64,000 nucleotides of DNA, from contig NZ_AP026867.1 of NCBI RefSeq assembly GCF_026000115.1, positions 7,355,001 through 7,419,000 of the forward strand, given 5' to 3'. Every line of letters begins with the position of its first letter. Position 1 is the first letter of the stretch. The notes beneath the pieces were generated by a model. The model was not told the origin of the DNA and ran no database searches. It saw only the letters and a program-made list of their open reading frames with translations. Both the position numbers and the translations under genes were made by a program. Below, in pieces: positions 1 to 64,000 of the stretch. The stretch comes from Aureispira anguillae. GTDB taxonomy: Bacteria > Bacteroidota > Bacteroidia > Chitinophagales > Saprospiraceae.

Positions 1-1986
1 AAGGACGATGAATCTATTGAGTTGAGTATGCATTGGGGATCCAACATCAAAGGTTCTTGGACGGAAGACAATTATACCGCAGAAATTGTATTTATGGATA
101 AATTGTTGGCTGTTATTCCATTTGAGGTAGATACGGAGTTTGAGGAAGGAGTAGCAGGTGCTGTTTTGCCCAATCAATACCAACCCGTTGTTTTAAATGA
201 AGAAGCCGTAGAAAATGCTAATTTTGAGGATGTAATGGCTAAGTTGGATGAATTAATCGGTCTACAAGACATCAAGAGACAGGTTAGAGATCATGCTAGT
301 TATCTTCAGTTTCTGCAGTTGCGTAGAGAGAAAGGCTTTGAAGAAGAAGAAGAAATTAATATCCACTCTGTTTTTATTGGAAATCCAGGAACAGGTAAGA
401 CAACTGTGGCTCAAATGATGGGCAAATTATACAAAAGCATGGGCTTATTGTCTAAAGGACATGTACATGAAGTTGATCGAGTGGATTTGGTGGGGGAGTA
501 TATTGGACAAACCGCCCCTAAGGTCAAGGAGGCTATAGAAAAAGCTAGGGGGGGAGTATTGTTTATCGATGAAGCGTATTCTTTGGCTCGTTCTAATGAT
601 GACAGCAAGGATTTTGGTCGAGAGGTTATCGAAATTTTGGTAAAAGAAATGTCTAATGGAGAGGGAGATATGGCGGTGATTGTCGCTGGTTACCCAAAAG
701 AAATGGAGCACTTCTTGACTTCTAACCCTGGGTTAAAGTCTCGATTTAAGCTTTATTTTACCTTTAGCGATTATTTACCACATGAACTATCTGCTATTTC
801 TCAATATGCTTGTGTCAAGAAAAATGTTGTCTTAGAGAAACAAGCTAAAAAGATGATTGATGAAATCATTATCGAGGCGTATCGAAATAGAGATCGTGCT
901 TTTGGCAATGCTCGTTTTGTTTACGATTTGATCGATCAGGCTAAAATTGCCTTGGGACTACGTATTATGGACGATAATGATCCTAAGCAATTTGGCAAAG
1001 AGGAATTGGAAACGGTTTTAGTGGACGATGTCCAAAAAATTGAAATTAAACGCCCTAAACGCTTGCCCAACCTTCCTATTGATGAGAAATTGCTAGAGAT
1101 GGCAATGGATGAACTCAATCACATGATTGGCATCAGCAATATCAAAAAGGAAATTAACGAGATGGTAAGCTTGGTTCGTTTTTATCGTGAAAGCAGTAGA
1201 GATGTACTCAATAAATTTTACTTGCATACCGTATTTGTTGGAAACCCAGGAACAGGGAAAACAACTGTTGCTAGGATTTTAACCAAAATATACAAGGCAC
1301 TTGGTGTTTTAGAACGTGGGCACATGGTTGAAACCGACCGTCAAGGCTTAGTAGCTGGTTATGTTGGTCAAACTGCAATCAAAACAGCAGAACGAATTGA
1401 TGAGGCAATGGGGGGCGTTTTGTTTATTGATGAGGCTTATGCTTTGACGAGTACAGGCAGTGGTAGTTTAGCAGGTGGTTCTGATTTTGGAAACGAAGCG
1501 ATTCAAACCATCTTGAAACGAATGGAAGATAGTCGAGGAGAATTCTTTGTTTTTGCAGCAGGGTATCCCGATAATATGGAGACGTTCTTGAAAGCAAATC
1601 CTGGACTTCGTTCTAGATTTGATAAGATTCTAAAGTTTGAGGATTATGAGAGTAGCTCATTGTATCAAATTGCCCTTCAAATGTTAGAAGAAGAGGGATT
1701 GGAGGTAAATGAAGATGCAAAGGAGCATTTGACCAAATACTTAGATTTCTTGTACGAATTTAGAGATAAATATTTTGGTAATGCAAGAACCGTTCGAAAC
1801 ATTATTAATGATATTGTTAAGAACCAAAGTTTGCGTTTGGCTTCTGTACCTAGCGAGGAGCGAAATCCTAACATAATTAATCTTATTACCTATGAAGATG
1901 TAGCAACGCTCAAATTAAGCCATGATGATGATATTTTTAATAAGAAGTCAATTGGTTTCCGCAAAAAATCAGGAGCAGGAGAATGA
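1..1986 (+). CDS. Tandem CbbX/SpoVK-type AAA+ ATPase (5' partial)
   Basis: The reading frame is open from base 1, and the first in-frame ATG (base 22) has coding sequence before it, so the true start probably lies outside the window. Counting from that ATG, two CbbX/SpoVK-type AAA+ modules are visible. Walker A motifs (GNPGTGKTT) sit near residues 120-128 and 407-415, and Walker B motifs (GGVLFIDEAY) near 177-186 and 464-473. The first module opens with LDELIGLQDIK, the usual lead-in for this family. About 70 residues before it are unassigned. The protein is cytoplasmic, with no signal peptide or membrane segment. Family members are hexameric remodelling ATPases (Rubisco activase CbbX, sporulation SpoVK, ESX EccA); tandem-module forms are common in genomes with contact-dependent or secreted effectors. 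The substrate is not evident. The downstream genes face the same way but lie beyond a terminator. Family call firm, role open. Confidence 0.88.
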   Translation, partial: KDDESIELSMHWGSNIKGSWTEDNYTAEIVFMDKLLAVIPFEVDTEFEEGVAGAVLPNQYQPVVLNEEAVENANFEDVMAKLDELIGLQDIKRQVRDHASYLQFLQLRREKGFEEEEEINIHSVFIGNPGTGKTTVAQMMGKLYKSMGLLSKGHVHEVDRVDLVGEYIGQTAPKVKEAIEKARGGVLFIDEAYSLARSNDDSKDFGREVIEILVKEMSNGEGDMAVIVAGYPKEMEHFLTSNPGLKSRFKLYFTFSDYLPHELSAISQYACVKKNVVLEKQAKKMIDEIIIEAYRNRDRAFGNARFVYDLIDQAKIALGLRIMDDNDPKQFGKEELETVLVDDVQKIEIKRPKRLPNLPIDEKLLEMAMDELNHMIGISNIKKEINEMVSLVRFYRESSRDVLNKFYLHTVFVGNPGTGKTTVARILTKIYKALGVLERGHMVETDRQGLVAGYVGQTAIKTAERIDEAMGGVLFIDEAYALTSTGSGSLAGGSDFGNEAIQTILKRMEDSRGEFFVFAAGYPDNMETFLKANPGLRSRFDKILKFEDYESSSLYQIALQMLEEEGLEVNEDAKEHLTKYLDFLYEFRDKYFGNARTVRNIINDIVKNQSLRLASVPSEERNPNIINLITYEDVATLKLSHDDDIFNKKSIGFRKKSGAGE

Positions 1987-2023
1987 TAAAATAGTTAAAT
2001 ACTGTTACAATATATTGTATAAG

Positions 2024-2056
2024 AGGATTGAAGCTCATCGCTTCAATCCTTTTTTA
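2024..2056 (+). terminator. Rho-independent terminator after the AAA ATPase
   Basis: An 11-bp perfect stem (2024-2034 with 2040-2050) closes a 5-base loop and is followed by a T tract. It separates the ATPase gene from the next two genes. Confidence 0.85.
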
Positions 2057-2165
2057 TTGCTTTTTTTTGTATAAAAGATAAGGCTCCTTTAACTTTTAAA
2101 GAGGGATTATTTTTTATCTTCTAGCAGATGAAACTATTTATACGACTAATCCAATACTTAGATTT

Positions 2166-3191
2166 ATGACAATAAAGGATTTGAAAGGTAAAGAGGCTTT
2201 GCTCGCTAGGGCATTTAATAGTGATGCGGTTATAATGGGAGCGGCTCTAGAGCTAATAGAGAAGGGAAAAATTGCCAAGCCTGAAAAACTATTTAAGGAT
2301 AGTGCTTCCAAATTAGATGCTAAAGGCTATCAGGATTTTATGTATCTAAATATGGGGAAGAAACAATACTTCCTTTATGGAGGGGCTTTTCCTATTGGAA
2401 TTGAATTGACCAATCAATTAAAAAAATTAGAGAAGGAATTGACCAAAGCTAAAGGGGGGAATGTAGAGTTGTTAGCGTCTCAGGTTTATTTTTTGCAAGA
2501 ATTAGACAAATTGAGCAGAAAAATAAAAGGCTATGCTACAGGAGAAATTAAGCATTCTAGAACGGAAGGAGATACTTGTTTCATGGAGGTGAAAACAGGG
2601 GTGACGGTTTCGGGGCAAACCAAGAAGAACAGTTTGGCTAGTGACGTTAAAGAAATTGGCTATGAACTGGCGGCTAAAAATGGGCAAATTCTAGAATTTG
2701 AACCTGTTTTGGATGAAAATCAGGAAAGCGCAGCGGTAGAAACGGCTAGTACTGAGGTAGACGCTACTCCTTCGGCGCAAGATTTGGCGGCAAATTTTAC
2801 AGCGCTTAGTGAAAAATTCAAAACAATACGAGCCAATGAGCATAATTCAATAGAGGTAAAGAAGTTGTACAAACACATTCTTAAATGGCAAAAATATTAT
2901 GGCTTATTAAGCAATGACCATCAGCAGAGATTGGCACAGCATGCTGCAAAAATGGAGCAAATTTTAGAAGGAACTAAAAAAATAATCAAGGCAGATCAAA
3001 TCTTGGAACGTGATGTAGACCAAATTGTAGAGATGCTTGATGAATATGGTGACAACCCTTCTGAACCTCTGCACGATGAAATTTTGAGATTAGTTAAAAA
3101 TGTTGAAAAAATAGCAACCTCTTTGTCTTTTCATGCTATTCTAGAAAGTATTGCTGAATTGAGGGCAATAATGGCTTTCTCTTTTTCTTAA
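2166..3191 (+). CDS. Hypothetical protein upstream of an ART-like protein
   Basis: This is a 341-residue soluble protein that I do not recognise. It has no signal peptide, lipobox or membrane span. Residues 1-150 are mixed and Lys-rich. A low-complexity Glu/Ala/Thr linker follows near 190-215. The C-terminal 120 residues look strongly helical (repeated Leu/Ile with Lys/Glu/Gln, possible coiled coil). The next gene begins 59 bp downstream on the same strand with no terminator between, so the two are probably co-transcribed. Because that partner carries a toxin-like domain, this protein could be its adaptor, chaperone or immunity factor; that is inference from position only. The ATG at 2166 is the only early start. 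Confidence 0.6.
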   Translation: MTIKDLKGKEALLARAFNSDAVIMGAALELIEKGKIAKPEKLFKDSASKLDAKGYQDFMYLNMGKKQYFLYGGAFPIGIELTNQLKKLEKELTKAKGGNVELLASQVYFLQELDKLSRKIKGYATGEIKHSRTEGDTCFMEVKTGVTVSGQTKKNSLASDVKEIGYELAAKNGQILEFEPVLDENQESAAVETASTEVDATPSAQDLAANFTALSEKFKTIRANEHNSIEVKKLYKHILKWQKYYGLLSNDHQQRLAQHAAKMEQILEGTKKIIKADQILERDVDQIVEMLDEYGDNPSEPLHDEILRLVKNVEKIATSLSFHAILESIAELRAIMAFSFS

Positions 3192-3250
3192 TCCAAACTT
3201 AATACTACCCTATACGCATTGTTTTAACTAGAATTAAATAGATATAGTAT

Positions 3251-4489
3251 ATGCCTAACGAAAAATTAATAAGAGCGATAAATAAATTAAAGAAAAAAAG
3301 GGGAAGAATGCTTGTGTTTGAGCTGGGAAGCCAAGGAATTCAAGTGCCTGATGAAGTTAGCCCAGAACAGTTGGTGGCAGATATTTTAGCTAAATTAGAT
3401 GGCAGAACTTCTGTTGATAATTGGGATGAATTCATGAGGACGCTATACGTCAACGAGGGAATTTCAGCGGAAGAAATGGAAGAGTTGGGCGAAACCTATA
3501 CTCGTGTTATGAAGGAGTTTACAGCACTTCAGGAAAGTCCATTTGATGTTGCTTTGGTAGAAAAGCTTGAATTAAGAATGAGAGAATGGTTGACCGCCAT
3601 TGAGCAGTTGGAGAATAGGGAGCAAAGAAGATTTTTTGAAGCTAAATATGCATTGGTGGAGGAAGGTCTGAGATTAACCATTCCTGGAATGGTCGATCAG
3701 GCTAGAGCTTTTTGTGAGGTTTTAGCACAAGATGATATGGATTTGGCTACCATTTCAGCAGATGAATTATTGGCTGGTCTTAAAGTGCATTATCGAGGCG
3801 CAGAAGATGCTCAAAAAGAGGTTTATTTAGACCGATTAAAACAGGAACTAAGCGAGGTCGATTCTTTTAGTGAAGCTGCTTTCTTTTTATTTGGAGCCGA
3901 CGAAGAAGGAGTTGCACATATTGATGTTTTCTTGAGAACAAAGAAAATTGTCAAAAAATATCCTTCGGATACCATTGGAACCTATTATAGAGGGGACAGC
4001 CGCATGCCCAAACAGATTACAAATGGTCAAGGATTTACGGCTAGAACTATAATGACTACTGAAGAGGCTAGAGCCGAAGTTCAACGTTGGTTTGGAGAAG
4101 GGCTTGGTCCTGTTGCCTATCATGAAGATTGGATTAGAAACAAGGCTGGTAGCAACAAGATTGCCACTGGCAATGATATTGGCTGTATGGGCTATGGTTG
4201 TGTAGGTATTGGAGGTGCCAACCAAAATGTTTATCAAATTGTTGTGCCTGGAGGCTTGCAAGAAGTGGCAATAACGGAGGATGTTATTGGAGTGCCTCCT
4301 CATGCGAACCAAAAACCTAAACTATTGCTGGATACAGGTTCTTTGGCAACGGCAAACGTAATTGCGGTAGTAGGCTCTTTGGCTGCTGAAACTACCTTTT
4401 TTACCAGTATACCTAGCGATTGGATTGAAATTATCTACGAACATACTGGTGATGACGAAGTGAAAGGAGGTGGAAGAGGCTGGACTTGA
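3251..4489 (+). CDS. Putative ADP-ribosyltransferase-like protein
   Basis: This 412-residue protein has a helical acidic N-terminal region (about 1-235) and a C-terminal domain (about 240-405) that resembles the pertussis/cholera-toxin group of ADP-ribosyltransferases. Residues Y246-R251 read YRGDSR, followed by a GF motif, matching the NAD-binding opening of that family (YRYDSR then NGF in pertussis S1). A hydrophobic strand (VYQIVVPGG) and a closing IPSDWIEII segment correspond in order to the family's later strands. The usual Ser-Thr-Ser motif is not clear: the equivalent stretch reads IATGND. I could not assign the catalytic Glu, so activity is uncertain. There is no signal peptide. It follows the 341-residue gene at 59 bp and ends before a strong terminator. 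An intracellular effector delivered by a contractile or other apparatus is possible but unproven. Confidence 0.5.
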   Translation: MPNEKLIRAINKLKKKRGRMLVFELGSQGIQVPDEVSPEQLVADILAKLDGRTSVDNWDEFMRTLYVNEGISAEEMEELGETYTRVMKEFTALQESPFDVALVEKLELRMREWLTAIEQLENREQRRFFEAKYALVEEGLRLTIPGMVDQARAFCEVLAQDDMDLATISADELLAGLKVHYRGAEDAQKEVYLDRLKQELSEVDSFSEAAFFLFGADEEGVAHIDVFLRTKKIVKKYPSDTIGTYYRGDSRMPKQITNGQGFTARTIMTTEEARAEVQRWFGEGLGPVAYHEDWIRNKAGSNKIATGNDIGCMGYGCVGIGGANQNVYQIVVPGGLQEVAITEDVIGVPPHANQKPKLLLDTGSLATANVIAVVGSLAAETTFFTSIPSDWIEIIYEHTGDDEVKGGGRGWT

Positions 4490-4516
4490 TCCTAATGCTT
4501 CTAAGGAATAATATAA

Positions 4517-4557
4517 AAAGAGCCTGCCTTGATCAACCAAGCAGGCTTTTTGTTTTT
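4517..4557 (+). terminator. Rho-independent terminator after the ART-like gene
   Basis: The stem agcctgc (4521-4527) pairs with gcaggct (4541-4547), flanked by an A-rich left arm and T-rich right arm. Confidence 0.75.
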
Positions 4558-4750
4558 TAACAAGCCAAATAACAATAGATATAGACCAAATACTCAATCA
4601 AAGACTTTATCTGTTGGAAAATAGCAAGATATAAAGTATTTTAGAAGGGATTAACTATAAACATTATTCTGCTAGAAAATCGGATCAATCTGATAATTAG
4701 CAAAATAAATTTTTACTAATAAAAGTGTTAAGGGGTTGATTAGTAGGTTG

Positions 4751-4925
4751 ATGTGAGGCGCTTTTTTATGTTTTTGTTGAAAAACTAAAAAACTATCCCA
4801 TGACCGTAGGGAACAACTAAGCGCAGCGCTCATGACCGCAGGGAATAATGAGTGAAGCGATCATAAGCAAAGCGCACTAAAAAACTATCTCATGACCACA
4901 GGGAACTAATCAGCGGAGTATTACT
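4751..4925. repeat. Dispersed intergenic repeat cluster (copies A-C)
   Basis: The 493-base gap 4490-4982 has no gene. It holds three related copies of the word CTATCTCATGACCGTAGGGA: 4787-4813, 4829-4848 (5' truncated) and 4879-4925. Between them lie GC-richer words such as gcgcagcgctcatga and agcgcactaa. Matching copies occur at 25601-25643 and, for the GC-rich words, at 52227-52345. This looks like a non-coding dispersed element upstream of the macroglobulin gene. Confidence 0.6.
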
Positions 4926-4982
4926 ATAAATAGACTAGATCATTTTTTCCTAAATATACCAATGAAATAAAACACAATAATT

Positions 4983-7900
4983 ATGAGGCACTACTGTACA
5001 ATTCTAAGCTTGTTATTACTACTGGGGATAACCGCTTGTCAACCCAAGGAAAATACCCCTACAGAGGGCAATGGTATTACTTCTTTTAATGAGCCCAATG
5101 CTCAATATAAGTTTTATGTAAGTGCTTACACCTCAGGGATGATCTCTGCTACTTCTGCTATTCGAGTCCGCTTTGCCAATGATATTGTCTCTGCTCAAAA
5201 GATAGGCAGTGCGGTTTCGGATGATTTATTAAGTTTTGAACCTGCTATTAAAGGATCTGCGATATGGGAGGATCGCCAAACGGTGCTTTTTACTCCCGAA
5301 GAGTGGCTGCCTGCGGGGCAATATTATAGTGCGAAAGCTAATTTAACAAAAGTGTATCCCGATATTAGTCGAGAATTGGCAACCTTAGATTTTGATTTTA
5401 AAATTATACAACAAGGTTATGAGGTGGATATACGAGGTTTGAGAGAACAGAGTTTGACGGACTTATCTAAAATGCGTTTGTTGGGAACGGTTCGTACTTA
5501 TGATGCTGCAATTCCAAGCCAAGTAGAACAGATGCTCAATATTAAACAATCTGATAATTCAACAGGAACATTTACAGTAAGTTGGGAGCATTCTGGCAAT
5601 AATAAAACGCATAATTTTATTATAGAAGGCGTTAAGAGTTTTGAGGAGGGGAGTGAACTACAATTGAGCTGGAATGGAGAATCAATAGGGGTTAAGGAGC
5701 AAGTGGTGGAAAATAAAATAGAGGTTCCTTCTACAGAGTTTGAAATTATTAGTGCCAAAGTGATTCAAGAAAAAAACGATAAAGAGCCCTATGTTTTAGT
5801 GCTTTTTTCATTGCCTTTGCAACAGACGCAAAATTTAGATGGTCTAATAAGTATTGATAATTATAGAAATCGAGATTATAATGGCAGGAGCAATTTTAGG
5901 CAGGTTATTGATGGAAATGAATTGCGGGTTTATCCACTCAATCATATAGAGGGGGATCGAACATTACGAGTATCAGCAGGGATTCGAAGTATTAACCAAA
6001 CAGCTATTCCTAAAATATCAGAATGGCCCATTTCTTTTAATCGCATAAAACCTGCCGTTCGATTGGTAGGAAATGGAGTGATTATTCCAAAAACTAAGGG
6101 CTTATATTTTCCTTTTGAAGCCACAAAACTGCGAGCCATCCAAGTGGAAATTTTCAAAATATACGAAGACAATGTCTTGCAGTTTTTACAGTCAGGAGAA
6201 TTGGATTATACCTACTCTATGCGTCATGTGGGGCGTGTAATTGCTCAAAAAAGATTAGCCTTAGAACAACTAAATCCTGAATCGAATCAAAAAGGCTGGG
6301 TTAGATATGGAATTAATTTGGATGATATTGTAAAAGAGGAGGAAGGGGCTATTTATCAAGTGCGTATAGGATTTTCTAAAAAAGATGCTATTTGGGATTG
6401 TTCAGATGCGCAAGAAACGGAAATGATAGCAGTAGACAACGAACCTGAGCGAAATGAAGAAGGGGAAATTGTGAGTATTCGTACTCTTGCAGATCGAAAT
6501 TATTCGTATTACAATTATGAAAAACGAAAAGATCCTTGTTATGACCAATATTACACTTCTAGCCGTATTGTTGCCCGTAATGTTTTGGGGTCTAACTTGG
6601 GAATCTTGGCGAAACGAGGAAAGGATAAAGAGCTATTTGTGGCGGTAACAGATCTAAAGACGACGGAACCTGTGCGTTCTGCAACGGTAGAAGTTTATGA
6701 TAAAGTGCTACAGCGTATGGCCAAAGTATCCACGGATGAAGATGGTATTATTCGAACTAAAACGGAGTATCGCCCTGCTTATGTAGTGGTTAGTAATCAA
6801 AATCAAAAAGGCTATTTGCGCTTGCAAGATGCAGAGTCCTTATCGTTGTCAAAATTTGAAACGTCAGGCACCAATGATTATAAGGGATTAAAAGGGCAAA
6901 TTTATGGTGAACGAGGGGTCTGGCGTCCTGGGGATTCTTTGTTTTTAACGTTTGTTTTGGAGGACAAACGAAAGGAGTTTCCTGCAGCGCATCCCATAAC
7001 CTTTGAACTGTATGATACTAGAGGTAATTTGCACCAAAAGTATACGACCAACAAAAATGTTTATGGCATGTATGACTTTAGAACCAAAACTTCTAGTGAT
7101 GCTGGAACAGGATATTGGTCGGCAAAAGTTCATGTAGGAGGAACTACTTTTTATAAAGGAATTCGAATCGAAACAGTTAAGCCTAATCGTCTAAAAATTG
7201 ATTTTAACTTGGGCAAGGATAAATTATTGGCTTCAGATTCAGAGCTGGCTGGAGATTTGTCGGTCAAGTGGTTGCATGGGGCGCCTGCTTCTAATTTACA
7301 AACCCAGATTGATGTTAAGTTGTCTCCTGTTACAACTCGTTTTGAAGCTTATGAAGGGTATCAGTTTGATGATCCCGCAAGAGCTTCTTATTATGATTTG
7401 CCCATGACAATCTTTGCTTCCAATGTCGATGAAAATGGAAAGGCGAAAGTTCGTGGAAAGCTAGAGTTGGCAAAAGAACCTTCTGGCTTTATGCGGGCAG
7501 GTTTTACCATTCGAGCCTATGAAAAAGGAGGAGATGCCAGTAGTGATAATTTTAGCATCCCTTATTCCCCTTATGCTTCTTATGTGGGCATAAAGTCCCC
7601 CAAAGGTAAGTATGATAAAAGCTTAGATTTAAATATTGATAATGACATTGCAGTGGTTGTCGTTGATGAAAATGGACAACCCTTAAAGAATAAAACGGTC
7701 TCGATAGGGGTTTATAAAGTGAAATGGAATTGGTGGTGGGATCGAAATAATGAAATAAGTAACTTTAATACGTCTAAGCATTTGGGGGCATTAAAGACAG
7801 CAACAGTGACAACAAATGCTAAAGGGGAGGCCATTTGGAAATTTGCCCCCAAAGAATGGGGACGTTATATGATTCGGGTTGCAGATCAAGGCTCAGGGCA

Positions 7901-10631
7901 TTGTAGTGGCATTATTTTTCACGCAGGCTCTCCTTGGGATGATGAAAACTTTAACGATAAACAAGGGGCGACTATGCTGGCTTTCTCTGCGGATAAGGAA
8001 TCGTATGAGGTGGGAGAAGAAGTCGTTTTAGAAGTTCCAGCAGGTGCAGCAGGGCGTGCTTTGTTGACCTTGGAGAATGGCTTTAGTGTTGTGGATCATC
8101 AATGGGTCACTATCAAGAATGAAAATGGGGTTCAAAAAATAAAATTTACCACTAAGAAAGGGATGGCGCCTACTATTTATGCACATGTAACCCTATTGCA
8201 GCCACACGAACAAGTCGAAAATGATTTGCCCATTCGCTCCTATGGTGTTTTGCCAATCAAAGTTATTGATCCTAAGACTAAGTTAATGCCAATTCTAGAT
8301 ATGGCGGACGTATTGGAGCCCAATTCTAAGGTTCGCATCAAAGTTTCAGAAGAAAATAAACAGGCTATGACTTATACCATAGCCATGGTGGATGAGGGGC
8401 TCTTAGATTTGACTCGTTTTAAAACGCCAGATTTATGGGAACATTTTTATCAAAAAGAAGCGTTGGGCGTGAAAACCTGGGATATGTACAATTATGTTCT
8501 AGGAGCTTATGAGCTCAACCAATTGTTGGCAATTGGTGGTGGGGCAGATGTTGATGAAGATAGCAAAAAGGCAAATCGATTTAAACCTGTTGTTCGTTTC
8601 ATAGGACCTTTTCATCTCAAAAAGGGACAAACGGTAGAACATACCTTGGATATGCCGAATTATGTGGGGTCTGTTCGAACCATGATTGTTGCTGCTGAGG
8701 CAGGGGCTTATGGCAAAAATGAAAAAACAACACCTGTGCGAAAGCCTTTGATGGTTTTGGGAACCTTGCCTCGTGTGCTTAGTCCTACAGAGCAAGTCAA
8801 ATTACCAGTTACTGTTTTTGCAATGGAAGAACAGATTAAGGAAGTAGAGGTAACGATAGAAACCAATGATTTGTTCAAGATTCAAGGAGCTAAAAAGAAA
8901 CGGATTCAATTTGATCGAATCGGCGATGCTATTGTTAATTTTGATTTATTAGTTGCCGATAAATTAGGCATAGCTAAGGTAAACATTAAGGTGAAAAGCG
9001 GAGGCGAAGAGGCGACTTATGCGGTTGAATTGGACGTTAGAAATCCTAATCCGTATACCAACAAAGTACATCAACTGGTCTTGGATGGTGGCAAGCAGTG
9101 GGATTTGGACATTGAACCCATTGGTATGGAAGGAACGAACAAAGCGCAGTTGGAAATCTCAACCCTACCGCCTATTGATTTAGCCAAACGTTTGGATTAC
9201 CTGATTCGTTATCCTTATGGTTGTATTGAACAAACAACTTCTTCTGTTTTTCCTCAATTGTATGTTGCCAATTTGATGAATTTGGAGCCTTTTATGGAAA
9301 AAGAAATCGAAGAAAATATACGAGCAGCAATCAAACGATTGCAGGATTTTCAAACGGGTTTAGGGGGCTTTGCTTATTGGCAAGGAGGAACCGATAATAA
9401 TGATTGGGGAACCAATTATGCAGGGCATTTTTTATTGGAAGCTAAGACCAAGGGGTATGCTGTTCCTAAACGCTTGTTGGACAATTGGAAACGTTATCAA
9501 AAGACGTTGGCAAAGAATTGGCAACCTCGTGTCATTAATCCCAATAGTCCTAATGTTTATAATAATCGATATGCTTATCAGCAGGAAGCTTTGATGCAAG
9601 CTTATCGTCTGTATACTTTGGCATTGGCGAATAGTCCAGATTTGGGATCGATGAACAAAATGCGCAATGCTAAAAACGTTCCTGCAAAAGCAAAATGGCG
9701 TTTGGCAGCGACTTATGCTTTGTTGGGAAAACGTGAAGTAGCCAAACAATTGGTTCAAGGCTTGCCTACTAAAGTGGCTGCTTATAGAGAGTTGAGCTAT
9801 ACCTATGGTTCTAGTTTGAGAGATGAAGCAATGATTCTAGAAACGTTAACCCTCTTAAAAAATCGTACTGCTGGTGCAAATGTATTGTTGCAGATGTCTA
9901 AAGAGCTTAGTTCTCCCAAATGGTTGGCTACTCAAACGGTTGCTTATTCGCTTATGGCAATTGCAAAATTTGCAGGAGGCGAAAAGTTAGCCAAGGAGAT
10001 TCCTTTTGCTTATCAAATTGGTGGGAAAGGAAAAAAAGAGGCTGTCATCAAAAAAGCTCCGATTGTTCAATACTCAATTGATGTCGATGCCGCTGACCAA
10101 CGCAAAATTATGGTTAAAAATAAAGCAAAAACGCCTTTGTTTGCAAGCGTAATTATGACAGGACAACCGCCATTAAATGATACCAAAGCAGATGCTTCTA
10201 ATATCGAGCTAAAAGTAACTTACAAAACAATGAATGGGGAGGAAATTGATCCTATTAATCTGGCACAAGGAACCAATTTTGTTGCGTATGTTGATATAAC
10301 TCATAAGGGAATCAATGGGAATTACGATGAAATGGCCTTGCATCAAGTTTTTCCCGCAGGATGGGAAATCATCAATACTCGTATGAATGAAGCCTATGAT
10401 AATTCAGGTAGTTCTAGAATGGATTATCAAAATGTACTAGACGATAGAGTTTATACTTATTTTGACTTGCCAATGGGTAAAACTTACCATTATAAATTTT
10501 ACTTAAATGCGGCTTATCAAGGTAGGTTCTATATGCCCAATGTTTCTTGTTCGGCGATGTATGACAATAGTATTTATGCAAATACCGCTGGCAAGTGGGT
10601 GACTGTTACAGCCCCTAAAACGACTTTGTAA
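4983..10631 (+). CDS. Bacterial alpha-2-macroglobulin lipoprotein with intact thioester
   Basis: This 1882-residue protein starts with a lipoprotein signal ending GITAC (Cys at about residue 20), so it should be membrane-anchored facing the periplasm. Bacterial alpha-2-macroglobulins trap attacking proteases: cleavage of a bait region exposes an internal thioester that binds the protease covalently. The thioester site is present as PYGCIEQ, with Cys1414 and Gln1417. Family landmarks appear in order: an MG2-type segment near residues 640-660 (GERGVWRPGDSLF), a VDEGLLDLT motif near 1135, then the thioester helical domain and a C-terminal receptor-like beta domain. Length is in the range of the large bacterial type. 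The usual neighbour pbpC is absent; no operon partner is seen. The dispersed repeat lies just upstream. Function confident, physiological target unknown. Confidence 0.92.
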   Translation: MRHYCTILSLLLLLGITACQPKENTPTEGNGITSFNEPNAQYKFYVSAYTSGMISATSAIRVRFANDIVSAQKIGSAVSDDLLSFEPAIKGSAIWEDRQTVLFTPEEWLPAGQYYSAKANLTKVYPDISRELATLDFDFKIIQQGYEVDIRGLREQSLTDLSKMRLLGTVRTYDAAIPSQVEQMLNIKQSDNSTGTFTVSWEHSGNNKTHNFIIEGVKSFEEGSELQLSWNGESIGVKEQVVENKIEVPSTEFEIISAKVIQEKNDKEPYVLVLFSLPLQQTQNLDGLISIDNYRNRDYNGRSNFRQVIDGNELRVYPLNHIEGDRTLRVSAGIRSINQTAIPKISEWPISFNRIKPAVRLVGNGVIIPKTKGLYFPFEATKLRAIQVEIFKIYEDNVLQFLQSGELDYTYSMRHVGRVIAQKRLALEQLNPESNQKGWVRYGINLDDIVKEEEGAIYQVRIGFSKKDAIWDCSDAQETEMIAVDNEPERNEEGEIVSIRTLADRNYSYYNYEKRKDPCYDQYYTSSRIVARNVLGSNLGILAKRGKDKELFVAVTDLKTTEPVRSATVEVYDKVLQRMAKVSTDEDGIIRTKTEYRPAYVVVSNQNQKGYLRLQDAESLSLSKFETSGTNDYKGLKGQIYGERGVWRPGDSLFLTFVLEDKRKEFPAAHPITFELYDTRGNLHQKYTTNKNVYGMYDFRTKTSSDAGTGYWSAKVHVGGTTFYKGIRIETVKPNRLKIDFNLGKDKLLASDSELAGDLSVKWLHGAPASNLQTQIDVKLSPVTTRFEAYEGYQFDDPARASYYDLPMTIFASNVDENGKAKVRGKLELAKEPSGFMRAGFTIRAYEKGGDASSDNFSIPYSPYASYVGIKSPKGKYDKSLDLNIDNDIAVVVVDENGQPLKNKTVSIGVYKVKWNWWWDRNNEISNFNTSKHLGALKTATVTTNAKGEAIWKFAPKEWGRYMIRVADQGSGHCSGIIFHAGSPWDDENFNDKQGATMLAFSADKESYEVGEEVVLEVPAGAAGRALLTLENGFSVVDHQWVTIKNENGVQKIKFTTKKGMAPTIYAHVTLLQPHEQVENDLPIRSYGVLPIKVIDPKTKLMPILDMADVLEPNSKVRIKVSEENKQAMTYTIAMVDEGLLDLTRFKTPDLWEHFYQKEALGVKTWDMYNYVLGAYELNQLLAIGGGADVDEDSKKANRFKPVVRFIGPFHLKKGQTVEHTLDMPNYVGSVRTMIVAAEAGAYGKNEKTTPVRKPLMVLGTLPRVLSPTEQVKLPVTVFAMEEQIKEVEVTIETNDLFKIQGAKKKRIQFDRIGDAIVNFDLLVADKLGIAKVNIKVKSGGEEATYAVELDVRNPNPYTNKVHQLVLDGGKQWDLDIEPIGMEGTNKAQLEISTLPPIDLAKRLDYLIRYPYGCIEQTTSSVFPQLYVANLMNLEPFMEKEIEENIRAAIKRLQDFQTGLGGFAYWQGGTDNNDWGTNYAGHFLLEAKTKGYAVPKRLLDNWKRYQKTLAKNWQPRVINPNSPNVYNNRYAYQQEALMQAYRLYTLALANSPDLGSMNKMRNAKNVPAKAKWRLAATYALLGKREVAKQLVQGLPTKVAAYRELSYTYGSSLRDEAMILETLTLLKNRTAGANVLLQMSKELSSPKWLATQTVAYSLMAIAKFAGGEKLAKEIPFAYQIGGKGKKEAVIKKAPIVQYSIDVDAADQRKIMVKNKAKTPLFASVIMTGQPPLNDTKADASNIELKVTYKTMNGEEIDPINLAQGTNFVAYVDITHKGINGNYDEMALHQVFPAGWEIINTRMNEAYDNSGSSRMDYQNVLDDRVYTYFDLPMGKTYHYKFYLNAAYQGRFYMPNVSCSAMYDNSIYANTAGKWVTVTAPKTTL

Positions 10632-10640
10632 GCACTTGTT

Positions 10641-10711
10641 AAATAAAAAATGCCAAGATAAATTGTTGAAAATGAAAAACCATATTCCATTTTTAGCAAT
10701 TTATCTTGGCA
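10641..10711 (-). terminator. Terminator of the minus-strand lipoprotein gene
   Basis: A perfect 15-bp stem (10651-10665 with 10697-10711) is followed on the minus strand by a T-rich run (10641-10650). It lies between the convergent macroglobulin and OB-fold lipoprotein genes and probably blocks transcription from both sides. Confidence 0.75.
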
Positions 10712-10740
10712 CATAAAAATAAGAGTAATAGGGTAGAGGC

Positions 10741-11130
10741 TTACAAAATACTAGGATTAGCTAAGTAAATTGCACCATATTTTGATTCTTTAACAGTTGC
10801 TTTAATTGTTACTTCGCTATCTTTGGCTGCTCCTTTGGCTGTGGCTTCTTGATCTGCTGGAAAAACAGCAATTACTTTAGGTTGTTTCATGCCGCTCAAA
10901 ACTTCATCACCTAAGTTAAGGTAAATATCTCCAGACGCTGTATTACTCGTACCCCAGCTAATTGCTTTGATGGTAACTTCTTTGCCTTCCCAATCTAAAT
11001 ATTGATCGTCTAAATCACTACAATTTAAGCTTTTTACTTCGGGTTCTTGTGTTGCTGATTCTGAACTATCTCCACAAGAGAATAATGCGAAAAACAAAAG
11101 GGTACTTAATAAGATGGTCAACGATTTCAT
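10741..11130 (-). CDS. Small lipoprotein with tRNA_anti/OB-fold-like domain
   Basis: This is a 129-residue protein when started at the ATG at 11130. A longer frame reaches 11208, but the 11130 start gives a clean lipoprotein signal (MKSLTILLST then FSC), so I prefer it. After a Ser/Glu-rich linker, residues about 35-129 look like a single beta-barrel domain (LDWEGKEVTIKAISWG followed by alternating strands), similar to the OB-fold tRNA_anti-like domains common in Bacteroidota lipoproteins. The assignment rests on pattern rather than a signature residue. It should sit in the inner or outer membrane. It is a single gene with its own candidate promoter and terminator. Molecular role unknown. Confidence 0.65.
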   Translation of the reverse strand: MKSLTILLSTLLFFALFSCGDSSESATQEPEVKSLNCSDLDDQYLDWEGKEVTIKAISWGTSNTASGDIYLNLGDEVLSGMKQPKVIAVFPADQEATAKGAAKDSEVTIKATVKESKYGAIYLANPSIL

Positions 11131-11205
11131 AAAAAATGTTTTATTGTATTGGTTGTTAAAATAATTGATACTTGTTTGGGGCTTGCAAATTTGCTTTCTA
11201 TTGCA

Positions 11206-11236
11206 CAAATTTAGTGGGTCTTATAGATATAAAAGG
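11206..11236 (-). promoter_or_regulatory. Candidate -7 box for the OB-fold lipoprotein
   Basis: TAAATTTG on the minus strand (11213-11206) matches the Bacteroidota -7 consensus TAnnTTTG, about 75 bases before the chosen start. The -33 element is weak. Confidence 0.4.
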
Positions 11237-11306
11237 AGGGAATGTATAGGTGTTGATAAATAATGAATAACTGTTGTTGCTTTATGAATAGCTGTTTGTA
11301 CACCAT

Positions 11307-11345
11307 AAAAATAGATCATCCTGAAAGCTACAGGATGACCTATTT
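11307..11345 (-). terminator. Terminator of the beta-helix repeat protein gene
   Basis: A 15-bp stem with one G-U pair (11309-11323 with 11331-11345) has a 7-base loop and a T run on the minus strand. Confidence 0.85.
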
Positions 11346-11363
11346 AGGTTAAAAGGGGCTTAA

Positions 11364-14300
11364 TTACTTATTTGTTTTTACAATTTGATGGTAAGAACGT
11401 TGTTGTTCCTGTTCCAATATAAGTACATATACACCTGCTTCTAAGTGTTGAATATCAATAGATGTATTGTTTTGTTGAGTTGTTGTAGAAAAAACGATTC
11501 TACCTAGATGATCGACTAAGTAAAGTTTACTAAAAGAACTTTGTGTGCTTTCTAAGTGTAGCATTCCTGTAGTGGGATTGGGATAAATACGAACATTTTC
11601 TTGTGCTAAAACAGGGGAAACATTAAGAGATGTGAAGCTAAAGCAAGCAGATGTAAAATTACAGATACCATTGCTTATTTGTACAGCATAGGAACCATTT
11701 GCAGTAGGCACAAAACTTTGCCCTGTCGCCCCAGAGATAGGAGCATTCCCATTTCCACAATCGACCCATTGGTAGCTTACTCCTGTTGCATTTGCAAGGA
11801 GAGTTATGCCTGATCTAATTACTGTTGTGTCAATTGTTTGAATAGAAAGATTTAGGGTGACAACAGAATCGCAGCCCATAGCATTGGTCAGGGTATGTGT
11901 AGCCGAATTATTGCTAGTGGTATAGGTATTACCATCGATCCAAGTAAAAGAATCACAAGCGGTGTGTATGTCGATACTGTTAGAACTATGGTTAATAGAA
12001 AGATTTAAGGTGATAACAGAATCACAACCCGTGGCATTGGTCAGGGTGTGTGTAGCCGAATTGTTGCTAGTGGTATAAGTATTACCATCGATCCAAGTAA
12101 AAGAATCACAAGCAGTGTGTATGTCGATACTGTTAGAACTGTGATTAATAGAAAGGTTTAAGGTGATAACAGAATCACAGCCCATAGCATTGGTCAGGGT
12201 GTGTGTAGCCGAATTATTGCTAGTGATATAGGTATTACCATCGATCCAAGTAAAAGAATCACAAGCAGTGTGCGTGTCGATACTGTTAGAACTGTGATTA
12301 ATAGAAAGATTTAAAGTGATAACAGAATCGCAGCCCATAGCATTGGTCAGGGTATGTGTAGCCGAATTATTGCTAGTGGTATAGGTATTACCATCGATCC
12401 AAGTAAAAGAATCACAAGCAGTGTGCGAATCAATACTATTAGAACTGTGATTAATAGAAAGGTTTAAGGTGATAACAGAATCACAACCCATGGCATTGGT
12501 CAGGGTGTGTGTAGCCGAATTATTGCTAGTGGTATAGGTATTACCATCGATCCAAGTAAAAGAATCACAAGCAGTGTGCGAATCAATACTATTAGAACTG
12601 TGATTAATAGAAAGATTTAAAGTGATAACAGAATCGCAGCCCATGGCATTGGTCAGCGTATGTGTAGCTGAATTATTGCTAGTGGTATAGGTATTACCAT
12701 CGATCCAAGTAAAAGAATCACAAGCAGTGTGCGAATCAATACTATTAGAACTGTGATTAATAGAAAGGTTTAAGGTGATAACAGAATCACAACCCATGGC
12801 ATTGGTCAGGGTGTGTGTAGCCGAATTATTGCTAGTGGTATAGGTATTACCATCGATCCAAGTAAAAGAATCACAAGCAGTGTGCGAATCAATACTATTA
12901 GAACTGTGATTAATAGAAAGATTTAAAGTGATAACAGAATCGCAGCCCATGGCATTGGTCAGCGTATGTGTAGCTGAATTATTGCTAGTGGTATAGGTAT
13001 TACCATCGATCCAAGTAAAAGAATCACAAGCAGTGTGTGTATCAATACTATTAGAACTGTGATTAATAGAAAGATTTAAAGTGATAACAGAATCGCAGCC
13101 CATGGCATTGGTTAGGGTATGTGTAGCCGAATTGTTGCTAGTGGTATAGGTATTGCCATCGATCCAAGTAAAAGAATCACAAGCGGTATGTGTATCAATA
13201 CTATTAGAACTGTGATTAATAGAAAGGTTTAAAGTGATAACAGAATCGCAGCCCATAGCATTGGTCAGGGTATGTGTAGCCGAATTGTTGCTAGTGGTAT
13301 AAGTATTACCATCGATCCAAGTAAAAGAATCACAAGCCACTATAGAATCTACGCCTGTATTAGCATTGGCAACACATACTTTATATTCTGCTGCACCAAT
13401 ATCTCTTCTGCCACCTTCTATAGGACCATTTTGAGCATCAGAAAGATCAAAAGAACTTCCTGCGTTAATGGCCACACTACCAATACCTGGCATTATGGTC
13501 AACATATTGCCTCCATTGTTTTGCAAGGGACCCAAATTTAGAGCAGCGGGAGTAATGCCCAATTGATTAGCATTAACCCCTGAAAGCGTGCTTACACTAA
13601 ATAAGTTATTAGAAGAATAAAAATTATAAGGCCCCCAAACATTGTAATATTTTCTACACAATACATCATCTGTATTATTAAATGCGACAATACTACTAGA
13701 GACACGCAATTTATAATTATAAGAACTACTACTACCTCCAGAGCCCAAATAAGTTTGATAATAAATTCCTCCACCAGAATGAGTTGTTGTATTGTAGGTG
13801 ATTGTAGAGGTATAGACATTGGCATGTGTTCTTGGCGCATAAAGACCATCTTTTACATAAATACCACCACCATTACCTGCATTATTATAGGCTATGGTAG
13901 AGGTTCGAACCGTTAAGGTTGTATTTCCTCTATGATTTCTGAGTCCAATAGCACCGCCTGATCCTGCTGAATTGTAAATAAACGTACAGTAACTAATATC
14001 AATGGTATATTGGTTGTTGTTATAACCACTAAGACCAATTGCACCACCAGCAGCACTAGAACTTGTGACTGTATTATTAGAAAAGGTACTGTTTAATACT
14101 TCCAAATGTAAGTCATGAGTACCACTAACGCCTGAGCTAAATAAATCAATCGCACCACCATCACCCTGAGAAGTATTGTTTTTAAATATAGCATGGTTAA
14201 TGGTCAGTTTTTTTGCTTTCCAGTAGTAGATTGCGCCACCAGAAAATTGGGTGTTGCCATTAATAAGGCAAATACTATCCATAAAAACACCATGATAGTT

Positions 14301-14633
14301 CGTGGTGCAGTTGATGCGAAAAATTCGGTTGGAGTTTTGACCACTGATAAAGACCGTGTCACTTTGATTATAAAGTCCTATAAGAATAATGGGCTTGTTT
14401 ATTTCAATTTCTGAGTTTAGAGTAACAGTAGCATTACCATTGTTTAAGAGAGAAGGGCTAAATCGTATTGTATCAGCATATACAGCACTAGAAATAGCAG
14501 CTCTCAATGAGCCCGTACCACTGTCATTCGTATTCGTGACAACTCGTGTAATCGCTAATGTATGGTTGGTATAGAATAGACAACTTAACAGAAATAAAAA
14601 TAGGGGAATGATTTGCGTTTTTTTGTAAAGCAT
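11364..14633 (-). CDS. T9SS-exported beta-helix protein with ten 51-residue repeats
   Basis: This 1089-residue surface or secreted protein has an N-terminal signal peptide (about 1-27). The motif TNTNDSGTGSLRAAI follows, typical of secreted right-handed parallel beta-helix proteins, and Gly/Asn-rich coils run to about residue 420. Residues about 433-931 are ten tandem copies of a 51-residue unit beginning ACDSFTWIDGNTY and ending SNSIDTHT; the last copy is truncated. Each unit has two Cys, so internal disulfides are possible. The last 80 residues are a T9SS type A sorting domain (IYPNPTTGMLHLES, then GVYVLIL). T9SS substrates cross the outer membrane and are anchored to the surface or released. 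It follows the two-component genes on the same strand but has its own spacing and terminator. Probably an adhesin or matrix protein; ligand unknown. Confidence 0.88.
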   Translation of the reverse strand: MLYKKTQIIPLFLFLLSCLFYTNHTLAITRVVTNTNDSGTGSLRAAISSAVYADTIRFSPSLLNNGNATVTLNSEIEINKPIILIGLYNQSDTVFISGQNSNRIFRINCTTNYHGVFMDSICLINGNTQFSGGAIYYWKAKKLTINHAIFKNNTSQGDGGAIDLFSSGVSGTHDLHLEVLNSTFSNNTVTSSSAAGGAIGLSGYNNNQYTIDISYCTFIYNSAGSGGAIGLRNHRGNTTLTVRTSTIAYNNAGNGGGIYVKDGLYAPRTHANVYTSTITYNTTTHSGGGIYYQTYLGSGGSSSSYNYKLRVSSSIVAFNNTDDVLCRKYYNVWGPYNFYSSNNLFSVSTLSGVNANQLGITPAALNLGPLQNNGGNMLTIMPGIGSVAINAGSSFDLSDAQNGPIEGGRRDIGAAEYKVCVANANTGVDSIVACDSFTWIDGNTYTTSNNSATHTLTNAMGCDSVITLNLSINHSSNSIDTHTACDSFTWIDGNTYTTSNNSATHTLTNAMGCDSVITLNLSINHSSNSIDTHTACDSFTWIDGNTYTTSNNSATHTLTNAMGCDSVITLNLSINHSSNSIDSHTACDSFTWIDGNTYTTSNNSATHTLTNAMGCDSVITLNLSINHSSNSIDSHTACDSFTWIDGNTYTTSNNSATHTLTNAMGCDSVITLNLSINHSSNSIDSHTACDSFTWIDGNTYTTSNNSATHTLTNAMGCDSVITLNLSINHSSNSIDSHTACDSFTWIDGNTYTTSNNSATHTLTNAMGCDSVITLNLSINHSSNSIDTHTACDSFTWIDGNTYITSNNSATHTLTNAMGCDSVITLNLSINHSSNSIDIHTACDSFTWIDGNTYTTSNNSATHTLTNATGCDSVITLNLSINHSSNSIDIHTACDSFTWIDGNTYTTSNNSATHTLTNAMGCDSVVTLNLSIQTIDTTVIRSGITLLANATGVSYQWVDCGNGNAPISGATGQSFVPTANGSYAVQISNGICNFTSACFSFTSLNVSPVLAQENVRIYPNPTTGMLHLESTQSSFSKLYLVDHLGRIVFSTTTQQNNTSIDIQHLEAGVYVLILEQEQQRSYHQIVKTNK
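11841..13337 (-). repeat. Ten-unit 153-bp coding tandem repeat
   Basis: Nine full units of 153 bp and a final partial one are nearly identical at DNA level. The block 12421-12726 appears to be repeated exactly at 12727-13032, so units there alternate in an A-B-A-B pattern (306-bp higher-order repeat). The array is entirely in frame within the surface protein gene. Confidence 0.9.
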
Positions 14634-14674
14634 TTTATTGGTGTTAATAAGAAAATAATTATTGATTGAATACC

Positions 14675-14682
14675 CAAAATTA
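14675..14682 (-). promoter_or_regulatory. Candidate -7 box for the repeat protein
   Basis: TAATTTTG on the minus strand fits TAnnTTTG, about 42 bases before the start codon. No convincing -33 element was found. Confidence 0.35.
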
Positions 14683-14793
14683 GGTGGTTTTATCTTCTCT
14701 TGCTTTACGGATGTATAACTGCTAATAATAAATGAATAGGTGTTTTATAATAGAGGACAAATGAAGATTTACTTGGTGTATATGGGTAAGCTC

Positions 14794-14828
14794 AAAAAAA
14801 AAAAGACCTATACTAAATGCATAAGTCT
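14794..14828 (-). terminator. Terminator after the LytTR regulator
   Basis: An 8-bp stem with one wobble pair (14804-14811 with 14821-14828) is followed on the minus strand by 11 U residues. It ends the PilJ-like/kinase/regulator transcript before the repeat-protein gene. Confidence 0.8.
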
Positions 14829-14855
14829 TCAAGAATCAAGAAGTGGATAAATGGT

Positions 14856-15605
14856 CTATCCTATATTTTTCAAGAATTGAATGATTTGATCTTTGCGACG
14901 GGTAGAAACAGGGATTTTATGGTCATTGATACTAATTAATGCATTTCTATCACTTTTGTCATAACGGACAATATGATTTAGATTAACTAAATAAGAATGA
15001 TGTGGGCGGATGAAGTTTTTGGAGGGAAGTAGCGCTTCGTATTCCCTTAGGTTTTTTGAAACAATAATCTCCTGCCCATTAACAAAATAGAACGTGGTAT
15101 AATTTCGATCTGCCTGACAATAAATAATATCCTCTATTTTTACAATATGGATGCTATCCGCTGTTTTGAGTGTTATTTTTTGGATAGATTTATTGGGCAA
15201 TTCCATATTTTGAATAAAAAAGTTAAGTCTTTCTTTTATATGTTCTTGCGAAATTTTTTTTTGAGCTTTTTCTACAGCTAAAATAAACTCATCAGGATCA
15301 ATTGGTTTTAAGATATAATCAATAGCTGATACTTTTAGCGCTTTAAGCACATATTCATCATAAGCGGTAATAAAGATTACATTCAAATTTGTGTTGTCTA
15401 CAGCTTTGAGTATATCAAATCCATTCCCATCGCCCAATTGAATGTCTAAAAAGATAAGATCGGGTTGATACTGCTGAATGGCAGTAATTCCGTCTTGGAC
15501 ATTGTCAATTTCTGCAATCACATTGATTTCGGGAGTGTATAACTTTATAATTTGGCAGATGGTTTCTCTAGCTCTGCTTTCGTCGTCAATTACTAGTGCT
15601 CTCAT
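14856..15605 (-). CDS. LytTR-family response regulator
   Basis: This 249-residue cytoplasmic regulator has a receiver domain at 1-120, with acidic pocket D7-D8, phospho-acceptor D54 (IFLDIQLGDG) and conserved K100 (YILKPIDP). A C-terminal LytTR DNA-binding domain occupies about 145-249 (IQKITLKTADSIHIV and FIRPHHSYLVNL). Family members bind direct repeats and control envelope, secretion or competence genes. It starts 3 bases after the stop of the histidine kinase gene, so the two are translationally coupled and form a cognate pair. A strong terminator follows. The target could include the beta-helix gene downstream, but this is only positional inference. Confidence 0.92.
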   Translation of the reverse strand: MRALVIDDESRARETICQIIKLYTPEINVIAEIDNVQDGITAIQQYQPDLIFLDIQLGDGNGFDILKAVDNTNLNVIFITAYDEYVLKALKVSAIDYILKPIDPDEFILAVEKAQKKISQEHIKERLNFFIQNMELPNKSIQKITLKTADSIHIVKIEDIIYCQADRNYTTFYFVNGQEIIVSKNLREYEALLPSKNFIRPHHSYLVNLNHIVRYDKSDRNALISINDHKIPVSTRRKDQIIQFLKNIG

Positions 15606-15608
15606 AAG

Positions 15609-17585
15609 TTAAATGTACTTCAGAGGGATGGAAAAGGTAACCAATGTCCCTGAAGAAAGTGGTTTAATGTTAAAGTATATATTTTGGGGTCTTTTTTTAT
15701 TTAAGAAACTCAAACGTTCTTCTGTAATAACTGTAGCCAAAGAAGTATGGGAAGCGGCATCTTTAGGCGTAGTTTTACTTTTTTCTATGCCTATTCCATT
15801 GTCCATTACTTCTATTTTTAGTAAGTCATCCTCTATTTTGAAAACAACCTCTAGTTTTCCTTTATAATCAATGGATTTTAGGCCATGTTCCAATGCGTTT
15901 TCTATAAAAGGTTGTGTTAGCATGGGAGGAATCAAAATCGAGTAGGTGTCAGAATCTAAATCGATAATAATGTCATATTCAAACTTACCATCAAACCGTA
16001 GCAATTGCAGTTTTAAATAGTTCTCTAACCATTGAATTTCTTTTTCTAAAGTAATGTATTCGCTTCTCGAATTTTCGAGAATAGCACGAACCAATCTAGC
16101 AAAAGAAGATAAATACCTTCCAGCCTCTTTGACATCACTTTTATACATAAAGCTTTGAATGGCAATTAAGGCATTAAAAATAAAGTGCGGGCTCATTTGA
16201 TTCCTTAACAGTTGATGCTTGAGTTGAGTTGTTTGTTGTAAGGATTGAGCTTTGTTGGCTCGCAAAAAGAAATACGAAGCAAGGAGAACCAATATAAGGA
16301 CAAGAGTAAAAGCATAAATAAGTAGCCTGTTTCGTTTATTTTTTAGCCGTTCAATGTCCCTTTCTTGAACCAATACAATATTGGCTTGTTCTTTTTTGTT
16401 GGTCTCATATTTTATTTCTAACTCTTTGAGTTGCTTCTGTTTGGTTTCATTGAGTACAGAATCCTTAATGGTGGCAAACTGTTTTTCGTAGCGAAAAGCA
16501 GTTTTATAGGAGCCTAAGGCAGCATAAGATTCTGCTAAGCCATAGAGCGCATCTTTTTGATAACTTTTGACGTCTGCTTTGCGGGCTGCATCTAATGCTT
16601 TTTGATAATATTCTATACTTTTCTCATAATCTTTGCTGTTCAAATAGATAGAAGCCAAACTATTCTGAAGAATGATTCTTCGAGTTTCGAAATTGATATA
16701 CTGCTCCAACTCCAATGCTTTTTGGATATACTCTAGGGCTAAGGCAGGTTGGTTGTTTTTTTTATAAAATAGACCTAACCCCTCATAGATAAAAGCAATT
16801 CCCTCTTTGTTTTCTATTTTTTGGTAATATTTAAGGGATTCATTATAATGCCAAATGGTAGAATCTGCTTGTTTTAATTGGGCAAAACTCTTGGCAAGAT
16901 TTAGATAGCTCTGAGCAAGGGCATATTGGTTTTGTGTTATAATATAAGGCGAAACTGTTTTGGGATCATCTTTTATTGCCCTTTTTATAGCCTCTTCAAT
17001 GTTGGTTTGGATGGATAACGCTTTTTTTCCATTAACAAGGGCTACCTCAAAATCCTTTTGTACAAAATTGATGCTGATTAGCCCCGTTAAATTGTGGGCA
17101 ACTCCATCTTGGTTACCCAGCTTTTCATTGATTGCCATACTCTTTTGGATGTAGCTGAGGGCCTTCTTAAACTCATCCCTTTCGGCATAAATAGCACCAA
17201 TATTCCCATAGATCATTGCTAGCCCCTTTTGATAGTCTATTTTTTTATATAAACTAATTGCTGTGTCTAAGTGGTTGATGGCTTGGTTTTTATGTCTTGT
17301 TCGGGCAAACAAGCCTCCCAAAGTATTGTAAACATGCCCTCGTTTTTCTATTTCCTCTTTAGGCACAAAAGCAAGGCTTCTTTGAGCATAGCTGATTGCT
17401 TTGTCAAGATCTATCCGACCATAAATAACGGCCAGTTTATTTAGCACTTCAGCTTTTTTGATAGGCAGGGTGATTGTATCTAGCGTAGCCACCAAACTAT
17501 CTAAGTAAGCTTGGGATTGACCTTTGGCAACCGATGAACTCAAAAGTATTATGCTATAGAGTATAATATATTTGAAAACTTTCAT
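15609..17585 (-). CDS. TPR-containing LytS-type sensor histidine kinase
   Basis: Started at the ATG at 17585 this is a 658-residue kinase. The frame reaches 17630, but the internal start gives a good signal peptide (MKVFKYIILYSIILL to about residue 22). A periplasmic array of tetratricopeptide repeats covers about 25-390, then a coiled coil and one membrane span near 421-443 (LLIYAFTLVLILVLL). The cytoplasmic His_kinase domain carries the phospho-acceptor H467 in MSPHFIFNAL, and a HATPase with the N box (PFIENALEHG) and DNGIGI. This is the standard Bacteroidota partner of LytTR regulators, and the regulator follows at 3 bases. The upstream PilJ-like gene ends 98 bp before it. A short inverted repeat lies just upstream of the start (17600-17625). 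Confidence 0.92.
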   Translation of the reverse strand: MKVFKYIILYSIILLSSSVAKGQSQAYLDSLVATLDTITLPIKKAEVLNKLAVIYGRIDLDKAISYAQRSLAFVPKEEIEKRGHVYNTLGGLFARTRHKNQAINHLDTAISLYKKIDYQKGLAMIYGNIGAIYAERDEFKKALSYIQKSMAINEKLGNQDGVAHNLTGLISINFVQKDFEVALVNGKKALSIQTNIEEAIKRAIKDDPKTVSPYIITQNQYALAQSYLNLAKSFAQLKQADSTIWHYNESLKYYQKIENKEGIAFIYEGLGLFYKKNNQPALALEYIQKALELEQYINFETRRIILQNSLASIYLNSKDYEKSIEYYQKALDAARKADVKSYQKDALYGLAESYAALGSYKTAFRYEKQFATIKDSVLNETKQKQLKELEIKYETNKKEQANIVLVQERDIERLKNKRNRLLIYAFTLVLILVLLASYFFLRANKAQSLQQTTQLKHQLLRNQMSPHFIFNALIAIQSFMYKSDVKEAGRYLSSFARLVRAILENSRSEYITLEKEIQWLENYLKLQLLRFDGKFEYDIIIDLDSDTYSILIPPMLTQPFIENALEHGLKSIDYKGKLEVVFKIEDDLLKIEVMDNGIGIEKSKTTPKDAASHTSLATVITEERLSFLNKKRPQNIYFNIKPLSSGTLVTFSIPLKYI

Positions 17586-17599
17586 TGAGTATAGGAATA

Positions 17600-17625
17600 T
17601 ATTAGGTTTTAAGAAACGCCTAATA
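17600..17625 (-). promoter_or_regulatory. Inverted repeat at the kinase start
   Basis: TATTAGG (17600-17606) and CCTAATA (17619-17625) form an inverted repeat 14 bases upstream of the preferred start codon. It could be a regulator site or an mRNA hairpin affecting translation; no experiment is implied. Confidence 0.4.
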
Positions 17626-17683
17626 TACAACTAAACTTTTAAAATGCTCCAAATTCGTTTTTTTTGGTAAAATTTCTTTTCCT

Positions 17684-19300
17684 TTACTGAGTGATTAACT
17701 TATCCATTAGCTCTTCGTATAAATGGTTGAGTTTGTCTAACTTGTAGAATAGGTGGTCGCTATGCTCTAATACAAATACAATGGTTTCTGCTGGACTTTC
17801 TTTAGAGCTATCTACAATTGTCGTCCATTCTTTTTGACTATGATGCAAGGTTTGACTAATATGAGGTGTGTTGATAGAGGAGGAGTTTAGTAAGTCATAA
17901 TTTTTTTGATAATTGTTGATACAATTATTGAGGCGTTCTTGCGACAAATGAGAATCTTTTCCTAAGGTATTCATAATAATATAAACAGCAACTCTCTGAG
18001 AATAGGTGCGTTGTAAACCGATTCTATAAACTTGTTGTGCAATGTTATTTTTGTCGTCTACCTCTTTTCCATTTTTTTCATAAAAGGATTGGTATTTGGG
18101 AATGGTTTGAGCATAGTTTTCAATGGCCTGAGCCACACGGTCGCAAGAAGCCATGATCACATGGCTTTGTTCTAATAGTTTTCCTGCTTTTATATCACTC
18201 ATATCTTGCCAATCTAAGGCAAGTTTTCTGTAGTTTTTCCACATAAGATTAACTACTTGGATCGCTTCTTTTATTTCATCGGTTTGAGCGGAGCGTTGCA
18301 TAGAATTAATTTGCTCCTCAAAAAGATCAATACTCGCAATAAGTTCTCTTTTATATTTAGATATGGAATACTTATAAGTGATTGCGATATAAGACTTAGC
18401 AATGCGTTGCGTAAGCATATTCTGGTAAGAAATCACATTGAGCGACTTGCCAATGGATAGTTTTTTGCCAAGGTCTTGATATAATAAGGATACCTGATCT
18501 GCTTTTTGAGTTAATTCATCAGAAAGTAACAACATACTATTGATATAAGCAGGATCTTCGTTAAAAAATTGAATATAATTCTCTAGCCCCAACCAATATT
18601 TTTGAATTTCTTTGATTTCTAGCTGTATCGCAGATGAATTAATTTCAGCACTAGCCAATTTTTCGACAAGAGCACTATATAGTTTAGAGGTGTTCTGTAG
18701 TTTTTTTATTGAGTTTTCTTTTGCAATATCTTGTTTGGCCGCTAAATAGAATAACATAATCCGCTGAGTCAACATGCGTTGAGTTCCTGTTTCTTTGATG
18801 AGTCGGACAACATCTATTAAGTGACTATTTCTGTATAATTCTCCTAATTGTTGAGCGTACTCTTCATAACTAGCGACTAAATGCTTGGATGCATGTAGTA
18901 TATTATCACATTGTGCGAGTAGTTTTTCAGCTCCTTTTTTGGTAATAGACCAATTGGCTATCTTTTGATAGTCTGTCCATAATTCTTGAACATTCTTTAT
19001 AGCCTGTTTTATTTTATCGGTTGGGGTATAAAATTTTAATTCATCCAATTGTTTTTGAAAGGTTTCAATTGCTTGGTCACGCTCTTGGTAGAATTTAGGT
19101 TCATAGAGATTATTGTTTAGTGCCAAGTACACCTTTGCAATACGTTGAGTTAAGGTTTGTTGCCGCATTGCCTTATTGAGTGCTTCTCGTATGGTCAAAT
19201 TGCTGCTACTTTGGTGAGATTGATTTAGGGATGGAGTTGCAGTAGTGCTGTAAATAACTCCTAACGTTAGGACAAATCCAGTAAATATTGAATGGAACAT
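17684..19300 (-). CDS. Periplasmic protein with four PilJ-type sensor repeats
   Basis: Using the ATG at 19300 (538 residues) gives a signal peptide (MFHSIFTGFVLTLG to about 22); the frame itself reaches 19357. The mature protein is almost all helical and holds four repeats of the type IV pilus methyl-accepting N-terminal (PilJ-like) domain. Each is marked by a variant of QRMLTQRIAK: near residues 45 (QQTLTQRIAK), 185 (QRMLTQRIML), 300 (QNMLTQRIAK) and 435 (QRTYSQRVAV). In known proteins this domain is an extracytoplasmic helical sensor module attached to chemoreceptors or kinases. Here it stands alone, with no signalling domain or anchor. It is encoded 98 bp upstream of a sensor kinase on the same strand and may act as that kinase's ligand-sensing partner. 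Domain call fairly firm, role inferred. Confidence 0.75.
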   Translation of the reverse strand: MFHSIFTGFVLTLGVIYSTTATPSLNQSHQSSSNLTIREALNKAMRQQTLTQRIAKVYLALNNNLYEPKFYQERDQAIETFQKQLDELKFYTPTDKIKQAIKNVQELWTDYQKIANWSITKKGAEKLLAQCDNILHASKHLVASYEEYAQQLGELYRNSHLIDVVRLIKETGTQRMLTQRIMLFYLAAKQDIAKENSIKKLQNTSKLYSALVEKLASAEINSSAIQLEIKEIQKYWLGLENYIQFFNEDPAYINSMLLLSDELTQKADQVSLLYQDLGKKLSIGKSLNVISYQNMLTQRIAKSYIAITYKYSISKYKRELIASIDLFEEQINSMQRSAQTDEIKEAIQVVNLMWKNYRKLALDWQDMSDIKAGKLLEQSHVIMASCDRVAQAIENYAQTIPKYQSFYEKNGKEVDDKNNIAQQVYRIGLQRTYSQRVAVYIIMNTLGKDSHLSQERLNNCINNYQKNYDLLNSSSINTPHISQTLHHSQKEWTTIVDSSKESPAETIVFVLEHSDHLFYKLDKLNHLYEELMDKLITQ

Positions 19301-19782
19301 ATTATTACTTTTTACAAAAATAAAATAGACTATTATCAAAATTAAGTAGTAGTACAATTATGGTATTGGGGGAGTACTTTACTAAAATTCAAAAAATAAT
19401 AAATTAGGATTTATTAGTAGGTAATAATGTGTTAGGGGGTATTGTGCTTATAAAATAGGAATGCTTAAAAGATTTGGGGAGTTCTGGAATCTAGTTTAAC
19501 GAACGAGATTATAAAATTTATGTTTTTAGGAAGTTCGAAACTAAAATTATAAAGTGATTTCCTTTTGATAATCAGATCTTTGTTTTTGGGAGGGATGGTT
19601 GTTTTGATTATAAGAGAAATACACTTGTTAAACGACTAAATGTAAAAAAAGTTACTATATCTTACATAAAGATAAAAAAAATACAGAAGAAGCCTGATGT
19701 TTTTTGCAATTTATAATAATAAAATATTTATTATAGACTAAAGGGTATATATTGGGTTGTTTATTAGGGATTTGTTGGAAGT
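19301..19782. other. Gene-free gap upstream of the PilJ-like gene
   Basis: About 480 AT-rich bases between two minus-strand genes. I see no ORF or RNA gene. A minus-strand TATTTTTG (19322-19315) sits 15 bases before the 19300 start and fits the -7 consensus, but lacks a well-spaced -33 element. Confidence 0.4.
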
Positions 19783-20697
19783 TTAGATTTTTCGATCGAA
19801 TATATCTTTTAGCGCTGAATCCAAATCAGGAAATAGGAACGAATAATTGAGCTCTTGTAAGGCTTGGGGAATAACAGGAGTATTATTAAGGACAATGGCA
19901 GACATTTCTCCCATAAGCAGTTGGGCTACTAAACGAGGAATTGGAAGGATCAATGTTTTTTGCTTATAAACTTGGGCAATGGCATGAGCAATGGTTTTAT
20001 TGGTGGCGGGAAAAGGGCTTGTACCATTGTAAGTTCCAGACATATTTTTGTCCTCTAGAGCTTTTATAAAAATTTGGCAAATATCATCCAAATGTATCCA
20101 TGAATAGTATTGTTGCCCATTCCCAAAATAAGTACCCAAGCGAAATGGGTAAGATTTATTTAATTGTTGAAGTGCGCCACCTTGGGTAGATAACACAATA
20201 CCTACTCGAATGATAGGGGTTCGGATGCCTAGTTGGCGGATTGGAGCGATAGACGATTCCCATTTCTGACAAACTTCACTCATAAAATCATTGCCCTGAG
20301 GGGAATTTTCGCTCAATGGTATTGTTGTACTTGAGTTCCCATAATAACCTATGGCAGAACAACCAACAACAACAGCAGGTTTGTTTTTTATTTTTTGTAA
20401 ACTATCAACGAGTAGTTGAGAAGACTGGATTCTACTCTCTAAGATTATTTTTTTCTGTTTGCTGGTCCAACGAGCAGCTGCGATATTAGCTCCTGCCAAA
20501 TGAATAAGCCCATAGATGTCATCAAAAGCTCTTAGATCAATCGTTTGAGTGAGGGGATTCCATTGATAAGCTGGATAGTCCGCACCTAAATTTTCAGATC
20601 GGCTGAGATGACGGATTTTATACCCTTTTTGCTCCAATAAAAAACTAATACGTTTTCCTAATAAGCCCGTTCCACCTGTAATAAGTACTGTTTTCAT
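19783..20697 (-). CDS. TIGR01777-family NAD(P)-dependent epimerase
   Basis: This 304-residue cytoplasmic protein is an extended short-chain dehydrogenase of the TIGR01777/SDR39U1 type (E. coli YfcH group). The N-terminal nucleotide-binding motif is ITGGTGLLGKR (residues 6-16). GLIHLAGANIAAARWT near 83-98 and AIGYYGNSS near 133 are family signatures, with the catalytic-type Tyr in the latter. YYSWIHLDDI follows at about 200. The C-terminal helical segment (QALQELNYSFLFPDLDSAL) matches the DUF1731-like end of the family. Length is typical. The substrate of this family is not established. It appears monocistronic, divergent from the peptide-binding lipoprotein gene. Confidence 0.9.
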   Translation of the reverse strand: MKTVLITGGTGLLGKRISFLLEQKGYKIRHLSRSENLGADYPAYQWNPLTQTIDLRAFDDIYGLIHLAGANIAAARWTSKQKKIILESRIQSSQLLVDSLQKIKNKPAVVVGCSAIGYYGNSSTTIPLSENSPQGNDFMSEVCQKWESSIAPIRQLGIRTPIIRVGIVLSTQGGALQQLNKSYPFRLGTYFGNGQQYYSWIHLDDICQIFIKALEDKNMSGTYNGTSPFPATNKTIAHAIAQVYKQKTLILPIPRLVAQLLMGEMSAIVLNNTPVIPQALQELNYSFLFPDLDSALKDIFDRKI

Positions 20698-21041
20698 GAT
20701 ATTTATACAAAAAAGATATGACTCAAAAAAAGGTTAATATTCAACATTTTATTTGATGATTTTGAAGAATAATTAATTATATTTGCTTCAATTGTTAAAT
20801 AATACTATTAAAATTGGAGTTCTTTAACTTGATATATATGTTTTTATCAAACATGTGTATAGGGTTGGTTATGAATTAATTATATGTGTAACCGACTTGT
20901 TGGCTAAATGTGTATTGTTCAATACCTAAATTTTTAGATGTTTTAAAATGAAAATTGTAGAAACATTTAAAACGCAAAAGCCTATTATGAGCTTTAAGAC
21001 TTAAAACAATCTCCATTCATTCAAATAAAAGAATTAATTTT
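20698..21041. other. Divergent intergenic region
   Basis: 344 AT-rich bases between the epimerase and the oligopeptide-binding lipoprotein. Apart from the promoter candidate at 20752-20785 I see no gene or stable structure. Confidence 0.5.
20752..20785 (+). promoter_or_regulatory. Candidate promoter for the peptide-binding lipoprotein
   Basis: TTTG (20752-20755), a 22-base spacer and TATATTTG (20778-20785) fit the Bacteroidota TTTG/TAnnTTTG promoter. It would give a 5' leader of about 250 bases, which is long, so the call is tentative. Confidence 0.4.
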
Positions 21042-22847
21042 ATGAAAATCTTCAAACCCTTTAAAAAGATAGGATTTGCGGTTAGTTTATTATCTGTAAT
21101 AGTTGCTTGTGAGACCGCCTCAACTGATACAGAGCAAGTAGATGGCGTCAAAGATGAAACTAAAGTAGGGAGTGCTGAATTAACCATTCATGAAATAGGT
21201 GATCCAGATGGTATGAATCCATTAACATCTAGTGCCGCTAATTCTCTATATATTCAAAACAACATTTATTGTAAATTGTTGGTGTATAATCAAGGAACAT
21301 TAAAACTTAGTCCACAATTGGCGGTAAGTCGTCCTGAAATTCAGGCATTAGAAGATGGTGATTACGCTGGAGGAATGTCTTTGGTGTACGAAATTCATCC
21401 AGATGCCACCTGGGACAATGGAACTCCCGTTACAGCAGAAGATTATGTGTTTACCATCAAAACAATCAAGAACCCTAAAGTTAATAGTGCACAAATTCGA
21501 CCTTACTTTGAATTTATCGACCACATAGAAATCGATCCTAATAACAATAAAAAGTTTACGATATATTCTAAAGAGCGTTATTTTAGAGCAGAGGAGTCGT
21601 CAGGGCAAGAACCCTTTGTATTGCCCGAATATCATTATGATCCAGAAGGTTTGATGAGTACTTATACAGTAAAACAACTGGGCGACCCAACTCAAATGGA
21701 TGCTTTGATGAAAGATCCTAATATTGTTCGTTTTGCAGAATCTTTTAACGAACCTAAATACAATAGAGAACCTGGGCAAATTGAAGGTTGTGGTCCTTAT
21801 GAATTTGTAGAATGGACTACGGGGCAGCGAGTTGTATTGGAGCGTAAAAAAGAATGGTGGGGAGATAAAGTAACAGGAAATAAAATGTTAGAAGCTTTCC
21901 CTCCAAAAATTATTTATAAGACAATTCCTGATCTTACGGCTGCTGTAACAAATGCAAAAGATGGACAATTGGATATTATTAGAAGCATTCAACCTACTAA
22001 ATTTATTGATCTAAAAGAAGACCCTAAGTTTAATAGTAGCTTTGATTTGAGTACGCCCGATCAATTTGCTTATCATTATATTGGCTTTAATATGAAGCGT
22101 CCTCAATTTAGAGATAAAAAAGTGCGTCGAGCAATCGCTCATCTAATCAACAGAGATGAAATGATTGAATCTATTTTTGAAGGAATGGCGATCAAGACGA
22201 ATGGTCCAATCAATCCTAAAAAGCCTTATTATAATAAGGACATGGATGAAATTGTTTATGATATTGAAAAAGCGAAAAGCTTATTGGCTGAGGCAGGCTG
22301 GAAAGATCAAGATGGGGATAATATTTTGGATAAAATGATTGATGGAAAAAAGGAAAGCCTGTCAATAGAATATAAATACAACCAAGGAAATACAGTGCGT
22401 AAAAATATTGGTCAGCTATTGATGGATGAAGCGTCAAGAGTTGGAATAGAAGTACGGTTAACTCCTGTAGATTTTCCTACCTTGTTGGATGATGCTGACA
22501 AGCGCAATTTTGATATGGTGGCTTTGGCTTGGGTTAAAACACCAGGATTGGACGATTTAAAACAAGTTTGGCATACGGATGCAGATAAAGAGGGAGGTGC
22601 CAATAGAGTGGGATTTGGTACGCCTGAATCGGATAAAATTATTGATGAAATTCGTGTAACCCTAGATCCAGAGGTGCGCAAAGAATTATACATTAAAGTG
22701 CAAGAAATTATTTATGAAGAACAACCTTATGTATTCTTATTTGTGCCTTCAGAATTGCTTGCTATTCATAATCGTTTTGATGGAACAGAGACTTCGCCAA
22801 TGAGACCTGGTTACCGTGATGCTTCTTTTAAATTGAGAAATAATTAA
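21042..22847 (+). CDS. Oligopeptide ABC transporter substrate-binding lipoprotein
   Basis: This 601-residue protein has a lipoprotein signal ending VIVAC (Cys23) and a full SBP_bac_5 fold, the solute-binding family for oligopeptides and related ligands. Typical features: the opening GDPDGMNPLTS near residue 58, VYEIHPDATWDNGTPVTAEDYVF near 115-137, and the GFNMKRPQFRDKKVRRAI signature near 350-367. It would be tethered in the periplasm and deliver peptides to an inner membrane permease. No permease or ATPase gene is nearby, so it is an orphan in this window. It ends at a strong shared terminator. The leader region before the start is long and AT-rich. Confidence 0.92.
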   Translation: MKIFKPFKKIGFAVSLLSVIVACETASTDTEQVDGVKDETKVGSAELTIHEIGDPDGMNPLTSSAANSLYIQNNIYCKLLVYNQGTLKLSPQLAVSRPEIQALEDGDYAGGMSLVYEIHPDATWDNGTPVTAEDYVFTIKTIKNPKVNSAQIRPYFEFIDHIEIDPNNNKKFTIYSKERYFRAEESSGQEPFVLPEYHYDPEGLMSTYTVKQLGDPTQMDALMKDPNIVRFAESFNEPKYNREPGQIEGCGPYEFVEWTTGQRVVLERKKEWWGDKVTGNKMLEAFPPKIIYKTIPDLTAAVTNAKDGQLDIIRSIQPTKFIDLKEDPKFNSSFDLSTPDQFAYHYIGFNMKRPQFRDKKVRRAIAHLINRDEMIESIFEGMAIKTNGPINPKKPYYNKDMDEIVYDIEKAKSLLAEAGWKDQDGDNILDKMIDGKKESLSIEYKYNQGNTVRKNIGQLLMDEASRVGIEVRLTPVDFPTLLDDADKRNFDMVALAWVKTPGLDDLKQVWHTDADKEGGANRVGFGTPESDKIIDEIRVTLDPEVRKELYIKVQEIIYEEQPYVFLFVPSELLAIHNRFDGTETSPMRPGYRDASFKLRNN

Positions 22848-22862
22848 AGACCCATCTTTCAT

Positions 22863-22901
22863 AAAAAGCGCTTTGCTGTAAAAAATAGCAAAGCGCTTTT
22901 T
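22863..22901. terminator. Bidirectional terminator between convergent genes
   Basis: A perfect 15-bp stem (22863-22877 with 22887-22901) with a 9-base loop is flanked by A and T runs, so it can end transcription from both sides. Confidence 0.9.
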
Positions 22902-22903
22902 TA

Positions 22904-23635
22904 TTAATTAGAATGTATAATACCTGCGTTGCTTTGTGCCTCCCAAAAGAAATTCTTATTGTTGAGTTTTAGATTACCTTGATTTAGTGTTTTGGAATCT
23001 TTGATGTTGGCGCTTAACCAACAAACGGTTTTGCCATCAAAACCTGACAAATAAATCTTACTGCCTTGAACAGTACCTTCTAAAACCATCGTTTGATTTT
23101 TGTGGTTTAGTTTAAGAGTAGCGGTTGCATAGTTGTCTTTAGTTGTGATTCGTAAAATCCCTTCAAGTGTAGAATCTTGTGCAACGGTTGCTATTAATTT
23201 CCAGTCGCCAGTTAGGTTGGCGGTTGGCGTTTTTCTAACATCAGGAAAACGTTGCAAAATACCATATACTCCAGCGAATATAATAGGGTATTCTTTACCA
23301 GATTGATCGTACAAAAAACCATCCATTTGATCGATTTGGTGAATGATTTTAAGTTGGGTGTTCGCAGAATTAAAATCAGCAAATAAGGTATCTCCAAGGA
23401 TAGTTACTTGATCTGCTTTAAGTTCTTGTTGGGCGGTCTTGAAAATCAACTCTACAGGCTGGTCAATGTTGTTAGAATTGCGTATCTCATACATGATGGG
23501 AACAACTTGATCTTCTAATTTGAAGACTCCTCTCCATGTTCCTGGTGCAACTTCTCGAATGGCTTGTCCTGTCTGTAAATCCCAACAGCTGGTTAGGACG
23601 GTAATCGTTAATGTTAATAATAATAAGATACGCAT
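22904..23635 (-). CDS. Hypothetical lipoprotein, redoxin N-terminal-like domain
   Basis: This 243-residue protein has a lipoprotein signal (MRILLLLTLTITVLTSC, Cys17). The rest is predicted beta-rich. The stretch EVAPGTWRGVFKLEDQVVPIMYEI resembles the N-terminal beta domain found before thioredoxin domains in many Bacteroidota TlpA/ResA-like proteins. There is no CxxC thioredoxin motif here, so only the accessory domain is present. A second beta segment (LTGDWKLIATVAQDSTLEGIL) looks like a repeat of the same kind. It is convergent with the peptide-binding lipoprotein and appears monocistronic. Likely a periplasm-facing lipoprotein; function unknown. Confidence 0.6.
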   Translation of the reverse strand: MRILLLLTLTITVLTSCWDLQTGQAIREVAPGTWRGVFKLEDQVVPIMYEIRNSNNIDQPVELIFKTAQQELKADQVTILGDTLFADFNSANTQLKIIHQIDQMDGFLYDQSGKEYPIIFAGVYGILQRFPDVRKTPTANLTGDWKLIATVAQDSTLEGILRITTKDNYATATLKLNHKNQTMVLEGTVQGSKIYLSGFDGKTVCWLSANIKDSKTLNQGNLKLNNKNFFWEAQSNAGIIHSN

Positions 23636-24236
23636 AGTGATAAGTTATAAATGTAAAATGCTAAATAAATACAAGAAAAATATCATTCTTTGACAAGTTT
23701 GTTGGTTTATAAGTCGTAGCACATCAATAACAAACAAACTTATGACTTAAAATTTATTGCTAAAAGAATAACTCTCGGAAAGTCATGTTTTATGATTTAT
23801 CAAAGATTCAGAATTATTTGAGCACAATTAATTGTTTTTTGATGGGGTAAAGATAGGCTAATTTCAGTGATTTTAATATAGGCAATTTGGATAAATTACT
23901 CGTCGTGCTCGTGTGGTCAGTTAACGATATTGCTATTAGGTGGTGATCCTTTTTGATGCATTTCAATACATGGATAAATAATATAAAATATCTTATTGAG
24001 CATTATTGTATTAGTATGGTCTAAATGTGAATATTTTCTTTTTTAGAAAAAGAGATGTGTTTGAGAATTAAAAGTTCATTAAGATGTTTTTTTAGCGCTT
24101 TGAATACCATAAAGACTTGTTTGTGTTTAAAAAGTAGTCTATTTTTGAAGATAGTACTGTTGATTAGATTTTGTATCTTTTTAACGACTATTGTGATAAC
24201 TACAACTATAAATCTTGATACTTACCCAATTTACTT
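23636..24236. other. Gene-poor intergenic region
   Basis: About 600 AT-rich bases between divergent genes. A short hydrophobic frame at 24055-24240 overlaps the next gene's start, has no supporting context and is probably not a gene. I see no terminator or RNA gene. Confidence 0.5.
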
Positions 24237-25334
24237 ATGAGGATAACGACCAATTTAATTTTTCTATTTTGTTTATTATTACAAAAATTCTGTAGTGCCC
24301 AACAAGATGTTCATCAAGCAGTCATTTGGCGAGGTTTTGAACATAGTTGGACGTATAATCATAGAATTAATCGTTTGGGGAACTATATTGAATTAAATGA
24401 TAATAAAATTGAATCCTGCCATGCTAGTGCTTCGGGGTTAGGGGCGGACAGTACCTTTTACAGTTCGCATTATACATTTATCAAGAGCCCTACAACTGGT
24501 TTTTATGGAGGAGAGGTTGCGATTAAACTTTATGGAAAAGAAAAACAATTACTGACCAAACGAATAGAAGTAGCTGTGCCTGCTCCCGAAGGAATGAAAA
24601 ACAAAGAGCAGTACATTACGATGCTTAACGGCTTTGATTTAATGGCTGTTGAGCGGGCAGACAAAATACAACTCCTGCGTATTACAGTAGAAGATGCGGA
24701 ATATGCCCCTGCTATAAATGAAATTCGATTTTATCTCAAAGTTGCTTTAGTGGTCAACTGCCAATCGCTTGAGTGTTCTAGATTTAATCAAAAAACAACC
24801 TATAACCTGAAAGTACATTATTTGATTGCAGCAGGAGATAGAAGCCAACTAAATGCTACTCCTAAGACGCTAACCAAAGATTACCCTTGGGGGCGAAAAG
24901 ATGAATTTCACCATACGGCAGAAAAATATTATATGCTGGGGCGAAAAGGACAGGACTATCAAACGGCTGCTTTAGGGATCAAATCGATGGCGCTGACCTT
25001 AAATGCAGCACATTGGACCGTAGAGTACCATAATAATGTTACGCCTCTCATTTATAACAAAGAAACTGCTCGATTAGATTTTTCGTTGGATTTATTTTTT
25101 AAAGAATGGCAACAGGGAATGAAAACACAATCGGCAAGACCTGGGTTATCTAAATTCTCTAGCAAAAAAAAGGGATGGTGTGTCTTGGATACGGGGATCG
25201 TTCTCCTCGAATTTAAAGATGCCAAAATACTTCATCAAAAGCATAAAGGAGCTTTGTATTGGGAGGGCTTAAATGCAACTTCATCCAATCCCAAAGCAGA
25301 ATCTAGAGTTACGTTAAAATTTCCAGATTTTTAG
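24237..25334 (+). CDS. Hypothetical secreted protein
   Basis: This is a 365-residue protein with a signal peptide (MRITTNLIFLFCLLLQ, cleavage near SAQQ at residue 21-23). I do not recognise the family. The mature part appears beta-rich: VIWRGFEHSWTYNHRINRLGN near 27, GFYGGEVAIKLYGKEKQ near 87, and a conserved-looking DYPWGRKDEFHHTAEKYYMLGRKG near 218. The final 100 residues are again strand-rich. Its T9SS status is negative, because no PNP or Gly-rich sorting tail is visible. It has no close operon partner and is followed by a dispersed repeat copy. Similar proteins may occur as unnamed Saprospiraceae families; this I cannot check. Confidence 0.65.
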   Translation: MRITTNLIFLFCLLLQKFCSAQQDVHQAVIWRGFEHSWTYNHRINRLGNYIELNDNKIESCHASASGLGADSTFYSSHYTFIKSPTTGFYGGEVAIKLYGKEKQLLTKRIEVAVPAPEGMKNKEQYITMLNGFDLMAVERADKIQLLRITVEDAEYAPAINEIRFYLKVALVVNCQSLECSRFNQKTTYNLKVHYLIAAGDRSQLNATPKTLTKDYPWGRKDEFHHTAEKYYMLGRKGQDYQTAALGIKSMALTLNAAHWTVEYHNNVTPLIYNKETARLDFSLDLFFKEWQQGMKTQSARPGLSKFSSKKKGWCVLDTGIVLLEFKDAKILHQKHKGALYWEGLNATSSNPKAESRVTLKFPDF

Positions 25335-25698
25335 TGAACTTATTTGGCTATAATTATGTAAACTAATTGTATTTTTGTATATTAGGTAGAACTCTCTACT
25401 TTTAGAGATATTCCCCAAATGTATAATTGATAGAATCAATACTTTGTTGATTTTTTAATAGGGTATTAAAAGAATCATTACTCCGTTAAAAAATCGTACT
25501 ATATTGATTATCGGCATTATGTGTCTTGTGATTTTAAGTGGCAAAAAGTTGATAATCAATATGGTGCAAGATGTTTTTTTATGTTTTTTGCTAAAAAACT
25601 AAAAAACTATCTCATGACCGTAGGGAATAATCAACGGAGTATTAAAAGAATAAAACAACTAATTTAATTTAAGCACCACCAAAGTAAACTGAAGAATT
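25335..25698. other. Intergenic region with dispersed repeat
   Basis: 364 bases between the secreted protein and clpS. It carries the repeat copy at 25567-25643 and no gene. Confidence 0.5.
25567..25643. repeat. Dispersed intergenic repeat, copy D
   Basis: This block matches 4751-4814 plus the tail of 4879-4925: T-rich lead-in, two ACTAAAAAAC-like words, CTATCTCATGACCGTAGGGA, then tcaacggagtatta. The two loci are about 21 kb apart and share about 60 bases. Confidence 0.65.
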
Positions 25699-25995
25699 AT
25701 GTTGGAGAATACACTAACCATGTCTTGGCAAGACAAAGAAGAAGAAATCGCCCTCCAAGAATTAATTGGTAATCATGCTAAAATTATTGTTTATAATGAC
25801 GACCATAATACTTTTGATTGGGTAATTGAATCCTTTGTAGAAGTTTGCCGTCATAATGCTGCACAAGCAGAACAATTGAGTTACTTGATTCATTTTAAAG
25901 GCAAAGCGACTGTAAAAACGGGTTCTAAAAAAGAACTGAAACCTATCAAAGATGCTTTAGTTGATCGGGGACTCTCAGCAGTGATTGAAGCGTAG
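25699..25995 (+). CDS. clpS: ATP-dependent Clp protease adaptor ClpS
   Basis: This 98-residue protein matches ClpS, the adaptor that binds N-degron substrates and delivers them to ClpA/ClpC with ClpP. The signature IIVYNDDHNTFDWVIESF (residues 34-51) contains the Asn-Asp-Asp pocket for the N-terminal residue. AEQLSYLIHFKGKATVKTGS (about 61-80) is the family's second conserved block, and the C-terminal ALVDRGLSAVIE is typical. ATG at 25699 and a second ATG at 25720 (residue 8) are both possible starts; the extension is short in either case. It is monocistronic with a strong terminator. Confidence 0.93.
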   Translation: MLENTLTMSWQDKEEEIALQELIGNHAKIIVYNDDHNTFDWVIESFVEVCRHNAAQAEQLSYLIHFKGKATVKTGSKKELKPIKDALVDRGLSAVIEA

Positions 25996-26011
25996 AACGA
26001 GCACGGATTAC

Positions 26012-26053
26012 AAAAAAGAAGGAGGATGTCTTAAGGCATCCTCCTTCTTTTTT
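26012..26053 (+). terminator. Rho-independent terminator after clpS
   Basis: A 17-bp perfect stem (26012-26028 with 26037-26053) has an 8-base loop and a T run. Confidence 0.93.
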
Positions 26054-26286
26054 GTGTAAGGATAAAAAATCTTGTCGTATTAAATCTGTTGTTCCAATGG
26101 TTAATAATTTTGTACCGTTTAAGGAGTGAATGATACCGTATAATAAGAGAAGTATTGATGAGCTTGATCCAGCAAAAAGGTTGATGTATCTTTGTCGTAC
26201 AAAAAAGCCGATAAGAAATACCGATTTTAGGTATTAATTAAGTGATTACTTTTTCTTATTAGTGGCAATTAAATATAAAAACGGAC

Positions 26287-26317
26287 TTGCGCTTTATAGG
26301 TATTTAACATATTTTTG
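26287..26317 (+). promoter_or_regulatory. Candidate promoter 1 of the RHS gene train
   Basis: CTTG (TTG at 26287-26289), a 20-base spacer and TATTTTTG (26310-26317) match the Bacteroidota promoter consensus well. Confidence 0.5.
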
Positions 26318-26461
26318 TAGCAACCCATTTAAAAAACAATCTATATTCCTTTTTATATATTGAGAATAAACACTAAACCTTAAAATAGAACAACCACACC
26401 ACCAAAATCCTTCTTCAAGGAATATACCCACCACGAATTTAAGACTAGATAGTAGATGATA

Positions 26462-26488
26462 TTGCACCTAAAGGAGCAAATATTTTTG
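26462..26488 (+). promoter_or_regulatory. Candidate promoter 2 of the RHS gene train
   Basis: TTG (26462-26464), a 16-base spacer and TATTTTTG (26481-26488). The spacer is slightly short. It lies closer to the first gene than candidate 1. Confidence 0.4.
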
Positions 26489-26779
26489 TAATAAAATAGG
26501 TTGAAAATATAAATATAAAATTTTTAACAAAGCAGGGAACTAAATATAATTAGAAGCAGTTATAACCTGAACTATCGGAACATACACTGATCTTTTTGAG
26601 AAAACAACCCATTGTACGATTGGCAACTTAGAAATCCATGTTTCCCATCTTCCGTTTTTTTCCTCTACAAAGATTGATGTACAGTTGTGTACCATCAAAT
26701 GATAAAAACTATGACCAACTCAATTAATGGGGCAAAGACCCTTTTAATAAAGTCACCGCTAAAAAATGCCTTATTCGAC

Positions 26780-28771
26780 ATGCGAAAGAGCGTATTGATT
26801 TTGTTTTCCATTCTTATGGCAAGTAGTTCTTATGGACAACTGGTTAGTATTAGTACCGTTGATACCGATTGTGGTGCTAGTACAGGAAGTATTAGCTTAA
26901 CTCCCACCCAAACAGGGACTTATTCTTATTTGTGGGAAACAGGAGCGAGTTCTTCTTCCATTAGTAATTTGGGAATGGGGACGTATCGTTGTACAGTTAC
27001 GAAAGATGTAGTGGTAGAGGTGATAGAGGTTTCTATTTATAGACCTTGGGATTTAGAGCGATTTGAGCCCAATGACAATACCTTGTCGATTGTAGGGAAT
27101 AGTGTCACGGTAAATCCGAGTTTAGGATACACAGGGCTAGCCGATCAGCGGACGCATTGTTATGATAAAACCCCAATAGACATCGCAACTCAAACAGGAA
27201 GTGTCTTTGCCAAGTTTGGAAAGTCCCATCCTAATTTCCCTGAACAGATATCCAATCCAGATCCAGCAGCTCCTCCTAAGTTTTACTTGGAGTTGTTTGA
27301 AACCAAGAATTTATCAAATCCGATAAGAATACCGTTATGGGTACATGATGCGAATCTAAAAGTAGTAACAGGAGGATTTATACCCGAAAAAATCTATGGA
27401 CAAAGGGGATTGCGAAAAATAGCAGGAGGAGATTACACTGGGCATGACTATACGGATGGAGATGAGTTTGAAATTCGCTTTTTAGGGAATCATCAAATTG
27501 AAGTTTACTTAGAAGAAAATTTGATTTATTCAGCAACTTTGGAGCAACGCTCAACCAATGAATATGTAGCAGCAGTAGGGTTTAAAGATATGGCACATTT
27601 AGATCGACGAATAGCCTATGGTTTAAGGTCGTCTTTTTGTGCAACGATGCCTGTTATTAAAACTGTTATGACAAACAATAATAAGTATGGAGCGACGAGT
27701 AGTATTGAATTGATGCCTGTAGATTTGGCTTATGTAAACAATGTTTATAGCTACCAGTGGTCAACAGGAGCAACCGATCAAATAATCACAAATTTACAAA
27801 AAGGAACTTACACGGTAACGATGACCAATGCTACAGGAGGGACGAAGGTAGCGAGCTATGAAATCTATGATAAATTGGCTTTGGAAAAGGCAGATCCCAC
27901 GGCTTCTATTTTAAAGATCGTAGACAATAGTGTGACCTGTGATCCAGCCTTGCCCATGCAGTCCATCTCTGATTATCGTACCCATGCTTATGATCCGACC
28001 ATTCCAATTGATGTGGTACAAGGAGGAGGAAGTGTAAAATTTAGAGTAGGAGCAGAACATCCCAACTTTCCAAATCAACACAGCAATACAGCAGATGCCA
28101 ATGCTGTATTTGGAATTCGATTGCAAGCAGCGACTAGCCCTTTACCAGTGCCTACTTTTTTCTTGGATTATCCTTTTCAACTCATGTTTCATTTAGATGG
28201 TAGAGCGTCACTGTCCGATCGAGCTTTTTCGTGGGCAGGAGCAGGTTATGATTTTATTCCAGAGGTCTATTATCCCAAAGGAGGTTACGAGGTAGAACTG
28301 CGTTTTACAGGGAATAAAGTAGTTGAGGTTTATATGGGCGATCAGTTGGTGGCGACCAAAACGTTGACAGAAGCCATCGATAAATATTATCTGATGGTGG
28401 GTTTTAGTGACGCAGCAGACCGCCAACGTCGAATTGTTTATGATGTGAGAACTACTTTTAAGAGTACTGTTCCTGTTAGTTATGCAGAACTAATCCTAGG
28501 AGGAAACACAGGCTATTTCCAATTAACAGATGATTATTTAAGGTTTCGATTGAAGCAAGAATACGGCGTTGAGACAGGAGGAGAAACAATTGCTTATAAA
28601 ATATACCCTTGGAATCGACAAAATCCAATCAGTTCTAGCTTTGTGCTTAATCATGGGTATAATAATTTGGACCTAGATGTATCTGGCTTAGCAGCAGACT
28701 CTTATTACACACTAGAGTTTAAGGCAAATAAAAAGGAGACCTATATCTTAAAATTTAAAACTAAATCATAA
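26780..28771 (+). CDS. Surface protein with duplicated SprB-type repeat modules
   Basis: The frame is open from 26687, but the ATG at 26780 gives a proper signal peptide (MRKSVLILFSILMASSSYGQ), so I take a 663-residue protein. Two modules of about 260 residues are arranged in tandem. Each starts with a SprB-like PKD/Ig repeat (TGSISLTPTQTGTYSYLWETG near 40 and SSIELMPVDLAYVNNVYSYQ near 305, both with a TG(A/T)...ISNL/ITNL pattern). A beta-sandwich-like domain follows, with shared words HPNFP, HLDGR/HDANL and VEVY. The remaining 110 residues form a separate beta domain. No T9SS tail is present. It heads the gene train and is 15 bp from the Skp-like gene. Probably a cell-surface or periplasmic partner of the RHS proteins; function inferred from context. 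Confidence 0.75.
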   Translation: MRKSVLILFSILMASSSYGQLVSISTVDTDCGASTGSISLTPTQTGTYSYLWETGASSSSISNLGMGTYRCTVTKDVVVEVIEVSIYRPWDLERFEPNDNTLSIVGNSVTVNPSLGYTGLADQRTHCYDKTPIDIATQTGSVFAKFGKSHPNFPEQISNPDPAAPPKFYLELFETKNLSNPIRIPLWVHDANLKVVTGGFIPEKIYGQRGLRKIAGGDYTGHDYTDGDEFEIRFLGNHQIEVYLEENLIYSATLEQRSTNEYVAAVGFKDMAHLDRRIAYGLRSSFCATMPVIKTVMTNNNKYGATSSIELMPVDLAYVNNVYSYQWSTGATDQIITNLQKGTYTVTMTNATGGTKVASYEIYDKLALEKADPTASILKIVDNSVTCDPALPMQSISDYRTHAYDPTIPIDVVQGGGSVKFRVGAEHPNFPNQHSNTADANAVFGIRLQAATSPLPVPTFFLDYPFQLMFHLDGRASLSDRAFSWAGAGYDFIPEVYYPKGGYEVELRFTGNKVVEVYMGDQLVATKTLTEAIDKYYLMVGFSDAADRQRRIVYDVRTTFKSTVPVSYAELILGGNTGYFQLTDDYLRFRLKQEYGVETGGETIAYKIYPWNRQNPISSSFVLNHGYNNLDLDVSGLAADSYYTLEFKANKKETYILKFKTKS

Positions 28772-28786
28772 GCGCATTCAATTTCA

Positions 28787-29290
28787 ATGAAAAAAATAGT
28801 ACCATTTATATTACTATTGGGGCTTTGTGCCTTAATCAGTGGTGCAGTCTATAACAGCATCCCTAAAACTGCTTTTGTCGATAATCAACAACTATTTGAT
28901 GCTTTTCAAGGAAGGAAGGAATTAGAGACCCGCTTAGAACAAGAATCGAATGGCAAGCAAGCAAAAATTGATTCCTTAGGGCTCCAAATTCAAGCGATGC
29001 AACAACTTGCTCAAACGGACGAAGGGGCAAAACAAAGACTACAAATATTGTTGCAGCAGTATCAGCAAATGAATCAGGAGCATCAAGGTTTTTACCAATA
29101 CAAAAGCCAAGAATATACCGAGGCAATTTGGAAACAAATTTCTCAATACACTAGAGAGTATGGAGCAGAAAAAGGCTATGACTATGTTTTTGGCGTAGCA
29201 GGGAGTGGATCGTTGATGTATGGAAAAGCACATTATGATATAACAGAAGATGTTATCAAATATATCAATTCAAAATATGCAGGCAATTAA
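28787..29290 (+). CDS. OmpH/Skp-family periplasmic chaperone
   Basis: This 167-residue protein has a signal peptide or signal anchor (MKKIVPFILLLGLCALISG) and the OmpH layout: a short strand (KTAFVDNQQLFDAF near 27-40), a long charged and Gln-rich helical hairpin (about 45-125), and a closing VFGVAGSGSLMYGKAHYDIT strand block with a final helix (DVIKYINSKYAG). Skp proteins form trimers that hold unfolded outer-membrane and secreted proteins in the periplasm. The genome's housekeeping Skp would lie elsewhere. Here it sits 15 bp after the SprB-repeat gene and overlaps the next lipoprotein gene, which suggests a dedicated chaperone for the giant exported proteins of this train. That client assignment is inference. 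Confidence 0.85.
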   Translation: MKKIVPFILLLGLCALISGAVYNSIPKTAFVDNQQLFDAFQGRKELETRLEQESNGKQAKIDSLGLQIQAMQQLAQTDEGAKQRLQILLQQYQQMNQEHQGFYQYKSQEYTEAIWKQISQYTREYGAEKGYDYVFGVAGSGSLMYGKAHYDITEDVIKYINSKYAGN

Positions 29291-29882
29291 CTATATAATT
29301 TTGATTATAACCATAGGGCTCTTGTCTAGCTGTGGAAATGAAACGCTCATTCCATCAGATTATGTTGCTTGGGTCAATAATCCAGAAAATGGTTTGCTGA
29401 GGAAAAAGACCATCCACCCTTTAGAGGTGGAATTGTTGTACAAACCGATTGCTTATGTAATCGCCAATGAAATGCGAACCAATGATATAGCAGAAGCAGA
29501 TTATAAACAACGAGAAAAAGAATTAGCAGGAATGCAATATTATACCTTGAAGTTAAGTACTGCTGGCGGTAAAGATATTACGACTTACCAAGTCAATGAT
29601 AATGCCCAACAACAGGAGCGTTTGTCTTACTTATCTTTTGCCATGCAAAAAGATATAAAACTGATAGAGGGAACCGATACATTGCCTTGTAAACTATATC
29701 ATTTTGAGCGTTCTTATGATCTTGCGGCTCATAGAACTTTTGTTCTAGGTTTTGAACAAAAGGAAGCAACAAAAACAGCCAACAAAACCCTAGTATTGGA
29801 TCTTCCATATTTCCAAACAGGACCAATAAAACTAAACTATAAAACATCAGCTTTGGAAGCGATTCCAAACCTAAAACTGTAA
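29277..29882 (+). CDS. Hypothetical lipoprotein in the RHS gene train
   Basis: This is a 201-residue protein from the ATG at 29277, which yields the lipoprotein signal MQAINYIILIITIGLLSSC (lipobox LSSC, Cys19). A longer frame begins at 29250. The gene overlaps the Skp-like stop by 14 bases, so translation is probably coupled. After the anchor, a soluble domain of about 180 residues is seen: NPENGLLRKKTIHPLEVELLYKP near the start, a charged helical stretch, and closing strands (TFVLGFEQKEA, LVLDLPYFQTGPIKLNY). I do not recognise it. It faces the periplasm and may help fold or tether the neighbouring large proteins. Confidence 0.65.
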   Translation: MQAINYIILIITIGLLSSCGNETLIPSDYVAWVNNPENGLLRKKTIHPLEVELLYKPIAYVIANEMRTNDIAEADYKQREKELAGMQYYTLKLSTAGGKDITTYQVNDNAQQQERLSYLSFAMQKDIKLIEGTDTLPCKLYHFERSYDLAAHRTFVLGFEQKEATKTANKTLVLDLPYFQTGPIKLNYKTSALEAIPNLKL

Positions 29883-29892
29883 GCACAAAATT

Positions 29893-32800
29893 ATGAGTCA
29901 ATTCACAAACTCCAATCGAAAAATTATGCAGCGAGTAGCTTGGTTTTTTATTGTTCTGATGGTTAATCAAATTGCCTTTCCAGCGGCAGCCTTGGCGTTA
30001 ACCTCAGGACCTTCTCAACCTGAAGTGCAAAGCTTTCAGCCCGTAGGAACGACAGAAATGGTGAACTTGTTTTCAGGAGATTTTAACTACAACATTCCTT
30101 TGTTTGAAGTACCAGGACCAGATGGGGGCTATCCTGTCAATTTGTTTTATAATTCGGTGACGGATGCCAATACAGAGGCTTCTTGGACAGGCTTAGGATG
30201 GAACATCAATGTAGGTTCTTTGTCTAGAAGCATGCGTGGTTTGCCCGATGATTTTAATGGTGAAATCGTGACTAGAAAACTAGATATGTTAAAGAATGAA
30301 ACGATTGTTGCGGGAAGTAGGTTGGGCGTTGAAATTGGTGGTTATGATGGAGCAACAGATATTCTTAAGCATGTTGGTTTATCTCTATCGTTGAATACGA
30401 ATTATACCTATAATAGTTATAGAGGGGCTGGATTTTCTATAGATCCAACTATTGGTCTAAAAGGATCTTTTGGTAATGAAGGTAGTGGAATCTATAAACC
30501 TAAATTAAGTTTAGGATTGAACTTATCTAGTACCTCAATGGCTAGTTTAAATACTAGTTTTTCAATGACTAAGGAAACAGATGCGGTATCAAGTAATTTT
30601 AACTTTGGATTGAGTTTTAATGGTAGAGAAGGTTTATCCAGTATGTCTTTGGGGTACTCATTGTCTAGTAATGAAAAAGAGGAAGGGGTCGTAGGATCAA
30701 AACAAGAAGGAAAAACAGGTTATAACCCAGCAGGAGGAGGCGTAAGTGCCAGTTACTCTTTTGCTAGAACAGCGTATACCCCAGAGGTAAAGATTCCTTG
30801 GACAGGGTGGAATTTGTCAGGAAGTTTTAGTTTTGCACCAGGAGCAGCGGTGGTTTATGCTACTTTTGGTTTTAATGGTTCTTATTCGGTACAACATGTA
30901 AAGGATGCAGGAATTCCACAGCCTAGTAAAGCATTTGGATACAATTACCTGCAAAATGCTTTGGATGATAACCGAAGTTTAATGGATTTTAATCGAGAAA
31001 AGGATGGAGCTGTCCATCGACACAACCGTTTTCTGGCTACTCCAAGTTTGTCTTATGATATTTATAATGTAGTGGGACAAGGGATCGGAGGAATGTATCG
31101 GGCACATCGTTCGGATTATGGTTTTGTATACGATCCTGAGTTATTTGCTCGTACCGCAGGTGGATCCATAGGAGGACAAGTAGGACCTCATTTAAAAGTA
31201 GGAATAGATGGTAGTTTTAATTATTCTGAACAGTCGAATTATAGATGGCCAAAGTACAATGGTTATTTTGGCAATAAGAACGAAAAATATGGCTTCAAAA
31301 CCGCTGAAAGTGGGGCTGATTTTGAAAATGTCTATTATAAAACGGCTGGCGAAATGGCAGCAGAGCCATTGGATGCCTATGACTATATGGGCGGAGATAA
31401 ACCACTGCGCTTAAAAAAGAATGCGGATTATCAATACGATGGTACTGATGGAGGTATTTTAGAAGGTCCAAAGGTAGATGAATCGAATGGGACGCTTACC
31501 GCAGATTATGAACCTATCATTAAGTTCAATGCAGGAGAAAGCAAAAGAAAGGATAGGAGACCAAGAAACATGGCGATACAGAACATTTCTAACAATGATT
31601 TATTAGATGGGAATAATAATGTAGTCTTGCCAGAGTATGACATTCAATATTATGATGCAACAACGGCTTCTAATACTGCCCTTACTCAAGCAGAATATCA
31701 AAACCTAGGCAAATCAGATCTTAGTCGTACACCAAACGAACAAAATGCAGGTTTTACGGCATTGGGACTAGATGGCGTGCGTTGGGTCTATGGTTTGCCA
31801 TTACAAAATACAGAACAAAAAGAAGCTATTTTTAGTGTTGATCCTGTTAACAATTGCTCCAAGCGAGTGTTTGCCCATGCTGATATAGATGGAGAGATTG
31901 ATTATAAAAGAGATGGTACTCATAAATATATAGATGAAAAGACGCTACCACAGTATGCACATTCTTATATGTTAACCTCTGTTTTGGGGAGCGATTATGT
32001 TGATATAGATAATATCCCTGGTCCTTCTGATGGTGACGTTGGGTATTGGATGAAAACAAATTATGTTAAATTGTCAAATGGGTACCAATGGAGAGCGCCT
32101 TTTTTTGGGGTCAATTTAATACAAGGTTTTGAAAATAAAAGGGTGGACGATATGGGCTCTTTTATGTGGGGGAAAAGAGAGGTATATCTTCCTGCAACCA
32201 TTGAAACTAAAACACATATTGCTTATTTTGAAGTCTCTCAACGAAAGGATGCTAGGGGAGCAGGTGCTTATGTTCAAAATACTGGAGATGGTTTAGGGGA
32301 TTATTCTTATAAGTTAGATAAAATTAAGTTATACACTAAAAAGGAAATATCGTCTAAGGGATTATCTAGTGCAGTACCTTTAAAAATTGTGCATTTTAGT
32401 TACGATTATAGCTTATGCCCTGATGTCGAAAACAACGCAGATGCTACAGATAATGGTAAATTAACCCTGAAAAAAGTTTGGTTTACTTACGAAAACAATA
32501 CAAGAGGGGCTTTATCTCCTTATGTATTTAAGTATGAAAATTCGAATCGAGCTTACAATGAAAATGCCCTAGATCGCTGGGGTGCTTATAAAGCATTGCC
32601 TGCTAATAATGAATGTGCGAATCTGCACAATCCATATACGACGCAATTTGATCTTAATGATCCGAATTTTAAGGATCAATTGGATAGCGATATTGCATCT
32701 TGGCATTTGTCAAAAATTATTATGCCATCTGGTGCAGCCATGAATATAGAATTGGAGCGAGATGACTATGCTTATGTACAAGATGATGTAGCCACACAAA

Positions 32801-35800
32801 TGCAACCCATTTTTGCCTTAGGAATAACAAATGATGCAAATGAAAATCCCGATCAAGGAGGCTTTCTTTCTAATGATGCTAATCTAGGACAAGATGAAAG
32901 ACGGGTCTACTTTAAGTTAGAGCATCCTCTTTTACCTACGGAAAAGGAGGAGCTGAAAAAATACATTGAGGATTTGCCCTTAGTGAAAAGAAAGGATGGG
33001 GAAGGGGCTTCTTTTAGGCAGGTTTATTTCAAAATACGATCGAACCTTAAGACAGCAACAGATGTAACCAACGAATATGTAACAGGTTATGCTGAAATAG
33101 AAAACGATGGTAATGGAAATCCTATTATAGACTTTGATACCAACAAAAGCCCTACGGATGCGAATGGTGCTTATACGGAGGCATATATTACCTTAAGGAC
33201 GGCTAGAAAACAGGTAAAGGGAGATCATTATCATCCTATGTTGATGGCAAATTGGGATTTCTTAAAAGATAATCTACCAGATAGAATGTTTCAGATTAAC
33301 CAAATTCCTGATCCTGAAAATGCAGTACCTCAAATGGCTGGATTTGGAGCAGGTTTGGGGGCTATTTTTAGTGGTTATTATGGTTTTGTAAAAGATAGAG
33401 GTTTTGGGCAGTCGGTTGATGTTTCTCAGTCTTTTATCAAATTAAATACTCCTGATAAAATTAAATATGGTGGAGGAGCGAGAGTAAAGCAAATCACCAT
33501 GGAAGATAATTGGGCACCAGAAGCCAATTTAACCAATACCTTGGGAGTTGTATATGACTATACCAAAACGGATGCGGATGGCACGGTTTACAGTAGCGGT
33601 GTCATGGAAAATGAAACGACTATCGGTTATGATGCCTGTGCATTAAAATATGCGGATATTCATGAAGAAATTCAAAGCGGTATGGTCAAGGATGTGCATA
33701 TTTATGAATATCCATTGAATGAAGGCTTGTACCCAGGAAGCGGTGTTGGCTATAGCCAGGTAACGGTAAGAAGTCTTGCTTCTGATTATGCTTTACGGGC
33801 ATCCAAATCAACAGATAGGGCTACTTTTTTAGCAAATAATAATTTGCCCGATGGTTTTGGAACAACAGGACAAACGGTACATGAATTTTATACGGCTAAA
33901 GATTTTCCTGTGGTTACTGACAAAACAGATTTGGAGGATACAGAAACAGACCCTTGGTTGTCTATGATGATGAGCTTCTTGGTCTTGACACGTCGTGATG
34001 AGTATACGGGAACACAAGGGTATAGCATAGAGCTAAACAACATGCATGGTCAAATGAAAGGTCAAAAGACTTATGCACAAGATAACACAGGAAAGGTCTT
34101 GGATAAGCCGTTAACAGAGGTGTCTTATGAGTATAAATCAAAGACCAAATACATCAAGGATCGAGGGGCGTTTAAAACGGTTAGGGTCTTGGATAATGAA
34201 GTGGATGTTTTGATTGCGGATGATCCCAATGATACGAGTCCAGGAAATTTAGATGCTAAAGTTGAACCTCGTTTGGTTGGGGTGGATTATGATTTTGTAA
34301 TGGATGGGCGAGAATCGACTTCTGTCTCTACTTCTGGAGGGGTGGCAGTGAATATTGATGTTACGCTTATTTATCCTGTTCCTTTTCCTTGGCCTCAATT
34401 TAATCTCAATGGAAATAGAACTCGTTTAGCCGTGACCAATAAGGTGATTAATAAGCGAGGAATTATGACCAAAATGCATGCTTATGATGGGCAGTCGCAC
34501 ATCACAACCTATAATGAAGTTTTTGATAAATATACTGGGCAGCCCATCTTAAAATATACCCACAATCAGATGGGGGGAGGTATCTACAACTATACTGCTC
34601 CTGCTTATTTGGCACACAGTACTTTGGGAATGGCTGCGGATAATGTTGGGATGAAATTTAACGGTACCTTGACAGCAACTGCTCATCCAAATGAATTTGT
34701 TTTTCAAGGGGTGTCACCTAGTAATGTTATTGATGAATTGATCCCTGGTGATGAGTATATTGTATATGATGAACTAAATAATCAAACGGCCAAAAGTAGG
34801 GCAGTCTATTTAGGAAATAACCTTTTCAGTTTAGAGAATGTGACAACATTTAATCCTCTAGGTGGAAATACGAGTAGTCTACTTAGCTTTAATACGGTTC
34901 GTTCGGGCAATAAAAATATGTTGTCTGCTTCGATTGCTCAGTATAGTACGGTCGATCATAGAGAGGATAATGTTAGCTCAAATCCAATGACAGGACGTAG
35001 AGAAAATACTTGTACTACTAAATTTATAGACTTTCAAGAGGTAAAAGATGGAGAATATTATGCTGATTTTGATGCTTATATGGATTTAGTTAGGTCTGGA
35101 CTTACTGCTTATCAAGGACTAACAATAAATGATTATTTACCTTACCCTAATTATAAGTGTCCTAATTGTGCACCGTCAACAAGTTCTTTTGTATATAAAG
35201 ATATACCATTGACAATGCAACAAATTCGTTGGGCAAAGGATGCTTTATTGTTGGATGGAACAGTTGATTTGAGTGCTAGACCAGCATTTCGAATTATAAA
35301 GGGAACCAATATTATCAGTATGTATGGAAATTCGAAGCCTACTACAAATATTGTATTAGTGTTTTATCAAGGGGGAATGGAGGAAATTATTCCATTTAAT
35401 TGGTATATAAAACGGTATAATATGACTTCAGGTGTGCCTTATGATAATATAGAGGAGGGAGGTCTTAACATTTTTGTCAATAATAATTTCTTTCAAGATC
35501 ATTTAGGTATTACGGGAGGTAACCCAACACCTGTGTTAGGGGTATCAGATCAGGCTACTTTATATGAAAATATGTATGACTTGGAAGCTTTATCCCATAA
35601 AGGTCCATGCATGGGAGGAGTGCACAATCGTCTCTTTTCTTTTAAGATTGATGGCAGTAAGGTTCCAACAGATTTTTATCAAAATTCTAACGACCCTACG
35701 TCTGAAATATTAACAGAAAAAAATAATGGAGCATATTATGAAGGAATTATTTATGTAGAATTAAAATGTGGAGATTATTATAAACCAAATCTAGTTGAGT

Positions 35801-37344
35801 CAGATCCTCAGACAATCCAGTACAAAGAAATAGATCAAGTTTTGTCTGCTTCAGCAAGTGCTTATTCAGACGAATGGAACGTAGAGGATTACGATCATTG
35901 TGCTGCTAAAAATCCTTGGCAAAATCCTTATACCAAAGGAGAAAAAGGAGTATGGAGAGCGAAGAGTACTTATGCGTACATTGATAATCGAGATTTTGTT
36001 ACCTATCATCCAAATGCGAATACCAATTTGAATGATGTAGACATCAAAAAATCAGGAACAGTTGACCAAGTTCCTTTGTTTAATTGGACCGATCCATTTT
36101 TTGAATACTGTAACCATAATTGGGTTCGAACAGAAGATGTAACCAAATATAACTTAAATGGAGCAGCAGTAGAGGCACGAGATATCTTGGGCAATCATCA
36201 AGCAGAAGTCTATGGCTATAATAATAATATAGTGGTAGCAAAGGGAGTCAATACTCGATATTATGAAATGGGCTATGAAGGATTTGAAGAACCTGGAGTA
36301 ACAGGAAGTATCCACAATTTGGCAGCGGCAGGACATTATAACAATGGAAATTTAGATTTTCTGCCTTTTACCAACTGTGCTACTTCAACGATTAAACGTC
36401 AGGAAAACTATCGTTTGTGTTACCCAACTAAGCTATCAGCGAGCGGAAATACAGCTTATATTCTACTTCATAAACCTTATGACCCATTGGGGAATCTAAA
36501 TTTATCTGGAATTAGTTTGAGCTTGACAAATGGAACAAGCAAAATTAAAATTCCTACTACTACCGAAATTCGAGAACATGAAGTTGATTTAGGTGCAAGT
36601 GGTCCTTTTCAAATACCAGGTTTAGCACCTGTATTGGATGAAACTACCAAGGGGAAATTTACAGTTTATGGCGTAACTATTCCTAGTAGATTTAATTTAG
36701 GTGCTGGCTGGTGGGCTGGTGATGCTACCTTAATTTATGAGCAAGATTTAGCAGCAGTTAATACGGTATTACCGAGTAACTCCAAAGCACAGTTTTCTAC
36801 AGAAAAAGCACATACTGGAAAGTATAGCTTGAAATTAGTGATGGGAGCCAATGATTTGTTGCAATTTCCTCAAAATACGCTGCATCTACAAACAGGAAAA
36901 GCCTATATGTTTAGTGCTTGGATTAATGTAGCGTCTACTTTTGGAGGGAATTCAACCGTAAAACACAGCTATGATGATGGGCAGTTGGAAATCCGAATGG
37001 GGGGGACGTTAATGAAGCCTAAAGGGGCAATCATAGAGGGCTGGCAGCGTGTAGAAGGCAAATTTACGTATACTGGTAATAACGATTTATCTATCTTAGA
37101 TAATGCAGGGGCTAGAATGATGTACGTAGATGATGTACGGATATATCCTGCGGATGCCAATATGCAATCCTATGTTTATAATCCAGTAAATTATCGTCTA
37201 AAGGCGACTTTGGATAATAATAACTATGCTACTTTTTATGTATACGATGAAGATGGCAGCTTAATCTTAGTTAAACGAGAAACAGAGCGTGGTATAAAAA
37301 CCATTCAAGAATCTAGAAGTTATGTAAAATCGCACAATCAATAG
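29893..37344 (+). CDS. Giant SpvB/RHS-shell-like exported protein
   Basis: This 2483-residue protein has a signal peptide (hydrophobic core about 15-36). Residues about 38-125 carry a block typical of Bacteroidota proteins paired with RHS proteins: PEVQSFQPVGTTEMVNLFSG, FNYNIPL, YPVNLFYNS, WTGLGWNINVGSLSR and RGLPDDFNG. The GLGWxxxxxSxSR pattern matches the SpvB/TcB-type N-terminal domain of RHS and Tc toxin shells. The long middle is beta-rich and lacks obvious toxin motifs. A carbohydrate-binding-like jelly-roll is seen near 2295-2420 (AHTGKYSLKLV). The end reads FYVYDEDGSLILVKRETE, like an RHS strand. No sorting tail and no toxin C-terminus are visible. With the second giant protein it may build an encapsulating shell as TcB-TcC do; this is inference. 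Family call good. Confidence 0.8.
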   Translation: MSQFTNSNRKIMQRVAWFFIVLMVNQIAFPAAALALTSGPSQPEVQSFQPVGTTEMVNLFSGDFNYNIPLFEVPGPDGGYPVNLFYNSVTDANTEASWTGLGWNINVGSLSRSMRGLPDDFNGEIVTRKLDMLKNETIVAGSRLGVEIGGYDGATDILKHVGLSLSLNTNYTYNSYRGAGFSIDPTIGLKGSFGNEGSGIYKPKLSLGLNLSSTSMASLNTSFSMTKETDAVSSNFNFGLSFNGREGLSSMSLGYSLSSNEKEEGVVGSKQEGKTGYNPAGGGVSASYSFARTAYTPEVKIPWTGWNLSGSFSFAPGAAVVYATFGFNGSYSVQHVKDAGIPQPSKAFGYNYLQNALDDNRSLMDFNREKDGAVHRHNRFLATPSLSYDIYNVVGQGIGGMYRAHRSDYGFVYDPELFARTAGGSIGGQVGPHLKVGIDGSFNYSEQSNYRWPKYNGYFGNKNEKYGFKTAESGADFENVYYKTAGEMAAEPLDAYDYMGGDKPLRLKKNADYQYDGTDGGILEGPKVDESNGTLTADYEPIIKFNAGESKRKDRRPRNMAIQNISNNDLLDGNNNVVLPEYDIQYYDATTASNTALTQAEYQNLGKSDLSRTPNEQNAGFTALGLDGVRWVYGLPLQNTEQKEAIFSVDPVNNCSKRVFAHADIDGEIDYKRDGTHKYIDEKTLPQYAHSYMLTSVLGSDYVDIDNIPGPSDGDVGYWMKTNYVKLSNGYQWRAPFFGVNLIQGFENKRVDDMGSFMWGKREVYLPATIETKTHIAYFEVSQRKDARGAGAYVQNTGDGLGDYSYKLDKIKLYTKKEISSKGLSSAVPLKIVHFSYDYSLCPDVENNADATDNGKLTLKKVWFTYENNTRGALSPYVFKYENSNRAYNENALDRWGAYKALPANNECANLHNPYTTQFDLNDPNFKDQLDSDIASWHLSKIIMPSGAAMNIELERDDYAYVQDDVATQMQPIFALGITNDANENPDQGGFLSNDANLGQDERRVYFKLEHPLLPTEKEELKKYIEDLPLVKRKDGEGASFRQVYFKIRSNLKTATDVTNEYVTGYAEIENDGNGNPIIDFDTNKSPTDANGAYTEAYITLRTARKQVKGDHYHPMLMANWDFLKDNLPDRMFQINQIPDPENAVPQMAGFGAGLGAIFSGYYGFVKDRGFGQSVDVSQSFIKLNTPDKIKYGGGARVKQITMEDNWAPEANLTNTLGVVYDYTKTDADGTVYSSGVMENETTIGYDACALKYADIHEEIQSGMVKDVHIYEYPLNEGLYPGSGVGYSQVTVRSLASDYALRASKSTDRATFLANNNLPDGFGTTGQTVHEFYTAKDFPVVTDKTDLEDTETDPWLSMMMSFLVLTRRDEYTGTQGYSIELNNMHGQMKGQKTYAQDNTGKVLDKPLTEVSYEYKSKTKYIKDRGAFKTVRVLDNEVDVLIADDPNDTSPGNLDAKVEPRLVGVDYDFVMDGRESTSVSTSGGVAVNIDVTLIYPVPFPWPQFNLNGNRTRLAVTNKVINKRGIMTKMHAYDGQSHITTYNEVFDKYTGQPILKYTHNQMGGGIYNYTAPAYLAHSTLGMAADNVGMKFNGTLTATAHPNEFVFQGVSPSNVIDELIPGDEYIVYDELNNQTAKSRAVYLGNNLFSLENVTTFNPLGGNTSSLLSFNTVRSGNKNMLSASIAQYSTVDHREDNVSSNPMTGRRENTCTTKFIDFQEVKDGEYYADFDAYMDLVRSGLTAYQGLTINDYLPYPNYKCPNCAPSTSSFVYKDIPLTMQQIRWAKDALLLDGTVDLSARPAFRIIKGTNIISMYGNSKPTTNIVLVFYQGGMEEIIPFNWYIKRYNMTSGVPYDNIEEGGLNIFVNNNFFQDHLGITGGNPTPVLGVSDQATLYENMYDLEALSHKGPCMGGVHNRLFSFKIDGSKVPTDFYQNSNDPTSEILTEKNNGAYYEGIIYVELKCGDYYKPNLVESDPQTIQYKEIDQVLSASASAYSDEWNVEDYDHCAAKNPWQNPYTKGEKGVWRAKSTYAYIDNRDFVTYHPNANTNLNDVDIKKSGTVDQVPLFNWTDPFFEYCNHNWVRTEDVTKYNLNGAAVEARDILGNHQAEVYGYNNNIVVAKGVNTRYYEMGYEGFEEPGVTGSIHNLAAAGHYNNGNLDFLPFTNCATSTIKRQENYRLCYPTKLSASGNTAYILLHKPYDPLGNLNLSGISLSLTNGTSKIKIPTTTEIREHEVDLGASGPFQIPGLAPVLDETTKGKFTVYGVTIPSRFNLGAGWWAGDATLIYEQDLAAVNTVLPSNSKAQFSTEKAHTGKYSLKLVMGANDLLQFPQNTLHLQTGKAYMFSAWINVASTFGGNSTVKHSYDDGQLEIRMGGTLMKPKGAIIEGWQRVEGKFTYTGNNDLSILDNAGARMMYVDDVRIYPADANMQSYVYNPVNYRLKATLDNNNYATFYVYDEDGSLILVKRETERGIKTIQESRSYVKSHNQ

Positions 37345-37348
37345 TCTT

Positions 37349-38026
37349 ATGAATAAATTATTATCTACCATCTTATTCTTCGTTGTTTTCTCTGGATTGA
37401 CAATTGCTCAATCTTTTGAAGAGGACATGGCAAAAATGGAAGCGGCTTATCAGGGCGTTGATGATTTGTATTTGGAAATGGAGAATAGTATTTGGCAAGA
37501 TCAGAAAATGGAAAAGCAACAAAATACCATCATTCAGAAAAAAGGAGCCTTGTATCTTTATAAAATGGATGAGGCAATCATGTTGATTAATACCAAATAT
37601 ATTTTGATGATTGACGAGGTAAGTAAAACAATCATTTATGATAAATGGACGGCTGAAAAAGCAGAAAATTTAGCGAAACAACACATTCCTGCAACGGCGG
37701 ATATATTAAAACGATACCCCTCCGTTGTGTATCAGGGAACTGCCAAGCAACATAAAAATTATGTTTTAGAAAATAAAAATATACAGATGAGCAAAGTCGA
37801 AATCTCATTTGAGATTTCGACAGGTTTCATGCGTTTGGTTCGATATTATTACAATCCAGAATTGGTCGATAAAGAAATTTATACAGAGTTGAAAATGAAA
37901 AAAATTGACACCAATCCTTCTTTTGCTGCCTCTAATTTTTCTGAAAAACGATTTATAACCCAAGTCGGCAACCAGTTTAAAGGAGTTGGGAAGTACAGCA
38001 ATTATGCTGTTCGAAGTGCTAACTAA
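37349..38026 (+). CDS. LolA-like periplasmic protein
   Basis: This 225-residue protein lies 4 bases after the first giant gene. It has a signal peptide (MNKLLSTILFFVVFSGLTIA, mature from about QSFEED). The layout of helix, then antiparallel strands with repeated YLYKMDE, MLINTKYILMIDEVSK and IIYDKW, then KVEISFEISTGFMRLVRYYY, resembles the half-barrel fold of LolA/outer-membrane lipoprotein-sorting proteins. No sequence signature proves it, so the fold is a pattern-based call. LolA carries lipids or lipoproteins across the periplasm. Its location between the two giant exported proteins suggests a dedicated role in their transit or lipid handling. An alternative is an unrelated small secreted beta protein. 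Confidence 0.55.
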   Translation: MNKLLSTILFFVVFSGLTIAQSFEEDMAKMEAAYQGVDDLYLEMENSIWQDQKMEKQQNTIIQKKGALYLYKMDEAIMLINTKYILMIDEVSKTIIYDKWTAEKAENLAKQHIPATADILKRYPSVVYQGTAKQHKNYVLENKNIQMSKVEISFEISTGFMRLVRYYYNPELVDKEIYTELKMKKIDTNPSFAASNFSEKRFITQVGNQFKGVGKYSNYAVRSAN

Positions 38027-38113
38027 TTAAGTTTGATCTCTAATAAATAATCCGTTTGTTGATAGTGTAAACCATGAGCTAAAGAACAAACGATCAATAA
38101 ATATAACACAAGT

Positions 38114-41100
38114 ATGAAAACCTTAATAGCTCCCATTCGATTTATCATTGTGCTGTTGATAATAGGTATAGGGCTACCAACCCATGCTAAAGATATTGTC
38201 TACACTGGAATGAAAAATAAGGTGGACTTGGCCGTCTCTAAAGTAATTCATGTGGTAGATCCCAGGTATGGAGATCCAGGAGAAGGAGTAGATTATGTAC
38301 GAAGATATACGGCTGTGCCAGCATTGGTTTATAATAGAAACCAAAAAACAGATATTGCAGGCAATGTTTGGTCTTATGAAATAGAATATGATTTATTGTA
38401 CAATGATCCTGTTTTGATGCAAGGCATTGTAAAACAAGGAACTTTGTTTATTGAACACAATAACACAGAGGGAATTTATGAAGCTATAGGAATCCATGAA
38501 AGCGTAGTGGGGGATGTACAGCTAAAAATTAGAACCATAACTCCTGTTGGTAATGTTCCAGATGATATTCATTTGGAATTAAGACTGAAGGTAGAACGGT
38601 ATGATTATCTAGATGATGCAGATCCCATTACCAAAAACGAGATGAGTTTGGTTAGCTTTGCTAATAATCAGGCTGAAATATCTTGGCAGGTTGTGGATGG
38701 AGCAGAGTATTATGAGGTAGAGTGGGTGTATTGGGATGCGCAACACAATACCACGACTTCTAATTTAGCTTCAACAGATTTAGAAACTGTTTTTGAAAAG
38801 GCGGTTGGTATCGAAACGAAATCCAATTCGTATCAATTTGATTTGTTTTATCCTGAGGGATTGGTTTATGTTAGGGTTCGTCCTGTTGGGCGTTATATTC
38901 GTGGTGTTAATGGAGATTATAACCATTTAAAATATGGTCCGTGGGTGCAAGGGGTAGATCCTAATACCAATAGTTTTGTTATTCTCCTTTTTCATGGATT
39001 TGAATCCGATAGAATTTGGCAAGTACAGCGAAGTTTTGCAGAAGATGCTAAGAGCAAACAAGTGGTGCAATACTTTGATGAGGGAATGAGAGGGAGACAA
39101 ACCTTAACGAATTTAAGTAGCGATGATTTGACGATTGTAGCAGAAAATATCTATGATGCTGAAGGGCGTCCTTCTTTATCTACGTTGCCTGTTCCCGTTA
39201 AAAGTTTAATTGGAAAAAATCCCCTGCAATTTGGTGCAGGAACGGATGACCCAACAAGAGCAGAAGGCGGACTGATTTCAACCGCAGCCATTGATTACAC
39301 GTATAAGGATTTTGATAAAATAGATCATGCAGACGCATTATCTAAAGTAGATGCTCAGGGTAAAAAGCATGTCAGTGCTATTTATTATAGCGCAGAAAAT
39401 CCCTTTAATAATCACATCCATAGAGATTATATTCCAGATGCAGAAGATTTTCCCATTACGCAGGTGAAATTTCTAAATGATGCAACAGGACGAGTTGCTA
39501 GACAGTCTGGCGTAGGTGCTTTTTATCAATTGGGTTCCAATCATGAAACAAAATATTATTATGCAAATCCTAATCATAGTGAATTAAGAAGGTTATTCGG
39601 AAAGAACGTGGGAGATGAAAAGCATTACCGCAAAAATTATGTGGTAGATGCGAATGGCCAAATTTCGGTTAGTTATATCGATCAAGCAGGGCAAACGATT
39701 GCAACGGCTTTGGCAGGAAAAAGTCCTGATAATGTTAACACATTAACAAGTGAGCAGGGGAATACCAATACGATTGCTTCTTCTATTATGGGAAAAAATG
39801 TAGTGGATAGAACGGCTAAGACTAGCGTATTGTCTCATGCTATTTTTTGCGATGAAGCACCTAGAACGGATAAATTCTCTTATACGCTAACAGGGGATGG
39901 GATCTATATGCCAGGAGCTACGACATCGATTTGTATTGGTTGTGAATACGAAGTAAATATTAGTTTAATTGACGAAGGTGGAAATGCAATTCCTCTAAGC
40001 TTGATTGCTCCAACGAATACTGGAGGAGGCAATACCTCTCCACTTTACAATGGAATTACAACGCAAGTCATTAATGGGGAAATTGTCGTGCATTATAATA
40101 GTTTGTATGACAATACCTGCGTGCCAATTCCTACGGTCGAAGTGGATTTTGAAGCAGTCTTACAAAATGTCGGGAGTTATCAGCTTAAAAAAATCGTAAA
40201 GGTGGTAGAGCCTGATCCCAATCAATTAATTACTCACCTAGAAAATAGTGGAGTGTTAGCCGATAAGCAAACGTTTATCGATCAATATGTTGTTGATAAT
40301 TGGGATCCCAATGAATGTGAATATTGTAATGATGCAATTCGACTAAGGCTTTGTGAACAAATTGCTAGTGCCGAATATCCAGGTTATGCAGATGCAAAAA
40401 TTACAGATCCTGAGTACCAAATCTACTTTGATCGAGTACAATATTATTTGTTGAATACAAGTACTTACCCTGATTGCGATGATTTGCGTAGGATAGAGAG
40501 CTTGGCTGCTTCTTTAAAAACAGAATGCCATGCTAAGTTGGAATTGATGAAACAGCAAATCGCTCCTGCAGGAGATCCTACAACAGGATCACAAGGTTGC
40601 TTATATACTGAATTGGGATTTTGGGAACATGTTTACGATAATAGCAACCAACTTTCGTTAGAACGTTATGATGCTAATGGTCATGTGGTTACTGAAACCT
40701 TTAGCAGCAGAAGTGACTTTACTACCTTTATTCAAGATCAAAATAATTGGCAAGATCATTTTGTAGATCATCCAGATATTATATCAAAACACCCCGAATA
40801 CTGTGCGTACGAAGTTGCTTGTATCAGTGAGGTTGCCTTAAAAAGTCGTCGTTTTGATTTTGAACTAGCGAGCCAAAAAACTTGGGCAGATGCCGTTAGT
40901 TTTGGAGCTAATTTGCAGACTCCACAAACGGTAACTACAGAGCAGTTTGCCTCAATTATAGCCATGGATCCGTTTTTTGTAGCTTATCCCAATTACTCTA
41001 CGGATATGTCTAGCCGTTTGTCCAATTATTGTACCGATAATTATACCAATAATCCTCCTCATCCTACAGGGGTAAACGGTTGTGGTAGTGGTTGTTCAGA

Positions 41101-44100
41101 TGTGATTTGTTATATTAATAACATCTTGGGAGATCCTGCGCAATATGTCTCTACTAATCATAGTACGACCATTAATTCTCCTGATATAACTCCTTTGTCT
41201 GACGAAGATAAGTGGATGTTTTTTAGAGGTATTTATGCGGCTGAAAAAGCGAAATTGCAACAGCACCTTATTGACCATACTACGGGGTGTAATACTGGTT
41301 TCCCTTATACAGGAACAACAACCTGTGAGCCTATTATTAGTGCGGATGATACGCAGGATTTTATGGATGACAATGGAGGAGGTGATCCTTCTGATTTGAC
41401 AGATGTACAAGCAGTAGGAGCTAATGTAAACCAAGATAATTGTACGGCTATTTGTGAAGGCAATGCTCGACGTTGGGTCAACCAATTGTGCCCAGATTTG
41501 GAGGAAACAAATTCGCTAAATTATATACACCTAGTGAAAGAGTTTACAGATTTTTGTAAAGGGCATTGTGGAGCAGATGGAGATAATCCAATGGGCTATC
41601 TTTTTGAAGAATATTTAGACTCTACTTCTTCTACTTATGCTTTAGATCCTAATTTACCTACTTTTAATCAGGATTTAGCCAATGCACAAAACCGCTTGGA
41701 TTGGTTGATGAATCATGTGCCATCTTATTGCGGTAATGATCTAGTTAATAATCGTTTGCCTGCTGAGGTAGATGTTGTTTTTGCTCATAAGACAGATGTT
41801 TATGAGTGGAGTAGTGTTTATTCTTCTGGAGGAGAAGAACTAGAACCTATGTGTAAAGACGATATTATATGTGCTTTTGATTTACTAAGACAAAGTAGTA
41901 TTTTTCCAACTAAATATACAGATATTAATGCTAGTTGCCCTAGTTCTAATAACTTTTATATGCCATCACCCAATATATTAAGTTACTATTTTAGATATGT
42001 ATTGCCAACACAATCTGCTCCTAATTGCAATGATTATACTAATGTTGATTTAGGCTATTTTGAGAGCTCTAGTTTTGTTCTTCAATATCTTTGTGAAGAG
42101 ATAAAACAGCATAATTATTATATAAAATTCAAGACTGCTACTCCTTCCTCATTCTCTACGATGACTTTTTCATTGAAGGATATTCAAACAGGGGCAGCAA
42201 TAGATCCATTAACAATACAAAGTATAGGAAATTATAATAGTACAACTAATACAATAAATCTTACAGTTAAAGAAAATTGCACATGGAATCCTCCTTTATA
42301 TCTAGTTTCTAGTGCTGTAAATCAAACGATTAGTTGTTCTGATATGGTAGCGAGTTCTATCGGGGGAACACAGCAGATTGATGCAGAAGTTAAAATCATA
42401 ACTAGTTTCGGTGAATTAGGAAATGTGTCTACTAATTGTACTAGTTGTAAAGGAGGATGGGGACTAAAAAAGAACCAATTAACCATCAACTTAGACACCG
42501 TCAGAATACAATGTGAAGAACAGCAACGAGCTGAATTAACCCGAAAGGCAGAAAGTGCCTATGATAAATATTTAGAAAAGAAATTAAAAATACTGACCAG
42601 TGGAGAATCCTGTATGGCATTCACAGAAAGCATGACCACAGAATATACCACAACAGAGCATCATTACACCTTGTATTATTACGATCAAGCAGGAAATTTG
42701 ATTCAAACCATTCCACCTGCTGCCGTAGTTCCATTGCCAACCAATCACTTTGATGGGACAACAGCAGGTTCTACGAGAGGGACTTGGGACGGAACAGATC
42801 CTAGTCATGATTATGAAATGACAACAACCTATGCCTATAATACGTTAGGGCAAGTGGTCAAGCAGACCTCTCCAGATGGCGGAATGACGGAGTTTTGGTA
42901 CGATTATGCGCAACGTTTGCGCTTCTCTCAAAATGCTAGACAACTAGCAGCAGGAGGGCAATATGCTTATACTAAATTTGATGCGCAAGGAAGAACGGTT
43001 GAAGTTGGGCGTTTAGATGGTCATGGAGTGCTTAGTGCTTGGGATCTAAATAAATCGACCTTCCCTGAAGCAACCTTAGCAGGAGTACACGAACGGATCA
43101 TTACAGAATACGAAGAAGCAAGCTTTAGCCCAATTAGTCAAGATAATTTAAGAGGGCGAGTCGCTAGAACCTATAACGATCATATTGCTACTTATTATGA
43201 TTATGATGTACATGGGAATGTAAAACGATTACACCACCAAATTAGCGGTTTAGGAGCTTCAGAAATCGCCTACGATTATGATCTAATCACGGGGAATGTA
43301 AAAGAAGTTGCCTTTATGAAAGGGACAAAAGACCAATTCTTTCATCGATATACCTATGATGCCGACAATCGATTAACACATACCCAGACCAGTAAGAATG
43401 GCTATATCTGGGACTTAGATGCCAAATATTTTTATTATGCGCATGGTCCTTTAGCAAGGGTAGAGTTGGGGCAAGATAAGGTACAAGGATTAGACTATGT
43501 ATATAACCTTCAAGGATGGATTAAGGGCGTTAACAATACAACGAGTGAAAGTGATATGGGGCTAGATGGTTTTGTGGCAACTGGCATTGCAACTGGGAAT
43601 ACCATTCCTTCAATTGCCAATAAATGGTTTGGGAAGGATGAAGCAGCTTATTCTTTAGGTTATCATAGGGCAGATTATCAACCTATTGGTACAGGAACTA
43701 ATCTAGGCATATTCGATCATTCTAATACAGCGGCATTTAATAATGATATAAAAGGAACGAATGCAACTAAGGGGCTCTACAATGGAAATATTGCTTTTAT
43801 GATTAGCCATATTCCACAACTAGCGCAAGCGAATCCTTTGACCCATGCAACACAGGCAATGGTTTATCAATATGATGCCTTGCATCGTATCACGAATTCA
43901 GAATCTTATGCTTATGTTAACGGCTGGAATAAAAATGGTTTGAGTAATGCCTATCGGACGGAGTATACTTATGATGGAAATGGTAATCTTCAAACCCTTG
44001 ATCGTCATACGCTAGAGAATAGTACGAGTACTTCGAAACATATTGATGCTTTAACGTACCATTATGGTAGTGGAAATTTAAAAAATAGATTAGAATCTAT

Positions 44101-45661
44101 TACAGATCCTTCTGCGGTTACTGCAGGAATCAATGATGTAGGAGCTGCCTCTTATACTTATGATGAAATTGGGAATTTAAAAACGGATGGAAATAATACC
44201 ATTGAATGGAATTTACAAAATAAAGTTTCTTCTGTAGACAATGCCAATTACGATATTATCTATACCTATGATGTTGGCGGCAATCGTTTAGGTAAATCCG
44301 TTACTCCTAAGGGAGGAACTAGTCCAACTCAAACAACTTTTTATGTTAGAGATGCTAGTGGGAATATTATGGGAACGTATATCGTAGAAAATAATACTAA
44401 AAAATTAGAGGAAACGCCGATTTACGGCTCAAGTCGTTTGGGAATTCATCAATATGATGTATCTTTAATGCCATTCAATGTACCTAGTATTACAGCACCT
44501 GAATTGATGAATTCAACTTTAGGAACAATACTTGGAGTAGATCAGGCAGGAAATGCAACTCGTGGAAACAAGTTTTACGAAATTAGTAATCATTTAGGGA
44601 ATGTATTAGTGACAGTGAGTGATCAAAAGCTAGGTGAGGTGACGACTATCGGTCAAACTACAGCGGAAGCTTATAAAGCACAAGTGCAATCGGCTCAGGA
44701 CTATTATCCATTTGGCTGGGAAATGCCTGGTAGATCGTTCAACTCGCAAAACTATCGCTTTGGCTTTAATGGGAAAGAAAATGACCGCCATTGGGGAGAC
44801 CAATTGATCCAAGACTATGGCTTCCGTCTTTATAATCCTGCTATTGGGAAGTTTTTGTCTGTTGATCCTTTGAGTCAAGCATACCCGTTTTATACTCCGT
44901 ATCAATTTGCAGGGAATAAGCCTATTTGGGCTGTCGATCTTGATGGCTTAGAGCCTCAAATAAAAACAAAAATTTTTTATGATTATGCCCCTTTACCTAA
45001 TAATACTGCTCCTAGAGATATTCATGATTTTGGGAATACGAGACATGATGTGTCTGGAAGGACTTTGAAACCTCATCCTAAATCAGGGGAGAAAAGATTT
45101 TTTTCAATAAATTATAATAAAAAAAAGAATAAATTTGATGTTAAAGTTTACATTGAAGTTAGAATAAATGCTGGGTTAAATCCATCATGTACAATGTGTG
45201 ATTTGAATGGGAGTAATCCAGGGTTATCAGAAGAAGTCTTAGCACATGAAGAAGGGCATGTGGAGCAATGGAAACGGGCTTATAATTCTAAGATAACAAT
45301 AGAGTATAATGGTAAAAAATATAGTGGATTTATAGATGAAGTTATTACCAATGCTGAAAACGATATAAAGGCAGGTCTTCCTCAAAAATTTAAATCAGAG
45401 GAAGATATGAAAAAAGCTCAGAATAAATATGAAATAGGTGTTGGGCAGGTAATAAATAAAGCTCTAAACGCTATATTTGAGAGAAGAGAAGAGTTAATGG
45501 CTAAAGATCAGACTGGAAAACCAGATGCAGAGATAGATGCAAATAATTATGCTGATAAAGAACTGAAAAATAGTAGGAATGGAAAAGGTCTAGAGTATGC
45601 AAATGGAAAAAAGAGAGCTACTTACAGGGGGAAATCTGTAGATTTAGGAGTTAAAAAATAA
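38114..45661 (+). CDS. RHS-repeat polymorphic toxin with HExxH metallopeptidase C-terminus
   Basis: This 2515-residue protein has a signal peptide (MKTLIAPIRFIIVLLIIGIG, to about 25). The N-terminal third resembles DUF6443-type domains (VQYFDEGMRGRQT near 320). A Cys-rich stretch follows at about 740-1140. YD/RHS repeats run from about 1570 (TTYAYNTLGQVVKQTSPDGG) to 2190. The RHS-associated core is intact: YYPFGWEMPGRSF, GFNGKENDRHWGD, YGFRLYNPAIGKFLSVDPLS and YTPYQFAGNKPIWAVDLDGL. The core's last motif, DLDGL (D2275-L2279), is where RHS cores self-cleave. After it come about 236 residues, a separate C-terminal domain with H2378-E-E-G-H2382, the HExxH zinc-peptidase motif; E2473 in AEIDANNYADKEL is a candidate third ligand. 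No PAAR or T6SS domain is seen, so export is Sec-type. The next gene, 6 bp on, is the likely immunity gene. Confidence 0.85.
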   Translation: MKTLIAPIRFIIVLLIIGIGLPTHAKDIVYTGMKNKVDLAVSKVIHVVDPRYGDPGEGVDYVRRYTAVPALVYNRNQKTDIAGNVWSYEIEYDLLYNDPVLMQGIVKQGTLFIEHNNTEGIYEAIGIHESVVGDVQLKIRTITPVGNVPDDIHLELRLKVERYDYLDDADPITKNEMSLVSFANNQAEISWQVVDGAEYYEVEWVYWDAQHNTTTSNLASTDLETVFEKAVGIETKSNSYQFDLFYPEGLVYVRVRPVGRYIRGVNGDYNHLKYGPWVQGVDPNTNSFVILLFHGFESDRIWQVQRSFAEDAKSKQVVQYFDEGMRGRQTLTNLSSDDLTIVAENIYDAEGRPSLSTLPVPVKSLIGKNPLQFGAGTDDPTRAEGGLISTAAIDYTYKDFDKIDHADALSKVDAQGKKHVSAIYYSAENPFNNHIHRDYIPDAEDFPITQVKFLNDATGRVARQSGVGAFYQLGSNHETKYYYANPNHSELRRLFGKNVGDEKHYRKNYVVDANGQISVSYIDQAGQTIATALAGKSPDNVNTLTSEQGNTNTIASSIMGKNVVDRTAKTSVLSHAIFCDEAPRTDKFSYTLTGDGIYMPGATTSICIGCEYEVNISLIDEGGNAIPLSLIAPTNTGGGNTSPLYNGITTQVINGEIVVHYNSLYDNTCVPIPTVEVDFEAVLQNVGSYQLKKIVKVVEPDPNQLITHLENSGVLADKQTFIDQYVVDNWDPNECEYCNDAIRLRLCEQIASAEYPGYADAKITDPEYQIYFDRVQYYLLNTSTYPDCDDLRRIESLAASLKTECHAKLELMKQQIAPAGDPTTGSQGCLYTELGFWEHVYDNSNQLSLERYDANGHVVTETFSSRSDFTTFIQDQNNWQDHFVDHPDIISKHPEYCAYEVACISEVALKSRRFDFELASQKTWADAVSFGANLQTPQTVTTEQFASIIAMDPFFVAYPNYSTDMSSRLSNYCTDNYTNNPPHPTGVNGCGSGCSDVICYINNILGDPAQYVSTNHSTTINSPDITPLSDEDKWMFFRGIYAAEKAKLQQHLIDHTTGCNTGFPYTGTTTCEPIISADDTQDFMDDNGGGDPSDLTDVQAVGANVNQDNCTAICEGNARRWVNQLCPDLEETNSLNYIHLVKEFTDFCKGHCGADGDNPMGYLFEEYLDSTSSTYALDPNLPTFNQDLANAQNRLDWLMNHVPSYCGNDLVNNRLPAEVDVVFAHKTDVYEWSSVYSSGGEELEPMCKDDIICAFDLLRQSSIFPTKYTDINASCPSSNNFYMPSPNILSYYFRYVLPTQSAPNCNDYTNVDLGYFESSSFVLQYLCEEIKQHNYYIKFKTATPSSFSTMTFSLKDIQTGAAIDPLTIQSIGNYNSTTNTINLTVKENCTWNPPLYLVSSAVNQTISCSDMVASSIGGTQQIDAEVKIITSFGELGNVSTNCTSCKGGWGLKKNQLTINLDTVRIQCEEQQRAELTRKAESAYDKYLEKKLKILTSGESCMAFTESMTTEYTTTEHHYTLYYYDQAGNLIQTIPPAAVVPLPTNHFDGTTAGSTRGTWDGTDPSHDYEMTTTYAYNTLGQVVKQTSPDGGMTEFWYDYAQRLRFSQNARQLAAGGQYAYTKFDAQGRTVEVGRLDGHGVLSAWDLNKSTFPEATLAGVHERIITEYEEASFSPISQDNLRGRVARTYNDHIATYYDYDVHGNVKRLHHQISGLGASEIAYDYDLITGNVKEVAFMKGTKDQFFHRYTYDADNRLTHTQTSKNGYIWDLDAKYFYYAHGPLARVELGQDKVQGLDYVYNLQGWIKGVNNTTSESDMGLDGFVATGIATGNTIPSIANKWFGKDEAAYSLGYHRADYQPIGTGTNLGIFDHSNTAAFNNDIKGTNATKGLYNGNIAFMISHIPQLAQANPLTHATQAMVYQYDALHRITNSESYAYVNGWNKNGLSNAYRTEYTYDGNGNLQTLDRHTLENSTSTSKHIDALTYHYGSGNLKNRLESITDPSAVTAGINDVGAASYTYDEIGNLKTDGNNTIEWNLQNKVSSVDNANYDIIYTYDVGGNRLGKSVTPKGGTSPTQTTFYVRDASGNIMGTYIVENNTKKLEETPIYGSSRLGIHQYDVSLMPFNVPSITAPELMNSTLGTILGVDQAGNATRGNKFYEISNHLGNVLVTVSDQKLGEVTTIGQTTAEAYKAQVQSAQDYYPFGWEMPGRSFNSQNYRFGFNGKENDRHWGDQLIQDYGFRLYNPAIGKFLSVDPLSQAYPFYTPYQFAGNKPIWAVDLDGLEPQIKTKIFYDYAPLPNNTAPRDIHDFGNTRHDVSGRTLKPHPKSGEKRFFSINYNKKKNKFDVKVYIEVRINAGLNPSCTMCDLNGSNPGLSEEVLAHEEGHVEQWKRAYNSKITIEYNGKKYSGFIDEVITNAENDIKAGLPQKFKSEEDMKKAQNKYEIGVGQVINKALNAIFERREELMAKDQTGKPDAEIDANNYADKELKNSRNGKGLEYANGKKRATYRGKSVDLGVKK

Positions 45662-45667
45662 AATAAA

Positions 45668-46141
45668 ATGGATAAAATAAGGATTGTATTTTTTTTTTTA
45701 TTAGTTGTCTTCTCTTCATGCTTTACAAGAAATAATATATTATTTAATGAAGATAGTTTTAACGTTAATATAGAAGAAGAGTTTATATTTATTCGAGCAG
45801 ATTCTATTAATAAGCTTCTTGAATTAAAAAAGAAACCAGCTTTTTTAATGAATCCTTATTTTGATTATGATTGTCATGGTTTATGGCCAAGTATGAGGCA
45901 TCAAACTTCTTTTAGAGTTAAAATAATTAATGCTGTAACAAATAAAAAAGCACTTGAATATATTGTAAATTTGGAATCATTGGAGTTAGATATATTACCC
46001 CTTCCTGATACAACAGAAATAATATCTATCCATAGAGTTAGAATACCATTTTGCAATTTTAGTTATAGAACTTTGGCTAAGTATAGATTGGAAGAACTAA
46101 AAAATTTAACTAAAGAAGATCTTCTTCCTCAACAAGACTAA
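45668..46141 (+). CDS. Small lipoprotein, candidate immunity protein
   Basis: This is a 157-residue protein with a lipoprotein signal (MDKIRIVFFFLLVVFSSC, Cys18). It starts 6 bases after the RHS toxin stop, the classical place for an immunity gene. I do not recognise its family. The mature part includes DCHGLWPSMRHQTSFRVKII and VRIPFCNFSYRTLAKYRL with two Cys (about residues 66 and 132). Local DNA is more AT-rich than the RHS core and continuous in style with the toxin domain, as expected if toxin and immunity were acquired together. A membrane-tethered periplasm-facing protein would meet a metallopeptidase that acts in the envelope. Immunity is inferred from position and type only. Confidence 0.65.
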   Translation: MDKIRIVFFFLLVVFSSCFTRNNILFNEDSFNVNIEEEFIFIRADSINKLLELKKKPAFLMNPYFDYDCHGLWPSMRHQTSFRVKIINAVTNKKALEYIVNLESLELDILPLPDTTEIISIHRVRIPFCNFSYRTLAKYRLEELKNLTKEDLLPQQD

Positions 46142-46392
46142 GGTATTCCACCGAGAGAGTAGCGATCTAGTATTGCGCCAGTAGCTGAGAAGCTACCATT
46201 GCGCTAGTCGCTGCGTTCTGTCATGATTCTAGGTTTTGCATGTTCGGTTACATAGCGGTTCTCGTCCTTATAGCCTCGCTACTCGCTACGTTATAAGCAC
46301 TCCACCGCCCTAGTATGTGTACCTTTTAGGAGCTGTCAGGCAGCGTATTTTTTCTGTTTGAAATAAAAAGTTGTAGCAAAATACTTGCATAG

Positions 46393-46430
46393 AAAAAGCC
46401 TCTTGGAGATGATCCCAAGGGGCTTTTTTA
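46393..46430 (+). terminator. Terminator downstream of the RHS gene train
   Basis: A 14-bp stem with one wobble pair (46393-46406 with 46415-46428) has a T tract on the plus side and A run on the left. It lies about 250 bases after the immunity candidate. Confidence 0.7.
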
Positions 46431-46512
46431 TGTAGCTACCTATCGCAGCTCTGCTGCTTTCCTAGCTAGCACCGTGCCACTCCATCACAAGTGTTCTCTA
46501 CACCAAATAGCC

Positions 46513-46571
46513 ACAGGCTGTTTGCCCTTGGCGGGTATGTTTTGTTCATACTTACGGTACATACAGCCTGT
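46513..46571. repeat. Nested palindrome
   Basis: ACAGGCTGT (46513-46521) pairs with ACAGCCTGT (46563-46571), and inside it GTATG (46535-46539) pairs with CATAC (46547-46551). Role unknown; could be a folded RNA or repeat element. Confidence 0.5.
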
Positions 46572-46697
46572 CAGGACTTACGTTCACGTTTTTTCTATGC
46601 TTTTGTGCTTGAATAGCACAAGCTCTCTCATGCTAGTAGCTACATAATTTAATAGGAGCACCATTATTTTTATTCCGTTTTGCTTCCCCTTATTGGT

Positions 46698-47969
46698 TTA
46701 ATTTTTTAAAACATCTAATAATCCAGCAAAAATACGTTCTAGTAAGGTGTATTCTTTCGTTCTAACAGCAACAACAGCGCCCATTTTTTGCTGCTTTGGA
46801 ATGGAAAACCCATAGTTCGTGGTCCAATTTTGTGGAAGTTTTAGAATGATTTCATATTTATCTTCTGTAGGAATTCGAGCAACTTTATAGACGACAGCAT
46901 CTAGTGTTCCATATTCTGTAGAAGGATAATTATTGAAATAGACCATGGCTTTTTGACCAAGCGAAATCTTACCAATACCTCGAGCTTCCATGGTTGCTTT
47001 TAGAAATGATTCTTTTTCTTGTATTAATGGAATTATTGTTATAAAAGGTGTTGCATTGGTCACTTGACTCCCTTCTTGAACGGCATTATTCATAACAATT
47101 GTTCCCGTAGAAGGAGCATATATAATATATTTTTCTTTCCATTGTTCAACAGCGGTTCTTAACGCCTCCTTTTTTTGTGCAAATGTCTTTTTTAAAGAAA
47201 AGAAAAGGTCGTGACGTTGTTTTTTTGATTCAGGAATCTGGACTTCTAATTGCTGTGTTCTTATACGATTAGAAATAATAGCAGCCTCCATTCTGTGAAG
47301 TTCTCGTTCACCTTGCAAATAGTTGTTCTCTTTTTGTTCAAATTCAGACTGGCTGATGGAGCCATTAGCGACCAATGTTTTATAACGATCGAGATCTTTT
47401 TCAATATTTTTTAATTCTTTTTCAAACACTTCTTTTTGCTTTTTTAAAGAAGTATTAAGAATTTTATTTTGGCTAATTTCTTTGCGAATTGCGCTTATTT
47501 TTTCATCTGTAATATCACTCTTATTGGCATCTTTTATTTGTAAATCAAGGAGTGAAAGTTCATGGTAGAGTGTGTTTAATTCGCCCAATTCCTTAGACAA
47601 CAGCTCTGTATTAACGATTGATTGATTGGTTTGTTGTAGTAGGGTATCCAATTGTAAAACAGCATTCCAATCCGCTGTCGATTCAAGGACAAGAAGTGGG
47701 ATGTTATATTGAACCGTGTCATTCTCCTGAACTAACAATGCATGTACCGTTCCCCCTCTTTGTGTATATACATCAACAGGAGGGTGATCAATATAAGTAG
47801 TTGCCTCAGCATTTAAAACATCAGGATAATGGATGGTAGCAGTTATGCCTAAAACAACAATAAGAAAAACGGCAATTACTGTAATTCCCCAATAGGTTAA
47901 CCAACCAGGGGGATTTCCCATGGCTTGTTCTACTAATACAAATTCTGATGATGATGTGTTCTCTGGCAT
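46698..47969 (-). CDS. HlyD-family membrane fusion protein of peptide exporter
   Basis: This 423-residue protein has an N-terminal cytoplasmic tail (about 1-20), one transmembrane span (about 22-46, WLTYWGITVIAVFLIVVLGI) and a periplasmic HlyD-type body. It shows a lipoyl-like segment (VDVYTQRGGTVHALLVQENDTV near 66-87), a long coiled-coil hairpin (about 110-270), then VIYAPSTGTIVMNNAVQEGS near 280 and a beta domain. It is the adaptor that joins the inner-membrane ABC exporter to an outer-membrane channel. It starts 2 bases after the exporter gene stop, so the pair is coupled. A TolC-like channel is not in the window. Together they export the graspetide. Confidence 0.92.
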   Translation of the reverse strand: MPENTSSSEFVLVEQAMGNPPGWLTYWGITVIAVFLIVVLGITATIHYPDVLNAEATTYIDHPPVDVYTQRGGTVHALLVQENDTVQYNIPLLVLESTADWNAVLQLDTLLQQTNQSIVNTELLSKELGELNTLYHELSLLDLQIKDANKSDITDEKISAIRKEISQNKILNTSLKKQKEVFEKELKNIEKDLDRYKTLVANGSISQSEFEQKENNYLQGERELHRMEAAIISNRIRTQQLEVQIPESKKQRHDLFFSLKKTFAQKKEALRTAVEQWKEKYIIYAPSTGTIVMNNAVQEGSQVTNATPFITIIPLIQEKESFLKATMEARGIGKISLGQKAMVYFNNYPSTEYGTLDAVVYKVARIPTEDKYEIILKLPQNWTTNYGFSIPKQQKMGAVVAVRTKEYTLLERIFAGLLDVLKN

Positions 47970-47971
47970 AT

Positions 47972-50182
47972 TTATCCTACATTTGCTCCAACTTGTTCAA
48001 CATCAAGCTGATTCTGAACCAATCTATAATATTCTCCCTTTTTATTTAAAAGGGTTGAATGAGTTCCTTGTTCAACAATTTTTCCATTATCTAGCACTAC
48101 AATTTGATCTGCATTTATAATCGTACTCAAACGATGGGCAACAACAACAACTGTTTTAGAGGTTAAAAAGTGATTTAAACTTTCTACAATTTTGCGCTCA
48201 TTGGTAGCGTCTAACGCATTTGTTGCCTCATCCAAGAACAGCACATCAGGATTTTTGTACACAGCTCTAGCAATTAAAATACGTTGTTTTTGCCCTTGAG
48301 AAATACCATTTCCTTGTGCACCAATCACTGTATTATAACCTAAAGGAAGGGTCTCTATTAAATCTCCAATGTTAGCAACTTCAATCGCATGATGTAGTTT
48401 TTGATAATCAATAGAAGTATCACTCTCTGCTATATTATGTGCAATAGTGTCCGAAAAAATAAATCCATCTTGCATTACCGTGCCACATAAACTTCTCCAG
48501 TATCGTTTATCAATAGATGACAATGGATTTTTTCCAACTAATATTTTCCCTTTTAAGGGTTCGTAAAAACCAAGTAATAGTTTCAATAAAGTTGTTTTTC
48601 CACTTCCACTTGCTCCCACAATTGCGGTTGTTTTGCCTTTGGGAATGGTTAAGTTGATATTTTGTAATATGGGGTTTGAAATGGGGGTGTATCCAAAGGA
48701 TAAATTCTCTAATTCTAGATTAATCTGATCAGGCAATTGCTTAATGAGCTTAATATTTGATGCATTTTCATCTTCTTGAGATGTGATTTCGCCCATTCTT
48801 TCCAAACTAATTTTAGCATCTTGTGCAGAGTATACAAAACCTATAAATTGTTGGAAGGGGGCATTCAATTGTCCTACAATATACTGGACAGCAACCATCA
48901 TCCCCAAGGTCATTTCTCCGTTAATAACAGCACTAGCAGCAATAAACGAAATTAGAATATCCTTAAGTCTAGAAAACAACAATCCTCCAAACTCTTGATA
49001 TTGGCGCAAGGCTAACGATTTGGTTTGAACACTAAATAGTTTAGCTTGGATTTCAACCCATTTCCAACGTCTTTTCCGCTCACTTCCTTGTAGTTTTATC
49101 TCTTGAACGCCATTGATAATTTCATACAAGGTTTGTTGATTTTCAGATGACTGTTGAAACGCCATATAGTCCAATTCCTTTCGCCATTTTAAAAATCCCC
49201 AAATCCACAATAAATAGAGGGTAGAGAATGCAAAAAAGACAACAAATATAAGCCTATTGTACATAAATAGAATGACAGAAAAAACCATAACGGTAACAAT
49301 AGAGAACAGCATGTTTAAAATAGATCCTGTCAAAAAGGATTCTACTCGATGATTATCACTAATTCTCTGGTATAAATCACCTATATTTTTAGTGTCAAAA
49401 AAGCCCAAGGGCAATTGCATCATTTTTGCCAAAAAATCAGCAATAAGATTTACATTGACTCGTCGTCCGATATTAAGCGCAATCCAAGATTGAATAAACT
49501 GTACAAAAACTTGACTAACCGACAAGACCAATTGAGCAATCAAGATCAACCAAACAAAACCTATATTTTGATTATTTACCCCAACATCAATCAGCGATTG
49601 TGTCAGAAAGGGAAGCATCAACTGAAAAATTAAGCCAACCATCATTCCCAATACAAATTGAAAAATCAATTGCTTATACGGCTTAAGGTACCCCAAAAGA
49701 TACCTCCACTTAGAACGGTCTTCTTGTAGCCCCTCTTCTTGATAAAAAGCAGGGGTTGCTTCTAAGCCAAGTGCAATCCCTTTTTGCCCGTTGTTAAGCC
49801 ATCCTTTTTCAAAAAAAGAACGTTTTAATTTTATCTTCCCTTCTGCTGGGTCAGCTACCCAAACATGCGTCTTAGAGATTTTATAGACAACAACAAAATG
49901 TCGCTGCTCCCAATAGGCAATACAGGGCAATGGAAACTGCAACAGCCCAGGTATTTCGCCTTCTTGTTCATAAGTTATTTTGACAGCAATGGTACGATAA
50001 CCAATGCTCTCAGCAGCTTCCGTAATTCCCAATAAAGAAACACCTTCTCTTGTAATATAACACTTCTCTCGTAAATATTGCAAGGGCAGTGATTTGCCGT
50101 CTGATTGAGCAATCATTTTAAGACAAGTTGGACCACAGTCCATTGTATCTAACTGTTTATAGAATGGGAATTTTACAGGCAT
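47972..50182 (-). CDS. Peptidase-containing ABC exporter (C39, bacteriocin type)
   Basis: This 736-residue protein has an N-terminal C39 peptidase (about 1-130). Catalytic Cys16 lies in DCGPTC, with His in WEQRHFVVVYK near 95 and Asp in WVADPAEG near 110. C39 enzymes cut leader peptides just after a double-Gly. Six membrane spans follow (about 165-450), then the ABC domain with Walker A GASGSGKTT near 530, signature ISQGQKQR near 630, Walker B DVLFLDEATNALD near 650 and switch His AHRLS. It therefore matures and exports GG-leader peptides. The two precursors at 52763 and 53354 have LRGG and VLGG leaders. The gene follows GwsS by 33 bases and precedes the HlyD gene by 2. Confidence 0.94.
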   Translation of the reverse strand: MPVKFPFYKQLDTMDCGPTCLKMIAQSDGKSLPLQYLREKCYITREGVSLLGITEAAESIGYRTIAVKITYEQEGEIPGLLQFPLPCIAYWEQRHFVVVYKISKTHVWVADPAEGKIKLKRSFFEKGWLNNGQKGIALGLEATPAFYQEEGLQEDRSKWRYLLGYLKPYKQLIFQFVLGMMVGLIFQLMLPFLTQSLIDVGVNNQNIGFVWLILIAQLVLSVSQVFVQFIQSWIALNIGRRVNVNLIADFLAKMMQLPLGFFDTKNIGDLYQRISDNHRVESFLTGSILNMLFSIVTVMVFSVILFMYNRLIFVVFFAFSTLYLLWIWGFLKWRKELDYMAFQQSSENQQTLYEIINGVQEIKLQGSERKRRWKWVEIQAKLFSVQTKSLALRQYQEFGGLLFSRLKDILISFIAASAVINGEMTLGMMVAVQYIVGQLNAPFQQFIGFVYSAQDAKISLERMGEITSQEDENASNIKLIKQLPDQINLELENLSFGYTPISNPILQNINLTIPKGKTTAIVGASGSGKTTLLKLLLGFYEPLKGKILVGKNPLSSIDKRYWRSLCGTVMQDGFIFSDTIAHNIAESDTSIDYQKLHHAIEVANIGDLIETLPLGYNTVIGAQGNGISQGQKQRILIARAVYKNPDVLFLDEATNALDATNERKIVESLNHFLTSKTVVVVAHRLSTIINADQIVVLDNGKIVEQGTHSTLLNKKGEYYRLVQNQLDVEQVGANVG

Positions 50183-50215
50183 ATTTATACGATAAAGATA
50201 ATTCTAATGTTGAAA

Positions 50216-50950
50216 CTAATAGTCTACTTCACGCTGACAAATGGAGTCATAACGATAGTTACCCTCTATTTGATACACTTCTCGTTGATCCAAGCAGGTC
50301 AATCGGAAAGCACATGCTTTGCAATTTTCAATGTTAGACTTAGGGATATTAAATTGTTCATGGTCTATGAATTGGATATGATTTCCATTCACGGCTAAGG
50401 TATCTCTAGAATAATGATATAAGTTATTTTCCTTGGAAATAAAAATAGCTTTAGGGCTGCTAAGGAATATAGGTTCATAGGATGTTTTATCGGCTTTTAT
50501 TCTCTTTCTCTGGATAACTTTATACACGGAAAAGTAATTATCATATAGTGTTCTATCGTAAGCGTCAGAAATAGAAATCGTAATTCCAAAATGATAGATT
50601 CGCTTATTAATCCAATCAATTAATGCTTTGACACGATCTAAGGGAATGACCTCTTCAGGACAAATAACTCTTACATTCATGTAAGCAGTTCCATCTTTGA
50701 TATAGTCATCCAAATAACTAAAATCGCTTAGGGCATCACTAGCTTTTGACAAACGAATATCCAGAATCTCTTTATGATAGGCATCAATATCTGGCGTAAT
50801 AAAATTGGATAAATTTTCCTCTAGTTCTACATGCTCTTCAAGTTGCTCAAGTTGAACGTTAGAAATAACTCTAAGTTCGTATGTTCCTAAATTAATCAAG
50901 GCACTCTTTTGTTTGCCTTTGACAATATATATGGCTTCTTTTCTTTTCAT
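50216..50950 (-). CDS. gwsS: Divergent SPASM-domain peptide maturase (GwsS-like)
   Basis: This protein is 244 residues from the ATG at 50950; the frame reaches 50971, which would overlap the preceding gene. The N-terminus (MKRKEAIYIVKGKQKSALIN) resembles the VKGAKRSIICDL opening of GwsS proteins, and the C-terminus carries a SPASM-like Cys cluster: CKACAFRLTCLDQ, then a late Cys. Usual members have a fourth clustered Cys where this one has Gln, and are longer (about 350 residues), so this is a shortened, divergent form. It has no radical-SAM CxxxCxxC motif. In grasp-with-spasm systems this protein partners the ATP-grasp ligase; its chemistry is not established. It lies between the 64-residue ORF and the exporter. 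Confidence 0.72.
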   Translation of the reverse strand: MKRKEAIYIVKGKQKSALINLGTYELRVISNVQLEQLEEHVELEENLSNFITPDIDAYHKEILDIRLSKASDALSDFSYLDDYIKDGTAYMNVRVICPEEVIPLDRVKALIDWINKRIYHFGITISISDAYDRTLYDNYFSVYKVIQRKRIKADKTSYEPIFLSSPKAIFISKENNLYHYSRDTLAVNGNHIQFIDHEQFNIPKSNIENCKACAFRLTCLDQREVYQIEGNYRYDSICQREVDY

Positions 50951-50954
50951 ATTC

Positions 50955-51149
50955 TTAAGGTAATAAAGCACGTTCTGTATATCGAACGCCTAAAGCTCTA
51001 TTGCTAAATTTAGGTGAATAGATGGTCTTTTTGGCTCTTAGTTCATGGTTGTTTTTGGCATCTTCAAAATTCAATTTTTTAAACATTAGAGGAAGCCTTC
51101 CAGTATTGACTAAGTTGTTGTATTTTTTTACGATTTCTTCTTGGTTCAT
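50955..51149 (-). CDS. Small unknown protein of the grasp-with-spasm cluster
   Basis: This 64-residue protein starts 5 bases after the GwsG stop and ends 4 bases before the chosen GwsS start, so it is part of the same tightly packed transcript. It is basic and predicted helical (KKYNNLVNTGRLPLMFKKLN near the start, KKTIYSPKFSNRALGVRY near the end). It has no GG leader, signal peptide or Cys, so it is not an obvious third precursor. It may be an accessory recognition or chaperone protein for the maturases. No family recognised. Real gene rather than chance frame because of the tight spacing. Confidence 0.6.
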   Translation of the reverse strand: MNQEEIVKKYNNLVNTGRLPLMFKKLNFEDAKNNHELRAKKTIYSPKFSNRALGVRYTERALLP

Positions 51150-51154
51150 AATGA

Positions 51155-52183
51155 CTATTTTAATACCAGTGAAGGGGTTATTTTTTTAGATTTTTTAAGC
51201 AACATTTTAAAAATTTGCTTATGTATAGAGGTACTTAAAAAAGAGGCATAATACTCAACTACTCCATCTGGATTAATTTCAAGAAAAACATAACCTCCAT
51301 CTGTGCTTTTAATAATATCCATTGTGCACAGATCCAATTTAAAATGCTTACACAGTCGAATAACTTTTTCTTTTACCTTAGAATCTAAATGATACTCTTC
51401 ATTCTTGATTTGATTGTTTCTATAAGCTTGTTTAATATCTGTAGTTGGAATGTCTCCACCTTCATAATATTGCTTGATACAGTATAATTCATCTCCTACC
51501 AGAATGCATTTCAGTTCATATTTTGATTCAATACGCTCTTGTAGAAAAGAAGGGAAGATCATCTCTTCTGTTACACTTTGAGTATAGTCCAAATCTACAG
51601 CTGTTGTTTTGATGCTCATGATTTCATCTTGTTCAAAGAGGTATCCTAGCCCACCTACAGGCTTAGTAATTGTCGCATCATGCTTTGCAATAAAGGAGTT
51701 TAAATCTGTCATAGAATTGGACAAAAACATGGATGGGCATCTCAGCCCAAATTCATTAGCTTTGATGGTTTGAAATGGCTTGTTTCTACAAACAATATCA
51801 TAGTCGTTAACAATTGGTGTCCCTAAGTTTTGAGCAAAATGTAAAATTAAATCTCTTAGGTCATAAACTTCTTTTATCAACTGTTGTAGCGTAGGCTTAG
51901 GAACAATGTCTTTAAAGTTTCCAAATACTCTTCCTGATGATATAAAGTTGTTGCTAATGCGCCTTTGCCAAATCAATGTAAACTCACTCAAATAATGTGT
52001 TTTATCGTTTAGTTTAAATGCAATATCTTTCTCTGTGACGGTAATGGGTATATCATTTATTTTATTAGGCAATAAATCCTCTAAATTTATTCGAACAACC
52101 TCAATACCCTCTGCTTGGCAACACAATTGAGTTTTCTCAATTAATGTCTCTGTAAAATGTGTACTTAGGAATAAAAATTTCAA
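51155..52183 (-). CDS. gwsG: Graspetide ATP-grasp ligase (GwsG)
   Basis: This is a 342-residue enzyme of the ATP-grasp type that forms omega-ester or omega-amide links between Ser/Thr/Lys and Asp/Glu side chains in ribosomal peptides. Features: an N-terminal sub-domain with IWQRRISNN near 90, the ATP-binding lysine segment ITKPVGGLGYLFEQ near 165, the grasp segment SFLQERIESKYELKCILVGD near 210-230, and the metal-binding end DIIKSTDGGYVFLEINPDG near 285-303. The start is TTG (52181-52183); no ATG occurs between it and the upstream in-frame stop (52205-52207), so translation may be modest. Downstream come the 64-residue ORF, GwsS, and the exporter. It would modify the precursors at 52763 and 53354. 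Family call good, substrate inferred. Confidence 0.85.
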   Translation of the reverse strand: MKFLFLSTHFTETLIEKTQLCCQAEGIEVVRINLEDLLPNKINDIPITVTEKDIAFKLNDKTHYLSEFTLIWQRRISNNFISSGRVFGNFKDIVPKPTLQQLIKEVYDLRDLILHFAQNLGTPIVNDYDIVCRNKPFQTIKANEFGLRCPSMFLSNSMTDLNSFIAKHDATITKPVGGLGYLFEQDEIMSIKTTAVDLDYTQSVTEEMIFPSFLQERIESKYELKCILVGDELYCIKQYYEGGDIPTTDIKQAYRNNQIKNEEYHLDSKVKEKVIRLCKHFKLDLCTMDIIKSTDGGYVFLEINPDGVVEYYASFLSTSIHKQIFKMLLKKSKKITPSLVLK

Positions 52184-52762
52184 GTTGTTAATTTTTAAGG
52201 TGAACTAATAGACATTATCACGAACTGCGCAGCACTCATGAAATAATAGAGTTGTATAGTCGAAAAAGCAAGATTTTTTTGAAGGGCGAGGAAAAGCATG
52301 AGCAATAGCGAACCGAGCCCTGCGAGCTCATAAGCATTAGCGCACTAACTGCGAGGGCTTGTGCTAGTAGCACAAAGGATATAGCCCTCATAGCTGTAAG
52401 CTATGAAGTAGAGCATTTGACGAAGCCAATCAGAAAAAGATGTTTTTGTAGGCATACCATTTCATTATTTATTTCCTTTGGTCATGATATAGTTCATGAA
52501 CTTCGTTTCGTGATAATGTCTAATATAGCCTCTTTATATAAAAATATCTTATCAGGTAATTGTTTGCAATACATTGCGGCATGCCCATCTTTAGCACCAA
52601 ACTAAGCGGATTTATAATGAATATATTCTTAGATATTGTTCGTTACTTAACTAGTGGGGCTATTTTAGGGCACACAAAACATTACCCAATAAGATATTTC
52701 TTTTTAATAATGGCAAATAGCCTTTTTATTGAACTAATGTTTAATAAAAATCAATCAATTGT
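52184..52762. repeat. Hairpin-rich intergenic repeat between precursor and GwsG
   Basis: 579 bases without a real gene. 52205-52420 holds members of the dispersed family: gcgcagcactcatga (52227-52241, compare 4821-4835) and an ataagc-attagcgcacta word (compare 4862-4879). It contains three hairpins: gagggct/agccctc (52353-52359 with 52383-52389), gtgct/agcac (52361-52365 with 52369-52373) and atagct/agctat (52390-52395 with 52399-52404). From 52440 on I see nothing further. Confidence 0.55.
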
Positions 52763-52772
52763 TTATTGATTG
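52746..52772 (-). terminator. Possible weak terminator at precursor 1 end
   Basis: CAATCAAT (52752-52759) pairs with ATTGATTG (52765-52772), overlapping the precursor stop, with a short T run on the minus strand. It could be leaky and set the precursor-to-enzyme ratio. Confidence 0.45.
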
Positions 52773-52990
52773 TCACTGTGGCTAGAAGTACCATTGTCAT
52801 CATGGGAAGAAGTGCCATTGTCATCATGAATCGAAGTCCCATTATCATGATGATAAGAAGTACCGTTGTCGTCATGATAAGAATCTCCATTGTCTCCTTC
52901 ATTCGAAAATTCTTCACGACCTCCTCTAAGGGCATTTAATTGGTCGGACTCAATAATTTCCGCATTTTTAAACAGATCTATTTTTTTCAT
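52763..52990 (-). CDS. Graspetide precursor peptide 1
   Basis: This is a 75-residue precursor. The leader is residues 1-24 (MKKIDLFKNAEIIESDQLNA then LRGG), cut by the C39 peptidase after Gly24. The core (25-75) begins REEFSNEG and then has five 8-residue units at 33-72, each beginning DNG(T/D)S and carrying His at position 7 (for example DNGTSYHH, DNGTSIHD), ending DNQ. Ser/Thr nucleophiles and Asp acceptors alternate with regular spacing, as needed for omega-ester rings made by GwsG. The DNA repeat has a 24-bp period. It has its own promoter and a palindrome in the 5' leader, shared with precursor 2. No Cys, so rings would be ester-type only. Precursor call strong; ring pattern unknown. Confidence 0.85.
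   Translation of the reverse strand: MKKIDLFKNAEIIESDQLNALRGGREEFSNEGDNGDSYHDDNGTSYHHDNGTSIHDDNGTSSHDDNGTSSHSDNQ
52775..52894 (-). repeat. Five 24-bp units in precursor 1 core
   Basis: Codes for five 8-residue units DNG(T/D)S-x-H-x. Third codon positions and the variable codons differ between units, so the repeat is older than the perfect repeats of the beta-helix gene. Confidence 0.85.
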
Positions 52991-53051
52991 CGTATTAATT
53001 TTTAATCTGTGTGAAATTGAAATAAAATTTTATAAAAAATAACAAACATTC

Positions 53052-53063
53052 TTTTAGCTAAAA
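53052..53063. promoter_or_regulatory. Palindrome TTTTAGCTAAAA in precursor 1 leader
   Basis: A perfect 12-bp palindrome lies between the -7 box and the start codon, at the same relative place as in precursor 2. Could be an operator or an mRNA element. Confidence 0.65.
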
Positions 53064-53083
53064 TTGTACTTGTTAATGTGGTG

Positions 53084-53114
53084 CAAATTTAGCTACCTTA
53101 ACCAATGGAAACAA
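53084..53114 (-). promoter_or_regulatory. Promoter of precursor 1
   Basis: On the minus strand TTG (53114-53112), a 20-base spacer and TAAATTTG (53091-53084) match the Bacteroidota consensus and the precursor 2 promoter. Confidence 0.75.
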
Positions 53115-53280
53115 GACATAAAAACAACACTTTTATGATGTTTAAAATTGTTGTTTAAGGTTTAAAGGTTTGTTTAGTAGGTTTTTATAGTTGATGAATT
53201 AAACATATTCACCACCTCTGTTTTTATTTATGCGATTCTATGAATCGATTCATCCTCACGATCGATTAAGAGGCAATGAA

Positions 53281-53334
53281 ATAATAAAAACAAACACACC
53301 TACGGTCTGATTTTAATCTTATGCATAGGTGTGT
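53281..53334 (-). terminator. Terminator of precursor 2
   Basis: ACACACCTA (53294-53302) pairs with TAGGTGTGT (53326-53334), followed on the minus strand by a T-rich tract (53281-53293). It lies about 20 bases past the stop codon and suggests precursor 2 is mainly a short transcript of its own. Confidence 0.75.
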
Positions 53335-53353
53335 CCATGATTATTAATTACCT

Positions 53354-53587
53354 TTAGTTTCTTATTAGATTTCCATTGTCTGAATGGTCAGAATCTCCAT
53401 TGTCTGCGTAATCAGAATCTCCTTGATCATGATGATTGGAATCTCCTGTGTCTGCATAGTCAGAATCCCCTTCGTCATTATAATCTGAGTCTCCCATGTC
53501 AGAAGAAATTGAACGTCCTCCAAGAACCATACTTAATTGATTTGAATTAATCGTTTCAGCATTCTGAAACAAATCCATTTTTTTCAT
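53354..53587 (-). CDS. Graspetide precursor peptide 2
   Basis: This is a 77-residue precursor. Leader residues 1-24 (MKKMDLFQNAETINSNQLSM then VLGG) align without gaps to precursor 1; shared positions include MKK-DLF, NAE, QL and GG. The core (25-77) starts RSISSD and has five 8-residue units at 31-70 of the form xGDSDYxD (for example EGDSDYAD, QGDSDYAD), then NGNLIRN. Each unit offers a Ser donor and several Asp acceptors. Unlike precursor 1 it uses Ser rather than Thr-Ser and has Tyr where precursor 1 has His. It is transcribed from a promoter that resembles that of precursor 1 and ends at a terminator, so it can be expressed apart from the biosynthetic genes. Confidence 0.85.
   Translation of the reverse strand: MKKMDLFQNAETINSNQLSMVLGGRSISSDMGDSDYNDEGDSDYADTGDSNHHDQGDSDYADNGDSDHSDNGNLIRN
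53378..53497 (-). repeat. Five 24-bp units in precursor 2 core
   Basis: Codes for five units of xGDS(D/N)-x-x-D. The period equals that of precursor 1, pointing to a common ancestor. Confidence 0.85.
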
Positions 53588-53679
53588 AGTAATAAATTTT
53601 TTGTGAGTAAAATTGTGATACCTCTTTAAGTTCTATTGCAGCAGTTTTAGAATTAAACTAACAGCATAGAAAAGCATCC

Positions 53680-53691
53680 TTTTAGCTAAAA
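53680..53691. promoter_or_regulatory. Palindrome TTTTAGCTAAAA in precursor 2 leader
   Basis: Identical to the 12-bp palindrome at 53052-53063, lying about 20 bases past the -7 box. Confidence 0.65.
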
Positions 53692-53711
53692 TTATACGTA
53701 TTAAAGTTGTA

Positions 53712-53742
53712 TAAATTTAACGCCCTTACTTAATGAAAACAA
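53712..53742 (-). promoter_or_regulatory. Promoter of precursor 2
   Basis: On the minus strand TTG (53742-53740), a 20-base spacer and TAAATTTA (53719-53712). The spacer length and flanks match the precursor 1 promoter. Confidence 0.7.
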
Positions 53743-54100
53743 GACTTTAAAATGGTGATTTTGTGGTATTCAAAATTATTGAATAGGAGCTAGTTTGTTG
53801 ATAGGTAGTTGGTTAGGTTTTTTGGGTTTGACGTGTTCATTATCTCTTTTTTTATTTATACTATTTTTTCTTACCTAACTATTCACAAGTCTAAAAAAAT
53901 TGATCTTATAAAAGATAATGTTTCTCTTTGCAAAATCATTTAGTTCGTTACTTTTGCCCCGAACTAAAATAAATGACCATCAAAGAGCATTGCGTTCTCT
54001 TTTTCCATACTTTTTAAGTACATTTTTAACAGACTGGTATGTATAGAGATGTGAAACCAGACAAAATAATGCTGGGACTTAGGACTTAAATAGGCAGGTT
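53743..54100. other. Gene-free region beside TamB
   Basis: About 360 AT-rich bases upstream of the precursor 2 promoter. Apart from weak similarity to the sequence upstream of precursor 1 I see nothing. Confidence 0.4.
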
Positions 54101-57100
54101 TTATTTAGGAGGGAGCCCTTCTAAATCTGTTTCTGCTTCGTGAAGTTTGGAAAGTAGTTTTTCCTTTTTCTTGTTTAAGCGTAATTGTAGAGATGGCTTG
54201 GTTGCCTTTTTTATATCTTCCTCGATTGCTAGAAGCTTAGTGTTCAGTTTTTTGACACGGTTAGTATATCGATCTCGTTTATTTTTTTTGCGATTCTTTT
54301 TTGCTTCGTCGATGAGCTCTTGGAGTGTATTAAATTCTTTTCGATAAGAAATACCAATGCCTGTACGAGTGCTACGCCCAAGAATAGTAGACTCTGTTCG
54401 GTTATAAGCCTTTACTTTTAGTTTTCCATCGTTAGTAATGTTATATTCTAGTATAAAATCCCCTCCAATGTATCCAGAGCCATTTGAATTATCGGTTACT
54501 GGATTGTCACTTGCTATATCCATGTTAGCACCAGCATAAAACCGCAATCGATCATCTAAAAATTTGACATCACTCCCAACTCGAACATTGGAAGTGGTTG
54601 ATCGAACGGTTTGATTGTCGCTATCCCTAATATTAAAATTAAAATCAAACTCTAAACTAGAAATGAAATCAACATCTTTGATAACGCCTGCTAATAAGTC
54701 GTTGATGTAGAGTGATAATTGTTGAGAAAATAACTCACTGACAGTACTAATTCCTGTGCTAATACCTGAAGAAACAACATTAACATCTCCAGCATTTTCT
54801 AGCGGCAAAAATTGTTGTAATGCAATAATCCCAAAAACTTGCCGATTGAGCTTGTTTTTGTCTGAGTGGATTGTTCTAAGTGCTAAACTAACAGGATTTT
54901 GCAAGCTAGATGGGACATCGTCAATGTCAATTTTAAAATCAATTTCAGGAGAAAAAAGTTCTCCTTTTAGCCCCATTAACAGGCTTACTTTACAGGGCGT
55001 ATTGGCTAAACTAGACAATTCAGGATTGCCTGTTGTATAACTTTTGATTAAGTTACTAACACCTAAGTTTTTAACATAGGCAGCTTTAATATCTAATTGG
55101 GCCTTATAGGGGTCTCCATCGTTATCTCCCCAAGTTATGGTACCGCCTTTTTGGACTTCAAAAGGTTTGTTAATAATGTTTTTATACGTAAATAAATAGT
55201 TCCCTTCCTCAATGACATAAGTTCCAAAGATTTTGAGATCACCAGTCGGGCTGTAATGGATGCGCATATTATCGCTTTGTCCCCGTCCTTCAATAATATC
55301 ACCTGCTTTTTCATCAATAATTAGTCGGGCAATAGCCGAAGGTTTAATATCAGCTATAATTTCAATATCTAACCCTGATAATATTTGATCTTTTATACTG
55401 GTAACTTTGGTAGAATCTACGGTTGCTTTTTTATCGACAAATGTGATATAGTTGGTTTGAGTAACTTCTAAAGGACCGCCTACAGGTAAATTAAATTCTG
55501 TATTGGCTTCTGTTGTAGCATCTACTTTTAGTTTGAGTCGCTCAAAAGGACCTGTAAAACTTGCGGTACCCGATGCGTAAACCGTTCCGTAAAAAGTATT
55601 GTTGTCTTCTAGCGTTGTTTTCATCGCTAGGTTATTATCCAAAACAGCTATAACGTCCAAGCCAAAACCTTTTAGGTGGTCGTGCACTAAGCTACCCCCA
55701 ATATAAGCAGTATCAAAAGGTTCTCCTTCAACGATTACGGCAACACCACCTGCATCACGTTCATTGCCATTCTTTAGTTTTAAAGCAGGATCAATATGAA
55801 AGCCTTTGTTGTCAATTTTTATTTTTCCATCCGATAGAATGTATTTGGTTTGTAAAAAATTAACTTTCGTTTTTACGCCTGTCATTAGACCATCTCCTTC
55901 AATATTCATGATGGTATTTTTGCCATTGATATTACCAAATACTCTGGCTTGGGCAAAAGCATTTCCCTCTGTTTCTGAGATTTGTTCTTTGAGAAAGTAT
56001 TCTAAAATTTTGGCTTTTGCCCCTTCTGCTGTTACATGAATATCCAATAAATTTTGGAGTGATTTTTTGTTTGTTGCAAAAGTTGGCGTAAAGTTAGCGG
56101 TTAGATAGAGGCTGTCAACAAAATCACTACTATGGGTAAACTGCCCTTTAAAAGTAGATTTTAAACTATCGGCAGATGCAATTAACCTAGAATTGCTCCC
56201 CCAATAATCATCGTTAATAATTAGGGTGTCAATGAGTATATTTGCTGCTATGCCTTTTTGGTTAAAAACATTATTCATAGAAGCTTCGCCAGAGAAAATA
56301 CCTTTGATGTCGATTTTAGGCAAGGGTTTCATCATGCCATACAACCACCCCAAACTAATGTTTTCCAGTTCAACTTTTGCCCCTTTGTTTTCATTAATAC
56401 TACTGATTTCAACTCGTTTGTTATCGCTTGATAGGACTACGTTTTGAATATCTAAGACCTTGTCGCCAATTTTGACATGGTTACTGTCATTAATGGTCCA
56501 TTTTTCATTTAGAATCGTTAGGCTAGAAGTGTCTAGTTTTAGAATGACTAATTTTTCTTTGATTTCTAATTTCCCATTAATGGACAGTGCTTGAGCTATT
56601 TCGCCAACTGCATCGGCATTTGCCTTAAATAGAACAGAATCTCCAATGGCATCTAGGGTCAATTTGATATTGGGAATAAACGAATTGCCTTTTATTTTTA
56701 GAGCTTCTACCGAACTAACCAAATCAAAAGTAGGCCCAATTGCTTTTCCATTAGAGATATTAATATTTTCAATCTCAATATCTCCAATATGCACCAAACC
56801 AACTTCTCCATCCAATTCTAAATATCCTTCCGAACCATCGTATTCCCCTGTTAAGAAAATGCCTTCTAGCGATTTAAAATTTTTGTTGATTAATTGCGTT
56901 ATATTTTTGGTGTTTTTAGGAATGTTAATGACAATATTAAAGTCCTGGTGGGGGATGGTGTCAATTGTGTTTTCACCAACTTCACGAACGACCTGTTCTA
57001 AAGGTCGGTTATCCTCTACTTCAATGATTTGAGTTCGATTTAGTTCTCGGTATAAGTTGGGATGGTTAATTTTGATAAAATTTTCCATAGAACCAATCAA

Positions 57101-59209
57101 GTTGACAACGTCGTATTTTCCATAAACATTGACATCAATGATGTCAGATTTTAAATTAATAGAACGTATATTTTTGACATGGAGTACGCTGTCTCCATCG
57201 ACAAGATTGTAACTCGAATCTGTAGGGATATTTTTTGCTTTTACACTAATGCTTTTAAGCGATGAATAGATTTCTTCTCGGTGTCCTTTGATACCTCTAA
57301 TGGATAAATCACCAGTAAAATTATCAATATTGCTACCTCTTGCATTGATATCGAAGGTGTCGAGATGCAGACCAATAGACTCTTGAGAAAGGTTCAATTT
57401 TTGAAAATCAATATTTTTAACATTACCTAAAATATCTACGCTAGGCAATGCTCCATTCAGGTCCATTATACCACGAACAAAAACGTACATATTGGTATCT
57501 TTGGAAATGATGTCACCATCAAATTTTTTCTGTTTGAATCGACCATCAATGGCAATATCTTTATATTGGTACTGCTTGAAGGTGAAACTATCAATTTTGG
57601 CATTTTGTAAAGCTGCATCGAGGGTTTCTAGGGTTAAGCCCGTCCCTTTTACATTGGACTGTATGGTTAAGTTGCCGACATCTTTGTTGTTGATAAACGT
57701 TCCAATATCAAAATTATTGAATTTAAAACCTCCTTTATAAGCAGCCTCTGTTTTTCCTCGGCGAAGATTGAGTTGCAAGTCCGAATTAATTCGCCCAAGT
57801 TCGGTGTCCAATTGCCCATAGGCAACAAAATCTTGAAAAAAGCCTGTATAAGACCCTTCAAAATTAATTGTACCTAGGGTTTCAATATTGGGAGGAAGTT
57901 TTACAAAGGGAATGATTTGTTTGAGATCATGATAATCGGTATTAACCTTCTTTAGATTTAAATCGATAAATGCAGCATCAGGGATCGTAATGTCATTCAT
58001 AGACAGGTTGCCAACGATATGAGAATTATGAACTTTTATATCTACATCTTTGGCTCTAAAGTTATTGACGGTTCCTCTAAATTTACCTTTCAAATAGATG
58101 GGGTGATCTAGATTACTTTCGATAAAAACATTGTTTTTTATAGGAGGGGCAAAGGCAGCAATGTCCCTAAAGGTAACAACCGTAGAACTATCAAAAGTCC
58201 CTAATATTTTTACTTTGTCTGGAAATTCATAAAAATCACGATAGCGGCTGTATTTTAAAATTAGAGCATGTCCAATTTTACTGGTGTTGGTTTCTAAGTT
58301 AAAATGACTAATAGCAACCTTCGTTGGACTAATAAGAGCGTCTCCTGAAAAGCGTTTTAACTCAAATCCTCCATGGTTTAGCCCATGCAACTGCCGAACC
58401 TTTCCTGTAAATACTTCCTTTTGCAATCTAAACGTATCCACATCTAGATTGATGTTTTCAAAGTTTAAGTTGGCAAAGTCTAAAGCACGTGTTGTATCTA
58501 TTTGGGTATTGGTTCGTTCATTGATCAGCCGAAAATTAACATCATTGAGCAAGAATTTTTCACAGCCAACATCCCAATAAGGAATGGTAGAGTCAATGGG
58601 CGTTTCCCAGAAACTAGAATCAACATTGGGAATTTCTACTTTATCAAAAAGACGAACGGTAATATTGGCTCGTGACAGGTGAGCGATTTCACCCCACACC
58701 TTTTTACCAATCATATCAACCCCTTGAGTAGCATGCTTGTGCACGTAGCCCGTGTCGCAAGTGATTAGGGCTGAGGTGCCAATTGCGGTATCTGCGAGAT
58801 GAATTCTGGCATTGACTAATTCCGCTCCGCCAAAGTTTAGTTTAAATTTTTTGGGTTGAGTTACCTTTCGTTCACCTGATTCAAAAAAAGCGATTAAGAA
58901 ATGAATGTTAAAAAATTCTGCCTCTGGACGACGTTGAACTTTAAACACAGCATCTTTGACAATTACTTTACCAATATCTATTTCCTTTTTGAAAAGAGCA
59001 AATACATTATAGCTTTGAGCTTCTGCATATTTAGCATAAATCAATGTATCTTGGTCGTGATCTTGAATAAAGAAGTGATGGAACTTAAAGTTAGAAAGTG
59101 GTTTTATTTCTACTCGTTCAATGCTTACTGTTGTATCCCATGCCTTTGACATAGTATAGGCAAATATATGGCCAATTTGAGTTTGTACCCAAGGGATGAG
59201 CAATAACAA
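54101..59209 (-). CDS. tamB: TamB/AsmA-like translocation and assembly protein
   Basis: This is a 1702-residue protein from the TTG at 59209. It has the TamB layout: a long periplasmic body of short beta strands and a C-terminal DUF490 domain (about 1250-1640), where FNLPVGGPLEVTQTNYITFV, GNYLFTYKNIINKPFEVQKG and GTITWGDNDGDPYKAQLDI are characteristic, followed by a charged tail. TamB-like proteins bridge inner and outer membranes and take part in lipid transport and outer-membrane protein assembly. The frame stays open to 59371 and codes for a membrane segment (LTKALLILFILFYLLLIPW) that TamB needs, yet there is no ATG in that stretch; the only upstream candidates are ATA, ATT or ACG codons. 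The real start is therefore uncertain. tsaD is divergent, as often seen in Bacteroidota. Confidence 0.85.
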   Translation of the reverse strand: MLLLIPWVQTQIGHIFAYTMSKAWDTTVSIERVEIKPLSNFKFHHFFIQDHDQDTLIYAKYAEAQSYNVFALFKKEIDIGKVIVKDAVFKVQRRPEAEFFNIHFLIAFFESGERKVTQPKKFKLNFGGAELVNARIHLADTAIGTSALITCDTGYVHKHATQGVDMIGKKVWGEIAHLSRANITVRLFDKVEIPNVDSSFWETPIDSTIPYWDVGCEKFLLNDVNFRLINERTNTQIDTTRALDFANLNFENINLDVDTFRLQKEVFTGKVRQLHGLNHGGFELKRFSGDALISPTKVAISHFNLETNTSKIGHALILKYSRYRDFYEFPDKVKILGTFDSSTVVTFRDIAAFAPPIKNNVFIESNLDHPIYLKGKFRGTVNNFRAKDVDIKVHNSHIVGNLSMNDITIPDAAFIDLNLKKVNTDYHDLKQIIPFVKLPPNIETLGTINFEGSYTGFFQDFVAYGQLDTELGRINSDLQLNLRRGKTEAAYKGGFKFNNFDIGTFINNKDVGNLTIQSNVKGTGLTLETLDAALQNAKIDSFTFKQYQYKDIAIDGRFKQKKFDGDIISKDTNMYVFVRGIMDLNGALPSVDILGNVKNIDFQKLNLSQESIGLHLDTFDINARGSNIDNFTGDLSIRGIKGHREEIYSSLKSISVKAKNIPTDSSYNLVDGDSVLHVKNIRSINLKSDIIDVNVYGKYDVVNLIGSMENFIKINHPNLYRELNRTQIIEVEDNRPLEQVVREVGENTIDTIPHQDFNIVINIPKNTKNITQLINKNFKSLEGIFLTGEYDGSEGYLELDGEVGLVHIGDIEIENINISNGKAIGPTFDLVSSVEALKIKGNSFIPNIKLTLDAIGDSVLFKANADAVGEIAQALSINGKLEIKEKLVILKLDTSSLTILNEKWTINDSNHVKIGDKVLDIQNVVLSSDNKRVEISSINENKGAKVELENISLGWLYGMMKPLPKIDIKGIFSGEASMNNVFNQKGIAANILIDTLIINDDYWGSNSRLIASADSLKSTFKGQFTHSSDFVDSLYLTANFTPTFATNKKSLQNLLDIHVTAEGAKAKILEYFLKEQISETEGNAFAQARVFGNINGKNTIMNIEGDGLMTGVKTKVNFLQTKYILSDGKIKIDNKGFHIDPALKLKNGNERDAGGVAVIVEGEPFDTAYIGGSLVHDHLKGFGLDVIAVLDNNLAMKTTLEDNNTFYGTVYASGTASFTGPFERLKLKVDATTEANTEFNLPVGGPLEVTQTNYITFVDKKATVDSTKVTSIKDQILSGLDIEIIADIKPSAIARLIIDEKAGDIIEGRGQSDNMRIHYSPTGDLKIFGTYVIEEGNYLFTYKNIINKPFEVQKGGTITWGDNDGDPYKAQLDIKAAYVKNLGVSNLIKSYTTGNPELSSLANTPCKVSLLMGLKGELFSPEIDFKIDIDDVPSSLQNPVSLALRTIHSDKNKLNRQVFGIIALQQFLPLENAGDVNVVSSGISTGISTVSELFSQQLSLYINDLLAGVIKDVDFISSLEFDFNFNIRDSDNQTVRSTTSNVRVGSDVKFLDDRLRFYAGANMDIASDNPVTDNSNGSGYIGGDFILEYNITNDGKLKVKAYNRTESTILGRSTRTGIGISYRKEFNTLQELIDEAKKNRKKNKRDRYTNRVKKLNTKLLAIEEDIKKATKPSLQLRLNKKKEKLLSKLHEAETDLEGLPPK

Positions 59210-59690
59210 ATAAAAGAGTATAAAGAGTATTAAAAGAGCCTTTGTGAGTCGTTTTATGCCCCCTAAAATACCACCAACAATATAGCCACCTAAACCTTTT
59301 TTGGGTTTTGTCTCTATCGTTTGTTCCTGAAACTTAGTATGTTCGGGTTGAAGCTTAATCTTGTCTGTCTTTTATTGAATTATTATTACCTTTGTGGGCG
59401 TACTGTTTCTGTCTTAGCGGTCATTTTTTTAGTAAAGACCTTACTATTTTTATGCTATTTTGTGTTATTGGGCAAGTTTTAACAAAAGGGTAACTACTTT
59501 GTATACTATTTCTAGATAAAGAAATAATAGTAGCCCTTAGCATGCTGTCTTACCTATAATAACGACTTAAATAAGTAAAAGGATAAAGATATTAAATTTA
59601 ATTTGAAGAAGCAGAAAAAAGAAGCGTTGAATAGTTGCTATTGACCAATAATTCTATGCTTGCTATTTGTATTCAAAAATCAACTGATAT
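59210..59690. other. Region between tamB and tsaD including tamB N-terminus
   Basis: 59210-59371 most likely codes for the N-terminal 54 residues of TamB. The stop before it is at 59372-59374. The rest up to 59690 is AT-rich and I see no promoter that fits the consensus. Confidence 0.6.
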
Positions 59691-60689
59691 ATGACGATTA
59701 TTTTGGCAATCGAATCTTCTTGTGACGATACTTCGGCAGCCGTTTTGAAGAATGGAAAAATTTTGTCAAACTGTGTTGCTAGCCAAACCATTCATAAAGA
59801 ATATGGAGGGGTGGTTCCAGAGGTGGCTTCTCGAGCACATCAAGCCAATATTGTACCTGTAGTAGAGATGGCACTTCAAAAAGCAGGCGTTTCTAAAAAG
59901 GACTTGAGTGCTATTGCATTTACACGTGGTCCTGGTTTGATGGGATCGCTTTTAGTGGGTGTTTCTTTTGCCAAGGCTCTGGCCTTAAGCCTAGAGATTC
60001 CAATGATAGAGGTAAATCATATTCAAGCCCATATTTTAGCCCATTTTATAGATGCCCCTCAGCCAGCGTTTCCATTTTTGTGTCTGACGGTATCAGGAGG
60101 TCATACCCAGATTGTTTTGGTAAAGGACTATTTAGAAATGGAAATATTGGGAACAACAATTGATGATGCTGCGGGAGAGGCTTTTGACAAAACGGGGAAG
60201 TTATTGGGGCTAGATTATCCAGCAGGTCCAATTATTGATAAAATGGCAAAAGAAGGGACGGCTATCTTTGAATTTACAGAACCCAACATTCCAAATTTAG
60301 ACTTTAGTTTTAGTGGTCTAAAAACCAATATATTGCGTTTTTTGCAAAAAAATAACCGCCTTAATTCAAATTTTATTCAAGAAAACTTAGCCGATATCTG
60401 CGCTTCTGTTCAAGATAGAATTGTTTCTATTTTGCTAAATAAACTAAAAAAGGCAGCAATACAAGCTGACGTTCAGCAGATTGCAATCGCTGGTGGTGTT
60501 TCTGCCAATTCTGGTTTGAGAACGGCTTTGGAAGAAGTTGGAACTCAAAACGGTTGGGAAGTGTTTATTCCTAAGTTTGAGTATTGTACCGATAATGCAG
60601 CAATGATTGCTATGACAGCGTATTATAAATACAAAGACAAGGATTTTGTAGGGCAAGACATTACGCCACTTGCTCGTTATAATTTTTGA
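59691..60689 (+). CDS. tsaD: tRNA threonylcarbamoyladenosine transferase TsaD
   Basis: This 332-residue cytoplasmic protein is TsaD/Gcp, which with TsaB and TsaE adds the threonylcarbamoyl group to A37 of ANN-decoding tRNAs. The metal-binding HxxxH is H110 and H114 (VNHIQAHILAH), the nucleotide segments are AIESSCDDT (6-14), LTVSGGHTQIV (about 132-142) and GEAFDK, with a late GGVSANSGLR (about 265) and DNAAMIA (about 303). Length and start are typical. It is divergent from tamB. An exonuclease gene follows after 41 bases and may be co-transcribed. Confidence 0.97.
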   Translation: MTIILAIESSCDDTSAAVLKNGKILSNCVASQTIHKEYGGVVPEVASRAHQANIVPVVEMALQKAGVSKKDLSAIAFTRGPGLMGSLLVGVSFAKALALSLEIPMIEVNHIQAHILAHFIDAPQPAFPFLCLTVSGGHTQIVLVKDYLEMEILGTTIDDAAGEAFDKTGKLLGLDYPAGPIIDKMAKEGTAIFEFTEPNIPNLDFSFSGLKTNILRFLQKNNRLNSNFIQENLADICASVQDRIVSILLNKLKKAAIQADVQQIAIAGGVSANSGLRTALEEVGTQNGWEVFIPKFEYCTDNAAMIAMTAYYKYKDKDFVGQDITPLARYNF

Positions 60690-60730
60690 GAGATGGAGCG
60701 CATTTTTACAAAAAAGTAATCACATAAAAT

Positions 60731-61282
60731 ATGAATTATATCATCTATGATTTAGAGGCCACTTGTTGGGAAACGGAGCGGGAAACGAGAGGAAAAAAAA
60801 GAGAAATTATAGAAATTGGTGGTGTTTTGATTGATGAAAATGGAACGATCAAAAGCCGTTTTGAAAGTTTTGTACAGCCGATTGTGCATCCTATGTTATC
60901 GGACTTTTGCCAGCAATTAACTACTATTTCTCAAATCGATGTTAATCAAGCGGATAAATTCCCTGATGTTATTGAAGATTTTCAAGATTGGATTGGACTA
61001 AACAATAACGAAGAGTATTTATTGTGCTCTTGGGGGTTTTTTGATAAAAGTGCCCTTGTTAAAGATTGTAAATTGCACCATATCGAGGGAGATTGGGCAA
61101 AAAAACACATTAGCCTAAAAGATCAATATCCTAGAATCAAAAATACAGGACGTGCTGTTGGGATGAACAAAGCTTTGAATCAAGAGGGATTTGAGTTTGA
61201 AGGAACCATGCATCGTGCCATAGATGATGCGGTTAACTTAGCCAAAATTTTTCGTAAGTATCAAAATCTTTGGAGGTATTAA
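60731..61282 (+). CDS. DEDDh 3'-5' exonuclease (ERI-1/KapD-like)
   Basis: This 183-residue protein has the DEDDh exonuclease fold: YDLEATCWE with D7 and E9, then WGFFDKSALVKDC with D105, and HRAIDDAVNLAKIF with H161 and D165/D166. It resembles the KapD/ERI-1 3'-5' exonuclease group rather than DNA polymerase epsilon chains. The likely role is RNA or short DNA end trimming. It lies 41 bases after tsaD. No terminator could be assigned with certainty downstream. Confidence 0.88.
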   Translation: MNYIIYDLEATCWETERETRGKKREIIEIGGVLIDENGTIKSRFESFVQPIVHPMLSDFCQQLTTISQIDVNQADKFPDVIEDFQDWIGLNNNEEYLLCSWGFFDKSALVKDCKLHHIEGDWAKKHISLKDQYPRIKNTGRAVGMNKALNQEGFEFEGTMHRAIDDAVNLAKIFRKYQNLWRY

Positions 61283-61895
61283 TAACGTCTAGGTGTTTTT
61301 TAGAGCGCAATAAGAAAAGTAGCAATTTATGGTAGGGGGATTCAGTAGTAAAACAAAAATACATTTTAGTAATTTTGTTTATCAAGCTATAACAATAAAC
61401 ATAATTGTTTCTTTTTAATAAAGTAAACACTAGAAGTTTTAATCTAGCCCCCATTTTAGAGGCAAAATAGCAAAAAGTGAGGTAATCAATATCTGTTGTT
61501 CTTTTTGCATTGCCCAAAAAGAACCAAAAACGCTAGGACTGGATGACTTCTTGGACAAAGTATCTTCTTGATAGCTTAGGCTTTCAGAAACTCGCTTCGC
61601 TCAGACACCTGAAAACCTTATTTTTCTTACAGAAAAATAGCAGCTTTCTGCGGCGTACTTTGTTCCCAATCAGTCATATGCCCACCCAAAAACTCTAAAA
61701 ATGAGTTATATGATGCTTAGAAAATGATTCAAAGACAGCTCATTGTCAAACGTTTCGTTGCAAAAATAGTAGTAAATATACTAGGGCGAATACATTTGTT
61801 TTACTTCTGAAGTCTCTATGGTAAGACTTCGCAGTTGATAATTTGAAAATGCACCTATTGTGTCATCTTCAAATTATCAAGCGATTTTTTAACGA
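61283..61895. repeat. Hairpin-rich intergenic region
   Basis: 613 bases between the exonuclease and pdxA. Inverted repeats: 61578-61587 with 61609-61618, 61619-61627 with 61631-61639, 61809-61815 with 61824-61830, and 61835-61847 with 61868-61880 (13 bp, perfect). 61520-61720 is richer in G+C and holds ctcgcttcgctcagac. The frame at 61233-61517 (minus) is not supported. The last hairpin lies just past the pdxA stop and may end that transcript, though it lacks a minus-strand T run. Confidence 0.5.
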
Positions 61896-63419
61896 TTATT
61901 TGTTTTCTTCTTTAATCGTATCTTCTTTAGGTTGTTGTTGTTCTATTGCAGGAATTTCATTCTCTTCAATAAGATTAGGAATGGGTTCCATTGTCTCCAT
62001 GATATTGTCTTCCAAAACAACAGGCTCTTGCTCTTTGATTGGAGCAGTTGGAAGTTCTTCCTTTCTTGCCTTTTTGTCTGCCTTTGGGGCAGGAGCATTC
62101 GTCTTTTTTGAAGTTGGATTGGGTGACTCTTGGTTGCTTGTTTTTTGAACCTGTTTTTTATTAGGCGTTTGAGTTTTGTTCTTTTTAGCGGCTAAAGCAA
62201 GGCGTTCTTCTACTGAAAGTTGTTTGTTTTCTTGCTTTTTATTGCTTTGTTTTCTAAACTCTTTTTTGGGTTTTTGATCCCTGTCTTTTCGCTCTCTTTT
62301 TTTGTGAGGCGCTTTTCGATCTTCGGGTTCAACACCATCATTATCTATGATATCATCAGGGCTAGCATCTATTTCATTCTCCGCAACAATTTTGAGTGGA
62401 TTACCTGTCATCTCCAAATAATCAGCCCTTTGTTTGGCACTATCAATAGCTTGGTATAGAGCCTCTCTAAATGATTGAGGATTGGCATTGTTTTTTCCTG
62501 CAATTTCAAACCCAGTACCATGATCGGGAGAGGTTCGGATGATCGGAAGTCCTGCTGTAAAATTAACACCATTACCAAAAGATAGCGCTTTGAAAGGCAC
62601 CAAGCCTTGATCGTGATACATCGCAAGAATTCCATCAAAATTACTGTAATTACCAGAGCCAAAAAAGCCATCTGCTGCATAGGGGCCAATGACCAAAATG
62701 CCTTTTTTCTTAGCCGCTTCGATAGCAGGCAAAATGATTTCAATTTCTTCATTTCCTAATACACCATCATCACCAGCATGAGGATTAAGTCCCAATAAAG
62801 CAATAGCAGGTTTGTCAATTCCAAAATCCATTTTAAGGCTTTGGTTCATGAGTTCTATTTTCTGAAGAATAAGCTCTTTGGTAATCGTTGAAGCGACCTG
62901 ACTAAGTGGAAGATGGTTTGTAATTAGACCAATGCGAAGTGACTCATTGATCATTAACATTAGATTTTCTTTCGCATTAAACTTATGGGTAAGATATTCG
63001 GTATGACCAGGATATGCAAAACCACTAAGTTGCATTGCCTTTTTGTTAATAGGAGCCGTAACTAAAGCATCAAGATGTCCTTCTTTCAAATCTTCCGTTG
63101 CTTGTTCTAGCGAAAATGTAGCATATTTACCACCATCAGCAGTGCATTTACCCAATGTTATTTTTACATTTTCTAACCAACAATTGATGACATTTACTGC
63201 ATTGGGATTAATGGAATGAATGTCATTGGTATTGTGTAAGGTTAAGTCCTTTACTTTGATGATGTTTTTATGATAAGAAGCTACTTTGGTTGAGCCATAT
63301 AAAACAGGAGTACACCAATTTAAAATGCGTTTATCTGCCAATGTTTTCAAAATAACCTCCAATCCAATTCCATTGATATCACCTACAGAAATACCTATTT
63401 TTAATTTTTTATTCGTCAT
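61896..63419 (-). CDS. pdxA: 4-hydroxythreonine-4-phosphate dehydrogenase with C-terminal charged tail
   Basis: This is a 507-residue protein from the ATG at 63419; the longer frame to 63521 has no support. The first 340 residues are PdxA, the NAD-dependent enzyme of pyridoxal phosphate synthesis. Signatures: KIGISVGDINGIGLEVILK (6-24), VTAPINKKAMQLSG near 137, GHTEYLTHKF near 155, LGLNPHAGDDG near 210, YHDQGLVPFKAL near 275 and TSPDHGTGFEIAG near 300. After NPLKIVAENEID a tail of about 160 residues follows, rich in Lys, Glu, Pro and Gln (DRKAPHKKRERKDRDQK near its start), predicted disordered. Normal PdxA is about 330-350 residues. The frame is continuous, so this is a fusion or extension, not a second gene. 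Confidence 0.92.
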   Translation of the reverse strand: MTNKKLKIGISVGDINGIGLEVILKTLADKRILNWCTPVLYGSTKVASYHKNIIKVKDLTLHNTNDIHSINPNAVNVINCWLENVKITLGKCTADGGKYATFSLEQATEDLKEGHLDALVTAPINKKAMQLSGFAYPGHTEYLTHKFNAKENLMLMINESLRIGLITNHLPLSQVASTITKELILQKIELMNQSLKMDFGIDKPAIALLGLNPHAGDDGVLGNEEIEIILPAIEAAKKKGILVIGPYAADGFFGSGNYSNFDGILAMYHDQGLVPFKALSFGNGVNFTAGLPIIRTSPDHGTGFEIAGKNNANPQSFREALYQAIDSAKQRADYLEMTGNPLKIVAENEIDASPDDIIDNDGVEPEDRKAPHKKRERKDRDQKPKKEFRKQSNKKQENKQLSVEERLALAAKKNKTQTPNKKQVQKTSNQESPNPTSKKTNAPAPKADKKARKEELPTAPIKEQEPVVLEDNIMETMEPIPNLIEENEIPAIEQQQPKEDTIKEENK

Positions 63420-63647
63420 AAATATATAGACAAGTAAATTATACTTGTTAGTTGATCCAAAGTATGCCTTTGGAAGTGAGTTAAAAATATATGAGTAGTG
63501 TTTAAATGTGCTTAGTGACACTACTTATATGGAGTTGATAACTAGTTCTTTGTGTGTACGTGAAATTGCCTTTTTTTAGCAAAACACACCCTCCATACAA
63601 TCTTGTGAAATTCATATAACTACAAAGATACAGAAAAAAGCGGAATA

Positions 63648-64000
63648 TTACGGTTTTGAATAATTGGACAAAAAATTATAAAGCAATTGAACACCATAAC
63701 CTGTACCTCCTTTGACACGATAGGCATCTTCATGGTGCAAAAAAGCAACGCCTGCAATATCGATATGTATCCAATCATAAGCCACAAAATGCTCTAAAAA
63801 TTTACCTGCTGTGATTGCCCCTGCACCAGAACCGCCTAAGTTTTTTATATCTGCAATTTCAGATTTTAGCATTTCTGCATATTCTTCCCACAACGGAAAT
63901 TCTACGAGGCGCTCATAAGTAGCAAAACCTGCCTCCAACAAGGCTTGTTTGGTTGACGATTGAGCTGTGCCCATAAAAACCCCTGCTTGGTTGCCAATTG
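63648..64000 (-). CDS. M17 leucyl aminopeptidase, C-terminal part (5' partial)
   Basis: The frame is open at the window edge. It codes for the C-terminal part of an M17 cytosol aminopeptidase, a two-metal enzyme that removes N-terminal residues from peptides. Visible features are IGNQAGVFMGT at the edge, FPLWEEYAEMLKSEIADIKN, then GGSGAGAITAGKFLEHFV, WIHIDIAG and GGTGYGVQLL. The conserved Arg of many homologues in the NxGGR segment is Ser here; close relatives may share this. Catalytic metal-binding motifs lie outside the window. Confidence 0.9.
   Translation of the reverse strand, partial: IGNQAGVFMGTAQSSTKQALLEAGFATYERLVEFPLWEEYAEMLKSEIADIKNLGGSGAGAITAGKFLEHFVAYDWIHIDIAGVAFLHHEDAYRVKGGTGYGVQLLYNFLSNYSKP

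Follow-up and report, generated by a model that had tools for sequence, protein, structure and literature searches.

A far-diverged ATP-grasp peptide cluster with repeat-core precursors in Aureispira anguillae, related to grasp-with-spasm systems

Graspetide groups 1-24 are said to have been defined by Ramesh et al. 2021. Plesiocin is built from TTxxxxEE repeats with two rings each, and the microviridins and chryseoviridins have a core motif different from the D-x-G-x-S-x-x-x repeat considered here. The closest described systems are the grasp-with-spasm loci, branch 5 in PMC8939145 and group 14 in PMC13097080. In PMC8939145, branch-5 loci encode LPL proteins immediately upstream of the SPASM gene, and the SPASM protein is termed a radical SAM maturase. 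A literature search that left most subscription-journal papers outside its reach returned that paper alone on SPASM proteins with ATP-grasp ligases and on TIGR04193, no paper on "grasp-with-spasm" by name, and no described counterpart of the core motif. Two further systems appear in PMC13097080: corallotide, a characterised graspetide with five repeated KxxxD rings (i, i+4), and rosaritide, for which a partner protein is required.

We analysed a stretch of 64,000 nt from the marine bacterium A. anguillae (contig NZ_AP026867.1), referred to below as the window. The initial annotation had placed six genes at 46698-53587 on the minus strand, encoding two precursors with GG leaders, a ligase of the ATP-grasp type, a SPASM protein, an ABC exporter with a C39 peptidase and an HlyD adaptor, and had called them a complete grasp-with-spasm cluster. 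All six frames are intact, on a single strand and in that order, and what holds of the proposal is a PCAT-exported repeat-core peptide with a GG leader, encoded beside an ATP-grasp ligase from the family that forms rings. The inventory was incomplete, a 64-aa gene between the ligase and SPASM genes having been overlooked; with that omission, a ligase and SPASM protein under the curated cut-offs, a ligase apparently off the canonical group and a reduced SPASM protein, the label "complete grasp-with-spasm" is unsupported. Judged from its sequence, the cluster is related, at a great distance, to a known peptide system and is not textbook grasp-with-spasm. Our main reading, to which we assign a probability of roughly 0.55, is that it makes two secreted, repeat-core omega-ester peptides and represents a deep lineage akin to grasp-with-spasm.

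The layout is like that of branch 5 (PMC8939145) and group 14 (PMC13097080): the host is a member of the Bacteroidota, GG-leader precursors lie upstream of the ATP-grasp ligase, the LPL gene is directly upstream of the SPASM gene, and a C39 exporter and HlyD are present. The window order of ligase, LPL, SPASM protein and exporter is the grasp-with-spasm order. Several canonical ligases are preceded by a protein of roughly 300 aa (perhaps the published cluster 23), and by eye there is no such protein here. Precursor B (53354-53587, minus strand) has 77 aa with the leader MKKMDLFQNAETINSNQLSMVLGG, and precursor A (52763-52990, minus strand) has 75 aa with the leader MKKIDLFKNAEIIESDQLNALRGG. The two precursor genes are set apart by gaps of 363 and 579 nt, each has a promoter-like TTG-N20-TAAATTT site upstream on the same strand (53713-53742 for B, 53085-53114 for A; a pattern picked post hoc from the sequence), and an imperfect hairpin with a T-rich run, terminator-like by eye, follows precursor B (53279-53349, minus strand), so the precursors need not be cotranscribed with the enzymes. 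In profile searches, the exporter (47972-50182, minus strand, 736 aa) matched C39 peptidase at E 3.3e-32 and ABC_tran at 3.6e-31, and the periplasmic adaptor (46698-47969, minus strand, 423 aa) matched HlyD_3 at E 2.9e-10. The combination of ligase, partner protein and PCAT is also that of rosaritide (group 21), which, in PMC13097080, has a PpiC-type partner and an interlocked core free of repeats, unlike the repeat core here.

Each core contains five uninterrupted 8-residue units, as had been proposed; the two separate motifs proposed for them do not hold, as a single register gives D-x-G-x-S-x-x-x for both. Precursor A reads DNGDSYHD, DNGTSYHH, DNGTSIHD, DNGTSSHD, DNGTSSHS, then DNQ, and precursor B reads DMGDSDYN, DEGDSDYA, DTGDSNHH, DQGDSDYA, DNGDSDHS, then DNGNLIRN. 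Self-identity at lag 8 is 29/43 for core A and 23/45 for core B, and 0 of 2000 shuffles reached as high a value for either. No NCBIfam or Pfam model matched the precursors at E <= 0.001 (best weak matches 0.0098 and 0.1), and periodicity was found in 0 of 56 candidate cores from the other surveyed loci. Among 396 genomes of the order, 4 contain strong matches to the precursors; we regard additional matches in G011 and G365 (E 0.001-0.003, inside frames that are 180 and 215 aa long) as fortuitous. In all, 24 units were gathered from five precursors (window, two other genomes of the genus and one MAG from the Saprospiraceae), and since they were collected by the pattern D.G.S, the invariance of D, G and S means only that no in-register unit departs from it within the uninterrupted arrays. 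The Ser5 codons are TCN in all 18 units from the three genomes of this genus and AGY in all 6 from the MAG, and thus the serine was retained across a switch of codon class.

These arrays are best read as predicting that each unit carries one lactone from Ser5 to an Asp (i, i+4), for a total of about five in a peptide. In all 24 units Ser5 has Asp at both -4 and +4, a donor-acceptor pairing; conservation is equal for the two Asp positions, which counts against fixing the ring register. Every array ends in an extra D-N with no unit after it, as pairing of each Ser with the next Asp would require. Precursor A also offers Thr4 and Asp8, which could form additional or alternative rings, and more than one ring per unit might be envisaged in the manner of plesiocin, with Thr4 and Ser5 donating to Asp8 and to Asp1 of the following unit (TSxHDD) in bicyclic units. 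Across the junction with the unit that follows, two of the five precursor A units do give TSxHDD and a third gives DSYHDD, but Thr occupies position 4 in only 4/24 units and Asp position 8 in only 4/24; such pairing therefore cannot be the common rule, and we consider it unlikely. Several cyclised repeats per core, here predicted, would nevertheless be shared with plesiocin, which PMC13097080 mentions, and other hairpin graspetides. The D-x-G-x-S-x-x-x motif itself, in which a single donor is shared by all units, differs from that of plesiocin. Corallotide (group 15) likewise has five repeated motifs per precursor with i, i+4 donor-acceptor spacing; according to PMC13097080, it differs in its Lys isopeptides, its 2OG oxygenase and its phylum, whereas the predicted donor here is Ser, the window cores are Lys-free and the cluster has no oxygenase.

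The cores might instead be acidic Asp/His metal-binding peptides on which the ligase, if it forms rings at all, forms few, or to which it attaches a different group in the manner of RimK. Their composition is suggestive (10 Asp and 6 His in core A, 15 Asp and 3 His in core B, with no Lys or Cys in either), yet position 7 is His in only 15/24 units (Tyr in 5, Ser in 3 and Phe in 1) whereas Ser5 is invariant, and the ligase best resembles ring-forming ligases, making this quite unlikely. The ligase (51155-52183, minus strand, 342 aa, TTG start) found graspetide ligases as its closest PDB matches (CdnC 7mgv at E 3.4e-12, 5ig9 at 1.5e-11 and AMdnB at 4e-6), and K174, E216, D289, E302 and N304 are common to all four aligned ligases. 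It shares the ATP-grasp superfamily with the microviridin and chryseoviridin ligases (MvdC/D and CdnC), CdnC being the top match. A ligase of the ring-forming family thus adjoins a precursor, one of the marks of a graspetide cluster. Unlike the ligases of branch 5 and group 14, it misses the curated cut-off of TIGR04192 (103.2 bits against 230; E 1.6e-29) and, on the tree, appears to fall outside the canonical group, with ligases of microviridin type on one side and those of grasp-with-spasm on the other. It is placed between 34 SPASM-less and 78 other ligases (split supports 96 and 83, in an unrooted tree with a long branch), and because that branch is very long (2.39), the substrate or product may have changed. 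A plasmid search with the ligase gave only remote matches (12 records, all <60% identity; 22-28% in the 8 listed), and the survey detected no SPASM ORFs beside tandem ligase pairs read as microviridin-type.

The overlooked gene (50955-51149, minus strand) encodes 64 aa with a GRLPLMF motif and a lineage-specific end, YTERALLP. An HMM built from 57 other ORFs at the equivalent place, with the window type held out, recovered it at E 1.7e-4 among 3518 small ORFs, and by this homology it is a divergent LPL-family member; the MAG orthologue was non-significant in the same test (E 0.26). The SPASM-like protein (50216-50971, minus strand, 251 aa; alternative ATG start in the 50948-50950 region) scored 15 bits against TIGR04193 (E 0.013, 27 residues), under the curated cut-off of 175. 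The other surveyed SPASM ORFs with 230 aa or more, window-type ones excluded, span 268-389 aa, and in the test for two SPASM cysteine sets it has 0/4 of the first and 4/4 of the second. Window-type proteins (237-257 aa, single cysteine set) and the Cys-free repeat core set the locus apart from branch 5 and group 14. When hhalign compared the reduced protein with its canonical counterpart, the probability was 93.9, short of certainty. A PDB hmmsearch with the reduced profile gave no match up to E 1, and three matches of the canonical profile (E 0.076 or worse) were taken as chance. SPASM matches in 2 more genomes of the order and 8 of the phylum are limited to 29-46 residues at the end that carries the cysteines.

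If the locus were ordinary grasp-with-spasm (group 14, branch 5), the SPASM protein could be a radical SAM enzyme that installs a second cross-link (carbon or thioether), as the ligase-LPL-SPASM-C39-HlyD order and the term used in PMC8939145 would suggest. We judge this very unlikely: the cores are free of Cys, the ligase and SPASM protein fall under their cut-offs, and Pfam, run on 14 canonical members, found SPASM in 9 and Radical_SAM in none at E <= 0.01. CxxxCxxC is absent from the window protein and from all 81 surveyed SPASM ORFs, in which four cysteine positions are nearly always retained or lost as a set; both observations speak against the maturase view of PMC8939145. A pairing of cysteine-set loss with Cys-free precursors was considered and found unsupported, with exceptions both ways: candidate cores without Cys are common next to SPASM proteins that have both sets (e.g., L037, L051, L060, L069, L088), and Cys-containing ones lie beside one-set proteins (L041, L064, L124), all read by eye and uncounted from a noisy precursor filter that missed window precursor A among the known ones.

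A decaying, non-functional cluster would fit a SPASM protein about 100 aa shorter than most others with one cysteine set missing, and a ligase that stands alone in its genome. We find this highly improbable, given intact ligase, LPL and SPASM-like frames in four genomes and 88 invariant columns across the four SPASM-like proteins, among which C217, C220, C226 and C245 (and C104) are common. Between the near-identical genomes G003 and G008, dN is 0.000-0.020 and below dS for the ligase, LPL, SPASM-like, C39 and HlyD genes. The same comparison shows hypervariability in the repeat core, with 19/132 nt different compared with 60/13,817 in the other coding sequence, and with zero amino-acid changes at D1, G3 or S5. 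A DGR-like, A-only origin of this variation was dropped since 17 of the 19 differences are transitions and they are not confined to A.

For the omega-ester reading, we propose that the ligase, together with its LPL and SPASM-like partners, forms an assembly which is recruited by the leader, the SPASM-like protein being an iron-sulphur (one-cluster) partner or docking protein and not a radical SAM enzyme. The ligase would phosphorylate the conserved Asp, and attack by Ser5 of the preceding unit would close an S-x-x-x-D lactone (i, i+4; 17-membered by our own count), so that a peptide would carry about five, arranged like beads on a string. The C39 exporter would then cleave after GG, and the core would be exported through HlyD. 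Against this, the 17-kb locus of the MAG showed no C39 or HlyD gene. By analogy with characterised graspetides, the peptides are most likely extracellular antagonists or protease inhibitors. A broader and tentative proposal is that the locus represents a third ligase-plus-SPASM lineage with four to six identical S-x-x-x-D lactone beads, that the SPASM protein, also in grasp-with-spasm at large, is not a radical enzyme but a (former) iron-sulphur docking partner able to lose one cluster or both while serving the ligase, and that sequence exchange is locally concentrated in the core while leaving the ring residues fixed.

The cluster offers a compact and regular substrate, with one predicted donor and one predicted acceptor per unit, in which the roles of the SPASM and LPL proteins can be tested by adding or removing each. 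If the rings form, the beads-on-a-string lactone peptide would be a topology open to engineering.

The window (G000:C1:7355001-7419000) belongs to a 7.79-Mb genome, and the cluster occupies its minus strand. Two precursors, B (53354-53587) and A (52763-52990), come first; they are followed by an ATP-grasp ligase (51155-52183), a 64-aa gene (50955-51149), a SPASM-like protein (50216-50971), the C39 ABC exporter (47972-50182), and the HlyD adaptor (46698-47969). The initial annotation had described a complete set of six genes; these six stand, and the list lacked the 64-aa gene, a candidate for a divergent member of the LPL small-protein family. Packing is tight from ligase to HlyD (gaps of 5, -17, 33, and 2 nt), and the precursors are set apart by gaps of 363 and 579 nt. 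The ligase starts with TTG at 52181-52183, as does that of the same-genus relative G003 (L004:1501-1503); the orthologue from Saprospiraceae MAG-108 has ATG at the matching place. A TTG-N20-TAAATTT site lies 5′ of each precursor, and the whole window holds two such sites, a number that is unremarkable (1.35 expected; two or more in 35 of 100 shuffles); since the pattern was picked post hoc, we place weight on the position of the sites and not on their count. A looser form lies 5′ of the precursors of G003 and its near-identical relative G008, and no similar site, looser form included, was found 5′ of the MAG precursor. A hairpin with a T-run lies 3′ of precursor B. Nearby, the gene at 38114-46141 encodes 2515 aa; its product matches the RHS repeat weakly (Pfam E 4.5e-5) and carries an HEEGH stretch close to the end. 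A 157-aa ORF without a family match lies 6 nt after this gene, and from sequence the two look like a polymorphic-toxin-like pair.

Read in one register, both window cores are uninterrupted arrays of D1-x-G3-x-S5-x-x-x with a period of 8. The 8-residue units first recognized in both cores are borne out, and the two separate motifs given for them merge, as a single register yields the same unit for both. The array recurs in G003 and G008 (4 units each) and at the MAG-108 locus L052 (6 units). D1, G3, and S5 are present in 24/24 units from five precursors; the units were collected by the pattern D.G.S, so the real content of this count is that in-register units inside the arrays show no deviation. 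Position 4 varies (D/T/S/N/E), and position 7 is H in 15 units, Y in 5, S in 3, and F in 1. For each of the five cores, lag-8 identity was equalled by 0/2000 shuffles; in a 500-shuffle test, 4/4 window-type cores were periodic versus 0/56 comparison cores from other surveyed loci, the latter being candidates out of a noisy filter. The Ser5 codon is TCN in 18/18 units from the three same-genus genomes and AGY in 6/6 from the MAG. The core was unmatched to any described motif in a comparison made without the published definitions of graspetide groups 1-24.

One report (PMC13097080) describes graspetide ligases as phosphorylating an acidic side chain that is then attacked by Ser, Thr, or Lys, with leader removal often by peptidase-bearing transporters; there, the rosaritide ligase depends on a partner protein, corallotide has five KxxxD rings, and in both peptides the donor precedes the acceptor. 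In every array an extra Asp follows the last unit, with no unit after it, so that each Ser5 is flanked by Asp residues at -4 and +4. By analogy, Ser5 would be joined to the Asp four residues on, giving one predicted ring per unit. The reverse register, with Ser5 joined to the Asp four residues before, is compatible with the sequence; in rosaritide and corallotide the donor comes first. The same order is found in other graspetides. We prefer the forward linkage. The LPL and SPASM-like proteins would most simply act as ligase partners.

The window ligase scores 103.2 bits against TIGR04192 (cut-off 230), 85.1 against the MvdD model (cut-off 475), and 73.4 against the MvdC model (cut-off 425). 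In a quick, unrooted tree of 115 ligases, the three window-type rows have 34 SPASM-less ligases on one side and 78 others on the other (splits SH-aLRT 96 and 83) and sit on a branch of length 2.39 (changes per column), a position that leaves the kinship to grasp-with-spasm systems based more on gene content than on the tree. K174, E216, D289, E302, and N304, which presumably have a role in ATP-grasp catalysis, are invariant in four aligned ligases.

We surveyed 20 plus 80 regions from ligase matches (weaker matches omitted), the window, and L052; these 102 loci contained ligase ORFs in 101 cases and SPASM ORFs in 73. The 81 unique ligase-paired SPASM ORFs (L032-L052, L060-L133, and the window) include two proteins split into two pieces each and count near-copies such as G003/G008. 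The radical SAM motif CxxxCxxC occurs in 0/81, and among 14 canonical members Pfam SPASM was found in 9 and Pfam Radical_SAM in none at E ≤ 0.01. The alignment has eight cysteine columns in two sets, which we take to match AuxI and AuxII of anSME-type enzymes. Of the 81 ORFs, 76 reach 230 aa (the 5 below that were excluded); among these, both sets are complete in 50, the first is absent (0/4) with the second intact (4/4) in 20, both are missing in 5, and the first stands at 2/4 in one. This near all-or-none loss points to one [4Fe-4S] cluster per set; set loss and motif absence, read at the sequence level, contradict the description of these proteins as radical SAM maturases. The window protein, like each of its three orthologues, retains the second set only, and aligning the reduced-type profile to the canonical one gives a probability of 93.9. 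The one-set label, window type apart, needs 10 changes on the tree, of which the starred branches force only 1.

According to PMC8939145, Bacteroidota 'branch 5' loci carry LPL proteins immediately 5′ of the SPASM gene, with a PqqD-like role suggested. An ORF of 40-110 aa separates ligase and SPASM in 73/81 surveyed pairs, and 44/81 show an LPL-like motif; the intervening ORFs are partly not LPL proteins, that of L045 being a fragment of the SPASM protein. An HMM built from 57 of them, window type held out, and searched among 3518 small ORFs matched the window 64-aa gene (E 1.7e-4) and its orthologues in G008 (E 1.1e-3) and G003 (E 1.4e-3), and that of the MAG at only E 0.26. On these matches the 64-aa gene is most likely a divergent LPL protein; it ends in YTERALLP versus the common LPL end '...KPISK'.

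The SPASM-like protein has strong matches in 4/396 genomes of the order (G000, the window's own; G003; G008; and the MAG, G351), with 2 further genomes matching at the cysteine end only; in a phylum sample of 296 genomes, only the window's own genome gave a strong match and 8 others matched at the cysteine end. Strong precursor matches fall in the same 4/396 genomes; those in 2 further order genomes (E 0.001-0.003) were read as chance. Two short peptide patterns, an insensitive scan of 84,980 species (one genome each), returned two loci, those of Aureispira sp. CCB-QB1 (G008) and MAG-108. A search up to E 10 gives two precursors in the window's own genome. Its single ligase is 72% identical to those of G003 and G008 and 57% to that of the MAG. 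At the MAG locus, genes for a precursor, a ligase, an LPL protein, and a SPASM-like protein are present, with no C39 or HlyD gene in its 17 kb. The window exporter is 82-85% identical to same-genus cluster exporters in L032, L033, L036, and L038, yet four of the clusters in these loci carry ligases only 23-26% identical to that of the window; exporter identity is lower in same-genus L034 (58%) and L049 (46%). We also note a plasmid-borne gwsG (L153, Hymenobacter canadensis NZ_CP114769.1 85861-96739, plasmid typed as mobilizable) with ten tandem 144-nt small genes upstream, of which nine bear a ComC/BlpC-leader peptide annotation.

Between G003 and G008, the precursors (L032:6306-6509, L033:12802-13005) differ at 0/72 nt in the leader and 19/132 nt in the core, against a background of 60 differences in 13,817 nt of other CDS (Poisson tail about 1e-22). 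At a distance of 6.6 kb, a canonical precursor shows 0/228 nt differences. The intergenic flanks of the variable precursor are somewhat raised (11/353 and 12/455 nt), and the densest 132-nt stretch outside its ORF has 11 differences. The D1, G3, and S5 codons show synonymous changes only; dS is 0.415 for the precursor versus 0.010-0.056 for the ligase, LPL, SPASM-like, C39, and HlyD genes. This variation probably stems from exchange between units or from the import of a diverged core.

The enzyme family and gene plan of the window cluster are already known; what appears new, from sequence comparison, is that the ligase forms a lineage of its own, the SPASM protein has one cysteine set, and the repeat core is unmatched to a described motif.
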